Source: Candidatus Moranbacteria bacterium RIFOXYA12_FULL_35_19 (GTDB lineage: Bacteria > Patescibacteriota > Minisyncoccia > Moranbacterales > UBA2206). Taken from it: a stretch of 42,039 bases of DNA. The notes beneath the pieces were generated by a model. It did not search any database, was not told where the DNA came from, and saw only the letters and a program-made list of their open reading frames with translations. This document shows positions 1 through 42,039 of this stretch, one piece after another (position 1 is the first letter of the stretch; every line of letters starts with the position of its first letter). The DNA is taken from assembly GCA_001784805.1 (NCBI GenBank), contig MFSE01000015.1, positions 1 through 42,039 on the forward strand, read 5' to 3'. The position numbers and the translations under genes were made by a program.

Positions 1-2
1 AT

Positions 3-77
3 TTCGGGGGTCATCTTGCGTTAGAAACCGAAACTCATTTGGGGGGACATTCTGTATTGGAAGAGACTAGGGCTTGA
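3..77 (+). CDS. C-terminal end of an unidentified protein (partial)
   Basis: An open frame enters from the left edge and ends at TGA 75-77, leaving 24 residues with several His and Gly and the end VLEETRA. The tail is too short to name. Its stop overlaps a possible TTG start at 74 (TTGA), the arrangement of a translationally coupled gene pair. It could also be the first part of one gene broken by a frameshift, since the next ORF continues in another frame. The frame is believable because it stays open to the overlap, but there is no other support. Confidence 0.4.
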   Translation, partial: FGGHLALETETHLGGHSVLEETRA

Positions 78-217
78 CAAAGCAGGAATTGGTTGATAAG
101 ATCAACAATGATATTGCCAGTTGGAAAGTACTGCAGGAAGAAAGAAAAATTGAAGATATCGATTTGGCGGAAATAAGTGAAGAAAAAAGCGAGGAAATAA
201 GATACGAAAAAACTTAG
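74..217 (+). CDS. Small hypothetical protein, 47 aa
   Basis: The ORF starts at TTG 74, overlaps the preceding stop and ends at TAG 215-217. The product is charged, probably helical and rich in Glu and Lys, with the acidic stretch DIDLAEISEEKSEE near the end. I see no recognised domain. It lies just before the tuf promoter and so probably ends the upstream transcription unit. The TTG start rests only on the TTGA overlap; the frame may instead be the frameshifted end of the gene before it. Confidence 0.4.
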   Translation: MTKQELVDKINNDIASWKVLQEERKIEDIDLAEISEEKSEEIRYEKT

Positions 218-220
218 GAC

Positions 221-249
221 TTGCCAAAAAAAAGAAAATACTATACAAT
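221..249 (+). promoter_or_regulatory. Probable sigma70-type promoter of the tuf/S10 operon
   Basis: TTGCCA at 221-226 and TACAAT at 244-249 are separated by exactly 17 nt, giving a near-consensus housekeeping promoter. Transcription would start near 256 and leave a leader of about 107 nt before tuf. The leader carries a small hairpin (CCGC-TTTG-GCGG) near 329-340. I see no better promoter before any other gene of the operon. Confidence 0.65.
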
Positions 250-362
250 ACCCAAGTAATAAATTTAAATAATAAAATTCGCGATCAGTTGCGAATCCGG
301 TATTTTATTCCGGAATTATCCGCTTTGGCGGAAAGTGCAAATGTCGCGGTAAAATTAAAACT

Positions 363-1556
363 ATGGCAGCAGAAAAATTTGAGCGAACTAAACCACATGT
401 GAATGTTGGAACAATCGGACATGTCGATCATGGAAAAACCACTTTAACGGCGGCTATTCTTAATGTGCTAAGTTTTCTTGGCAGAGCTAAAGCTAAGGGA
501 GTAGATGAGATTGACAAAGCTCCAGAAGAAAAAGAGCGAGGAATCACTATTGCTACAGCTCACTGTGAATATGAATCAGAAAAAAGACATTATGCTCATG
601 TTGACTGCCCAGGACATGCTGACTATATCAAAAATATGATTACAGGCGCAGCTCAAATGGACGGCGCAATTTTGGTAGTGGCAGCCACTGACGGTCCTAT
701 GCCACAAACTCGAGAACACATTTTGCTGGCTAAACAAGTGGGTGTGCCGGAAATTGTAGTTTTCCTTAATAAAGTTGATATGGTGGATGATCCAGAACTG
801 ATTGATTTGGTGGAAGCGGAAGTGCGAGAACTGTTAACTAAATATGAATTTGATGGAGAAAATGCTAAAATTATCCGTGGGTCAGCCTTAAAAGCACTTG
901 AAGCGAAAACAGCCGAAGAAGAAGGAGCTAAGCCAATTCTTGAACTGATGGTAGCTTTGGATGAAAAAATCCCACAACCCGTAAGAGATGTTGAAAAACC
1001 TTTACTTATGCCGATCGAAGATATTTTCTCAATTGAAGGCCGTGGCACAGTAGTGACAGGAAGAATCGAAAGAGGTATCGTCAATATTAACGATGAAGTA
1101 GAAATTGTTGGAATTCGTCCAACTCAAAAAACTACTGTGACAGGAATTGAAATGTTTAATAAATCATTAGACAGAGGACAAGCGGGAGACAATGCCGGAG
1201 TATTGCTTCGTGGAACGAAAAAAGAGGATGTGGAAAGAGGACAAGTGCTGGCTAAACCAGGTTCAATTACTCCTCACACTGAATTTAATGGGGAAGTTTA
1301 TATTTTAACCAAAGAAGAAGGTGGAAGACACACCCCATTTTTCAAAGGTTATAAACCGCAGTTTTATGTAAGAACAACTGATGTTACAGGAGAAGTGATT
1401 TTACCAGAAGGAACAGAAATGGTTATGCCGGGAGACACAGTTAATTTTGAAGTTAAATTAGGCGCACCGGTTGCAATGGAAGAGGGAATGCGATTTGCTA
1501 TTCGAGAAGGTGGAAAGACTGTTGGTGCTGGAGTGGTGACAAAAATTACTAAATAA
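363..1556 (+). CDS. tuf: Elongation factor Tu
   Basis: EF-Tu is the GTPase that carries aminoacyl-tRNA to the ribosomal A site. The 397-residue protein is full length. GTP-binding motifs are GHVDHGKT at 19-26, DCPGH at 81-85 and NKVD at 136-139, followed by the two beta-barrel domains; the C-terminal region keeps the family pattern ([24 protein letters not shown]). It is first in the long ribosomal-protein operon, 74 nt before rpsJ. The usual str-operon partners rpsL, rpsG and fusA do not lie immediately upstream. The ATG has only an A/T-rich leader and no Shine-Dalgarno sequence. Confidence 0.98.
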
Positions 1557-1630
1557 AGTATGCGAAAAGCGTGCTACGAATACGCGCAGGCGAATCATTT
1601 GTAGTTTAGCATCGCGACATTAAAAACTAA

Positions 1631-1957
1631 ATGTTGAAGGTAGAAGAAGAAGTAAAACCAAGAATTAGGATTAAGATCAAGGCGTATGATCATAAGATTA
1701 TTGATCAATCAGCTAAGCTTATTGTGGAAACCGCCCAAAGATCAGGCGCCAGTATTTCTGGACCGGTTCCTTTGCCGACTGAAATAAGGAAATATACTGT
1801 TAACAAATCGACCTTTGTGCATAAAGATGCGCGTGATCAATATGAAATGAGAACGCACAAAAGATTGATTGACATAATGAATCCGACTCCCAAGACGATT
1901 GATAGTCTCACTAATCTTGATTTGCCAGCGGGAGTGGATGTGGAAATTAAAATGTAG
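1631..1957 (+). CDS. rpsJ: 30S ribosomal protein S10 (uS10)
   Basis: S10 is a 30S head protein and also the NusE factor of antitermination. The 108 residues match the family length. [18 protein letters not shown] at the N-terminus and the loop ISGPVPLPT with the following [19 protein letters not shown] are diagnostic. It is the first ribosomal-protein gene after tuf. The spacer before it contains short GCG-rich inverted repeats but no clear terminator. Its product ends just before the first TACGAA-type palindrome. No Shine-Dalgarno is seen before the ATG. Confidence 0.97.
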
Positions 1958-1960
1958 TTT

Positions 1961-2066
1961 TTACGAAATACGAAAATAATACGAAATACGAAAGTACGAA
2001 AATTAAAATTAAATACGAAAATATATCTAAAACTATTTCGTATTTCGCTAATTTCGTAGTTCGTAA
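1961..2066. repeat. TACGAA-family palindromic spacer, copy 1 (rpsJ-rplC)
   Basis: The left arm is built from repeated (T)ACGAAATACGAAA units and the right arm from the complementary TTTCGTATTTCG and TTCGTAGTTCGTAA. Together they could form one imperfect hairpin of about 106 nt. Copies at 8311, 10800 and 14035 are close relatives and share the core AAATACGAAAATATA. Confidence 0.85.
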
Positions 2067-2081
2067 ATATCTAGTTAAAGT

Positions 2082-2186
2082 CCAGCCAAGTCAAATATCG
2101 AGTTTTGGTCGGATACTCAACTAGCCAAGAAAGAAATTTCTATAAACTCGAAAGGGTTTTGGCTGGTAATTGACCAGCTTTTATTT
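2082..2186 (+). promoter_or_regulatory. Putative structured leader/attenuator before rplC
   Basis: CCAGCCAA at 2082-2089 is complementary to TTGGCTGG at 2159-2166, and inside it CGAGTTT 2099-2105 pairs with AAACTCG 2144-2150. The 3' strand of the outer stem overlaps a second hairpin, GCTGGT 2162-2167 with ACCAGC 2173-2178, followed by TTTTATTTATTTT. The long stem and the terminator-like hairpin are therefore mutually exclusive, which is the layout of a transcription attenuator 14 nt before rplC. No known riboswitch or ribosomal-protein leader family was recognised. Confidence 0.5.
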
Positions 2187-2199
2187 ATTTTAGATAACT

Positions 2200-2760
2200 A
2201 TGGCAAAATTTATACTCGGAAAAAAAATAGGAATGACGACGATTTATAATGAAGACGGCGCACAGAATGTGACGCTGGTTGAATGTGCTTCAAAAGTGAG
2301 TCTGATTAAAAACAAAGAAAAGGATGGTTATTCTGCGGTTCAGTTGGAAATTCAAAAAACTAAGAATAAAAAATTTAAAAAAGAATTCCGAGTGGAAGAA
2401 AATAAATTGGAAAAAGAGGCCCAATTAGATGTTTCTGTTTTTGAAATCGGGGATAAGGTAAAAGTAAGCGGGATTGCTAAAGCGAAAGGTTTCCAAGGGG
2501 TAGTCAAAAGACATGGTTTCAAAGGATCTCCTAAAACTCATGGACACAAACATGATCTTCGCGCTCCTGGTTCAATCGGTTCTGGTTTTCCGGAACATGT
2601 TACTAAGGGCAAAAGAATGGCGGGAAGAATGGGAGGAAAAAGATCAACCAGTAAGAATATCAAGATTGTTTTTATAGATAAAGAAAAAAATATTTTAGGA
2701 CTTAAAGGTTCTGTCCCTGGAGTAGCTGGGCGAGTCGTGGAGATAGCGAGTATTAAATAA
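2200..2760 (+). CDS. rplC: 50S ribosomal protein L3 (uL3)
   Basis: L3 is an early-assembly 23S rRNA-binding protein near the peptidyl-transferase centre. The start FILGKKIGMTTIYNEDG and the central loop (GFQGVVKRHGF, then GSIGSGFPEHVTKGKRMAGRMGG) are diagnostic. At 186 residues it is somewhat shorter than the usual 205-210. It follows a possible attenuator, so expression from here on may be controlled separately from tuf-rpsJ. The next spacer is another TACGAA palindrome. Confidence 0.97.
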   Translation: MAKFILGKKIGMTTIYNEDGAQNVTLVECASKVSLIKNKEKDGYSAVQLEIQKTKNKKFKKEFRVEENKLEKEAQLDVSVFEIGDKVKVSGIAKAKGFQGVVKRHGFKGSPKTHGHKHDLRAPGSIGSGFPEHVTKGKRMAGRMGGKRSTSKNIKIVFIDKEKNILGLKGSVPGVAGRVVEIASIK

Positions 2761-2763
2761 TCC

Positions 2764-2872
2764 TTACGAATTACGAATTGGTACGAATGTACGAATCACA
2801 AATAATTAAATAAAAAATAAAAATTATTTTTTAATTCACATTAGTACATTCGTAAAAATTCGTAATTCGTAA
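2764..2872. repeat. TACGAA-family palindromic spacer, copy 2 (rplC-rplD)
   Basis: TTACGAATTACGAAT and TACGAATGTACGAAT units on the left are matched by TACATTCGTAAAAATTCG and TAATTCGTAA on the right. The right edge runs into AGAGGAAA, which acts as the rplD ribosome-binding site. It belongs to the same sub-type as the copy at 7403. Confidence 0.85.
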
Positions 2873-2882
2873 GAGGAAATTT

Positions 2883-3512
2883 ATGAAGATTCCTGTTTAT
2901 AATATAGAAGGTAAAGAAGTTGAAAAAATGGAAGTTTCCGAAAGTGTTTTTGGTGTGAAAAAGAATGATGATCTTATTCATCAAGTGATGGTAGCGATTG
3001 AAGCGAATGGAAGACAAGTTTTAGCTCATACGAAAAATAGAGGAGAAAGAGCCGGTTCTGGTATAAAACCATGGCGACAAAAAGGTACTGGACGAGCGCG
3101 AGTTGGATCAGTTCGAAATCCGGCTTGGCGAAAGGGAGGCGTTGCTTTTGGTCCGAGAAAGGATCGAAATTTTTCCAAAAAGATAAATAAAAAAATGAAT
3201 TCCAAAGCGATCCTGATGGTTTTGAGCGCTAAATTGAAGGATGAAGAGCTGATAATTTTGGACAAGCTTAATTTAGCTGTTAAAAAAACCAAAGCTATGG
3301 CAGAAGTTTTAAAAAATTTAAAAATAAACAAGAAAACATTAGTAGCTTTTTGTGAAGCAGAAAAAGATTTGAGAATTACCAGTCGAAACATCAAAAAAGT
3401 GGAAAATATTATGGTTGGGCAGTTGAATGTGGCGGATATGCTTAAAAATAAATTTTTATTATTGACAAAAGAGTCTATAGCTTATTTGGAAGGAAAATAT
3501 AATAAACAGTAG
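2883..3512 (+). CDS. rplD: 50S ribosomal protein L4 (uL4)
   Basis: L4 binds domain I of 23S rRNA and lines the exit tunnel; in many bacteria it also represses its own operon. The 209 residues include the signature RAGSGIKPWRQKGTGRARVGS near residue 56, whose loop reaches the tunnel. AGAGGAAATTT before the ATG is one of the few plausible Shine-Dalgarno sequences in the operon. rplW follows 20 nt later with no palindrome between, so rplD, rplW and rplB form a tight block. L4 autoregulation is known elsewhere; it is not shown here. Confidence 0.97.
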   Translation: MKIPVYNIEGKEVEKMEVSESVFGVKKNDDLIHQVMVAIEANGRQVLAHTKNRGERAGSGIKPWRQKGTGRARVGSVRNPAWRKGGVAFGPRKDRNFSKKINKKMNSKAILMVLSAKLKDEELIILDKLNLAVKKTKAMAEVLKNLKINKKTLVAFCEAEKDLRITSRNIKKVENIMVGQLNVADMLKNKFLLLTKESIAYLEGKYNKQ

Positions 3513-3532
3513 CGATAGGAATAATTACAAAT

Positions 3533-3823
3533 ATGAATATGAATAAAGAAAATATATTGATTGAGCCTTGGATAACTGAAGCAGCGACTGCTTCGGCAGA
3601 GTTGAATAAATATATTTTTAAAGTGAATAAAAAAGCAGATAAAAAGCAAATCAAAAAAGCGATTGAAGAATTATACAAAGTAACCGTGCTGGGAGTCAGA
3701 ACAATCAATATTCCTGGAAAAAAAAGAACCAGAGGCCGGATAGTGGGAGTTAAATCAGGATTTAAAAAAGCGATAATTAAGATAAAAGAAGGGGAGAGTA
3801 TTGATGTGTTTAGCAGTAAATAG
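3533..3823 (+). CDS. rplW: 50S ribosomal protein L23 (uL23)
   Basis: L23 sits at the tunnel exit and docks trigger factor and SRP. The 96-residue protein has the family pattern: a start region with a TEAAT-like segment, then KYIFKVNKKADKKQIKKAIE and VTVLGVRTINIPGKKRTRGR. Two ATG codons lie close together (3533 and 3539); the first is used here. It sits 20 nt after rplD and 9 nt before rplB, consistent with tight coupling. No inserts or broken motifs are visible. Confidence 0.95.
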   Translation: MNMNKENILIEPWITEAATASAELNKYIFKVNKKADKKQIKKAIEELYKVTVLGVRTINIPGKKRTRGRIVGVKSGFKKAIIKIKEGESIDVFSSK

Positions 3824-3832
3824 TAAAATATT

Positions 3833-4663
3833 ATGGCTATAAAAATATACAAAAGAAATACGGCGGCGAGAAGAAATATGTCGATAGTAAAGTCGTCGAT
3901 GATTTCTACTCAAAAACCACAAAAATCACTTTTGGCGAAAAGAATTAGACGCGCCGGCCGATCACTCGGAAAGATTTCAGTGCGCCATCAAGGTGGAGGG
4001 GCCAAACAAAGATATCGAATGATTGATTTCAAGCAGGATAAAATTGGTATTTGGGGGCGAGTGGCTTCAATTGAAAGAGATCCAGTACGAAGCGCTTTTA
4101 TCGCCCTGATAAATTATTCAGATGGGGAAAAAAGATATATACTAGCTGTTCAAGATTTGAAAGTAGATCAGCAAGTAATTTCCAAAGAAGATGCGCCAAT
4201 AAAAATTGGTAATCGAGCAAAAGTAAAAAATATTCCTATCGGAACAATTATCTGTAATGTAGAACTTTTTCCTGGTAAGGGCGGGCAAGCGATAAGAAGC
4301 GCTGGATCAGGCGCGACTCTCACAGCCGTAGATGAAAAAAATGCGCAAATAAAAATGCCTTCTGGAGAAATTCGCTTGATAAGCAATGAAGGCTATGCTA
4401 CTATCGGACAAGTGAGTAATTTTGAACATAACTCGATTACAGTAGGAAAAGCTGGCAGAAAAAGACATATGGGAGTTCGTCCAGGAGTGCGTGGATCAGC
4501 GATGAATCCAGTTGATCATCCACACGGTGGAGGCGAAGGCCGACAAGGAATTGGACTTAAACATCCAAAAACTCCTTGGGGCAAGCCAGCACTTGGAAAG
4601 AAAACTAGAAAAAGAAAAAAATATAGCAATAAGTTTATAATTAAAAGACGATCGAAACGCTAA
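3833..4663 (+). CDS. rplB: 50S ribosomal protein L2 (uL2)
   Basis: L2 is needed for subunit joining and peptidyl-transferase activity. The 276 residues carry the usual RNA-binding core (GRSLGKISVRHQGGGAKQRYR and NIPIGTIICNVELFPGKGGQ) and the invariant C-terminal loop MNPVDHPHGGGEGRQGIG with its essential His. The basic tail KKTRKRKKYSNKFIIKRRSKR ends the protein. It starts 9 nt after rplW and is followed by the first GCGAATG-type palindrome. Confidence 0.98.
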   Translation: MAIKIYKRNTAARRNMSIVKSSMISTQKPQKSLLAKRIRRAGRSLGKISVRHQGGGAKQRYRMIDFKQDKIGIWGRVASIERDPVRSAFIALINYSDGEKRYILAVQDLKVDQQVISKEDAPIKIGNRAKVKNIPIGTIICNVELFPGKGGQAIRSAGSGATLTAVDEKNAQIKMPSGEIRLISNEGYATIGQVSNFEHNSITVGKAGRKRHMGVRPGVRGSAMNPVDHPHGGGEGRQGIGLKHPKTPWGKPALGKKTRKRKKYSNKFIIKRRSKR

Positions 4664-4731
4664 TATATCGCGAATGTTAAAACAAATTTATTCGAATGTA
4701 TTTGTATAAACATTAGCGACAATTTGAATTC
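4664..4731. repeat. GCGAATG-family palindromic spacer, copy 1 (rplB-rpsS)
   Basis: CGCGAATGTTAA on the left faces TAAACATTAGCG on the right, around ATTTATTCGAATG. The 3' edge ACATTAGCGACAATTTGAATT runs straight into the rpsS ATG. Copies with the same 3' edge precede rpsC (5653), rplP (6376) and adk (13318). Confidence 0.8.
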
Positions 4732-5073
4732 ATGACAAGAAGTCTCAAAAAAGGTCTTTATATCGATGAAAGACTGATAAAGAAAATTAAAAATAAAAAG
4801 CCGGGCGATCGAACTCCAATTAAAACTTGGTCTCGCGCCTCGGTAATTTCTCCGGAAATGATCGGTTTTAATTTTAATGTGCATAACGGAAAAGATTTTA
4901 TCCAAGTTCTTATATCAGAGGAAATGGTTGGTCATAGATTGGGAGAATTTTCGCCGACAAAGAAATTTACTCGCCATGGAGGAAAGATGCAAAAAGAAAT
5001 GGAAACAGTAGCTAAACAGAAAGAACTGGACGCGGCTAAAGCAGTTAAAAGTGCGGAACCAGCTAAAAAATAA
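4732..5073 (+). CDS. rpsS: 30S ribosomal protein S19 (uS19)
   Basis: S19 lies in the 30S head and contacts A-site tRNA and 50S bridges. [18 protein letters not shown], then [19 protein letters not shown] and [19 protein letters not shown], identify it. At 113 residues it is about 20 longer than the usual 92; the extra part is a charged C-terminal tail rich in Lys, Glu and Ala ending SAEPAKK. It starts directly at the edge of a GCGAATG palindrome without a Shine-Dalgarno. rplV follows after 24 nt. Confidence 0.97.
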
Positions 5074-5097
5074 TAATACGAAGTAAAATTAGAATAT

Positions 5098-5652
5098 ATG
5101 AAAGTTAACGCTAAACTAAAAAATTTAAGGGTTGCTCCGAGAAAATCAAAAATCGTAGCTGATTTGATCAAAGGCTTGGATGTTTTGGATGCGCTGGATC
5201 AACTCGAAATTCATATTAAAAGGACTAGTCCGCATGTAAAAAAACTGCTTTTGAGCGCGATTGCTAATGCGGAAAATAATTTTGGTTTGGATAAAAATAA
5301 TCTGTACGTCTGCGAAGCAAAAATCGGTGCCGGTCCAACACTCAAAAGATGGATGCCAAAAGCATTCGGAAGAGCGGGAGAAATTCTAAAAAGAACTTCG
5401 AACATAGAAATTATTTTGGAAGAAAGAGTGGAAGGAAAAAACAGAAAATCAAAAGAGGAAATGGAAGCGGAATTTAAGAAAAGAGAAAAAGAAAAGGAAA
5501 AGGCACAGAAAGACGCAGAAATAAAACAGAATGACACAGAAAAAAAGACTGGAGAAAAAATAGAAGAAAATAAAAAAGAAGAAGATAAAAAGAAAAAAGA
5601 AGTTCCGAAAAAAGGCTGGGCGAAAAAAATATTCCAAAGAAAATCAATGTAG
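5098..5652 (+). CDS. rplV: 50S ribosomal protein L22 (uL22) with long charged tail
   Basis: L22 spans the large subunit and its beta-hairpin lines the exit tunnel. Residues 1-115 are a complete L22 (RVAPRKSKIVADLIKG, then AGPTLKRWMPKAFGRAGEI and the strand SNIEIIL). The remaining 65-70 residues form a Lys/Glu-rich, probably helical or disordered tail ending in GWAKKIFQRKSM, so the protein is 184 residues instead of about 110. The tail is coded in the same frame without a break. Such tails occur in some other bacterial L22 proteins; its role is unknown. Confidence 0.96.
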   Translation: MKVNAKLKNLRVAPRKSKIVADLIKGLDVLDALDQLEIHIKRTSPHVKKLLLSAIANAENNFGLDKNNLYVCEAKIGAGPTLKRWMPKAFGRAGEILKRTSNIEIILEERVEGKNRKSKEEMEAEFKKREKEKEKAQKDAEIKQNDTEKKTGEKIEENKKEEDKKKKEVPKKGWAKKIFQRKSM

Positions 5653-5727
5653 AAATACTAATATTTGCGAATAGTAAAACGAATTTATTCGAATACATTA
5701 GTTAAACATTAGCGACAATTAGAATTT
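5653..5727. repeat. GCGAATG-family palindromic spacer, copy 2 (rplV-rpsC)
   Basis: Left arm ACTAATATTTGCGAATAG, centre ACGAATTTATTCGAAT, right arm TTAAACATTAGCGACAATTAG. It is the same element as at 4664 with several substitutions. Confidence 0.8.
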
Positions 5728-6375
5728 ATGGGACATAAAATCAATCCAATTGGATTTCGAATGGGAATTACTCAAGACTGGAAATCCAAATGGTTTAGCA
5801 AAAAAGAATATAAAGGAAATCTCAAGCAAGATATTGAGATTAGAAGTGGTGTTTCCAAAAAATGGAAGGCGGCTTTTATCTCCGAAGTGGAAATTGAAAG
5901 ATCAGCCAAGATGATCAGAGTTATCATTAAAACTGCTCGACCAGGAGTGCTTATCGGAAGAGGCGGAAGCGGAATTGAAGATATTAAAAATTATATTCAG
6001 AAAGAATTTTTCAAAAATAATAAGAAAATGAATTTGAAAGTAGATATTTTAGAAGTTAAGAATATGGAAGAGAGCGCTGCGATTATGGCGCAAAATATTG
6101 CCGATCAATTAGAAAAAAGATTGCCTTTTCGAAAATCAATGAAATCAGCGTTGGAACAGATTATGAAAAATAAAAGTATTAAGGGAGTAAAAATTGAAAT
6201 GTCTGGACGATTAGGTGGAGCGGAAATGAGTCGCAGAGAGTGGGCGGCTAAAGGAACACTGCCACTGCACACCATGCGAGCGGATATAGATTTTGCCAGA
6301 GCGACCGCTTATACAACTTATGGAACACTAGGTGTGAAAGTTTGGTTGTATAAAGGAGAAGTATTTGAACGCTAA
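5728..6375 (+). CDS. rpsC: 30S ribosomal protein S3 (uS3)
   Basis: S3 forms part of the mRNA entry channel and the helicase site. MGHKINPIGFRMGITQDWKS opens the protein. The KH domain has the loop IGRGGSGIEDI around residues 76-86, and the C-terminal domain shows GAEMSRREWAAKGTLPLHT and the DIDFARATAYTTYGTLGVKVW strand. The 215 residues match the family. It is bracketed by GCGAATG palindromes on both sides. Confidence 0.98.
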   Translation: MGHKINPIGFRMGITQDWKSKWFSKKEYKGNLKQDIEIRSGVSKKWKAAFISEVEIERSAKMIRVIIKTARPGVLIGRGGSGIEDIKNYIQKEFFKNNKKMNLKVDILEVKNMEESAAIMAQNIADQLEKRLPFRKSMKSALEQIMKNKSIKGVKIEMSGRLGGAEMSRREWAAKGTLPLHTMRADIDFARATAYTTYGTLGVKVWLYKGEVFER

Positions 6376-6455
6376 TATTCGCGAATGGTAAAACGAATGA
6401 ATGCGAATAATTAATTCGAATACATTAGTATAAACATTAGCGACAATTTGAATTT
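6376..6455. repeat. GCGAATG-family palindromic spacer, copy 3 (rpsC-rplP)
   Basis: The spacer has the same layout, with an extra ACGAATGAATGCGAATAAT unit in the left half, as in the copy at 13318. The right half TACATTAGTATAAACATTAG then GCGACAATTTGAATTT leads straight into the rplP ATG. Confidence 0.8.
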
Positions 6456-6866
6456 ATGTTGATGCCAAAGAAAGTAAAACATAGAAAGATCCAGCGCGGA
6501 GGGAAAATCTGCGGAACGGCTCATCGTGGTAATGAGATTAGTTTTGGTAGTTTTGGTTTGAAATCATTAGGCGCTAGTCTAGTTTCTGCTCGTCAAATAG
6601 AATCAGCACGGCGTGCGATGACTAGACATATTCAACGCGGAGGAAAAATATGGATTAGAATTTTCCCAGATAAACCAATGACTAAAAAGGGTGATGAAAC
6701 TCCGATGGGAAAAGGAAAAGGAGCAGTAGATCATTTTGTGGCAGTGGTAAAGCCAGGAACGATTTTATTTGAAATGGATGGAATAAAGAGAGAGGTTGCC
6801 AAAGAAGCGCTAAGCTTGGCAGCTTATAAATTAAATGTTAAGACTAAATTTGTTGAAAAAGAATAG
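6456..6866 (+). CDS. rplP: 50S ribosomal protein L16 (uL16)
   Basis: L16 binds near the A site and organises 23S rRNA domain [21 protein letters not shown] is the usual start, which supports 6456 over the second ATG at 6462. [36 protein letters not shown] and [22 protein letters not shown] are conserved. The 136 residues are standard. Confidence 0.97.
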
Positions 6867-6871
6867 CAATC

Positions 6872-6951
6872 TTTACTAATTACGAATCAATTACGAATAT
6901 ACTAATAAAATTCGTAATTCGTATATTAGTAAATAATTAGTAATTCGTAAA
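6872..6951. repeat. TACGAA-family palindromic spacer, copy 3 (rplP-rpmC)
   Basis: TTTACTAATTACGAATCAA and ACGAATATACTAAT on the left are complementary to ATTCGTATATTAGT and TTAGTAATTCGTAAAG on the right. It is an 80-nt variant containing ACTAAT words, related to the copy at 11964. Confidence 0.8.
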
Positions 6952-6959
6952 GAATAATC

Positions 6960-7160
6960 ATGAAAATTAAGGAACTTAGAGAAAAAAATATTGAAGAACT
7001 CCAAAAAATGATTTTGGAAAAACAGGAAAAAATCCGAAAATTCAGATTTGATATTGCAACAAAACAAGTAAAAAATACTCGAGAAATTAGAAGTGAAAAA
7101 AAGGATATCGCACGTATATTGACCTTAATTAATGAAAAAAATAAAGAAAATGGAAAATAA
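6960..7160 (+). CDS. rpmC: 50S ribosomal protein L29 (uL29)
   Basis: L29 is a small helical-hairpin protein at the tunnel exit. The 66 residues begin MKIKELREKNIEELQKMI and continue with KFRFDIATKQVKNTREIR and an ARI(L)TLINEK segment, which is the standard pattern. Its 3' end overlaps the next ORF by up to 29 nt, so it is probably translationally coupled to rpsQ. The ORF is short, but its position between rplP and rpsQ is the conserved one. Confidence 0.94.
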   Translation: MKIKELREKNIEELQKMILEKQEKIRKFRFDIATKQVKNTREIRSEKKDIARILTLINEKNKENGK

Positions 7161-7398
7161 TTCAAATAACAATAAAATATTAGCGAAAAAGAAAGGACGA
7201 GTCGTGAGTGATAAGGGTAATAAAACTGCTATTGTCGCTGTGGAAATGTTTAAAACTCATAAAAAATATCAGAAAAAATATAAATCAACCAAGCGCTATA
7301 AAATTCATGACGAAGAGAATAAATGTAAAATCGGAGATATGGTAGAAATAATTGCTTGCCGACCGATGAGTAAGGATAAGAAATATAAAGTAATTTAA
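7132..7398 (+). CDS. rpsQ: 30S ribosomal protein S17 (uS17)
   Basis: S17 is an OB-fold protein that binds 16S rRNA early in assembly. The core GRVVSDKGNKTAIVAVEMFK, then KKYKSTKRYKIHDEENKCKIGDMVEI and CRPMSKDKKYKV, is clear. The first ATG at 7132 overlaps rpmC by 29 nt; the in-frame ATG at 7150 overlaps by 11 nt and gives a length nearer the norm. Neither has a Shine-Dalgarno, so the start is uncertain. A palindrome follows. Confidence 0.94.
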   Translation: MKKIKKMENNSNNNKILAKKKGRVVSDKGNKTAIVAVEMFKTHKKYQKKYKSTKRYKIHDEENKCKIGDMVEIIACRPMSKDKKYKVI

Positions 7399-7402
7399 AT
7401 TC

Positions 7403-7510
7403 TTACGAATTACGAATCAGTACGAATGTACGAAATACGAATAATTTAATAAAATAGTAGCAAATTATTTAGTCCACATTAGTACATTCGTAAAAGTTCG
7501 TAATTCGTAA
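7403..7510. repeat. TACGAA-family palindromic spacer, copy 4 (rpsQ-rplN)
   Basis: TTACGAATTACGAATCAG, then TACGAATGTACGAAATACG, face TTAGTACATTCGTAAAAG and TTCGTAATTCGTAA. It is a close relative of the copy at 2764, including the ...CACATTAGTACATTCG right half. Confidence 0.85.
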
Positions 7511-7520
7511 GGAAAAAACC

Positions 7521-7886
7521 ATGATACAAGCAGAAACAAAATTGAAAGTCGCAGATAATTCTGGAGCAAAGATAATTGAATGCTTCAAGGTTTTAGGCGG
7601 GACCAGAAGACGCTTCGCTAGAATCGGAGACATTGTTGTTGCTTCAGTAAAATCAGCAGAACCGCGAGGAATGGTAAAAAAGGGAGAAAAAGTAAGAGCG
7701 GTAATTGTAAGACAAAGAAAAGAATTGCGTCGAAGGGATGGATCCTATATTAGATTTGATGAAAATGCAGCTGTGATTTTAGACGGTAAAGAACCTAAGG
7801 GAACAAGAATTTTCGGGCCAATTGCCAGAGAAATAAGAGATAAAGGTTATAGCAAGATAATTTCACTGGCGCCAGAAGTTTTGTAG
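7521..7886 (+). CDS. rplN: 50S ribosomal protein L14 (uL14)
   Basis: L14 takes part in intersubunit bridges. [20 protein letters not shown] is nearly invariant, and [37 protein letters not shown] and [14 protein letters not shown] follow in order. The 121 residues are standard. GGAAAAAACC before the ATG contains a weak purine-rich site. No anomalies are seen. Confidence 0.98.
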
Positions 7887-7888
7887 TT

Positions 7889-7992
7889 TTACGAAATACG
7901 AAATTAACGAAATACGAAAGTGCGAAAATAAAAATAATACGCAAAATATATTGAACAATTTTTTCGTATTTAGATTATTTCGTAGCTCGTAA
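7889..7992. repeat. TACGAA-family palindromic spacer, copy 5 (rplN-rplX)
   Basis: It is a near-duplicate of the copy before rplO. Positions 7889-8004 and 11413-11528 differ at only three of 116 bases, and the identity includes ATGAAATTTATG at the start of both downstream genes. Left arm TTACGAAATACGAAATTAA; right arm ATTATTTCGTAGCTCGTAA. Confidence 0.9.
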
Positions 7993-8001
7993 ATGAAATT
8001 T

Positions 8002-8307
8002 ATGAAGATAAAGAAAAACGACATAGTTAAAATGAAAGCGGGGAAAGATTCTGGAAAAACAGGAAAAGTTTTGCAGTCTTTTCCTAGTGAAGGAAAAATA
8101 ATGGTAGAAGGTTTGAATATTGTAAAAAAACATTCTAAACCTAGAAAACAAGGAGAGAAAGGCCAGAGAGTGGAAGTGCCCAGAAAAATTCCGGTTTCTA
8201 ACGCAATGTTAGTTTGTCCAAAATGCGCCAAAATTTCTAGAATTGGCTATAAGATAGTAGACGGTAAAAAACAGAGAATATGCAAAAAATGTCAGGGAGA
8301 AATATAA
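8002..8307 (+). CDS. rplX: 50S ribosomal protein L24 (uL24), zinc-ribbon form
   Basis: L24 starts large-subunit assembly. The KOW motif is IKKNDIVKMKAGKDSGKTGK and the middle VEGLNIVKKHSKPRKQGEKG is typical. The C-terminus carries two CxxC pairs (CPKC and CKKC), a zinc ribbon found in some L24 proteins. I use the ATG at 8002: the ATG at 7993 lies in ATGAAATTTATG, which is shared with rplO and belongs to the duplicated spacer repeat. Starting at 7993 would add three repeat-derived residues. Confidence 0.95.
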   Translation: MKIKKNDIVKMKAGKDSGKTGKVLQSFPSEGKIMVEGLNIVKKHSKPRKQGEKGQRVEVPRKIPVSNAMLVCPKCAKISRIGYKIVDGKKQRICKKCQGEI

Positions 8308-8310
8308 GCA

Positions 8311-8423
8311 TTACGAAATACGAAAATAATACGAAATACGAAATACGAAAGTACGAAAAATAAAATTAAATACGAAAATATATCTAAAATTATTTCGTAT
8401 TTCGTTAATTTCGTAGTTCGTAA
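8311..8423. repeat. TACGAA-family palindromic spacer, copy 6 (rplX-rplE)
   Basis: TTACGAAATACGAAAATAAT, then repeated ACGAAATACGAAATACGAAA, face TATTTCGTATTTCGTTAA and TTTCGTAGTTCGTAA. It has one more ATACGAA unit than copy 1, so unit number varies. Confidence 0.85.
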
Positions 8424-8433
8424 ATGAAATAAC

Positions 8434-8979
8434 ATGGCTAGTATCAGAGAAAAATATAATAAAGAAGTGATAAAGGAAATGAAAAATAAATTTAATCTTT
8501 CCAATGATTTTGAGGTGCCAAAAATAAAAAAAGTCGTGGTTAATGTTGGTATCGGAAAATTTTTGAAAGATTCAGCGCAGGTGGAAGAAATTTCTAAGGC
8601 CATCTCGACCATTACGGGGCAAAAACCACTACTGACTAAATCAAAAAAATCAATTGCTGGATTCAAGATAAGAGAAGGCTTGGAAGTTGGAATGAAAGTG
8701 ACTCTTCGAGGAAAAAGAATGTGGGATTTTATCGAAAAATTAGTCAAGGCCACTATTCCTCGGGTGAAAGATTTTCATGGACTCAAAAATTCTGCTGTTG
8801 ATTCCGGAGGAAATTTGAATATTGGGATAAAAGAGCATATTATTTTTCCAGAAATATTACCAGAAGAAGTAAAAAATATTTTTAGTTTGGAAGTGACAGT
8901 TGTGACTGATGCGAAAGATAAAAACAAAGGTTTGGAATTATTTAAGTTATTAGGATTTCCAATGGAGATTAAACAATAA
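8434..8979 (+). CDS. rplE: 50S ribosomal protein L5 (uL5)
   Basis: L5 binds 5S rRNA and contacts P-site tRNA. Identifying segments are IREKYNKEVIKEMKNKF, PKIKKVVVNVGIGKF, TGQKPLLTKSKKSIAGFKIR and VTLRGKRMWDFIEKLVK, with the end KLLGFPMEI. The 181 residues are standard. rpsN follows after 9 nt, so the pair is tightly linked. Confidence 0.97.
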   Translation: MASIREKYNKEVIKEMKNKFNLSNDFEVPKIKKVVVNVGIGKFLKDSAQVEEISKAISTITGQKPLLTKSKKSIAGFKIREGLEVGMKVTLRGKRMWDFIEKLVKATIPRVKDFHGLKNSAVDSGGNLNIGIKEHIIFPEILPEEVKNIFSLEVTVVTDAKDKNKGLELFKLLGFPMEIKQ

Positions 8980-8988
8980 GATTAAATT

Positions 8989-9174
8989 ATGGCAAAGCAA
9001 TCAACGGAGGCGCGAGCCCGAAAAAAACCGAAATTTTCTTCCAGAATCGTGAGACGCTGTTGGAAGTGTGGAAGAAAACATGGTTATATGAGGCAATTTG
9101 ATATTTGTCGAATATGCTTTAGAGAATTGGCCAGCACTGGTCAAATTCCTGGAGTTAAAAAAGCCAGCTGGTAG
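8989..9174 (+). CDS. rpsN: 30S ribosomal protein S14, zinc type (uS14)
   Basis: S14 sits in the 30S head. The 61-residue zinc-binding short form has [20 protein letters not shown], giving the CxxC-x12-CxxC ligand set, and ends in the family pattern [18 protein letters not shown]. It starts 9 nt after rplE. The long Cys-free form is not needed to explain anything here. A half-element of the TACGAA repeat follows. Confidence 0.97.
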
Positions 9175-9177
9175 TCC

Positions 9178-9222
9178 TTACGAATTACGAATTTATACGA
9201 ATGTACGAATTACGAATAATTA
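9178..9222 (+). repeat. Half copy of the TACGAA-family repeat (left arm only, rpsN-rpsH)
   Basis: TTACGAATTACGAATTTATA, then CGAATGTACGAATTACGAAT, are the usual left-arm units. The complementary right arm is missing and the spacer continues as unrelated A/T-rich sequence to rpsH. The copy looks like a decayed or partly deleted element. Confidence 0.75.
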
Positions 9223-9285
9223 AAACCAAAAAATAGAGAATAATTTAGTTCACAAAGGTAAAATTAAACTTAAAAACACTAAACT

Positions 9286-9678
9286 ATGGATACTGTTTCA
9301 CAAATGCTAACTAAAATAAGAAACGCTCAAATGGCTGGGCAAAAAGAAGTGGCGATAAGACCGTCTAAGCTTAAATTTGCTTTGGCAGAAATTCTCAAAA
9401 AAGAAGGTTTTGTGGAAAATGTGGCTAAAGAAAAAGAAGGGATGATAAAAATAGTTTTGAAATATCATCAGTTTTCTCCAACAAAAAAAATTCCAGCAAT
9501 CAAAGGAATAAAGAAAATTTCCAAATCAGGACAAAGAATTTATATTAAAAATAAAGATATTAGAGATGTTAGAAATAAATATGGAACAGCTATTTTGTCC
9601 ACTTCCAAGGGCGTGATGACAGGAGAGGAATCAAGAAAAATTGGATTGGGAGGGGAATATATTTGTGAAGTCTGGTAA
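9286..9678 (+). CDS. rpsH: 30S ribosomal protein S8 (uS8)
   Basis: S8 binds the central domain of 16S rRNA and is the known repressor of the spc operon in other bacteria. VSQMLTKIRNAQMAGQKEV at the start and GTAILSTSKGVMTGEESRK then GGEYICEVW at the end are diagnostic. The 130 residues are standard. Whether S8 regulates this operon cannot be told: the spacer between rplX and rplE, where S8 acts in E. coli, is filled by a repeat. Confidence 0.97.
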   Translation: MDTVSQMLTKIRNAQMAGQKEVAIRPSKLKFALAEILKKEGFVENVAKEKEGMIKIVLKYHQFSPTKKIPAIKGIKKISKSGQRIYIKNKDIRDVRNKYGTAILSTSKGVMTGEESRKIGLGGEYICEVW

Positions 9679-9680
9679 TC

Positions 9681-9773
9681 CTACAAAATTACAAAAAATT
9701 ACAAAAATACAAAAAGTAATGCCAGTGAATTTTTTGTACATTTGTATTTTTGTATAATTTTGTAATTTTGTAG
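9681..9773. repeat. TACAAA-type palindromic spacer (rpsH-rplF)
   Basis: CTACAAAATTACAAAAAATT and ACAAAAATACAAAAAG on the left face TTTGTATTTTTGTATAATTT and TGTAATTTTGTAG on the right. The architecture is that of the TACGAA spacers, but the repeated word is TACAAA (G to A). It may be a sequence-shifted cousin or an independent element. Confidence 0.8.
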
Positions 9774-9802
9774 AAAAGAATTTAAATTAAGCAATAAAAA
9801 AT

Positions 9803-10348
9803 ATGAGTAAGATAGGAAAAAAGACCATAATAATTCCGCAAGGGATTGAAGTAAAACTTGAAAAGGAAAAACTTTTTGTAAAAGGTCCTAAGGGTACTTT
9901 AGAATTGGAAGTGAATCAGCAGGCCAAAATTGATATTTCAGAAAATGAAATAAATGTTTCAAAAATAAGAAATACCAAAGAAGCCAATGCTATTTGGGGA
10001 CTCACCCGAGCGCTTATCAGCAATATGATTGTTGGCGCAAAGGACGGTTATGAAAAGAAATTAGAATTGCAAGGAGTAGGTTTTCGAATGTCTCTTCAAG
10101 GCAAAAAAATAGTTATGGCACTGGGATTTTCTCATCCAGTCGAAGTGGAAATTCCTGAAGGTCTCACGGTTAAGCTTGAGGAAAATAATGTTATTTCAAT
10201 TTCTGGAGCGGATAAACAAAAAGTCGGACAATTTTCCGCCAATATCAGAGCGCTAAAAAAAGTTGAACCATATAAAGGAAAAGGATTTAGATATCAAGGA
10301 GAGAAAGTAAGAAGAAAAGTCGGCAAAAAAGCCGGCGCTGTAAAGTAA
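9803..10348 (+). CDS. rplF: 50S ribosomal protein L6 (uL6)
   Basis: L6 has two duplicated domains near the factor-binding site. MSKIGKKTIIIPQGIEVKLE opens it; GPKGTLELEV, GVGFRMSLQGKKIVMALGFS and the end KKVEPYKGKGFRYQGEKVRR are conserved. The 181 residues are standard. It lies between a TACAAA and a TACGAA palindrome. No anomaly was seen. Confidence 0.97.
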   Translation: MSKIGKKTIIIPQGIEVKLEKEKLFVKGPKGTLELEVNQQAKIDISENEINVSKIRNTKEANAIWGLTRALISNMIVGAKDGYEKKLELQGVGFRMSLQGKKIVMALGFSHPVEVEIPEGLTVKLEENNVISISGADKQKVGQFSANIRALKKVEPYKGKGFRYQGEKVRRKVGKKAGAVK

Positions 10349-10351
10349 GTT

Positions 10352-10439
10352 TTACGAAATACGAAAATACGAAAATTGAATTAAAATACGAAAAAGCATA
10401 AAATAATATTTCGTATTTCGCTCATTTCGTAGTTCGTAA
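10352..10439. repeat. TACGAA-family palindromic spacer, copy 7 (rplF-rplR)
   Basis: A shorter 88-nt copy. TTACGAAATACGAAAATACG on the left faces TTTCGTATTTCGCTCATTTC and GTAGTTCGTAA on the right. Confidence 0.85.
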
Positions 10440-10449
10440 ATGAAAAACA

Positions 10450-10797
10450 ATGAAAACAAGTAGAAACAATTTAAGACTCCATCGAAAAAAACGCATTCGG
10501 GCTAAGGTTAAGGGTGATTCTAAAACGCCTCGTTTAGCTATTTTTCGAAGTCTCAAGGGTATATCAGTTCAGGTTATTGATGATACGAAAGGAGCAACCC
10601 TCGTTTTTGGAAGTCTCAAAGAAATTAAAAATGCTGGAAATAATTTAGAGGGAGCTAAAAAATTAGGAATTTTGATAGCTAAAAAATGTGTGGAAAAGAA
10701 AATAAGCGCAGTTGTTTATGACAGAAGTGGTTATAAATATCATGGAAAAGTTAAGGCTTTGGCAGAAGGAGCGAGAGAGGGTGGATTAAAGTTTTAA
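10450..10797 (+). CDS. rplR: 50S ribosomal protein L18 (uL18)
   Basis: L18 brings 5S rRNA into the large subunit together with L5. RLHRKKRIRAKVKGDSKTPR, LAIFRSLKGISVQVIDD and the C-terminal AVVYDRSGYKYHGKVKALAE with GAREGGLKF are the family pattern. The 115 residues are standard. The gene keeps the conserved rplF-rplR-rpsE order. Confidence 0.97.
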   Translation: MKTSRNNLRLHRKKRIRAKVKGDSKTPRLAIFRSLKGISVQVIDDTKGATLVFGSLKEIKNAGNNLEGAKKLGILIAKKCVEKKISAVVYDRSGYKYHGKVKALAEGAREGGLKF

Positions 10798-10799
10798 TT

Positions 10800-10905
10800 T
10801 TACGAACTACGAAATTAATACGAAATACGAAAGTACGAAAAATAAAATTAAATACGAAAATATATCTAAAAATGTTTCGTATTTCGTTCATTTCGTAGTT
10901 CGTAA
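10800..10905. repeat. TACGAA-family palindromic spacer, copy 8 (rplR-rpsE)
   Basis: TTACGAACTACGAAATTAAT on the left faces TTTCGTATTTCGTTCATTTC and GTAGTTCGTAA on the right, with the AAATACGAAAATATATCTAA core shared with copies 1 and 6. Confidence 0.85.
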
Positions 10906-10915
10906 ATGAAAAATT

Positions 10916-11410
10916 ATGGGAAAAGAAAATAGAAGAACAAAGGGCAGACGGGAAAAACCTGAATATGATCAGAAGCTTTTGGATTTAGCGCGAGTTACTC
11001 GTGTGGTTAAGGGCGGAAGAAGGTTTCGTTTTCGTGCCACCTTGGTTATCGGTAACCGAAAAGGCCGTGTTGGCGTAGGAGTGGGAAAAGGAGCGGATGT
11101 GACAGATGCAATCAAAAAAGCTTTTGATGATGGGAAGAAAAATATGATTAGTGTTGATGTGAGCAAAAATACAATTTCTCATAATGTTTTTATGAAATCA
11201 GGTAGTGCTAAAATTATTCTAAAACCAGCGCCCAAAGGACGAGGAATTGTGGCAGGCGGAGCAGTGCGGGCAGTAGTTGATTTAGCCGGAATCAAAGATA
11301 TCGTTTCCAAATCATTAGGGACAGCTAATAAATTAAATGTTGCCAGAGCGACTATTGAAGCCTTGAAAATTTTTAAGGATTCCAAAAAGAGAGAAGAAAG
11401 GATAAAATAG
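10916..11410 (+). CDS. rpsE: 30S ribosomal protein S5 (uS5)
   Basis: S5 affects decoding accuracy and lines the mRNA entry site. VTRVVKGGRRFRFRATLVIG is the double-stranded RNA-binding-like N-domain; VGVGVGKGADVTDAIKKAF, PKGRGIVAGGAVRAVVDLAG and LGTANKLNVARATIEAL follow. The 164 residues are standard. In most bacteria rpmD (uL30) comes next; here it is absent and rplO follows after one palindrome. Confidence 0.97.
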   Translation: MGKENRRTKGRREKPEYDQKLLDLARVTRVVKGGRRFRFRATLVIGNRKGRVGVGVGKGADVTDAIKKAFDDGKKNMISVDVSKNTISHNVFMKSGSAKIILKPAPKGRGIVAGGAVRAVVDLAGIKDIVSKSLGTANKLNVARATIEALKIFKDSKKREERIK

Positions 11411-11412
11411 CT

Positions 11413-11516
11413 TTACGAAATACGAAATTAACGAAATACGAAAATACGAAAATAAAAATAATACGCAAAATATATTGAACAATTTTTTCGTATTTAGATT
11501 ATTTCGTAGTTCGTAA
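11413..11516. repeat. TACGAA-family palindromic spacer, copy 9 (rpsE-rplO)
   Basis: Almost identical to the copy at 7889 (three differences in 116 bases when the shared ATGAAATTTATG is included). It occupies the place where rpmD usually lies. Confidence 0.9.
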
Positions 11517-11525
11517 ATGAAATTT

Positions 11526-11954
11526 ATGCAAATTAATACTCTAAAACTTAATAGCAAAAAGAAGAAAAGAAAGACTATCGGACGAGGTGGAAAAAAGGGG
11601 ACATACTGTGGCAAAGGAAACAAAGGACAAAAAGCGCGAAGTGGAGCGCATGTTGATCCTTTGTTTGAAGGTGGTCGCTCAACACTTATTGATCATATGA
11701 AAAAGAAAAAAGGATTCAAATCAAGAGGGATTAAGCCAATAATTATTTCTTTAGAAAAAATAGAAAAAAATTTCCAAGACGGCGAAACAGTGAGTGTCGA
11801 GTCTTTGATCAAGGTAGGATTGATTGATAGAAGGGAGAAAAAGAAGAGCATAAAAATTATCGGTGGTAACAAACCTGCCTCATCGGCAGAGAAACTCTCG
11901 AAAAAACTTTCCTTCGAAAAGGGTATTCTTTTTTCGAAATCAATTAAAAAATAG
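11526..11954 (+). CDS. rplO: 50S ribosomal protein L15 (uL15)
   Basis: L15 is a late-assembly 50S protein. Its glycine-rich basic N-terminus reads KKKRKTIGRGGKKGTYCGKG, followed by NKGQKARSGAHVDPLFEGG and later SVESLIKVGLI. I choose the ATG at 11526, giving MQINTLKLNSKKKK; the ATG at 11517 belongs to the repeat-borne ATGAAATTTATG also found at rplX. The C-terminal half is shorter and more divergent than usual, but SAEKLSKKLSFEKG fits. secY follows, as expected. Confidence 0.95.
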   Translation: MQINTLKLNSKKKKRKTIGRGGKKGTYCGKGNKGQKARSGAHVDPLFEGGRSTLIDHMKKKKGFKSRGIKPIIISLEKIEKNFQDGETVSVESLIKVGLIDRREKKKSIKIIGGNKPASSAEKLSKKLSFEKGILFSKSIKK

Positions 11955-11963
11955 TTTCTCTCT

Positions 11964-12040
11964 TTACGAATTACTAATTATCTACTAATATACGAATCAT
12001 TTTTATTAGTATATTCGTATAAGATTAGTAATTAGTAAAG
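11964..12040. repeat. TACGAA-family palindromic spacer, copy 10 (rplO-secY)
   Basis: TTACGAATTACTAATTATCT and ACTAATATACGAAT on the left face ATTAGTATATTCGTATAAG and ATTAGTAATTAGTAAAG on the right. It is the ACTAAT-rich sub-type also seen at 6872. Confidence 0.8.
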
Positions 12041-12045
12041 ATTAT

Positions 12046-13317
12046 ATGTTCGACAAAATCATCCAAATCTTCAAAATCAAAGAACTTAGAAATAAGATAT
12101 TTTTTATCTTGACTCTTTTAGTTATTTTTAGATTAGCTGCCAATATTCCGATCCCAGGAATTGATCAGGAAAGATTGAAAATGTTTTTTGCTGACAATCA
12201 ATTTTTCGGGCTACTTAATCTTTTTTCCGGAGGGGGACTTTCCAGTATTTCCATTGTAATGTTAGGTGTCGGGCCATATATCACTTCTTCGATCATTATG
12301 CAATTAATGACTATGATCAGTCCGCGCTTGGAGCAGATTTATAAAGAAGAAGGCGAAGCGGGACGAGAAAAATTCAATCAATGGACTAGATGGCTCACGG
12401 TTCCACTAGCGGCTTTGCAAACGATTGGTATGATTTCTCTTTTCAAATCTCAACAAATTATGGCGCCGGAAGGAGCTTATGGACTTTTTTCTATTGTGAT
12501 TGTAGCTACAGCGGGAACAATTTTTCTCACTTGGCTTGGAGAATTGATCACGGAAAAGAAAATCGGTAATGGAGTGTCGCTTATCATTTTTGCTGGTATA
12601 GTTTCTGGCTTGCCTTCGGTAGTTTCTCGTTTAATGTCAACTTGGGATTCCTCTCAACTTTTCACTTACATTCTACTTTTGGCAGTTGCGGTTGGTTCGG
12701 TAAGCGCGGTGGTTTTTATGACTGAAGGACAAAGGAATATTCCAATTGCGTATGCCAAAAGAATTCGAGGCAATAAAATGTATGGCGGAACTTCCACCCA
12801 TCTTCCTCTTCGCATCAATCAAGCAGGAGTAATTCCAATTATTTTTGCAATGTCGATTATGCTTTTTCCAGGAATGATTGCTAATTTTTTAGCTAGCTCG
12901 GGAAATGGAATGGTGGCTGGAGTGGCGCGAGCAGTGGGAAATTTTTTTCAAAATCAATTTTTTTATGGAACAATTTATTTTATCTTAGTGGTGGCTTTCA
13001 CTTATTTTTATACAGCAGTGGTTTTTGATCCAAATAAAATTGCAGAAAATTTGCAAAAGCAAGGCGGATATGTTCCAGGAATTAGACCGGGGAAAAATAC
13101 TTCTGAATATTTATTCAAAATTATGAATCGGGTAACTTTGACAGGCGCTAGTTTTCTTGGTTTCATCGCTATCTTGCCGTTTATCATACAAGGTTTCACC
13201 AATATCGGATCGATTTCAATTGGGGGTACAGGACTTTTGATTGTCGTTTCTGTGGTGATTGAACTTATCCAGCAAATCGAAGGACAATTAGTAATGAGGG
13301 ATTACGAAGGCTTCTAA
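12046..13317 (+). CDS. secY: Protein translocase subunit SecY
   Basis: SecY is the channel of the Sec translocon and also inserts membrane proteins. The 423 residues have ten hydrophobic segments. FRLAANIPIPGIDQERL at the start, the plug-region LNLFSGGGLSSISIVMLGVG, GNGVSLIIFAGIV, and the cytoplasmic loop AYAKRIRGNKMYGGTSTHLP are typical, with the end IEGQLVMRDYEGF. Its partner secG is encoded at 38790-39011. It keeps the conserved place after rplO and before adk. Confidence 0.98.
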   Translation: MFDKIIQIFKIKELRNKIFFILTLLVIFRLAANIPIPGIDQERLKMFFADNQFFGLLNLFSGGGLSSISIVMLGVGPYITSSIIMQLMTMISPRLEQIYKEEGEAGREKFNQWTRWLTVPLAALQTIGMISLFKSQQIMAPEGAYGLFSIVIVATAGTIFLTWLGELITEKKIGNGVSLIIFAGIVSGLPSVVSRLMSTWDSSQLFTYILLLAVAVGSVSAVVFMTEGQRNIPIAYAKRIRGNKMYGGTSTHLPLRINQAGVIPIIFAMSIMLFPGMIANFLASSGNGMVAGVARAVGNFFQNQFFYGTIYFILVVAFTYFYTAVVFDPNKIAENLQKQGGYVPGIRPGKNTSEYLFKIMNRVTLTGASFLGFIAILPFIIQGFTNIGSISIGGTGLLIVVSVVIELIQQIEGQLVMRDYEGF

Positions 13318-13403
13318 ATGCTAATAGTTGCGAATGTGAAAACGAATGAATGCAAATAATTGATTCGAATACATTAGTATAAACATTAGTAATAATTTGA
13401 ATT
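13318..13403. repeat. GCGAATG-family palindromic spacer, copy 4 (secY-adk)
   Basis: GCTAATAGTTGCGAATGTG, then ACGAATGAATGCAAATAATT, on the left; TACATTAGTATAAACATTAG on the right. It is the same sub-type as the copy at 6376. Its TTGAATTC end gives an apparent TTG start at 13397 for adk that is repeat sequence. Confidence 0.8.
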
Positions 13404-13405
13404 CA

Positions 13406-14053
13406 ATGAATTTAATAATTCTTGGTCCGCAGGGTTCTGGCAAGGGAACGCAGGCGGAAAAATTATCGCAGAAATTTGACTTAGAGCATATTGATATGGG
13501 CAAATTTTTGCGTGAAGTGGCGCTACTGGATACTCCGCTAGGTAAAGAAATTCATGAGATAATAAATATCAAAAAGGAATTAGTTAGTGATAAAATTTTG
13601 CAAGAAGTGATTCATTTGAAAATTATGGGACTGCCTCGCGAACAAGGAATTGTTTTTGACGGAGTGCCAAGAAATATCAATCAGTTGGAATATTTTGAAA
13701 CAGTGCTCAAGGAAGCAGGCCGAAAAATTGATAAAACAGTACTGATCAATCTTTCTGAAAAAGAATCACTGGAAAGAATTTCTAAAAGAAGAATTTGTGA
13801 AAAATGCAAAAAAGTTTTTATTTTAGGCAAAGATATTCAAAATATGGAAGAAAAATGCAATTTTTGTGGCGGAAAAATAATTCAACGAATTGATGATAGT
13901 GAAGAGGGTGTAAAAAAAAGACTGAAAATTTTTAAAGAAGAAACAATGCCGATTGTAGAATATTATAAAAAACAAGGCAAGTTAGTAGAAATAAACGGAG
14001 ATCAGGGAATTGAGGAAGTATTTGAAGATATCCTTTACGAACTACGAAAATAA
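13406..14053 (+). CDS. adk: Adenylate kinase, zinc-lid type
   Basis: Adenylate kinase interconverts ATP + AMP and 2 ADP. The P-loop is GPQGSGKGT at residues 7-15; DGVPRN binds AMP and the lid has two Cys pairs (CEKC and CNFC, about residues 131-155) that would hold zinc. I use ATG 13406 (MNLIILGPQG) because the upstream in-frame TTG lies in a repeat. The last codons and the stop (YELRK then TAA) come from the left end of a TACGAA repeat, so the original C-terminus has been replaced. The usual secY-adk-map order is kept. Confidence 0.95.
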   Translation: MNLIILGPQGSGKGTQAEKLSQKFDLEHIDMGKFLREVALLDTPLGKEIHEIINIKKELVSDKILQEVIHLKIMGLPREQGIVFDGVPRNINQLEYFETVLKEAGRKIDKTVLINLSEKESLERISKRRICEKCKKVFILGKDIQNMEEKCNFCGGKIIQRIDDSEEGVKKRLKIFKEETMPIVEYYKKQGKLVEINGDQGIEEVFEDILYELRK

Positions 14054-14140
14054 TACGAAATACGAAAGTACGAAAAATAAATTAAAGTACGAAAATATAG
14101 CTAGAGTTGTTTCGTATTTCGTTAATTTCGTAGTTCGTAA
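14035..14140. repeat. TACGAA-family palindromic repeat, copy 11, forming the adk 3' end
   Basis: TTACGAACTACGAAAATAAT on the left faces TTTCGTATTTCGTTAATTTC and GTAGTTCGTAA on the right. The left arm begins 19 nt inside adk and supplies its stop codon at 14051-14053. Confidence 0.85.
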
Positions 14141-14145
14141 ATAAT

Positions 14146-14904
14146 ATGATAGTGATAAAAAACGAAAACGAAATAGAATTAATGCGACAGGGAGGAAAAA
14201 TACTTTCTGGGATTATGGAGGAGATTGGAAAGAAAATTGCTCCAGGTGTTAATACAATGGAATTGGACAAGCTCGCGGAGAAGCTTGTTTTTGATAATGG
14301 AGGGACGCCGGCTTTCAAGGGTTATGGCGATAAAAAAAATCCTTATCCGGCAACGATCTGCGCTTCAATCAATGAAGAAATTGTGCACGCTATTCCAAGT
14401 GCCAAGGTGATAATTCGAGAAGGCGATTTGGTGAAAATTGATATCGGGATGAAATACAAAGGGCTTATCACTGATATGGCGAGAACATTTCCAATTGGAA
14501 CAGTGAGTGCAAGGGCGCATGAATTAGTGAAAGCGACAAGAGAAGCATTGAATCAGGGAATTTCAAAAATAAAAGCCGGTGCAAAATTGAGTGAATATTC
14601 TATGGCAGTAGAAAGTTATGCTCGATCTTTTGGATTTTTACCAGTCCATGATTTGGTTGGCCACGGCGTGGGGAGAATTTTGCATGAAGATCCGGTCATT
14701 CCAAATTATCATTGGAGTGGAAAAGATTTAGTTTTAAAAGAGAATATGACGCTAGCGCTGGAGCCGATGATTAATGAGGGAACATATAAAATAAAATTAG
14801 GAGCAGACGGCTGGACATATCTAACACAAGATGACAAACTCTCCGCGCATTTTGAAGATACGGTAGTGGTGAAAAAAGGCGGGTGTGAGATTTTGACAAG
14901 GTAA
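14146..14904 (+). CDS. map: Methionine aminopeptidase, type I
   Basis: MetAP removes the initiator methionine from new proteins. The five metal ligands of the pita-bread fold are visible in order: Asp in KIDIGMKYKG, Asp in ITDMARTF, His in GHGVGRILHEDP, Glu in LALEPMIN and Glu in FEDTVVV. The 252 residues match the short type-I form without an N-terminal zinc finger. It is the last gene of the operon here; infA, rpmJ, rpsM, rpsK, rpsD, rpoA and rplQ, which often follow, are absent from the window. Confidence 0.97.
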   Translation: MIVIKNENEIELMRQGGKILSGIMEEIGKKIAPGVNTMELDKLAEKLVFDNGGTPAFKGYGDKKNPYPATICASINEEIVHAIPSAKVIIREGDLVKIDIGMKYKGLITDMARTFPIGTVSARAHELVKATREALNQGISKIKAGAKLSEYSMAVESYARSFGFLPVHDLVGHGVGRILHEDPVIPNYHWSGKDLVLKENMTLALEPMINEGTYKIKLGADGWTYLTQDDKLSAHFEDTVVVKKGGCEILTR

Positions 14905-14909
14905 TTGCT

Positions 14910-15007
14910 TTACGAAATACGAAATTTTACTAAATACTAAATAAACTAAATACGAAAAGGGTGTGTTTGATTTTTTTTTCGTATTTCGCTTATTTCGTAT
15001 TTCGTAA
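14910..15007. repeat. TACGAA-family palindromic repeat, copy 12 (after map)
   Basis: TTACGAAATACGAAATTTTA, then CTAAATACTAAATAAACTAAA, on the left; TTTTTTCGTATTTCGCTTAT and TTCGTATTTCGTAAAG on the right. It may serve as the weak end of the ribosomal operon, next to a strong terminator that faces the other way. Confidence 0.8.
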
Positions 15008-15011
15008 AGAT

Positions 15012-15057
15012 AAAAAAACCGGAGGGCGTCTGATGTTACTAGACGCGCGCCCCGGTT
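15012..15057 (-). terminator. Rho-independent terminator of the small minus-strand gene
   Basis: On the minus strand a GC-rich stem (AACCGGGGCGCGCGTCT pairing imperfectly with AGACGCCCTCCGGTT) is followed at once by TTTTTTTA. It lies about 20 nt after the stop at 15079. It is one of the few canonical terminators in the window. Confidence 0.85.
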
Positions 15058-15078
15058 GTTCGATGGTCTGGGAATTTC

Positions 15079-15306
15079 TTAAGCAATTTCTTTAAGATAA
15101 TTCCATAAACCATCCTTGTGTGGCCATATAATCATGGCCAAAGCTATTCCGACTAATCCTGATAAAAACCAAAATAGAACAGGGATCGTCGGAAGATTAT
15201 CGGGTCGTATTTGAGATCCTACATTTGCTATCATATTTAAAAATCCGAAACTGATACTGATAGCAGAAATAATAGATAAAAATCCAGAAAAAATTTTTCT
15301 AATCAT
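15079..15306 (-). CDS. Small two-helix membrane protein, 75 aa
   Basis: I do not recognise the family. The product has a hydrophobic segment at about 5-27 (IFSGFLSIISAISISFGFLN), a polar loop with SQIRPDNLPTIP, a second hydrophobic segment at about 42-62 (VLFWFLSGLVGIALAMII) and a short tail WPHKDGLWNYLKEIA. AAAGGA, 8-13 nt before the ATG, is a good Shine-Dalgarno, and the gene has its own consensus promoter and terminator. It therefore looks like an independent, well expressed one-gene unit between two plus-strand operons. The function is unknown. Confidence 0.75.
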   Translation of the reverse strand: MIRKIFSGFLSIISAISISFGFLNMIANVGSQIRPDNLPTIPVLFWFLSGLVGIALAMIIWPHKDGLWNYLKEIA

Positions 15307-15362
15307 GGCTTATTCCTTTCATTTCATGGTAAGGTTAAAGAACAATTTTTCACTAACTGTTA

Positions 15363-15391
15363 ATTCTATCACAATTTTACTCCAATGTCAA
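15363..15391 (-). promoter_or_regulatory. Strong promoter for the small membrane protein, overlapping the ruvX start
   Basis: On the minus strand TTGACA (15391-15386) and TAGAAT (15368-15363) are separated by 17 nt. The -35 box covers the ATG of ruvX on the other strand, so polymerase binding here and expression of ruvX could interfere. Transcription would start near 15356, about 50 nt before the ATG. Confidence 0.75.
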
Positions 15392-15819
15392 TAGGTAGTC
15401 AAGAAAAACCGAATATAAGCCATTATTTGGGGATAGATTTTGGGCAGGCCAAGGTTGGTTTGGCGTTGGCGGACGAAGAGACGAAGATTGCTTTTGTTTA
15501 TACCACACTTCCAAATGACAAAAATTTTTTGGAAAATATGATCAAAATAATTGAAAAAGAAAATGTGTCCAAGATTATAATTGGCATCCCAAGCTATAAT
15601 AATCAAAAAGAAGCGGATTTTGAAGGGAAAAAACTAGGAGAATTGATCAGGAAAGTTTTACCAGAAATGGAAATCGAATATCAAAATGAAATGTTTTCCA
15701 CGAAAATGGCGCAGGCTAATTTGGTTGAAAAGGGAATGAAAAATGTGGGGAAGTTTGATGACAGCGAATCGGCCAAGATAATTTTGCAAAGCTGGCTGGA
15801 CAAACCATGTAGCATATAA
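15385..15819 (+). CDS. ruvX: RuvX/YqgF-type Holliday junction resolvase homologue
   Basis: YqgF proteins have an RNase H fold and act on nucleic acid in recombination and in 16S rRNA 5'-end maturation. YLGIDFGQAKVGLALADEET carries the first catalytic Asp; IIIGIPSYNN and NEMFSTKMAQANL carry the second and third strands with Glu and Thr. The 144 residues are usual. The last codons and stop (PCSI then TAA) lie in the start of a CATGAAACATG palindrome, as with other genes here. Its start overlaps the divergent promoter. Confidence 0.88.
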   Translation: MSIGSQEKPNISHYLGIDFGQAKVGLALADEETKIAFVYTTLPNDKNFLENMIKIIEKENVSKIIIGIPSYNNQKEADFEGKKLGELIRKVLPEMEIEYQNEMFSTKMAQANLVEKGMKNVGKFDDSESAKIILQSWLDKPCSI

Positions 15820-15902
15820 CATGAAACATGAAACAAGGAAGCCGATAAAATAATACAAGGAGTGTTTTTTTGTGTTTCATGCTACATGTTTCATGTTTCA
15901 TG
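15809..15902. repeat. CATGAAACATG-family palindrome, copy 1 (end of ruvX)
   Basis: TGTAGCATATAACATGAAAC, then ATGAAACA, faces TGTTTCATGCTACATG and TTTCATGTTTCATG. It supplies the ruvX stop codon. Related sequence occurs at 17896, 20351 and inside hypF at 27497. Confidence 0.85.
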
Positions 15903-15951
15903 ATTTTGTGATATAATTTAAGTATAAAAATAATCATTAATATAGAAAAAA

Positions 15952-16725
15952 ATGGAACAAAAACCTTTCATATCAGTGATCATCCCAACTTATAACGAAG
16001 CGCCAAAAGAAAAAGAAATGGAGGAGCACCTAATCTCCATCAAAAATTATTTTGAAAAAATAGGCAAAAGTTATGAAGTGGTGATAGTGCTCGATGGACC
16101 AACGGATAATACCCCAGAAATTGTCAAAGAAAAAATCAAAGATAAACCGAATTTTTGGGTGATAGATCGAAAAGAAAATCATGGCAAGGGTTATAGCATT
16201 CGTGAAGGATTTGCCGGTGCGCGAGGGGAATGGCGGATCTGGACGGATATGGATGGTGCCACGCCGATAAATAATTTGGATAAATTTATTCCAGAATTTG
16301 AAAAAGCAGATGTGGTAATTGGTTCTCGAGATTTGAAAGCTTCTGCCATTCAAAAACACCAACCGAAATGGAAAGAATGGTTGGGGAATGCGGGAAATAT
16401 TTTGATTCAAGTTATGACGGGGCTGTATGGAATTTATGACACGCAATGCGGATTCAAAGCTTTCAAAGAAGAAGTGGTGAAAGAAGTTTTCCCTCGCACA
16501 AAAGTGGATCGCTGGGGAATTGATTTTGAAATTTTGATGATAGCTAATAAATTGGGCTATAAAATTTCTGAAGTGCCAGTAGTTTGGCTGGATATGGGCT
16601 ATAGCTTGGTGGGTATGAAAGGATATTTTATTACCTTGCGAGAATTGTTCAAAGTCTGGTGGAACAAAGTACGAGGAGTTTATCAACTCAAAAAGAAAAT
16701 TAGTGAAATTCACCCTGTTAAATAA
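15952..16725 (+). CDS. Family 2 glycosyltransferase, dolichyl-phosphate glucosyltransferase-like
   Basis: GT2 enzymes transfer a sugar from a nucleotide donor; this subgroup resembles those acting on polyprenyl phosphate. PFISVIIPTYNEA opens the GT-A fold, VIVLDGPTDNT is the nucleotide-binding strand, TDMDGATPINNLDKF holds the DxD-type metal motif, GSRDLKASAI and DTQCGFKAF follow, and WGIDFEILMIANKLGYKI is the late acceptor-side helix. The 257 residues contain no strong C-terminal transmembrane helices. The end HPVK then TAA is formed by a palindromic element (16712-16855). galT is next, suggesting surface-sugar metabolism, but the acceptor cannot be told. Confidence 0.87.
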   Translation: MEQKPFISVIIPTYNEAPKEKEMEEHLISIKNYFEKIGKSYEVVIVLDGPTDNTPEIVKEKIKDKPNFWVIDRKENHGKGYSIREGFAGARGEWRIWTDMDGATPINNLDKFIPEFEKADVVIGSRDLKASAIQKHQPKWKEWLGNAGNILIQVMTGLYGIYDTQCGFKAFKEEVVKEVFPRTKVDRWGIDFEILMIANKLGYKISEVPVVWLDMGYSLVGMKGYFITLRELFKVWWNKVRGVYQLKKKISEIHPVK

Positions 16726-16855
16726 ATTTTAAATTTTTATAAAAAATTTAAAATTAAGATTTGAATCGATTGAAGTCAAAATTATTTTAATATAAATATT
16801 TTATTTTTAAACGAGTTATTTTTTAAAAAGAGACTCAAATCTTATTTAACAGGGT
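16712..16855. repeat. MITE-like element with ACCCTGTTAAATAA ends (GT2-galT spacer)
   Basis: ACCCTGTTAAATAA at 16712-16725 is the exact complement of TTATTTAACAGGGT at 16842-16855. Inside, AAGATTTGA 16756-16764 pairs with TCAAATCTT 16835-16843, and an AAATTTTAAATTTTTATAAA stretch folds on itself. The left end supplies the last codons and stop of the glycosyltransferase. Elements with similar ends are found inside uvrB (40642) and hypF (26725). Confidence 0.8.
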
Positions 16856-16887
16856 AAAAATAAAAAAATAAAAATTTAAAAAACAAA

Positions 16888-17901
16888 GTGAGCAAGGAGG
16901 ATAAAAATAAAAATAGTGAACTTAGGCAGGATTTGGTGACGGGAGATTGGGTGGTAGTTTCTAAGATCCGTTCTCGCCGACCAGATGAGTTTGCTAAAAA
17001 AGAAGAAAATAGTACGCCGGATAATCCGAGTGAATGTTTGTTTTGTGATCCCGAAAAATCTGGACAAGAAAAAGATGTTTTGATATATAACACGACAGAT
17101 GGCAATTGGAGTCTCAAAGTTTTTCCCAATAAATTTCCGGCTTTTTCTCGGCCGAGTGGCGGACAGATGAAACACAAGGAAGAAGGACCATATTTTTGGA
17201 TGGATAGCGTGGGGTATCATGAAGTAATTGTGACCAAAGATCATTACAATCATATTGGCAAAATGGAACCGTTATTGGTGGCGGAAATTCTGGATGCCTA
17301 TCAGTCGCGCTACATTGATTTGATGAATAAAAAGTCAGTAAATTATATTGATATTTTTCACAATCATGGCGCCTCGGCTGGGGCATCAATTGCCCATCCA
17401 CATTCGCAACTTATCGCTATTCCCGTAATCTCGCCGTATGTCAAAGGTGAATTGGATGGTGCAGAGGAGTATCATAAACAAAACAAGCATTGTGTTTATT
17501 GCGCAATGGTTGAATGGGAAAGAGAACAGAAAAAAAGAATAGTTTTTGAAAATGATGACTTTTTGCTTTTTTGTCCTTTTGCTTCGCGGGCTAATTTTGA
17601 AATGTGGCTCATCCCCAAAAAACATAAACCATATTTTGAAAGAATAACCCAAGAAGAAAAAATTTCCGCAGGAATGGCACTGCACGAAGCGATTAAAAGA
17701 TTAAGTGAAAAACTCAATAATCCTGATTTCAATTTCTATATCCACACCTCGCCTTGTGACGGAAAAGATTATCCGCATTTCCATTGGCATATTGAAATTT
17801 TGCCAAAAACAAATATCTGGGCGGGATTTGAAATTTCAACGGGAGTAGAAATAATTACCATCAGTCCGGAAGACGCGGCGGAATTCCTAAAAAACATATA
17901 A
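16888..17901 (+). CDS. galT: Galactose-1-phosphate uridylyltransferase family (HIT superfamily)
   Basis: GalT exchanges UMP between UDP-glucose and galactose-1-phosphate. The 337 residues show RQDLVTGDWVVVSKIRSRRP, a Cys pair CLFC, NHGASAGASIAHPHSQLIAI with the HPHSQ active site whose first His is uridylylated, a second Cys pair CVYC, and PHFHWHIEILPK in the C-terminal HIT repeat. The GTG at 16888 is the start I accept; no ATG gives the full N-terminus. The last codon and stop come from a palindrome. Related enzymes use other hexose phosphates, so the sugar is not certain. Confidence 0.9.
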   Translation: MSKEDKNKNSELRQDLVTGDWVVVSKIRSRRPDEFAKKEENSTPDNPSECLFCDPEKSGQEKDVLIYNTTDGNWSLKVFPNKFPAFSRPSGGQMKHKEEGPYFWMDSVGYHEVIVTKDHYNHIGKMEPLLVAEILDAYQSRYIDLMNKKSVNYIDIFHNHGASAGASIAHPHSQLIAIPVISPYVKGELDGAEEYHKQNKHCVYCAMVEWEREQKKRIVFENDDFLLFCPFASRANFEMWLIPKKHKPYFERITQEEKISAGMALHEAIKRLSEKLNNPDFNFYIHTSPCDGKDYPHFHWHIEILPKTNIWAGFEISTGVEIITISPEDAAEFLKNI

Positions 17902-17996
17902 CATACAACATACAACATAAAACATAAAACATGGAATGCTAAGGATAATATTTTTTTTATTCTTGTGCTACATGTTATATGCTACATGTTTCATGA
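17896..17996. repeat. CATGAAACATG-family palindrome, copy 2 (galT-dedA spacer)
   Basis: ACATATAACATACAACATAC and AACATAAAACATGGAA on the left face TGCTACATGTTATATG and CTACATGTTTCATG on the right. The left end supplies the galT stop; the dedA GTG start at 18000 follows a few bases after the right end. Confidence 0.8.
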
Positions 17997-17999
17997 TCT

Positions 18000-18626
18000 G
18001 TGATTGCAAAAATAATTGAAATTTTAGCGGGGTTTATAATCGGGGGAATTTCTCTCCTTGGATATTCTGGCGTGGCTTTGATGATGGCAATTGAATCAGC
18101 TTGTATTCCACTCCCATCGGAAATTATTATGCCTTTTTCCGGATATCTAGTTTTTAAAGGACAATTTTCTTTGTGGGGAGTGTCACTGGCGGGTGCATTG
18201 GGTTGTGTTGTTGGTTCGGCTGTCGCCTATTGGATCGGCTATGTTGGCGGGCGACCGCTGGCGGAAAAATATGGTCGGTATGTTTTGGTAACTAAACATG
18301 ACTTGGATTTGGCGGATAATTTTTTCAAAAAATATGGCAACACAGCAGTTTTTATCTCTCGCCTTTTGCCAGTTATTCGAACTTTCATTTCACTTCCTGC
18401 GGGTATCGCTCGAATGAATTTTTGGCAATTTATCGCTTATACATTCTTGGGTTCTTTGCCTTTTTGTTTTCTTTTGGCTTACATCGGAGAAAAGATGGGG
18501 GAGAATTGGAATACGCTCGGAGTGTATTTTCATAAATTTGATATTGTCATTGGAATAATAATTTTTATTGGCATAGTTTGGTTTGTCAGGAGGCATATTA
18601 ATATAAGAAAAAATAACAATGAATAA
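18000..18626 (+). CDS. DedA/VTT-family membrane protein
   Basis: DedA proteins are inner-membrane proteins; several are undecaprenyl-phosphate or lipid flippases. ESACIPLPSEIIMPFSGYLV is the re-entrant motif typical of the family; GALGCVVGSAVAYWIGYVGG, KYGNTAVFISRLLPVIRTFI and SLPAGIARMNFWQFIAYTFL follow. The key Glu and Arg residues (E-P/S-E and R-x3-P-x3-R) are present. The 208 residues are standard. The start is GTG at 18000, as no ATG precedes the motif. The stop overlaps the tpiA start by 8 nt, so the two are coupled. A role recycling lipid carriers for the nearby glycosyltransferase is only a guess. Confidence 0.92.
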   Translation: MIAKIIEILAGFIIGGISLLGYSGVALMMAIESACIPLPSEIIMPFSGYLVFKGQFSLWGVSLAGALGCVVGSAVAYWIGYVGGRPLAEKYGRYVLVTKHDLDLADNFFKKYGNTAVFISRLLPVIRTFISLPAGIARMNFWQFIAYTFLGSLPFCFLLAYIGEKMGENWNTLGVYFHKFDIVIGIIIFIGIVWFVRRHINIRKNNNE

Positions 18627-19383
18627 ATTAATCGTCGGAAACTTGAAGATGAATATCCTATCGCAAACGGAGCGAGAAAGATATTTAAATTCTTTGCAAA
18701 AAGAATTAGTTGGAAAAAAAATAAATAATTGTGAAATAATTATTTGTCCGCCGTTTGTTCATCTGGAAGGATTTAGGAAAGCGAAAATAAAAAAGATAAT
18801 TTTAGGCGCGCAAAATATGTTTTGGGAGGCTAAGGGTTCTTTTACGGGAGAAGTTTCGCCTGCAATGCTCAAAGATTTTGGTTGCGAGTATGTAATTTTG
18901 GGGCATAGTGAAAGAAGAAGATATTTTTGCGAGCGGGACGAAGAAATAAATTTGAAAATTATTTCAGCGCTTAAAAATAATTTAAAGCCGATTATTTGTG
19001 TGGGAGAATCAAAACAAGAAAAGGAAGATAATCAAACCCTTAGTGTCATTAGTCAGCAAGTAAAGTCGGCTTTGGAAAAAGTTAGCCGGACTAAGGCGGA
19101 AAATTTAGTTATTGCTTACGAACCAATTTGGTCAGTTGGAACGGATGAGGTGCCAAAAGAAAATGAAATTATGGAGGCGCGAGTCTTGATTTTCAAAATT
19201 CTCACGGGACTTTTTGGTGTAAAATATGCGCAGAAAGTGAAAATAATTTATGGTGGATCAGTTTCAGTCTTCACAGTTAAGCAAGTTTGTCTGGACCCAG
19301 GAATGGACGGCGCGTTAATTGGCAGAGAAAGTTTGACGCCGTATGAGTTTGTTAAGATAGCAGAAATAATAAACGATAAATAA
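18619..19383 (+). CDS. tpiA: Triosephosphate isomerase
   Basis: TIM interconverts dihydroxyacetone phosphate and glyceraldehyde-3-phosphate. The catalytic Lys lies in VGNLKMN (usually NWKMN), the catalytic His in LGHSERRRYF and the Glu in AYEPIWSVGTDEVP, with the phosphate loop YGGSVS near the C-terminus and GALIGRESL. The 254 residues are standard. The ATG overlaps the end of the DedA gene. fba follows after a palindromic spacer, placing two lower-glycolysis enzymes together. Confidence 0.97.
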   Translation: MNKLIVGNLKMNILSQTERERYLNSLQKELVGKKINNCEIIICPPFVHLEGFRKAKIKKIILGAQNMFWEAKGSFTGEVSPAMLKDFGCEYVILGHSERRRYFCERDEEINLKIISALKNNLKPIICVGESKQEKEDNQTLSVISQQVKSALEKVSRTKAENLVIAYEPIWSVGTDEVPKENEIMEARVLIFKILTGLFGVKYAQKVKIIYGGSVSVFTVKQVCLDPGMDGALIGRESLTPYEFVKIAEIINDK

Positions 19384-19494
19384 ATTTTCAATTTTCAATT
19401 TACAATTTTCAATCAATTTTCAATGTTCAAATTTACAATGAAAATTGACAAATGAAAATTCAATGTAAATTGAGAATTGGTTATTGAAAATTAT
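19384..19494. repeat. ATTTTCAATTT-type palindromic spacer (tpiA-fba)
   Basis: AATTTTCAATTTACAATTTT and CAATCAATTTTCAATG on the left face GAAAATTCAATGTAAATTGA and GAATTGGTTATTGAAAATT on the right. It has the same design as the other spacers, an arm of tandem short words facing its complement, but a different word. Confidence 0.75.
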
Positions 19495-19495
19495 T

Positions 19496-20356
19496 ATGAT
19501 AGTTAGCGTCAAAGAAATTCTAACCAAAGCCAGAGCAGGGGGATACGCTGTGGGAGCATTTAACACGGTGAATTTGGAAACAACTAGGGCGATTGTGGAT
19601 GCGGCCAAAGAAATGCGTTCCCCGGTGATTATTCAAATTACGGAAAAAACTATGGAATATGCCGGCGGACGGATGATATATAACATTGTAAAAAATGATG
19701 TAGAATTTTATGCGCCGGAAATTCCTGTGGGAATTCATTTAGATCACGGAAAAAGTTTTGAAATTATTCAGCATTGTGCTCAAATTGGTTTTGGCTCCGT
19801 GATGTATGACGGCTCGCGAAAAAAATATGAAGACAATGCGGAAGCGACGAAAAAAGTAGTTGAATTTTGTCACGAAAAAGGAATTGATGTTCAAGGGGAA
19901 TTGGGCAGTGTTCTTTATTTTGGAGAATCAGAAAGTCGAGAAATGAATTGGGAAAAATATATGACCGATCCGATTTTGGCGGAAAAATTTGTCAAAGATA
20001 CTGGAATTGATGCACTAGCAGTGGCGATTGGTAATGCCCATGGATTTCTTCGGGAAAGGCCGGAACCGGATTATGAAAGATTGGAAAAAATAAATGAGTT
20101 GTGCAATATCCCACTCATTCTCCACGGCGCTTCTGATTGGGAAAATGGCCGAGTGGTGGAAGTGATAAAAAGAGGCATTGCTTGTTTCAATGTGGATACA
20201 GCAATCAGGATGGCTTTTTTTGACCGGATAATAAATTCTGTTAAAGATGAAGAAATGTCTTTTGATATTCGAAAACTTTTGGAAGGGGCAAGAGAGGCGG
20301 TCAAAGAAACGGTTAAGCAGAAAATAAAATATTTTGGAAGTGAAGGCAAAGCATGA
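19496..20356 (+). CDS. fba: Class II fructose-1,6-bisphosphate aldolase
   Basis: The enzyme cleaves fructose-1,6-bisphosphate with a zinc ion. Zinc and substrate motifs are HLDHGKSFEIIQHC (zinc His), GSVMYDGSRKKYEDN, VQGELGSVL, AIGNAHGFL (zinc His), LILHGASDWE and CFNVDTAIRMAF. The 286 residues fit the class II family; tagatose-bisphosphate aldolases look similar. I prefer ATG 19496 to the TTG at 19484, which lies in the spacer repeat. The TGA stop at 20354-20356 overlaps the hoxE start (ATGA), and both lie in CATGAAACATG repeat sequence. Confidence 0.95.
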   Translation: MIVSVKEILTKARAGGYAVGAFNTVNLETTRAIVDAAKEMRSPVIIQITEKTMEYAGGRMIYNIVKNDVEFYAPEIPVGIHLDHGKSFEIIQHCAQIGFGSVMYDGSRKKYEDNAEATKKVVEFCHEKGIDVQGELGSVLYFGESESREMNWEKYMTDPILAEKFVKDTGIDALAVAIGNAHGFLRERPEPDYERLEKINELCNIPLILHGASDWENGRVVEVIKRGIACFNVDTAIRMAFFDRIINSVKDEEMSFDIRKLLEGAREAVKETVKQKIKYFGSEGKA

Positions 20357-20382
20357 AGCATGAAACATATAACATGAAACAA
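20351..20382 (+). repeat. CATGAAACATG-family sequence at the fba/hoxE junction
   Basis: GCATGAAGCATGAAACATAT and AACATGAAAC are left-arm units of the family seen at 15809. The right arm is missing. They form both the fba stop and the first codons of hoxE. Confidence 0.65.
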
Positions 20383-20793
20383 AAAACAATACAAAAAATA
20401 ATTCTTGAGTTTGAGCCCGAAATGGAAAATTTATTGCCGGCGCTGAAAAAAATTAGCGCTGTTTTTGGCTATGTTGGCGAAAAAGAAGCAAATGCGCTGG
20501 CGGATTATTTTGGTGTACCAGAAAGCAAGGTTTTCGAAACTGCTAGTTTTTATGATGAAATCAAAACTGAAAAACAACCAGAAATTTTGATTCAAGTTTG
20601 CTCATCGGCTAATTGCGCAGTGAATGATTCATTTTCTATAATAAAAGAAATCGAAAATTCATTTAAGATAAAAGTTCAAGAAATTAGTTGTCTTGGTCGT
20701 TGTGCCGACGGGCCGATAATGGTGGTAAACGGGAAAATTTATGAGAAAGTGACAAAGAGTTCCGTGCATGGGATATTGGAAGAATATTTATAG
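20353..20793 (+). CDS. hoxE: NuoE/HoxE-like [2Fe-2S] thioredoxin-fold subunit
   Basis: This subunit carries a [2Fe-2S] cluster in NADH-oxidising modules of complex I and of Hox or HydABC-type hydrogenases. The ligands are Cys83 and Cys88 (CSSANC) and Cys113 and Cys117 (CLGRC). LLPALKKISAVFGYVGEKEA and TASFYDEI are family segments. The 146 residues are near the usual 150-160. Residues 1-10 come from a repeat; ATG 20374 (MKQKTIQKII) is the alternative start, but the ATGA overlap with fba supports 20353. The symbol could equally be nuoE or hydC, because the catalytic subunit is not in the window. Confidence 0.88.
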   Translation: MKHETYNMKQKTIQKIILEFEPEMENLLPALKKISAVFGYVGEKEANALADYFGVPESKVFETASFYDEIKTEKQPEILIQVCSSANCAVNDSFSIIKEIENSFKIKVQEISCLGRCADGPIMVVNGKIYEKVTKSSVHGILEEYL

Positions 20794-20913
20794 TGTCATT
20801 CCCGCGAATGCGGGAATCTAGTGTAAAAATTAAATGAGAAAAATATATTATATAAAAAGATTGGTATTCTAAAATAAATTTGAGACTAGATTCCCGTTTT
20901 CACGGGAATGACA
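20794..20913. repeat. TGTCATTCCCG double-hairpin element, copy 1 (hoxE-hoxF)
   Basis: The element starts TGTCAT and ends ATGACA. It has a hairpin at each end (ATTCCCGC-GAAT-GCGGGAAT and ATTCCCGTTTTCACGGGAAT) and a longer outer pairing of AATCTAGT with ACTAGATT. Its last bases contain the ATG at 20908. A second copy lies between hypD and hypE. Confidence 0.85.
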
Positions 20914-20916
20914 AAA

Positions 20917-22143
20917 ATGATGAAAAAAATAAAAATCATAACCGAACATTGGGGCAAAATTGATCCTCTAAAAATTGAGGACTATCTTGAAGTTGGCGGT
21001 TATAAGGCCTTAGAGGAATTTATTTTAGGAATGGATAGGGCGGGCGCTTTGGGAGAGATAAAAAAATCTGGTCTTTGCGGAAGAGGCGGAGCGGGTTTTC
21101 CAACGGGAGAAAAATTTGAGATAGTCGCCAGTCAAATTGGAAAAAAGTATTTTATTTGTAATTTGGATGAGTCAGAACCAGGGACATATAAAGATAGAAT
21201 GATTTGTGACAAAAATCCACATTTGCTTTTGGAAGGAATAATAATTTCCGCCTTGATTGTTGGGGCGGACAAGGCTTATATTTATATCAATGGAAATTAT
21301 CAAAAGCAAAAAGAAATTTTGGAAGTAGCGCTTTTGCAAGCGAAGAAAAAAAAATTCTGGGGGAATAAAATTTTAGAATCAGATTATAGCTTGAAAATTG
21401 AAATATATTCTGGTGCGGGAGCGTATATTTGCGGGGAAGAAACGGCGCTCATTAATTCCATTGAAGGCAATCGTGGCGAGCCAAAACTTCGTCCGCCCTA
21501 TCCAACTGGATGTGGATTATTTGGTCGGCCAACAGCGATAAATAATGCCGAGACAATTTCTAATATTCCCTGGATAATTTTAAATGGTGGAGAAAAATAT
21601 TCTAAAATTGGTTCAAAAAATTCTCCCGGAACAAAATTATTTTTGCTAAATGGAGCCGTGGAAAAACCAGGGATTTATGAAGCGCCAACCGGAATAACGG
21701 TTAGAAAATTAATTGATGAATATGCCGGCGGGATAAAAAAAGGTAAAGAATTTTGGTTTGCCCAAATCGGCGGAGCTTGTGGAAAGCTTTTGCTAGAAAA
21801 AGAATTAAAGGCTAAAATGGAATTTGGTAAAGCTTGCCAGTGTCCATTGGGATCAGGATCAATTTTGGTAATTGACAAAAGCGTGAATATTTATGATTTG
21901 CTTATTTCTTGGACAGATTTTTTTCGGCGAGAATCCTGTGGAAAATGCGTGCCATGCCGGGAAGGAACTTTCCGGCTTTGGGAAATTGCCAAAAGATTCA
22001 AAGATGGTAAAATTTCCGAGCGTGACAAGGAAGCAATTCAAGATATTTTATGGACGCTCGAGCGAACGACTTTTTGCCCACTGGGAAAATTCGCTGGAAC
22101 GGCATTTCGAGATGCAATAACAAAAAACATTTTAACATTTTAA
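20917..22143 (+). CDS. hoxF: NuoF/HoxF-like NADH-binding flavoprotein subunit
   Basis: This subunit binds NAD(H), FMN and a [4Fe-4S] cluster and is the electron entry point of the diaphorase. GLCGRGGAGFPTGEKFE and CNLDESEPGTYKDRM bind FMN/NADH; GAYICGEETALINSIEGNRG is the second signature; an SLBB domain follows; SCGKCVPCREGT and a later Cys in TTFCPLG bind the cluster. There is no extra N-terminal thioredoxin domain or C-terminal ferredoxin as in HydB. ATG 20917 or 20920 is preferred over 20908, which lies in the repeat. The end NILTF then TAA comes from an AACAT-rich palindrome. Confidence 0.93.
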   Translation: MMKKIKIITEHWGKIDPLKIEDYLEVGGYKALEEFILGMDRAGALGEIKKSGLCGRGGAGFPTGEKFEIVASQIGKKYFICNLDESEPGTYKDRMICDKNPHLLLEGIIISALIVGADKAYIYINGNYQKQKEILEVALLQAKKKKFWGNKILESDYSLKIEIYSGAGAYICGEETALINSIEGNRGEPKLRPPYPTGCGLFGRPTAINNAETISNIPWIILNGGEKYSKIGSKNSPGTKLFLLNGAVEKPGIYEAPTGITVRKLIDEYAGGIKKGKEFWFAQIGGACGKLLLEKELKAKMEFGKACQCPLGSGSILVIDKSVNIYDLLISWTDFFRRESCGKCVPCREGTFRLWEIAKRFKDGKISERDKEAIQDILWTLERTTFCPLGKFAGTAFRDAITKNILTF

Positions 22144-22216
22144 CATATTAACATACTAACATTTTAGCAAAGAAAGGTAGTATTCTTTGCTAATATGTTA
22201 ATATGCTAAAATGATT
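22127..22216. repeat. AACATATTAACAT-type palindromic spacer (hoxF-hoxU)
   Basis: AACATTTTAACATATTAACA and ACATTTTAGCAAAGAA on the left face TTCTTTGCTAATATG and TTAATATGCTAAAATG on the right. The left end supplies the hoxF stop codon at 22141-22143. Confidence 0.8.
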
Positions 22217-22218
22217 AT

Positions 22219-23280
22219 ATGCAAATAAAGATAAATAATAAAATTTACAAAGCCAAAGAGGGAGAAGTTGTTTTGGATGTGTGTAAAAGAGAGGGAATTA
22301 GAATTCCAACACTTTGCGGTTTTGAAGGCTTACCACGCGAAGCGGTTTGTCGACTGTGTTTGGTTGAAATTGAAAACGCAGGGACAGGTTTAAAACCTGT
22401 CCGTACGAATTTACAGCCATCCTGTGTTTTAAAAGTTAAGGAAGGCTTGGAAATAATTACCGAAAGTGAAGATATAAATAAGGCGAGAAGAATAAATCTG
22501 GAACTGCTGTGGGCGGATCATGCCGGAAAATGTGCGACTTGCAAAAAAAATCAGATGTGCGAGTTGCAAAAATTGGCGGAGGAATATAAAATTGAAAATT
22601 TTCATTTTATTCCCAGAAAGGGCGAGATAACAGGCATAGAAGAATTGGATTTAATTCGGGATAATTGGTCGCGAGTAGTGGTGGAAAATGAAAATCCCTG
22701 CATTTCAAGAAACAGTGAACTTTGTATTGAATGTAAGAGATGTGTCAATATTTGTCCGGAAAAAAAATTTGGCTTCAATCATCGCGGAAGTGATATCGTC
22801 GTTGGTACGCCGTATGAAAAAGTTTTGGATTGTAGTTTTTGCGGAAAGTGTGTGGAAGTTTGTCCGACGGGAGCGCTCACTGACAAAAATGATTATAAAA
22901 AAATAATAGAAGATCTAGATAGTTTGAAGAAATTTTCGATAGCATTTTTGGATGTTGAAATGGAGAAAAAAATATTGGATAAAATAGAGAAAATAAGTGC
23001 AGAGAAAAATATAGATAAAATATTGGCCAATCTTGGTTTTGAAAAAATCATAAGATTAAAAGAGGAAAATTTAGAAGATGAAATGATAAAAAATATCAAA
23101 ACCGAATATGCTAAGCAGAAAAAAATAAATTCTAATGATATTGTAGTATTTTTTATTTCTTCTAAAATTTATAAAAAAGCTAAAAAGGATAAATATTTAG
23201 ATTATATTTTAAGCGAAAGAGAAGTGGCGAGATTAATTAGAGATAAGGAAAAGATGAGAGAGGGGAAGATTCATTTATAA
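22219..23280 (+). CDS. hoxU: HoxU/HndD-like iron-sulfur subunit with degenerate [FeFe]-hydrogenase C-terminus
   Basis: Electron-wiring subunit. [2Fe-2S] ligands Cys33, 44, 47 and 69; His-Cys [4Fe-4S] ligands His101, Cys105, 108 and 114; two ferredoxin clusters at Cys169/172/175/179 and Cys205/208/211/215. HoxU normally ends soon after this, near 240 residues; here about 130 more follow. They read like parts of an H-cluster domain: NIDKILANLGFEKII near 264-278, IKTEYAKQKKINSNDIVVF near 293-311 and YLDYILSEREVARLI near 326-340, where [FeFe] hydrogenases have IKTYxAEKxGI..IVVVSIMPC and DYVLTTRELARMI. The catalytic cysteines are absent, so I infer it relays electrons but is not a hydrogenase. A palindrome adds about 8 residues (55-62) between Cys47 and Cys69. 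Confidence 0.88.
   Translation: MQIKINNKIYKAKEGEVVLDVCKREGIRIPTLCGFEGLPREAVCRLCLVEIENAGTGLKPVRTNLQPSCVLKVKEGLEIITESEDINKARRINLELLWADHAGKCATCKKNQMCELQKLAEEYKIENFHFIPRKGEITGIEELDLIRDNWSRVVVENENPCISRNSELCIECKRCVNICPEKKFGFNHRGSDIVVGTPYEKVLDCSFCGKCVEVCPTGALTDKNDYKKIIEDLDSLKKFSIAFLDVEMEKKILDKIEKISAEKNIDKILANLGFEKIIRLKEENLEDEMIKNIKTEYAKQKKINSNDIVVFFISSKIYKKAKKDKYLDYILSEREVARLIRDKEKMREGKIHL
22382..22402. repeat. In-frame palindrome in hoxU
   Basis: GGACAGGTTT and AAACCTGTCC flank a single A, a perfect palindrome of 10-bp arms. It encodes about GTGLKPVR in the loop between two [2Fe-2S] cysteines, where relatives have a shorter loop. Confidence 0.85.
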
Positions 23281-23282
23281 AC

Positions 23283-23410
23283 TTTTAGAAAATAGCTATT
23301 AGAAATTGGAAAATAGTTCAGGAAATTTGAAATTAGAAAGTGGAATAGCAATTTTATCTTTTTGCTATTTTCTATTCTCGTGAACTAATTTCTATTTTCT
23401 TTTTAACTTA
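23283..23410. repeat. GAAAATAG-type palindromic spacer (hoxU-hypC)
   Basis: TTTTAGAAAATAGCTATTAG, then GAAAATAGTTCAGGAAATTTG, on the left face TTTTTGCTATTTTCTATTC and GTGAACTAATTTCTATTTTC on the right. A closely related spacer lies at 39420-39548. Confidence 0.75.
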
Positions 23411-23424
23411 TTTCTTAATTTATT

Positions 23425-23622
23425 ATGTGTCTTGCAATTCCAGCAAAAATAATAAAAATTAATGATCAGCTGGCGATAGTTGATTTTCAAGGTGTGCAAA
23501 AAGAAGTTAATATTAGCCTAGTAGATGTGAAAATTGGCGACTATGTGATGGTGCACGCTGGTTTTGCGATTGAGAAGATGGAGAAAGATAATGTGAAAGA
23601 AATTAAGAAATACTTAAAATAA
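23425..23622 (+). CDS. hypC: Hydrogenase maturation chaperone HypC
   Basis: HypC carries the Fe(CN)2CO group with HypD and delivers it to the [NiFe] large subunit. MCLAIPAKII begins with the essential Cys2, and GDYVMVHAGFAIEKM is the second signature. The 65 residues are a little short but complete. It is followed by hypD after 50 nt containing a TACTACC/GGTAGTA hairpin. Its presence implies that a [NiFe] large subunit is encoded elsewhere in the genome. Confidence 0.95.
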   Translation: MCLAIPAKIIKINDQLAIVDFQGVQKEVNISLVDVKIGDYVMVHAGFAIEKMEKDNVKEIKKYLK

Positions 23623-23637
23623 AGTGAAATAAAAAAT

Positions 23638-23664
23638 ACTACCGTATTCTAGTATATGGTAGTA
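23638..23664. other. Short hairpin between hypC and hypD
   Basis: TACTACCGTAT and ATATGGTAGTA are imperfect complements around TCTAGT. It has no T-run and so is not a good terminator. Confidence 0.5.
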
Positions 23665-23672
23665 AAGATATT

Positions 23673-24851
23673 ATGGAATATAAAAAGATTTTGAAAAATA
23701 TTCAAGAAAAGGCGGAAATAATTGATCGGCCGATTCGGTTTATGGAACTTTGTGGCACGCATTCGGAAAGCATTGCTAAGCACGGGATAAAAAATATTTT
23801 GCCGGAAAATATAAAACTCATCACGGGTCCTGGGTGTCCGGTTTGCGTGACAGATCAAAGTGAAATTGATATTATCACGGGATTAGCGCTCGCTGGAATT
23901 CCGATTGCTTGTTATGGCGATGCAGTTAATATCCCTGGGAGTTTGGGAAGCTTGGAAAACGCTCGGCAAAAGGGCGCGCAAGTTTTTATTGTTTATGATG
24001 TTGCCGAAGCTTTGGAACTTTCCAAAAAAATTTCTAATTTAGTTTTTTGGGGAATTGGTTTTGAAACGACAACGGTAATGACGGCTTGGGGAATTCAAAA
24101 TAACCTCACGGTTTTTTCTTCGCATAAACTTTTTCCACCAGCGATGGAGGCATTACTTAAAAATAATAAAAAAAATCCCGTCATTGCGAGCGTAGCAAAG
24201 CAATCTCGTAATTTTAAGTACAGTCTTACTAAAAACGGGATTGCCACGGTCGCTATGCTTCCTCGCAATGACAACAGAATTGATGGCTTTATTAATCCAG
24301 GACATGTGAGTGCCATTATCGGCACGGAAGTTTATGAAAAATTTCAAATTCCGCAAGTGGTGGCTGGCTTTGGTGCAGAGGATGTTCTTCTGGCGATTGA
24401 AATGCTTCTAAATCAAATAATTTCTGGAGAAAAAAAAGTAGAAAATGAATATGTGAGATTAGTGAAAAAAGAAGGTAATCAGAAAGCACAAAAAATAATT
24501 TATGAAGTTTTTGAAATCAGGAATGCTTCTTGGCGAGGTTTGGGGGAAATTAAAAATTCCGGACTAAAAATTAGAAAAAAATACCAACAGCTTGACGCTG
24601 AATATATTCATCGAGATTTAATTGCAAAAATTAAAAAAGAAATTAAACCCAAGAAAAATGCCCGCCTCGACTCGCGGGGACGACCGCTTGTCGACGCGAG
24701 GCGGGCTTGCCGTTGTGGAGAAGTTTTACAAGGACTGATTGAATCGAGGCAGTGTCCGTTATTTGGAAAATCTTGCACCCCAGACAATCCGCAAGGCGCC
24801 TGTATGGTTTCCAGGGAAGGGAGTTGCAATATCGAGTATCGATTTTCTTAA
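23673..24851 (+). CDS. hypD: Hydrogenase maturation protein HypD with two in-frame palindrome insertions
   Basis: HypD is the iron-sulfur scaffold on which Fe(CN)2CO is built. MELCGTHSESIAKHGIKNIL, GPGCPVCVTDQSEID, FWGIGFETTTVMT, FINPGHVSAIIG and CRCGEVLQGLIES with CPLFGKSCTP and GACMVSREGSC cover the family motifs. Two segments are foreign to it: about 168-201 (VIASVAKQSRN to MLPRNDN) and about 330-345 (NARLDSRGRPLVDARRA). Both are encoded by inverted repeats (24176-24275, 24660-24706). The flanking sequence joins well without them and the frame is intact, giving 392 residues instead of about 350-370. Confidence 0.93.
   Translation: MEYKKILKNIQEKAEIIDRPIRFMELCGTHSESIAKHGIKNILPENIKLITGPGCPVCVTDQSEIDIITGLALAGIPIACYGDAVNIPGSLGSLENARQKGAQVFIVYDVAEALELSKKISNLVFWGIGFETTTVMTAWGIQNNLTVFSSHKLFPPAMEALLKNNKKNPVIASVAKQSRNFKYSLTKNGIATVAMLPRNDNRIDGFINPGHVSAIIGTEVYEKFQIPQVVAGFGAEDVLLAIEMLLNQIISGEKKVENEYVRLVKKEGNQKAQKIIYEVFEIRNASWRGLGEIKNSGLKIRKKYQQLDAEYIHRDLIAKIKKEIKPKKNARLDSRGRPLVDARRACRCGEVLQGLIESRQCPLFGKSCTPDNPQGACMVSREGSCNIEYRFS
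24176..24275. repeat. In-frame TCATTGCGAG palindromic element in hypD
   Basis: CGTCATTGCGAG at 24179-24190 and CTCGCAATGAC at 24262-24272 are the ends of an element of about 100 bp with inner AGCAAAGCAATCTC and GGGATTGCCACGGTCG parts. Its translation VIASVAKQS...GIATVAMLPRND is the familiar reading of a repeat that occurs between genes in other bacterial genomes. Confidence 0.85.
24660..24706. repeat. In-frame GCCCGCCTCG palindrome in hypD
   Basis: GCCCGCCTCG 24660-24669 and CGAGGCGGGC 24697-24706 are exact complements. The local GC is far above the neighbourhood. It sits immediately before the conserved CRCGEVL motif. Confidence 0.85.
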
Positions 24852-24853
24852 AA

Positions 24854-24948
24854 TGTCATTCCCGTGAAAACGGGAATCTAGTGTATAGATTAAGTTTATT
24901 GCGATAAAAATATTTTATGACTGGATTCCCGCCTACGCGGGAATGACA
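24854..24948. repeat. TGTCATTCCCG double-hairpin element, copy 2 (hypD-hypE)
   Basis: It starts TGTCATTCCCGTGAAAACGG and ends TTCCCGCCTACGCGGGAATG then ACA. Its left hairpin is the reverse complement of the right hairpin of copy 1 (20794), so the two copies are in opposite orientation. Confidence 0.85.
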
Positions 24949-24956
24949 ACTAATTT

Positions 24957-26012
24957 ATGAATAATAAGAAAGTAATCGAATTAGAAATGGGAGCTGGAGG
25001 GCAAAAATCCGAAGAACTTATTAAAAATATAAGAAAAGTTTTAAATGTTAAAGGAAAGTGGAAAAATACGAAAGATGATGGGGCGGTTTTTGAGTTAAAA
25101 AATTTGTGGACATCGAATGTCCACAATGGACATTTGATGTCCATTCCTAAATTGGTTTTTACCACTGATGCTTTTATTGTTGATCCGTTGTTTTTCCCAG
25201 GAGGGGACATTGGAAAAATTGCCATTTGTGGAACACTAAATGATTTGGCAGTGATGGGAGCGAAACCGATTGGAATTTCGTTGAGCTTAGTGATTGAAGA
25301 AGGATTTTCACAAAGTGATTTGGAAAAAATAATAAATTCTATTCAAAAAATTTCAAAAGAAACAGGTGTACCGATTGTGACGGGGGACACTAAAGTGACG
25401 GAAAAAGGCAAAATCGACAAAATTGAAATTACCACTTCTGGGGTAGGGTTGGCTTCCAAAATAATTTCTAATAATGGTGCCAAAGTGGGCGATGATATAA
25501 TTGTTTCTGGATATTTGGGCGAACATGCGGTGGCGCTTTTGGCCAAGAGGTTTAACTATCAAACAAAAATAAAAAGTGATTGCCAACCACTGATTAGCGA
25601 AATTCAATCAGTTTCGAAATATCTGACTTCCTGCAAAGATCCAACCAGAGGGGGAATGGCAGCCGTGCTAAACGAGATGGCGCAAAAATCTAAAACTAAT
25701 TTTGTGTTGGAAGAAAAAACATTGCCGTTTAAAAAAGAAACAGTTGCAATTTCAGAATTGCTTGGCATTGATGTTTTTTCTTTTCCGTCAGAAGGAAGGT
25801 TTGTGGCAACAGTGGCAAAAAAAGATTCTAAGAAAGTTATTCAAATTCTTCAAAAATTTAATAAAACCGCCAAAGTTATTGGCTGGGTTGAACGGCCTGC
25901 CCGCCACGCTTCGCGTAGCGATGCGGGCGGGGGTTTATGGCTCAAAACATCCATCGGAAGCGTCAAAAAAATTGAAGTACCAAGAGGAAAATTGATTCCG
26001 AGAATATGTTGA
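24957..26012 (+). CDS. hypE: Hydrogenase maturation protein HypE with two in-frame palindrome insertions
   Basis: HypE dehydrates the carbamoyl group on its C-terminal Cys to a thiocyanate, using ATP, for the active-site cyanides. VIELEMGAGGQKSEEL, TTDAFIVDPLFFPGGDIGKI, GTLNDLAVMGAKP, VTGDTKVTEKG and CKDPTRGGMAAVLNEMA are the PurM-like fold motifs, and the end PRIC is the modified tail. Two stretches are extra: about 51-63 (WTSNVHNGHLMS) and about 315-325 (PARHASRSDAGGG), each encoded by a palindrome. The frame is kept and all catalytic motifs remain. A double-hairpin element separates it from hypD. Confidence 0.95.
   Translation: MNNKKVIELEMGAGGQKSEELIKNIRKVLNVKGKWKNTKDDGAVFELKNLWTSNVHNGHLMSIPKLVFTTDAFIVDPLFFPGGDIGKIAICGTLNDLAVMGAKPIGISLSLVIEEGFSQSDLEKIINSIQKISKETGVPIVTGDTKVTEKGKIDKIEITTSGVGLASKIISNNGAKVGDDIIVSGYLGEHAVALLAKRFNYQTKIKSDCQPLISEIQSVSKYLTSCKDPTRGGMAAVLNEMAQKSKTNFVLEEKTLPFKKETVAISELLGIDVFSFPSEGRFVATVAKKDSKKVIQILQKFNKTAKVIGWVERPARHASRSDAGGGLWLKTSIGSVKKIEVPRGKLIPRIC
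25107..25143. repeat. In-frame four-arm palindrome in hypE
   Basis: TGGACATC, AATGTCCA, TGGACATT and GATGTCCA occur in order around a central CAA. The whole 37 nt is a near-perfect palindrome, and each half is itself one. It encodes an insert before PKLVFTTDAF. Confidence 0.85.
25899..25930. repeat. In-frame GCCCGC palindrome in hypE
   Basis: GCCCGC, CGCT, TCGCGT, AGCG, GCGGGC in order form a nested palindrome of high GC in a low-GC gene. It encodes about ARHASRSDAGG near the C-terminus. Confidence 0.8.
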
Positions 26013-26122
26013 CAAAAATATTAAATCGTGATAGTTTTACAAATGATTGAAATATGGTACTTTTATAATAGGCTAGTGTGTCAAATCATTTAACTACGGT
26101 ATTTTTTAAAAAGGAGGATGTT

Positions 26123-26491
26123 ATGAAAATGTTCGAGTTGTTGATTGATTTAACGATGGAAGGAATCATTAAATGGGAAAAGGTTGGTGGATATAATTTC
26201 ATCGCTCATTTAAAGGGGTTAGACCTTTCTGTGTTTCGAGAGAATGTGGAAATGGAGGAAGTGATAACGGTTGGATTGTTTTTCCCGAAATCAAAGAAGA
26301 TTAGTATTTCAAAATCGCGGTGGTTTTTAAGGATTAAAAAAGATGAGGGAATAGAAGAGGAGAAAATATCTGACGATGAGGTTGATGATGTATTTGATTT
26401 AGCTATGACAGTTAGTTGGTCTATCGATAGAGATCGGCCGATAGGGCCACTTCGAGCCGAATTGTATAAAAAACTGCTCGGAATGTGCTAA
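26123..26491 (+). CDS. Unknown 122-residue protein
   Basis: I do not recognise the family. The sequence begins MKMFELLIDLTMEGIIKWEK, has a GYNFIAHLKGLDLSVF strand-like section, an acidic stretch EGIEEEKISDDEVDDVFDLA and the end LYKKLLGMC. There is no signal peptide or membrane segment. The ATG at 26123 follows AAGGAGG, a perfect Shine-Dalgarno unlike most neighbours; a longer reading from GTG 26075 lacks one. TATAAT lies at 26064 and a good terminator follows. It is probably a separate one-gene unit and need not be part of hydrogenase maturation. Confidence 0.7.
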   Translation: MKMFELLIDLTMEGIIKWEKVGGYNFIAHLKGLDLSVFRENVEMEEVITVGLFFPKSKKISISKSRWFLRIKKDEGIEEEKISDDEVDDVFDLAMTVSWSIDRDRPIGPLRAELYKKLLGMC

Positions 26492-26511
26492 AAAATTTCA
26501 AATAAGACTGG

Positions 26512-26551
26512 ATAAGGCGAGAACAGAAACTATTGTTCCCGCCTTATTTTA
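26512..26551 (+). terminator. Rho-independent terminator of the unknown gene
   Basis: ATAAGGCG 26512-26519 pairs with CGCCTTAT 26540-26547 and GAACA with TGTTC inside, followed by TTTATTT. It lies about 20 nt after the stop codon. Confidence 0.8.
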
Positions 26552-26604
26552 TTTCTCCTAACATTCGCCTATATATGGTAGTAATTTTTTTTAAAAACAA
26601 AATA

Positions 26605-26636
26605 TATCATTTAAATACGGCCGTATAATTATGATA
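26605..26636. terminator. Probable bidirectional terminator between convergent genes
   Basis: TATCAT-TTAA-ATACGG and CCGTAT-AATT-ATGATA form a perfect 16-bp palindrome. A run of eight T follows on the plus strand and T-rich sequence on the minus strand. It lies between the plus-strand gene ending at 26491 and hypF ending at 26661. Confidence 0.65.
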
Positions 26637-26660
26637 CATTTTTTTTAAGATAATTTTAAG

Positions 26661-27869
26661 TTAGAAATAGTTTAGTAGAGAATAAACAATTTGCCCGAAA
26701 GAAAGTCCGGCGTCACCACAGGGGACCCCATTAAATATCCTTTTAGATTTAACGGGGTAAATTTTTTTGTTCGCATAAGCACCTTTGGAAATAAGATATT
26801 CGGAAATTATTTTATTGTTAGTGATGCCACCTGAAATAAAAAAATTGTCATGCCGAACTTGTTTCGGCATCTTTTTAGATCCTGAAATAAATTCAGGATG
26901 ACATTTAAGTAAAATTTCATAAAGCCCTTCCGCAATATAAAGCTGAGCGGTGGTGGCTAGTCTTCCCGCCTCTTCGGCGGGTAATTTTTTGTTTTTTTTA
27001 AGATTCTTTAATAAATATTGAAAAAGAGGTGTAGTTTGTAAGATATACATTTTTTCCTTGGCATCAAAAATTATTTTTGGTTTCAAATCAGAATAGGGAA
27101 TGGTTGAATTTTTTTCTAACAAATCGATTGGTTCATGCTTGTATTTTCTTTCATTTCCACAAAAGCCTAATAAAATTGAAACAGCGTCTAGAACTCTTCC
27201 GGTGCTGGAAGTTTCTAGGCAATTGAAATTTTGTTGAAGTTGATTATAAATTAATTCAAATTGATTGGAAGTATAAAACTTTTCTATATATTGATATATG
27301 GAAATTTTATCCATAAATTTATTTAAAATAGAAATCAGCATTCTCGCTGGTTCTCGCACAGCCAAATCTCCACCAATCATTATCTGATTTTCCAGATGCC
27401 CAATTCTTAGAATTTCTTGTTTTTTGATTTCAAAAGCCTCTCCGCCCCAAATTTTTTCATCTGTTCCAAAGCCAGTGCCGTCCATAGCGATACCAAAGCA
27501 TGAAACATGAAGCATGAAGCATGAAGCACGAATCAATTTGTCGCCGATGGCAGAAAATATATGGGCGTGATGATGTTGAATTGAAATGTGCTTGGCTTTG
27601 TATCTTTTGACTAATTCTTTTCCCCAAAGAGTAGTTTTGAAAAGTGGATGAAGATCAGTAAAGATAATTTTTGGTTTAATTTTATTATCGCTTAGATATT
27701 TCAAAACTGAAGCTTGATATTTTTTCCAATTCTTCTCTTCTAAGAGGTCGCCAAAATCTTCGGAAAAATAAATTTTCCCATTTTTAAAAACCGAAAAATT
27801 CCCAGCGGATTCGGCGCCAAGAGCTAAAATTGAAGCAGGTTTTTTAATAGGAAAATTGAAAATCACCAT
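26661..27869 (-). CDS. hypF: HypF-like carbamoyltransferase, Kae1-like domain only
   Basis: HypF makes carbamoyl-AMP and passes the group to HypE. Full HypF is about 750 residues: acylphosphatase, zinc fingers, YrdC-like and Kae1-like domains. This protein has 402 residues and only the last. ALGAESAGNF, SIQHHHAHIFSAI, IAMDGTGFGTDEKIWGGEAF, SSTGRVLDAVSILLG, FISGGITNNKII and PCGDAGLSFGQ mark it. Four repeat-coded stretches interrupt it: about 114-124 (RASCFMLHVSC), 297-302 (PAEEAGR), 323-341 (CHPEFISGS to KQVRHD) and 371-382 (KSKRIFNGV). The missing N-terminal half may be a separate gene, or carbamate chemistry differs. TATAAT lies only 6 nt before the ATG, so the mRNA may be leaderless. Confidence 0.87.
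   Translation of the reverse strand: MVIFNFPIKKPASILALGAESAGNFSVFKNGKIYFSEDFGDLLEEKNWKKYQASVLKYLSDNKIKPKIIFTDLHPLFKTTLWGKELVKRYKAKHISIQHHHAHIFSAIGDKLIRASCFMLHVSCFGIAMDGTGFGTDEKIWGGEAFEIKKQEILRIGHLENQIMIGGDLAVREPARMLISILNKFMDKISIYQYIEKFYTSNQFELIYNQLQQNFNCLETSSTGRVLDAVSILLGFCGNERKYKHEPIDLLEKNSTIPYSDLKPKIIFDAKEKMYILQTTPLFQYLLKNLKKNKKLPAEEAGRLATTAQLYIAEGLYEILLKCHPEFISGSKKMPKQVRHDNFFISGGITNNKIISEYLISKGAYANKKIYPVKSKRIFNGVPCGDAGLSFGQIVYSLLNYF
26725..26758. repeat. In-frame ACCCC...GGGGT palindrome in hypF
   Basis: ACCCC-A-TTAAAT and ATTTAA-C-GGGGT are complementary ends, similar to the ends of the elements at 16712 and 40642. It splits the family motif between IYPV and PCGDAGLSFGQ. Confidence 0.75.
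26846..26903. repeat. In-frame TGTCATGCCGAAC...GGATGACA element in hypF
   Basis: TGTCAT and ATGACA ends enclose two hairpins, GCCGAACTTGTTTCGGC and ATCCTGAAATAAATTCAGGAT. The translation CHPEFISGS...MPKQVRHD is the typical reading of a widespread intergenic repeat. Confidence 0.85.
26965..26981. repeat. In-frame CCCGCC/GGCGGG hairpin in hypF
   Basis: CCCGCC-TCTTC-GGCGGG, 6-bp GC-only arms in a low-GC gene, encodes PAEEAG. Confidence 0.65.
27497..27530. repeat. In-frame CATGAAACATG-family sequence in hypF
   Basis: AGCATGAAACATGAAGCATG then AAGCATGAAGCACG are tandem units of the family otherwise found between genes (15809, 17896). They encode RASCFMLHVSC between the QHHHAH and DGTGFG motifs. 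Confidence 0.75.
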
Positions 27870-27871
27870 AG

Positions 27872-27917
27872 TTTAATTATATCATTTTGTATGGTATTAT
27901 AAAGCCATAAAAATTAA
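27872..27917 (+). promoter_or_regulatory. Promoter/leader of the DUF2207 gene, repeated before the phosphomutase
   Basis: TTTAAT 27872-27877 and TATTAT 27895-27900 are 17 nt apart. The 28 nt from 27890 (TATGGTATTATAAAG then ATAAAAATTAA) recur at 29678-29705 with two differences and at the same distance from the start codon. A minus-strand TATAAT for hypF lies in the same region. Confidence 0.55.
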
Positions 27918-27928
27918 AGCTTATAAAT

Positions 27929-29659
27929 ATGAAAAAGATTGATAAAATCACAGGGCTATTATTTTTGAGTTTGTTTCTTTTTATTCCATTTTTTTCACAG
28001 GCTCGGGAAAACATTACCGATTGGTACATTCAAGATTTTGAGTCTGAAATAAAAGTTAACGAAGATTCAACGCTACTTATTACAGAAAAGATAACAGCGG
28101 ATTGCGGAAATTTGTCGGGAAAACACGGAATTTTTCGCGTTTTGCCGACTGCCTGGAAAACAACTAGTGAAACTGTAAGGATGCCAGTAGAACTTATGAA
28201 CATTACTGATTTCAACGGTAAATCTTTAAATTATCAAACAATAAAGGATAACGCAAATAATACTATTACTTGGAAAATAGGCGATGCGGACAAGACAGTC
28301 AGTGGAGTAAATCAATATAAAATAACATATAAAATTAAAAATGCAATAATTTTCAAAAATCCGGAGTTTGACGAATGGTATTGGAATATTACCGGAAATT
28401 TTTGGGATATTGAAATAGATAAATTCAAGATGCGAATTATTTTTCCAGAAGTTGTGGATAATAAAGATAGTCAAGTAGAATATTATACCGGCAATCTTTC
28501 TAGCAAGGATAAAAGTTTGGCAAAATATGAGTGGATAGACAAGAATATTTTGGAATTTAATTCTCTTAGAAAATTACCGATTCGCCAAGGCGTGACGGTT
28601 TCAGTAACTTTTCCAAAAAATATTTTCATTCCCTACGAACCGCCTTTTTTTGTAAAATGGAATTGGATTTTGGCAATTATCATTCCCATTTTAATTTTCA
28701 TTGCCTGTTTCAGAATTTGGTTGAAATATGGCAAAGATCCTAAAATTAACAAAACAATTATTCCGGAATTTGGTATCCCAGATAATATTACACCCATTCA
28801 AATGGGGATGGTCATGGAAAATGGTTCTTTTAGCAATGAATTTATCTCTGCTGCGATTGTCAATTTGGCGGTCAAAAAAATAATTGTCATAGAAGAAGTG
28901 GAAACAAAAGTAATTTTTTGGAAGTTGAAAGATCTAAAAATAAAACTTATTAAAGATGATTATGCATTGGGAAATGATCCAGTAGAAAATTTTATTTTAA
29001 AAAAAATGCTCAAAGGAAATAAATCAGTGGAACTTTCTTCTCTTAAGAATAATTTTAGCGATGAAGTGAAAGAAATTGAAGAAAAAGCGGAGAAGGATAT
29101 CATAGAAAAAGGCTGGATGACGAAAAAAGGAATGAATTACAGAACAGGTTTTATCATCGGAGCGATATTATTATTTTTTGCAAGCATTGGATTATTTTTT
29201 GCTAGTACTTATTGGGGATGGGGGATAATGGTTTCCGCTTTGATTATTTTTGTTTTCGGACTTTTGATGGTCCGGCGAACGCCAGAGGGTGCGGAATTAA
29301 ACTGGAAAATTAAAGGGTTCAAATTATATATGGAAACGGCAGAAAAATATCGCCAGCAATTTTATGAAAAAGAAAATATTTTTGAAAAATTTCTGCCTTA
29401 TGCCATAATTTTTGGAATGACCAAAGAATGGGCGAAAAAAATGGAAGAAATATATGGGCCGGATTATTTCAAAAATTATCATCCTGCTTGGTATGTTGGC
29501 GCAGGCTCTAGTTTCGAGTCTTTTGATGCCAGCAGTTTTACCTCAAGTCTAAATAGTATTTCTACTAGTATCAGTTCTAACACTTCTTCCGGCTCTGGAT
29601 CAGGCGGGGGTGGCGGATCAGGTGGAGGTGGTGGAGGCGGAGGTGGAGGAGGATGGTAA
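27929..29659 (+). CDS. DUF2207 predicted membrane protein
   Basis: DUF2207 proteins are membrane-anchored with a large extracytoplasmic domain; the function is unknown. A signal peptide (LLFLSLFLFIPFFSQA) covers about 1-25. The external domain opens DWYIQDFESEIKVNEDSTLL and includes the family segment GKHGIFRVLPT. A transmembrane helix lies at about 246-264 (WILAIIIPILIFIACF), then a cytoplasmic part, then two helices at about 408-446. The tail is Ser-rich and then nearly all Gly, ending in GGW. The 576 residues match the family and the low-complexity Gly end is common in it. Its promoter-leader is almost copied before the next gene. Confidence 0.88.
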   Translation: MKKIDKITGLLFLSLFLFIPFFSQARENITDWYIQDFESEIKVNEDSTLLITEKITADCGNLSGKHGIFRVLPTAWKTTSETVRMPVELMNITDFNGKSLNYQTIKDNANNTITWKIGDADKTVSGVNQYKITYKIKNAIIFKNPEFDEWYWNITGNFWDIEIDKFKMRIIFPEVVDNKDSQVEYYTGNLSSKDKSLAKYEWIDKNILEFNSLRKLPIRQGVTVSVTFPKNIFIPYEPPFFVKWNWILAIIIPILIFIACFRIWLKYGKDPKINKTIIPEFGIPDNITPIQMGMVMENGSFSNEFISAAIVNLAVKKIIVIEEVETKVIFWKLKDLKIKLIKDDYALGNDPVENFILKKMLKGNKSVELSSLKNNFSDEVKEIEEKAEKDIIEKGWMTKKGMNYRTGFIIGAILLFFASIGLFFASTYWGWGIMVSALIIFVFGLLMVRRTPEGAELNWKIKGFKLYMETAEKYRQQFYEKENIFEKFLPYAIIFGMTKEWAKKMEEIYGPDYFKNYHPAWYVGAGSSFESFDASSFTSSLNSISTSISSNTSSGSGSGGGGGSGGGGGGGGGGGW

Positions 29660-29705
29660 TTTAAAAATAGCTTGATTTATGGTATTATAAAGTTATAAAA
29701 ATTAA
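29660..29705 (+). promoter_or_regulatory. Promoter/leader of the first phosphohexomutase
   Basis: TTTAAA 29660-29665 and TATTAT 29683-29688 are 17 nt apart, and the sequence from 29678 to 29705 matches the DUF2207 leader at 26 of 28 bases. Confidence 0.55.
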
Positions 29706-29715
29706 GAAAACTTAT

Positions 29716-31077
29716 ATGAAATCAATAAATCCTAGCATTTTTAAGGCGTATGATATTCGAGGGATATATCCAACTGAAATAAATGAAGAGGCAGCGTATG
29801 AAATTGGAAAAAGTTTTGCAAAATTTGCTGTGTCAAAAGCTATTATTGTTGGTCGAGATACGAGGCTTTCCTCGCCTTTTTTAGCAGAAAATATTATTAA
29901 GGGAATAACGGAACAGGGAGTTAATGTCATCGATATTGGTCTTTGTAGCACCTCTTGTTTCTATTATACAGTTGGAGAATCTAAATTTAGCGGAATAATG
30001 GTGACAGCTTCGCATGCTAGCAAAGAAAATAATGGATTCAAGATGGTTTTTGGAAAAAACATTTCGTTGACCAAGGAACAAATTCTAGAACTTAAAAAAA
30101 TAATTTTAGAAGAAAGTTTTCCAGTTTCGGATGTCAAAGGATCCATAGAAAAAAAAGATCCTACGGAAAATTATGTGCAGGCAGTAAGGAAATCAATTAA
30201 AGAAAAAATAAAACCATTAAAGGTTGTAATGGATGCAGGCAATGGAATGGCAGGTCTTTATATTGAAAAAGTTTTCTCCGGACTAGATGTGAATGTTGTG
30301 TCAATATTTACCGAATTAGATGGAAATTTTCCCAATCATGAAACTAATCCGAAACTTCCGGAAAATAGAGAAAAACTCAAGGAAAAAGTTATTATAGAAA
30401 AAGCTGATCTTGGATTTATGTTTGACGGCGATGCTGACAGGGTGTGTGTTATAGATAGAAATGGCAAACTTCTTGATTATAGTCTTTTAATGGCTATCTT
30501 GGCCGAATACAAGGTTAAGAACTCTACAAAAAAGAAAGTTGTGATTGAAACTAGAACTTCTACGATTGTGCATGATTGGGTGGAAAGAGTCGGAGGAAGT
30601 GTTATGGTTTCAGAGTGCTGGACTATCCCGATTAAACTAAAAATGCAAAGTGATCCGAATGTTATCATTGGAGGAGAAACTTCTGGCCACTATGTTTTTC
30701 CAGAATTACATGAAGCGGATGATGGTATTATGTCGGCGCTAACTTTTCTTCAGGCTATAAGTGCAAAAAATAAATCAATTGATGAAATAATTAAAAATTT
30801 CAGAGAAAAATATTTTGTGCTTGAAGAAAATAATTTTGAAATGCCCAGCATGGAAAAAGCTGATGAAGTTATAAATAAACTAAAAGAAAATTATTCAAGG
30901 GAAGGCGCAAAAATTTTAGAAATAGACGGATTAAGCGTGATATTTTCCGATTGGTGGTTTAATCTTAGAAAATCCCAATCAGAGCCGGTGATTAGGTTGA
31001 ATTTAGAAACAAATTCGCAAAAATTATTTGATGAAAAAAGGGAAGAAGTTATTAGTAAAATAAAAGAAAATATATAA
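29716..31077 (+). CDS. Phosphomannomutase/phosphoglucomutase (alpha-D-phosphohexomutase)
   Basis: The enzyme moves phosphate between C1 and C6 of hexoses. FKAYDIRGIYPTEINEEAAY is the N-terminus; the phosphoserine loop is IMVTASHASKENNGFK (more often TASHNPxxxNG); the metal loop is FMFDGDADRVCVID; the sugar loop is GGETSGHYVFPELHEADDG; and the phosphate-binding segment is RKSQSEPVIRLNLET. The 453 residues and domain order match the family. The Ala-Ser in place of Asn-Pro after the catalytic Ser-His is a minor departure. Mannose or glucose specificity cannot be told. A second family member follows 18 nt later. Confidence 0.92.
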   Translation: MKSINPSIFKAYDIRGIYPTEINEEAAYEIGKSFAKFAVSKAIIVGRDTRLSSPFLAENIIKGITEQGVNVIDIGLCSTSCFYYTVGESKFSGIMVTASHASKENNGFKMVFGKNISLTKEQILELKKIILEESFPVSDVKGSIEKKDPTENYVQAVRKSIKEKIKPLKVVMDAGNGMAGLYIEKVFSGLDVNVVSIFTELDGNFPNHETNPKLPENREKLKEKVIIEKADLGFMFDGDADRVCVIDRNGKLLDYSLLMAILAEYKVKNSTKKKVVIETRTSTIVHDWVERVGGSVMVSECWTIPIKLKMQSDPNVIIGGETSGHYVFPELHEADDGIMSALTFLQAISAKNKSIDEIIKNFREKYFVLEENNFEMPSMEKADEVINKLKENYSREGAKILEIDGLSVIFSDWWFNLRKSQSEPVIRLNLETNSQKLFDEKREEVISKIKENI

Positions 31078-31095
31078 TCAGCTAAAAAATAAAGT

Positions 31096-32553
31096 ATGTT
31101 GAAATTTGGCACCAGCGGTCTGCGTGGACTAGTAAGCGAGTTGACTGACCGAGAATGTTATTTATACACGACAGCATTTCTTCAATATTTATTATCTTTA
31201 AAACTGGTAAAAAAAGGCAGTTTTGTTGCTATGGCTGGAGATTTTCGTCCGAGTACGCCAAGGATTATAGCTGTTTGTATTTTAGCTATTAAGGATTTTG
31301 GTCTCAATATTGATTATTGTGGCATCATTCCGACGCCAGCAGTTTCTCTATATGCTTTTAGGCGAAAAATTCCAAGTATTATGGTGACAGGAAGTCATAT
31401 CCCATATGACAGAAATGGAATAAAATTTAATTTACTTCAAGGGGAGATATTGAAAGTAGATGAAAAAAGTATAATAGAATATTATCAGAAAATTTCTGCT
31501 AACAAAAAGCGGGAAGAACTATTTACTAAGGTTGGCAAAATAAAAAGGAAAGTTGAACTTTCAAAAATAAACAAAGACGCGGAAGAAGAATATATCAAAA
31601 GATATGTTGATTTTTTTGGAGATAATTTTTTGAAAGAAAAAAAAATTATTGTGTATCAACATTCTTCAGTGGCTCGTGATATAATGGTAAAAATTTGCAA
31701 AAAACTTGGAGCTAAGGTTTTGGCTGTTGGACATTCGGAAAAATTTATTCCTATTGATACAGAAATGATAGCGGAAGCTGATATTGAAAATGCTCGAAAG
31801 TGGACGAAAAAATATAAGGCAGATGCAGTTATTTCAACTGATGGTGATGGCGACCGTCCAGCTTTGTTTGATGAAAATGGCGAATTTATTCGGGGAGATA
31901 TGCTGGGCATTATGGTTTCATTGTATTTGAAAGCTGATTCGGTTTCTGCAACTATTAGTTCATCTACAGTTTTAGAAAAAATAGGAAAATTTAAAAATAT
32001 CAATCGAACAAGGATTGGCTCGCCTTATGTCATTGAAGCTATGAATGCAGATATCAGAAAAAAATATAAAAGGGCTGTTTCTTTTGAAGCTAATGGAGGA
32101 TTTTTGACAGGAAGTGTTTTAGAAATAAATAAACATAAACTTTTTCCACTGCCTACTCGGGATGCAATGTTGCCAATTTTATGCGCTTTAGCTTTGGCAA
32201 AAAGTAAAAATAAATCCTTGTCTCAATTAGTGCAAATTTTTCCACAGAGATTTATCTATAGTCAAAGCATCAAAGGTTTTCCAACAGAAAAAAGTTTAGA
32301 AATATTAGGAAAGATTTCAAAAAAAGATGAAAAGACTAAAAAAATATCAGAAAAAATATTCAATCTGTCTTCTAAGATTGCTAAATTTGATTTTACTGAT
32401 GGAGTCAGAATGTTTTTAGCTAATAATGAAATTGTTCATGTGAGACCATCGGGAAATTCTCCGGAACTTCGAGTGTACTATGAAGCAGAAAGTCTAGAAA
32501 AAGCTAAAGAAGGAGCAGAAAGAGCGTTGGATAAATTAAAAACTTTATTTTAA
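31096..32553 (+). CDS. Second phosphohexomutase (PMM/GlmM-like)
   Basis: It belongs to the same superfamily as the gene before but a different branch. LKFGTSGLRGLVSELTDREC is the N-terminus, IMVTGSHIPYDRNGIKF the phosphoserine loop, VISTDGDGDRPALFD the metal loop, and RPSGNSPELRVYYEAES the phosphate-binding end. The sugar loop is SFEANGGFLTGS rather than GGExSGH, as in a group annotated phosphomannomutase. The 485 residues are slightly long. Two mutases side by side suggest different substrates (for example glucose/mannose and glucosamine phosphates), an inference. Confidence 0.88.
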   Translation: MLKFGTSGLRGLVSELTDRECYLYTTAFLQYLLSLKLVKKGSFVAMAGDFRPSTPRIIAVCILAIKDFGLNIDYCGIIPTPAVSLYAFRRKIPSIMVTGSHIPYDRNGIKFNLLQGEILKVDEKSIIEYYQKISANKKREELFTKVGKIKRKVELSKINKDAEEEYIKRYVDFFGDNFLKEKKIIVYQHSSVARDIMVKICKKLGAKVLAVGHSEKFIPIDTEMIAEADIENARKWTKKYKADAVISTDGDGDRPALFDENGEFIRGDMLGIMVSLYLKADSVSATISSSTVLEKIGKFKNINRTRIGSPYVIEAMNADIRKKYKRAVSFEANGGFLTGSVLEINKHKLFPLPTRDAMLPILCALALAKSKNKSLSQLVQIFPQRFIYSQSIKGFPTEKSLEILGKISKKDEKTKKISEKIFNLSSKIAKFDFTDGVRMFLANNEIVHVRPSGNSPELRVYYEAESLEKAKEGAERALDKLKTLF

Positions 32554-32592
32554 TAAAGAGAGATGAAATTTTGGAAATGATTGGATCATAAT

Positions 32593-33579
32593 TTAAGCTA
32601 CAAACCCAATTTTCTTTTTTACTTCTCTCAACTTTTTTTGTGCTAATGGACGAACACGTTTGGCTCCTTCTTCTAAAATCTCCAAAACTTTTTCGTCAGT
32701 GAGTTTTGCCATTTTCTTTTGAAATGGAGTGAGGTAATTGATAATAACTTCAGCTAAAGCATTTTTGAAATCAGAATATTTTTTACCAACATATTTATTT
32801 TCAATTTCTTTGGGTGAAATTTCGGAGAGAAGGGAATAGATGTTGATTAAATTTTTGAGTGCTGGCTTAGAATCATTATAAACAATTTCACTGCCCGAAT
32901 CCGTGACGGCTTTTTTGATTTTCCTTCTCACAGTTTCTTCATCATCAGTTAGGGCGATGTAATTATATTCCGAAGAAGCGGATTTAGACATCTTTTTAGT
33001 TGGATCATCTAGTCCCATAATATTTTCGCTTTCTTTTGTGGTGAAGGCTTTGGGAATGATAAAAGTTTTGCCAAATTTTTTGTTAAACCTTTCGGCTAAG
33101 GTTCTGGTTAATTCAATATGTTGTAATTGATCTTTTCCTACTGGAACTAATTCTGTATCATATAATAAAATATCAGATGCCATAAGAATCGGATAATCAA
33201 AAAGTCCTACACTCGCTGATTCCTTGCCAGCTTTTTGCGCTTTGTCTTTAAATTGTGTCATCTTTTCCAATTCAGGAATTTTTGCGATAGTATTTAGAAT
33301 CCAAGCTAACTCGGCATGCTCTGAAATGTGTGATTGAATAAAAAGAGTGGATTTTTTTGGATCTATTCCAGAAGCCAAATAAACCTTAGCGACTTCGATG
33401 GTTCTGCGGCGAAGCTCGGCGGGATCTTGGGGGACTGTGATGGCGTGCATATCCACCACGCAAAAAATTGAATCATATTGATCCTGTAATTTAACCCAAT
33501 TTTTGATGGCGCCCAAATAGTTGCCAATGTGAAGATTGCCTGACGGCTGAATGCCGGAGAATATGCGTGGTTTATTCAT
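32593..33579 (-). CDS. trpS: Tryptophanyl-tRNA synthetase
   Basis: TrpRS charges tRNA-Trp. The class I motifs are SGNLHIGNYLGA (HIGH) and KKMSKSASSEYNYI (KMSKS); GIQPSGN, FCVVDMHAITVPQDP and YPILMASDILLYDTELVPVG are typical. The 328 residues are standard. It lies downstream of rnj on the same strand, past the rnj terminator, so it probably has its own promoter in the 99-nt gap, though I cannot identify one. Confidence 0.97.
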   Translation of the reverse strand: MNKPRIFSGIQPSGNLHIGNYLGAIKNWVKLQDQYDSIFCVVDMHAITVPQDPAELRRRTIEVAKVYLASGIDPKKSTLFIQSHISEHAELAWILNTIAKIPELEKMTQFKDKAQKAGKESASVGLFDYPILMASDILLYDTELVPVGKDQLQHIELTRTLAERFNKKFGKTFIIPKAFTTKESENIMGLDDPTKKMSKSASSEYNYIALTDDEETVRRKIKKAVTDSGSEIVYNDSKPALKNLINIYSLLSEISPKEIENKYVGKKYSDFKNALAEVIINYLTPFQKKMAKLTDEKVLEILEEGAKRVRPLAQKKLREVKKKIGFVA

Positions 33580-33647
33580 AATCTAAGTATAAAATATTAT
33601 ACTTCTAGTATATAAAAAAAGACACGGTGTGTCCACTCGACAAAAAA

Positions 33648-33669
33648 GGGAACGCGTATACGCGTTCCC
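33648..33669 (-). terminator. Terminator of rnj made from a perfect palindrome
   Basis: GGGAACGCGTA and TACGCGTTCCC form a perfect 22-bp palindrome; on the minus strand TTTTTTG follows. It lies 9 nt after the rnj stop. The same GTAGGGAACGC-type ends occur in the in-frame palindrome of uvrB at 41267. GACAC-GGT-GTGTC next to it (33621-33633) adds a small hairpin. Confidence 0.8.
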
Positions 33670-33677
33670 TACAAAAA

Positions 33678-35471
33678 TTACACTTCTATAATCACCGGCA
33701 ATACCATTGGTCTCCGTTCGGTTTTTTGGAAGAGGAAGAGGCCGACTACTTCGCGGATGGCGTTTTCGATAAATTTCTTTTCGGGAGAAGTTTTTTTAGA
33801 AGTAGTGTCTTTGATAGCTTTTTTCACTTGGAGTTTAGTTTCGTTGACTAGGTCAAAATTATCTTTAACATAAATGAAACCGCGAGAGGTGATTTGAATG
33901 TTACCGACAACATTTTTTGTTTTGCTATCAAGTATTACAGTGATCACAAACATTCCGTCTTCACTCAAAACTTGGCGATCCCGCAAAACCACTTGTCCCA
34001 CATCGCCCACACCCAGTCCATCTACCATCACATAGCTTGTGTCGACTTTCTTGGGCAAAACATTAGCTTTGCCGGCGCGAACTTCCAAAACATGGCCATT
34101 GTCAAGCACAAAAATATTTTCTTTGCGAAAACCGATTCTGGTGGCTAGTTTTTCTGCTTCTTTTAACATATAGTGATTAGCATAAACCGGTAAAAAGAAA
34201 TCGGGTCTGACTTGGCGAAGCATTTCTTGAATGTCCACGGCGCTACAGTGTCCGCTGATATGCACATCCATAATGTCGTCATGAATCACATTGTCGCATT
34301 TGCGGTACAAGTTATCCTTGAGTCTTTGCACAGTTCTTTCGTTTCCTGGGATAACTGACGAGGAAAAAATAACCGTGTCATTTTTTTTGATTTTGATGAA
34401 ACGATGATTATCAGTGATGATGCGGGATAGCACGGCATTGCCTTCGCCTTGCGCGCCGGTGCAGATGACAATAATTTTGTTTTCTGGATAATTGTGAATG
34501 TTAGCAATTGGCACCAGCGTATCTTTGTGCATTTTGATATAGCCCAATTCTTTGGCAATTTCAACATTCATCTTCATACTATAGCCATCCAAGGCTACTT
34601 TCTTGCCAATCTTTTCGGCGTATTCCAAAATGTGTCCAATCCGCTTGATTTGAGAAGAAAAAGTTCCAATGATAATTTTTCCAGTAGTTTCACTGATGAG
34701 TTTTTCTAAATTGAAATACATTTCTTCTTCCGTGGTACGATTGGGATTTTTGACAATAGCGCCAAGACTTTCTAACATCAAAATTCTTGGGCTAGGTAAA
34801 CGGGACAAATGCTGATATGTGACGAGACTTTTTCCATTGACACTTTTTTCCATTGTCCAGTCTCCTGGGTGAATGACAGTGCCGTCTGGAGTTTTGATGA
34901 TTACTCCGACAGCGTCCATAATTGAATGTTCTACATCGAAAAATTCAATTTCAAAACTGCCCAAGCGGATTTTGTCCGTGATAGCTTTGACGCGAATAGT
35001 TTTGAGATTTTGGGCGGACCCTTTTTCAAAGTCTTCCAGTTTCTTTTTGACCATGGCGAGTGTCATATCGCGTCCAATTATTGTTGGATAACCCAAATTG
35101 CGAAGAAGAATCGGAGCAGCACCGATATGGTCAAGATGACCATGGCTCAAAATTACGCCACGAATTCTTTTTTCTTTGCCTTTAAGATAGCTGATGTTGG
35201 GAATGATATAGTCAATCCCCGGCATATCTTCTTCGGGAAATTGCAGTCCCATGTCCAAAATGATGATATCTTGGCCATATTCAAAAAGAGTCATATTGCG
35301 CCCGACTTCTTCTTGTCCTCCCAGAGGAATGATACGCAAGCTGTTTTTCGTTTCTTGACGAATTATTGGCGATGGATTATTTTTGTCAGCCACACGAATT
35401 TTTCTGAGTGGTTGAATTGTTTTTCTAGGTTGTCTCATTTGAGACAATCTACTTGGTCTTATGTCTAGCAT
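33678..35471 (-). CDS. rnj: Ribonuclease J
   Basis: RNase J is a metallo-beta-lactamase-fold RNase with 5' exonuclease and endonuclease activity. After about 45 basic residues, IIPLGGQEEVGRNMTLFEYG begins the domain; ILSHGHLDHIGAAPILL has the HxHxDH zinc motif; HPGDWTMEKS, the beta-CASP part GTFSSQIKRI, and ISGHCSAVDIQEMLRQV with YANHYMLKEAEKLA complete the active site. The 597 residues include the C-terminal domain. It has a consensus promoter, a 286-nt leader with a long hairpin, and a palindrome terminator. Confidence 0.96.
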   Translation of the reverse strand: MLDIRPSRLSQMRQPRKTIQPLRKIRVADKNNPSPIIRQETKNSLRIIPLGGQEEVGRNMTLFEYGQDIIILDMGLQFPEEDMPGIDYIIPNISYLKGKEKRIRGVILSHGHLDHIGAAPILLRNLGYPTIIGRDMTLAMVKKKLEDFEKGSAQNLKTIRVKAITDKIRLGSFEIEFFDVEHSIMDAVGVIIKTPDGTVIHPGDWTMEKSVNGKSLVTYQHLSRLPSPRILMLESLGAIVKNPNRTTEEEMYFNLEKLISETTGKIIIGTFSSQIKRIGHILEYAEKIGKKVALDGYSMKMNVEIAKELGYIKMHKDTLVPIANIHNYPENKIIVICTGAQGEGNAVLSRIITDNHRFIKIKKNDTVIFSSSVIPGNERTVQRLKDNLYRKCDNVIHDDIMDVHISGHCSAVDIQEMLRQVRPDFFLPVYANHYMLKEAEKLATRIGFRKENIFVLDNGHVLEVRAGKANVLPKKVDTSYVMVDGLGVGDVGQVVLRDRQVLSEDGMFVITVILDSKTKNVVGNIQITSRGFIYVKDNFDLVNETKLQVKKAIKDTTSKKTSPEKKFIENAIREVVGLFLFQKTERRPMVLPVIIEV

Positions 35472-35763
35472 AGAGTGTTATTTTTTTAGTTACTTATTAT
35501 TTAAAAGATATTATGAAACATCGCAAAGCAAGTTCCGAGGTGCCAAGGAAATTTATTTTTTATGAAAAAACAAAATTAGTTTTTCAAGCTTTTCCTAAAA
35601 TGCACCTCGCTGACTTGCTACGAGAAATTTGATTTTTGAATTTAAGACTAAAACAAAAAAGATATATAAAACGAAAAATAAGATAAAATGATACTTTTGA
35701 AAATTAGATGAAGAGGTGAAGAAACAAACAAAGAATATTCAAAGCAAGTTTATAATATCATAC
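35472..35763 (-). promoter_or_regulatory. Long 5' leader of rnj with an extended hairpin
   Basis: This gene-free stretch of about 290 nt lies between the rnj start and its promoter. Read on the minus strand, AGCAAGT, GAGGTGC and GGAAA (35617 downwards) pair in turn with TTTCC, GCACCTC and ACTTGCT (to about 35526), giving a rod of some 100 nt with internal bulges and an A/T-rich apical loop. I recognise no RNA family. It may control rnj by self-cleavage, or be a stable small RNA. Confidence 0.5.
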
Positions 35764-35764
35764 T

Positions 35765-35792
35765 ATTATACTCTAAACTAGATATTTGTCAA
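35765..35792 (-). promoter_or_regulatory. Consensus sigma70-type promoter of rnj
   Basis: TTGACA (minus strand, 35792-35787) and TATAAT (35770-35765) are both perfect and 16 nt apart. Transcription would start near 35758. Confidence 0.8.
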
Positions 35793-35833
35793 GCGAAAAA
35801 TCATAAAAAAGGTTATTTTAGCTTGAAATAAGC

Positions 35834-36313
35834 CTATTTCTTGCCTGTTTTTTTGAGATATTTCTCTAAAAGCCACGAGCTGGATTGAACTTTGCCACCT
35901 TTGCCGATATTGAAAATTGTTTTACAACCTATTTTTTTGCAAGTCTCAACTTCTGGGACATCATCTTTAAATCGATCGCCACCATTGGCGAAAATATCCG
36001 GTCGCAGTTCTTCCAATTCATTGCAAACGCTATACTCTCTGGTAGTGCGATCAAATTTCTTTTTTGATTTTTTATGCTTGCTGATTATAACTCGGTCGAC
36101 TGGTTTCAAAGCTTCGATAATTTCTTTTCTTTCTTGTTCGGGCATAAAAAGATCGCGACCCTTTATTCCAAACCAGTTGTCATTATTTAAAATTACCACT
36201 AATTCATCTCCTAGCGCTTTAGCTTCTTTGAACATTCGAACATGTCCGACATGAATCGGATCAAATCCACCACTCACCGCTACAACAATTTTTTTCTTTT
36301 TTTTCTTTTGCAT
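35834..36313 (-). CDS. Cytidylyltransferase-like nucleotidyltransferase (RfaE-C/HldE-C-like)
   Basis: These enzymes transfer a nucleotide to a sugar phosphate, glycerol phosphate or cofactor. AVSGGFDPIHVGHVRMFKEA carries the HxGH motif (HVGH); LNNDNWFGIKGRDLFMPEQERKEII and NGGDRFKDDVPEVETCKKIG follow, and VQSSSWLLEK replaces the usual ISSTxL. The 159 residues match the stand-alone domain. Neighbours do not fix the substrate; glycerol-3-phosphate, heptose phosphate and FMN are possible. It probably forms an operon with the isomerase gene 23 nt upstream. Confidence 0.82.
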   Translation of the reverse strand: MQKKKKKKIVVAVSGGFDPIHVGHVRMFKEAKALGDELVVILNNDNWFGIKGRDLFMPEQERKEIIEALKPVDRVIISKHKKSKKKFDRTTREYSVCNELEELRPDIFANGGDRFKDDVPEVETCKKIGCKTIFNIGKGGKVQSSSWLLEKYLKKTGKK

Positions 36314-36336
36314 AATGTTATATAATTAAAAATTAA

Positions 36337-36945
36337 TTATCCAACAATTTCCAATCCGCCTAAATCTTCTTTTGAGATTTGTTTATAATTTAAATTTCTT
36401 TTAAGGGCTGGCTTGCCGTTATGTTCAATTACATAATAGGCGAAGCCACGCATTTTTTTGACTGGTTCATAATCAGCGTGTCCTGGAAAACTAGCGGGGT
36501 CGCGTTCTTCAAAATCCACGGGACTGTTATCAAGGGTAATAAAATAAGTTGAGCCGGTGTTAACTAAAAGATGTCCATAACTCGGTGCCATATAAATTTC
36601 ATCGCCTGGTTTTGTGACAATAGCCTTGAATTCCTCAACGCTATCAGCTATCATTTCTCCATTTTCATCTACGGATAATTTTTGAAGCAGGGCAATGCCT
36701 TCACCAAAAAGAATGTTATAATTTTCATCTAATTGGCCAACATGATAGTGTCCATAGGTTTTGATATATTCTCCGCTGATGGTTCCTGGTTCCCAAACAG
36801 TGACATTTTTTTGATCCACTCCACCGCGAATCATATAATAATGAATAGCTGGTCCAGCGCCATCTGGATTCATAAGCACATCCTTCATTTTTTCATGTGT
36901 GCGTGAAGCATAATGTTTGGGGACAAAGTCAAAGTTAATGTTCAT
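36337..36945 (-). CDS. Glucose-6-phosphate isomerase, cupin type
   Basis: This cupin enzyme, first known from archaea, is unrelated to the common Pgi and needs a bound metal. GEYIKTYGHYHVGQLDENYN has the HxH of the first cupin motif and GEGIALLQ the next; YMAPSYGHLLVNTGS has the final His. The 202 residues fit PF06560. It complements fba and tpiA as a glycolytic step. Other cupins look alike, but the YGHYH and PSYGH combination is specific. The gene is followed by a TACGAA palindrome. Confidence 0.88.
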   Translation of the reverse strand: MNINFDFVPKHYASRTHEKMKDVLMNPDGAGPAIHYYMIRGGVDQKNVTVWEPGTISGEYIKTYGHYHVGQLDENYNILFGEGIALLQKLSVDENGEMIADSVEEFKAIVTKPGDEIYMAPSYGHLLVNTGSTYFITLDNSPVDFEERDPASFPGHADYEPVKKMRGFAYYVIEHNGKPALKRNLNYKQISKEDLGGLEIVG

Positions 36946-36958
36946 ATATTTGTTTCCA

Positions 36959-37044
36959 TTACGAACTACGAAATGAACGAAATACGAAACATTTTAACTC
37001 TCATTTCGTACTTTCGTATTTAGTATTATTTTCGTAGTTCGTAA
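36959..37044. repeat. TACGAA-family palindromic spacer, copy 13 (minus-strand operon)
   Basis: TTACGAACTACGAAATGAAC and GAAATACGAAAC face TTTCGTACTTTCGTATTTAG and TTTCGTAGTTCGTAA. It is the only full copy outside the ribosomal operon in this window, which shows the family is not specific to ribosomal genes. Confidence 0.85.
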
Positions 37045-37052
37045 AATTAAAG

Positions 37053-38696
37053 TTATTTCCTAATTCTCTTAGTCTTAATATACCACAAATTCGCTTGGCT
37101 GAAACGATTAGAAGGGGAGATGAGAGTTTTGATGTTGATGCCTTGAACTCGTTGATTGACGGGATAGATATAACTTGGGCTGTAGAGAAAAACAGCTGGA
37201 TTTTCTTTGAAGAGTATTTTTTGAAAATCAATATAATTTTGCGCTCTTTTTGTTTCATCAAATTCTACTCGTCCGCTGTCAATCAATTTATCAGAATCGT
37301 CATTGCCAAAAAGAGAAAGGTTGAGTCCGGGATCTTTTTTATTATCTGAATGCCAAAAATAGTAGGGGTCTGGATCGGCGCCGATGACTTGGCCAAAAAG
37401 CAAAGCTTCATATTCGCGCGGGCGGATATAATTTTCTTGGATGTCGGAAATATCAAAAGAGCTGATGTTAACTTTGGCTCCGACTTTTTCCCATTGAATT
37501 TTTAGGATCTCGGCGGTTTTGGTCAGTTCGTCCCAATCGACAGTAGCTAAATTTATTTCTAAATTAGTTTCATCTTTTTTTCGAAAATTGTCATCTCCTT
37601 TTTTCCAACCGGCATCGTCTAAGATTTTGTTAGCTTTGTCTAAATCAAAATTAGCTTTTTCCAAATCAGCTAAATAGCCAGTCATGCCAGAAAGAAAAGG
37701 AGAATGAGCTTCTTGGCCCAAGCCACCTAAAACTGTGTCAATAATTTCTTTTCTATTGGTAGCATAACTCAAGGCCTGTCTCACTTCATCGTTTGCCAAG
37801 GGAACACTTTTAGTTCGGTTGAAAAATACGGCGAAGTAACGAGGAATTTCCGTTTTGTAAATAGAAATGGTTTTTTGATTTTTAATACTGGCTATATTTT
37901 CCGAAGAGAGAAGACTGATGCCCATAATTTCTTTGCGGTTTAGTGCGTCCAAGGCGGAATTTTCATCCAGATAAAAATTGAAAGTCATTTTTGAAATATA
38001 TGGTCGAAGAGAGAAATAGTCTGGGTTGGAAACTAATTTATAGGAAAGAACATTATCATGGGAATCTTTTTGCAGGGCGCTGTATTTGTATGGACCAGTT
38101 CCGATTGGTTTTAAATTCAGTGAATTCAAACCGAAATTGTCTGGATTGACTGAACTCCAAAGATGTTTGGGCAAAATTCCAAAAGTTAGATCATTAAGAA
38201 ATCCGACATAAGGAGTTTTTATTTTAAATTCTATTGTCGAATCATCAACAAGCTTGGTTTCTATGCCTTGCCAACTGCCACGCAAAGGACTTTTGTAAGC
38301 GGGATTGGAAATTAAATTAATGGTAAAAACAACATCATCCGCGTTGAAAATTTCTCCATCATGCCAGCGGACATTTTTTTTGAGGTTTATTTTATAAGTC
38401 AATTTATCCTCACTTAATTCATAATTTTCTGCCAAATCCGGAATTATTTTTCCTTCTCCATCATATTTAAAAAGAGAGGAATAAATAAGTTGAGATAAAT
38501 CAGCGTCAGTTTCATTGGAAGATGATAAGAGGGGATTGATATAAAGAGGCTGGCCAACAATGCCTTCAATATATTCTCCGCCGAAAGCTGGGACGGCTTT
38601 TGTTTTGGAATAATAAAAAATAATTCCCCAACCAAAGGATGAGCCGATAAAAAGCAAGAGGAAAAAATAAAAAAGGAGTTTTTCTTTGAAACTCAA
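37053..38696 (-). CDS. Family 5 extracellular solute-binding protein (peptide/nickel type)
   Basis: Such lipo- or membrane-anchored proteins bind peptides or nickel for ABC importers. An N-terminal anchor helix (LLFYFFLLLFIGSSFGWGIIFY) is followed by IVGQPLYINPLLSSSNETDA, YELSEDKLTYKINLKKNVRW with HDGEIFNADDVVFTINL, and PNPLKPIGTGPYKY-like parts (here NLKPIGTGPYKYSAL). The 547 residues are normal. No permease or ATPase genes are adjacent. TTG 38696 is the only listed start, but the frame stays open 30 codons upstream with plausible residues (RWPKISQWPKITKI) and no ATG, GTG or TTG, so the true start may be an unusual codon. Confidence 0.88.
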   Translation of the reverse strand: MSFKEKLLFYFFLLLFIGSSFGWGIIFYYSKTKAVPAFGGEYIEGIVGQPLYINPLLSSSNETDADLSQLIYSSLFKYDGEGKIIPDLAENYELSEDKLTYKINLKKNVRWHDGEIFNADDVVFTINLISNPAYKSPLRGSWQGIETKLVDDSTIEFKIKTPYVGFLNDLTFGILPKHLWSSVNPDNFGLNSLNLKPIGTGPYKYSALQKDSHDNVLSYKLVSNPDYFSLRPYISKMTFNFYLDENSALDALNRKEIMGISLLSSENIASIKNQKTISIYKTEIPRYFAVFFNRTKSVPLANDEVRQALSYATNRKEIIDTVLGGLGQEAHSPFLSGMTGYLADLEKANFDLDKANKILDDAGWKKGDDNFRKKDETNLEINLATVDWDELTKTAEILKIQWEKVGAKVNISSFDISDIQENYIRPREYEALLFGQVIGADPDPYYFWHSDNKKDPGLNLSLFGNDDSDKLIDSGRVEFDETKRAQNYIDFQKILFKENPAVFLYSPSYIYPVNQRVQGINIKTLISPSNRFSQANLWYIKTKRIRK

Positions 38697-38789
38697 AATC
38701 TTGGTTATTTTTGGCCACTGTGAAATTTTTGGCCAGCGAGTTTTTTTGTCAGTATTGTCGCTAATATAGTTAGTTAAAATTATTGATTA

Positions 38790-39011
38790 TTATTTTGCCA
38801 AAATCAAATTTAATAAGGCGAAAACAATAAATAATGCAGAGAGTGCTACGGAAAAACCGACTAAAAATTTTTCAAAACCTCTTTTGGTGTGGTATCCGCC
38901 AAAACTTCCGCCGAATGTTCCAGAAAGTCCCGCTCCGCGATTTTGAAGGAGGATAGAAATAATAAGGAGAATAGATACGACTATTTCGGCAATGTTTATA
39001 ATTCTAAGCAT
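38790..39011 (-). CDS. secG: Protein-export membrane protein SecG
   Basis: SecG helps SecY and SecE. Two hydrophobic helices (IAEIVVSILLIISILL and FLVGFSVALSALFIVFALLNL) flank QNRGAGLSGTFGGSFGGYHT, the family motif with RG and GLSG...FGG. ATG 39011 gives 73 residues; the TTG at 39029 would add six and overlap the upstream gene, so I prefer ATG. It starts 4 nt after the stop of the holin-like gene, suggesting coupling. Confidence 0.92.
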   Translation of the reverse strand: MLRIINIAEIVVSILLIISILLQNRGAGLSGTFGGSFGGYHTKRGFEKFLVGFSVALSALFIVFALLNLILAK

Positions 39012-39015
39012 AATG

Positions 39016-39372
39016 TTATTCGTTATCAAATATTGAGAGGATTATATAATTTACTAAGCTGATGACGATTATTCCCCAAAAGATAGCGGAAAATCCATGA
39101 ACGGAAAGCGAGGGGATAAAATTGATGGCAAAAATAAAAAGGGCGATGTTTATGACGATTGTGAAAAGTCCCAAAGTTAGAATGATTAGCGGGAAAGCGA
39201 CGAGCTTTACAATCGGCCGAATGACGGAATTGACGAGGCCTAAAATTGCTCCGGCAATGACAAGATCTTGCCAACTTCCGGTGAAATTAAAGCCCGAAAC
39301 GAGATAATCAGCCACCAAAATAGCTACGCAATTGGCTAATATTTGGATAATTAATTTTAAAACTAACTTCAT
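39016..39372 (-). CDS. Phage-holin family IV / four-helix membrane protein
   Basis: The 118 residues have four hydrophobic helices. GFNFTGSWQDLVIAGAILGL then NSVIRPIVKLVAFPLIILTLG is the conserved part of PF04020, whose members are widespread and usually not phage genes despite the name. There are no lysis or phage genes nearby. It is upstream of secG and probably cotranscribed with it. Function is not known. Confidence 0.88.
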   Translation of the reverse strand: MKLVLKLIIQILANCVAILVADYLVSGFNFTGSWQDLVIAGAILGLVNSVIRPIVKLVAFPLIILTLGLFTIVINIALFIFAINFIPSLSVHGFSAIFWGIIVISLVNYIILSIFDNE

Positions 39373-39419
39373 ATGATTTTAGCAAAGATTAGAATAAAAG
39401 TCAAAGTAGGTTATGAACA

Positions 39420-39546
39420 TAGGCTTTGGAAAATAGTTTTCGGAAATCAGAAAATAGTTCAGGAAATTTGAAATTAGAAAACAGAATTCTTAATAACTTC
39501 TTTCAATTTTCTAGTTTCTTGAACTACTCTCTACTTTCTTTTTCAC
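39420..39546. repeat. GAAAATAG-type palindrome, second copy
   Basis: GGAAAATAGTTTTCGGAAAT and CAGAAAATAGTTCAGGAAAT face TTCAATTTTCTAGTTTC and TTGAACTACTCTCTACTTTC. AGTTCAGGAAATTTGAAATT is shared exactly with the spacer at 23283. Confidence 0.75.
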
Positions 39547-39651
39547 TTATTTCTTTTCTATTATCTTCTTAATCCCAAACACGCTTTTGCCGGAAACTCG
39601 CATTTTGAGTTTTTTCTTTTTTTCCCGTTTTTCTCCTTTGGTCTTTTTCAT
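39547..39651 (-). CDS. 34-residue basic small protein
   Basis: The product is MKKTKGEKREKKKKLKMRVS followed by GKSVFGIKKIIEKK. It is strongly basic and ends with a short amphipathic stretch. It may be a conserved small CPR protein, but I cannot prove that from the sequence. A good promoter ends only 9 nt before the ATG, which would give a nearly leaderless mRNA. The alternative is chance coding in A/T-rich DNA; the promoter and complete ORF argue against that. Confidence 0.6.
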   Translation of the reverse strand: MKKTKGEKREKKKKLKMRVSGKSVFGIKKIIEKK

Positions 39652-39660
39652 AACAATTTA

Positions 39661-39689
39661 ATTATAGCGGATAACGGGGGAGGTGTAAA
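39661..39689 (-). promoter_or_regulatory. Promoter for the 34-residue protein, probably leaderless
   Basis: On the minus strand TTTACA (39689-39684) and TATAAT (39666-39661) are 17 nt apart. The ATG begins 9 nt after the -10 box, so the leader would be about 3 nt. Confidence 0.65.
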
Positions 39690-39747
39690 ATTAGACAAAA
39701 GTTTGAAATTGAGGGAAGATAAAGATGTAGCTAAAAATAGTATTCCA

Positions 39748-39797
39748 CCTCTCCCTTAGGGAGAGGATGTCCCGATTACTATCGGGACAGGAGAGGG
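39748..39797 (+). repeat. Y-shaped palindromic element upstream of uvrB, copy 1
   Basis: CCTCTCCCTTAGGGAGAGG is one hairpin; TGTCCCGAT-TACT-ATCGGGACA the next; GGAGAGGG then closes an outer pairing with the first CCTCTCC. An inverted copy lies at 39881. The stretch 39652-39947 contains no gene apart from these two elements and the promoter at 39661. Confidence 0.85.
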
Positions 39798-39880
39798 AAA
39801 AGGCCAAATAAAAAGAATAAAAACAAAATTATCAGAACAAGTTTGGAAAAAACAGAGATTGAAATTTTTGTAAGTTTGTT

Positions 39881-39927
39881 CCCTCTCTGTCGCGAGTACG
39901 CGACATCTCTCCCTAAGGGAGAGAGGG
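39881..39927 (-). repeat. Y-shaped palindromic element upstream of uvrB, copy 2 (inverted)
   Basis: CCCTCTC, TGTCGCG-AGTA-CGCGACA, TCTCTCCCTAAGGGAGAGA and GGG in order are the reverse complement of the layout of copy 1, with changed loop and stem bases that stay complementary. It ends 20 nt before the uvrB ATG. Confidence 0.85.
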
Positions 39928-39947
39928 AATAATAAAAAATAATATTT

Positions 39948-42039
39948 ATGTCTGAAAATAAATTCAAAATCTCATCTAAATTCAAACCCGAAGGCGACCA
40001 ACCACAAGCGATAAAAAAGCTGGTGAAAGGTTTGGAAGCTGGGAAAAGATTCCAGACGCTTTTGGGTGTGACGGGGTCGGGAAAGACTTTTACCATTGCT
40101 AATGTGATTGAGAAAGTACAAAAGCCGACTTTGGTGATTGCGCCTAACAAAACTTTGACGGCACAACTGGCGCAGGAGTTTCGCACTTTTTTTCCAAAAA
40201 ACGCGGTGGAATATTTTGTGAGTTATTATGACTATTATCAACCGGAAGCCTACATTGCTTCCAGCGATACCTATATTGAAAAAGAATCGCAGATAAATGA
40301 TGAGATTGATCGGCTTCGTCACGCAGCGACCTCGGCTTTGCTAACGCGTCGCGATGTGATTATTTGCGCTAGCGTTTCTTGTATTTATGGTTTGGGTAGT
40401 CCGGAATATTATAAAAATATATCTTTAGAATTAGTGGTGGGTGCGCCCGTAGAGACGCAGCAATGCTGCGTCTCTACGCGGATATCGCGCGATGAAATAA
40501 TCAAAAAACTAATTGACATGCAATATGTTCGCTCGGATATTTTGGCGCGAGGGAAATTTCGGCTGACGGGAAATACTTTGGAAATAATTACGCCCGGACG
40601 GGAAGTGATTACACGAATAATTTTAGAAAATAATTCCGTTCACCCTGTGGAATATCTCGCTAGGCGAGATAATTTCGCAGAGCGAAATTTATTCCACAGG
40701 GTAAAAAAAATTTCCGAATACGATTTTCTAACTGGAGAAGAATTGAGTCCGCCAGCTGGCGGATTGGAACGCACACTGATTTATCCGGCCAAACATTTTG
40801 TGGTACCGGAACCCGTAATGAAAGAATCTCTAAATGAAATTGAAAAAGAAATGATGCAGAGAGTAGAAGATTTTAAAAAGAAAGGAAAAATTTTAGAGGC
40901 GGAAAGAATTTTGCGTCGCACGCGTCAAGATATCGAAATGATGAAAGAAATTGGTTATTGCAATGGGATTGAAAATTATTCGCGTTATCTTTCTGGTCGG
41001 GGAGAGGGCGAAGCGCCATATACATTAATTGATTATTTTAATAAAAACTTTTTATTGGTTATTGATGAATCGCATGTGACCATTCCACAACTCAATGGAA
41101 TGTTTAGTGGGGATTATTCTAGAAAAACTTCACTGGTGGAAAATGGCTTTCGACTGCCAAGCGCCTTTGACAATCGTCCTTTGAAATTTGCCGAATTTGA
41201 GAAAAAAATCAAGCAATCAATTTTTGTGAGTGCAACGCCGGGAAAATATGAATTAGAAAAATGTAAGGAACGCAAATTTGCGTTCCCTACGGAAAACAAA
41301 GGGATAACCGAACAAATTATTCGACCAACGGGATTAATTGATCCGCAAATAGAAATTAAAAGCGCGCGTGGGCAAGTGAAAGATGTAATGAAAGAGATAG
41401 AAAAAATAGTGGCACAAAAAGAGCGAGTACTGATTACGGCTCTGACTAAAAAACAAGCCGAGGATCTGGCAGAATTTTTGAAAGAGTCACAAATTAAATC
41501 TGAATATTTACATTCCGGAGTAGACACACTGGATCGCATTAGAATTTTGGAAAAACTTCGCCGAGGGGAGATTGATGTTTTAGTGGGCGTAAATTTATTG
41601 CGAGAAGGGCTGGATTTGCCGGAAGTTTCTCTCGTGGCAATTTTTGACGCGGATAAAGAAGGATTTTTGCGCAGTGAAACTTCGCTCATTCAAACCATTG
41701 GTCGCGCTGCGCGAAATGTGCGAGGCAAAGTTATTCTTTATGCTGACAATCTAACTGGCTCAATGAAACGCGCTATTTCGGAAACTAATCGACGAAGAAA
41801 ATTGCAAACAGCTTATAATAAAAAACATCACATTACTCCGCGCACAATTGAAAAGAAAATTCAATCAATTGTTGATCACGAAATTAAATCCGAAATTCCT
41901 AAAGAATTTATCAATCTAGAAAGTCTGGAAAATATTGCCGGTTATATCAAGCTTCGAGAAAAAGAAATGAAAGATTCTGCGAGAAATTTGGAATTTGAAA
42001 AAGCGGCCATCATCCGCGATGAAATTTCCGAACTGCGAA
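39948..42039 (+). CDS. uvrB: UvrABC system protein B, 3' end beyond window, with in-frame palindromes
   Basis: UvrB is the damage-verifying helicase of nucleotide excision repair. LLGVTGSGKTFTIANVIEK is Walker A; YFVSYYDYYQPEAYIASSDT is the beta-hairpin that probes DNA; LLVIDESHVTIPQLNGMF is the DE-H motif II; VLITALTKKQAEDLAEFLKE, VGVNLLREGLDLPEVSLVAI and QTIGRAARNVRGKVILYAD are the helicase motifs; a UVR domain begins near the edge (AGYIKLREKEMKDSARNLEF). The 697 codons seen have no stop. Four palindromes inside the frame add non-family residues at about 168-177, 232-252, 267-272 and 440-446. All catalytic motifs are intact. Confidence 0.96.
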   Translation, partial: MSENKFKISSKFKPEGDQPQAIKKLVKGLEAGKRFQTLLGVTGSGKTFTIANVIEKVQKPTLVIAPNKTLTAQLAQEFRTFFPKNAVEYFVSYYDYYQPEAYIASSDTYIEKESQINDEIDRLRHAATSALLTRRDVIICASVSCIYGLGSPEYYKNISLELVVGAPVETQQCCVSTRISRDEIIKKLIDMQYVRSDILARGKFRLTGNTLEIITPGREVITRIILENNSVHPVEYLARRDNFAERNLFHRVKKISEYDFLTGEELSPPAGGLERTLIYPAKHFVVPEPVMKESLNEIEKEMMQRVEDFKKKGKILEAERILRRTRQDIEMMKEIGYCNGIENYSRYLSGRGEGEAPYTLIDYFNKNFLLVIDESHVTIPQLNGMFSGDYSRKTSLVENGFRLPSAFDNRPLKFAEFEKKIKQSIFVSATPGKYELEKCKERKFAFPTENKGITEQIIRPTGLIDPQIEIKSARGQVKDVMKEIEKIVAQKERVLITALTKKQAEDLAEFLKESQIKSEYLHSGVDTLDRIRILEKLRRGEIDVLVGVNLLREGLDLPEVSLVAIFDADKEGFLRSETSLIQTIGRAARNVRGKVILYADNLTGSMKRAISETNRRRKLQTAYNKKHHITPRTIEKKIQSIVDHEIKSEIPKEFINLESLENIAGYIKLREKEMKDSARNLEFEKAAIIRDEISELR
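40449..40477. repeat. In-frame GTAGAGACGCAGCA palindrome in uvrB
   Basis: GTAGAGACGCAGCA and TGCTGCGTCTCTAC are perfect 14-bp complements around one A. It encodes about VETQQCCVST. Confidence 0.9.
40642..40702. repeat. In-frame three-way-junction palindrome in uvrB
   Basis: ACCCTGTGGAAT 40642-40653 pairs with ATTCCACAGGGT 40691-40702. Between them are two perfect hairpins, ATCTCGC-TAG-GCGAGAT and AATTTCGC-AGA-GCGAAATT. It encodes about PVEYLARRDNFAERNLFHRV. Confidence 0.9.
40748..40763. repeat. In-frame TCCGCCAG/CTGGCGGA palindrome in uvrB
   Basis: A perfect 16-bp palindrome encoding about PPAGG between LTGEELS and LERTLIYPA, a place where the family sequence runs on without it. Confidence 0.8.
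41267..41286. repeat. In-frame GGAACGCAAA/TTTGCGTTCC palindrome in uvrB
   Basis: A perfect 20-bp palindrome followed by CTAC, like the rnj terminator palindrome (33648). It encodes about KERKFAFP after TPGKYELEK. Confidence 0.85.

What the first reader, a model, noticed from the sequence alone, without database searches (positions are those of the whole stretch)
2082..2186. Attenuator-like structured leader before rplC
A long stem closing with CCAGCCAA/TTGGCTGG shares its 3' strand with a terminator-like hairpin (GCTGGT/ACCAGC plus T-rich tail). Only one can form at a time. An internal asymmetric region could bind a protein such as L3 or L4, or a small molecule. It would separate tuf-rpsJ from the rest.
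Basis: partly seen in the sequence, partly recalled or inferred. Interest (0 to 1): 0.65.

Follow-up and report, generated by a model that had tools for sequence, protein, structure and literature searches.

The report
Ribosomal protein S8 attenuator before rplC
In front of a long ribosomal-protein operon in a group of tiny, mostly uncultured bacteria (Moranbacteria) there is a conserved RNA switch that copies the spot on ribosomal RNA where protein S8 binds and that probably lets excess S8 stop transcription of the operon, a predicted form of ribosome self-regulation not previously described in the sources I could search.

Summary
The sensing domain starts at 2071, upstream of the quoted stem: P1 (CTAGTT/AACTAG, 2071-2076/2119-2124), an asymmetric internal loop AAGTC/GATACT (2078-2082/2112-2117) and a variable hairpin P2. 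A P3 antiterminator and a terminator hairpin with a T tract follow, just before rplC. I find this element upstream of rplC in 124 of 125 checkable genomes of the order (Ca. Moranbacteria) and in three genomes outside it. P1, P2 and P3 show compensatory changes; the loop is almost frozen. Rfam has no match.

The frozen loop is letter for letter the core of the ribosomal protein S8 site in E. coli 16S helix 21 (595-599/639-644), including invariant A642 and the G597-C643 pair, and it varies where natural S8 sites vary (641 U/A, 595). rpsH (S8) lies in the same gene run at 9286-9678. Best reading: an S8-binding r-leader; bound S8 locks P1, blocks the antiterminator and causes termination before rplC. 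L3, L4 or a small molecule are less likely. S8 binding and termination are predictions, untested here.

The parts
2071..2076 (+). P1 helix, 5' strand (CTAGTT)
   Evidence: covaries with 2119-2124 over 103 distinct leaders: CTAGTT/AACTAG, CTCGTT/AACGAG, CTGGTT/AACTGG, CTAATT/GATTAG
2078..2082 (+). S8-like core, 5' strand AAGTC (= E. coli 16S 595-599)
   Evidence: all 114 leaders scored keep GTC; 106 have A at 595, 113 have A at 596; equals E. coli 16S h21
2083..2111 (+). P2 hairpin, variable length and sequence (6 to ~110 nt in relatives)
   Evidence: base pairs next to the core change on both sides in many leaders
2112..2117 (+). S8-like core, 3' strand GATACT (= E. coli 16S 639-644, includes A642 = window A2115)
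   Evidence: GA[T/A]AC in 114 of 114 leaders scored; 641 is T in 108 and A in 6
2119..2124 (+). P1 helix, 3' strand (AACTAG); last four bases also belong to P3
2121..2130 (+). P3 antiterminator, 5' strand (CTAGCCAAGA)
   Evidence: 10-bp complement to 2157-2166; P3 competing with the terminator is seen in 68 of 82 leaders against 12.8 expected
2157..2166 (+). P3 antiterminator, 3' strand (TTTTGGCTGG), overlaps terminator 5' arm
2161..2191 (+). intrinsic-terminator-like hairpin GGCTGGT-AATTG-ACCAGCT plus T-rich tail
2082..2089 (+).
2200..2760 (+). rplC (L3), first gene under the leader
   Evidence: NCBIfam TIGR03625
9286..9678 (+). rpsH (S8), the proposed ligand, in the same gene run; carries the STS motif and the tyrosine that contact A642 and G597 in solved complexes
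   Evidence: NCBIfam PRK00136; alignment to solved S8
1631..1957 (+). rpsJ (S10), last gene before the leader
   Evidence: NCBIfam PRK00596

Best explanation
The element is an autogenous ribosomal leader for protein S8 (uS8) that works by transcription attenuation. P1-core-P2 mimics helix 21 of 16S rRNA. When S8 is scarce (all on 16S rRNA), the 3' strand of P1 is free to pair with TGGCTGG as P3, which uses up the terminator's 5' arm, and RNA polymerase reads on into rplC and the following genes (rplD-W-B, rpsS, rplV, rpsC, rplP, rpsQ, rplN, rplX, rplE, rpsH, rplF, rplR, rpsE, rplO, secY, adk). When free S8 accumulates it binds and locks P1-core, P3 is weakened, the GGCTGGT/ACCAGCT terminator forms and transcription stops before rplC. 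Shown: conserved sequence, covarying helices, constant position before rplC, terminator, P3/terminator exclusivity. Inferred: S8 binding, direction of the switch, termination in the cell.
For: Leader found in 124 of 125 checkable order genomes, with the family set and 39 divergent genomes located by rplC and not by the motif. P1/P2: 90.6% of cells paired, 192 double-change cells against 77 in shuffles and at most 68 in slid controls. The core is the only frozen part. AAGTC..GATACT occurs once in the E. coli rrnB rRNA operon, exactly at 16S h21 (0.07 expected); E. coli's own S8 site on rplE mRNA has GATTACT..AAGTC. Known S8 determinants are A595-(A596-U644), (G597-C643)-U641 and invariant A642 (PMC4176348); the leaders keep 597, 598, 640, 642, 643 and vary at 641 (U/A) and 595; family 16S rRNAs have A641 and U595. 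Pair 599-639 changes as a pair: C-G to U-A (G061, G043) and A-U (G545). Terminator with competing P3 in 68 of 82 leaders against 12.8 expected. Forcing P1-core raises terminator probability by more than 0.1 in 23 of 70 leaders and lowers it by that much in none; for this genome 0.24 to 1.00. rpsH is in the operon with its RNA-contact residues intact.
Against: No binding or transcript data. The leader core is not identical to the family's own h21 (UUAGUC/GAAACG): 595, 641 and 644 differ. A covariance model of the leader does not score rRNA h21 above noise, because the outer helices differ, so the similarity rests on the short core. Part of the core invariance is imposed by my search pattern, although only 3 of 125 genomes fell outside it. 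About a quarter of leaders show no clear P3 by a simple complement search, and equilibrium folding already favours the terminator in many.
Confidence: 0.8

Rival explanations
1. Attenuator bound by another protein of the operon (L3 or L4, or L2/S10) whose target happens to look like the S8 core.
For: rplC is always the next gene; L4 regulates the S10 operon of E. coli from a leader (PMC2704228), and an archaeal L4 leader precedes rplC (PMC7247131).
Against: The frozen bases coincide with the S8 site of 16S rRNA, the only exact match in the E. coli rRNA operon, and vary as S8 sites do. Nothing linking the loop to an L3 or L4 site was found, but those sites were not compared in detail.
Confidence: 0.08
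2. A small-molecule riboswitch with a terminator platform.
For: Aptamer plus terminator architecture; very conserved loop.
Against: Found only before a ribosomal protein operon, never before a metabolic gene; the loop is a single asymmetric internal loop with variable P2, matching a known protein site; no Rfam match.
Confidence: 0.03
3. S8 binds, but the main effect is on translation or mRNA stability (as in E. coli), the terminator being a constitutive partial one that lowers rplC onward relative to tuf-rpsJ.
For: E. coli S8 acts on translation and mRNA decay (PMC10931766); equilibrium folding favours the terminator in many leaders even when free.
Against: P3 competes with the terminator far more often than chance and shares a strand with P1, which a constitutive terminator would not need; the sensing domain lies upstream of the terminator, not at the start codon.
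Confidence: 0.1
4. Reverse polarity: S8 binding favours read-through.
For: The direction is inferred from folding only.
Against: Locking P1-core did not lower terminator probability by more than 0.1 in any of 70 leaders; feedback logic predicts repression.
Confidence: 0.04

Closest known systems
E. coli spc operon S8 operator (rplE start region)
   Same: same protein-recognition core (AAGUC with GAU(U)ACU), autogenous control of the gene cluster that holds rpsH, mimicry of 16S helix 21
   Different: the E. coli site overlaps rplE inside the operon, is circularly permuted (GATTACT first, AAGTC last) and represses translation and stability; here the site precedes rplC, has the 16S order of strands and sits on a terminator
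16S rRNA helix 21, primary S8 site
   Same: core 595-599/639-644 identical to E. coli; 641 U or A; A642 and G597-C643 invariant
   Different: outer helix and apical hairpin unrelated; differs from the clade's own h21 at 595, 641, 644
B. subtilis L10(L12)4 rplJL leader
   Same: r-protein leader that regulates by transcription attenuation (PMC4538822, title and abstract seen)
   Different: other protein, other RNA fold, other operon, other phylum
L4 leader of the S10 operon (E. coli) and Archaeoglobi L4 leader before rplC
   Same: controls the S10-type cluster; the archaeal case also precedes rplC
   Different: L4 is the ligand; the E. coli leader precedes rpsJ; structures were not compared here

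Membership tests
autogenous ribosomal leader (r-leader) | structured RNA consistently upstream of r-protein genes | tested here: met
   upstream of rplC in 124 of 125 checkable genomes
autogenous ribosomal leader (r-leader) | helices supported by covariation | tested here: met
   10 of 14 pairs with changes on both sides, score 0.366 against 0.185 shuffled
autogenous ribosomal leader (r-leader) | protein encoded in the regulated operon binds the leader | not testable with these tools
   rpsH is in the gene run; binding needs an assay
S8 recognition site (16S h21 / spc mRNA) | asymmetric loop with G597-C643, U598-A640 and invariant A642 | tested here: met
   114 of 114 scored leaders (partly imposed by the search pattern), reference PMC4176348
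S8 recognition site (16S h21 / spc mRNA) | triple A595-(A596-U644) or isosteric | tested here: met
   sequence requirement only: 596-644 A-U in 113 of 114; 595 is A in 106
S8 recognition site (16S h21 / spc mRNA) | bound by S8 with high affinity | not testable with these tools
   needs a binding assay
E. coli-type spc operator | site overlaps rplE start, circularly permuted | tested here: not met
   leader lies before rplC; no exact permuted core in the window
transcription attenuator | intrinsic terminator before the first regulated gene | tested here: met
   terminator-like hairpin in 106 of 114 leaders, 82 of them strong
transcription attenuator | antiterminator excluding the terminator | tested here: met
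   68 of 82 leaders against 12.8 expected; 69 against 16.4 with another stem search
transcription attenuator | regulated drop in transcript level | not testable with these tools
   no transcriptome at hand
any Rfam 15 family | score above gathering threshold | tested here: not met

The most novel reading that the evidence does not exclude
An S8-sensing terminator switch, set before rplC and so governing a merged S10-spc operon of about 20 genes in one step, in the Patescibacteria: an S8 leader outside the E. coli type and one that acts on transcription instead of translation.
Probability: 0.65. Interest if true: 0.7.

Novelty: new variant of a known kind. Interest (0 to 1): 0.62.

Why it matters
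[quoted passage not shown] subtilis or other species outside the E. coli type is unknown and that phylogenetic study has not advanced (PMC10931766). This gives a concrete, testable S8 leader in a deep bacterial lineage, reuses the same 11-base recognition core in a different arrangement (convergence on rRNA mimicry), and offers a first handle on how ultrasmall, reduced-genome bacteria balance ribosome parts.

Tried and rejected
Rfam at gathering and permissive thresholds: only AT-rich miRNA-like noise on the 2761-2880 repeat and a weak preQ1 score inside rplC. Copies elsewhere in the own genome: none. Covariance models against rRNA: no hit above noise, so the S8 link rests on the core, not on a whole-model match. 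Phylum search with R1: the one distant hit, G333, is in what looks like coding sequence and lacks the core; the class hit G768 had no L3, S10 or other tested r-protein beside it and was set aside. A second, interleaved terminator layout seen by eye in some leaders (for example L024, L038) was not above shuffles (11 against 6.5) and is not claimed. The first strict core scan of other orders had only 13 of 39 sensitivity and was relaxed to 36 of 39; of its 4 hits in 40 (1.3 expected) I accept L241 and L239 by eye. The own 16S gene is cut off at a contig end before h21, so relatives were used.

Full report
OBSERVATION. The 2050-2230 stretch folds better than 200 of 200 shuffles, and the terminator scan marks 2161-2179 with its T-rich tail. 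Genes around it: tuf 363-1556, rpsJ 1631-1957, leader, rplC 2200-2760, then rplD, rplW, rplB and on to rplX, rplE, rpsH (9286-9678) and rplF, all on the + strand.

CONSERVATION. Reading upstream of rplC in the family showed the same block: CTAGTTAAAGTC, a variable hairpin, GATACTCAACTAG, then GCCA..TGGCTGG and a terminator. Model R1 built from it hits 83 of 131 genomes of the order. To avoid relying on the motif, I listed rplC in the order and read the upstream DNA of the genomes without a model hit. In total 124 of 125 genomes with readable DNA before rplC have the leader: 117 read directly, including G025 with a 2-base insert and two with a U-A pair in place of C-G, and seven placed by coordinates only. 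G058 keeps the terminator but not the sensing part. Outside the order I found it in G683 and in G525 and G545; in 380 genomes sampled from the phylum the only match outside the order was G333, a false hit. Record titles name the hosts as Candidatus Moranbacteria/Moraniibacteriota and unclassified Parcubacteria.

STRUCTURE. On a trimmed alignment of 103 distinct leaders (P2 loops cut out, so the alignment is by construction), P1-core-P2 has 90.6% standard pairs, 10 of 14 pairs with changes on both sides, 192 double-change cells (77 in shuffles; at most 68 for slid partners) and a covariation score of 0.366 (0.185 shuffled). The exception is the loop between P1 and P2, which hardly varies: AAGUC on one side, GAUACU on the other. 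P3 pairs the 3' strand of P1 plus the next bases with the terminator's 5' arm. With the P3 strand shuffled, 12.8 of 82 leaders would show such competition; 68 do. A second stem search gave 69 against 16.4. P3 changes along with P1: TTAGCCA/TGGCTGA, GAGCTGGAT/ATCTGGCTT, CTAGCGAGAA/TTTTCGCTGG.

LIGAND. S8 recognises helix 21 of 16S rRNA through A595-(A596-U644), (G597-C643)-U641 and invariant A642 (PMC4176348). The E. coli core reads AAGUC/GAUACU, identical to the leader; the pattern occurs once in the E. coli rrnB operon, at h21. E. coli's S8 operator on rplE mRNA carries the same two strands in the opposite order. In the leaders 641 is U or A, 595 varies, 596-644 is A-U, and 597, 598, 640, 642, 643 do not change in the 114 scored leaders. 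Some of this constancy follows from the search pattern, but only three genomes fell outside it, two of which keep the 599-639 pair as U-A; G545 has A-U. The clade's 16S rRNA has UUAGUC/GAAACG, so the leader is closer to the general S8 consensus than to its own rRNA; this is the main soft point. The S8 protein of the window keeps the STS loop and the tyrosine named in the solved complexes.

MECHANISM. Forcing P1-core to form, as bound S8 would, raises the computed terminator probability by more than 0.1 in 23 of 70 leaders and lowers it by that much in none; in this genome it goes from 0.24 to 1.00. Before the terminator is complete, locking P1-core costs a median 6.5 kcal/mol, so without a ligand the RNA is expected to leave P1. 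This fits repression by free S8. It remains a prediction; in many leaders equilibrium folding favours the terminator anyway, and co-transcriptional folding would decide.

PLACE AMONG KNOWN SYSTEMS. Autogenous r-leaders with transcription attenuation exist (for example L10 in B. subtilis, PMC4538822), and S8 autoregulation exists in E. coli (PMC10931766). The list of 20 newer r-leaders has none for S8 and none in this lineage (PMC7247131). Literature searches found no S8 terminator leader, within the open papers held. I therefore call it a new variant of a known kind.

Noticed in passing
window 1958-2068 and 2761-2880: AT-rich palindromic repeats of TACGAAT/ATTCGTA type fill intergenic gaps here and in many related genomes (between rpsJ and the leader, between rplC and rplD); they look like a dispersed hairpin repeat family.
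   Followed up: no
L025, L111, L126, L075, L207 (between leader terminator and rplC): A second element, CCCGCACCAATTCCGAA..GGAATCGCCTGCGGCTTA..TTGGTGCGGGATGCTCA followed by a hairpin that takes in the rplC start codon in some; its core is found in 31 of 124 order genomes, several copies in some, no Rfam match. Probably a small mobile element; not in this window.
   Followed up: partly
L011, L012, L014 (same genus as the window): P2 is expanded to about 110 nt with a conserved long hairpin (CCTGCC..GGCAGG) in three genus members while the core stays intact.
   Followed up: no
G000:C22:6191-6872 (L042), L048-L052: 16S rRNA genes of this clade vary from about 1.4 to 2.0 kb, with insertions; the window's own 16S is split over contigs.
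   Followed up: no
L169 (G058): One order member keeps the terminator before rplC but has lost the S8-like sensing domain, a natural test of what the leader is needed for.
   Followed up: no
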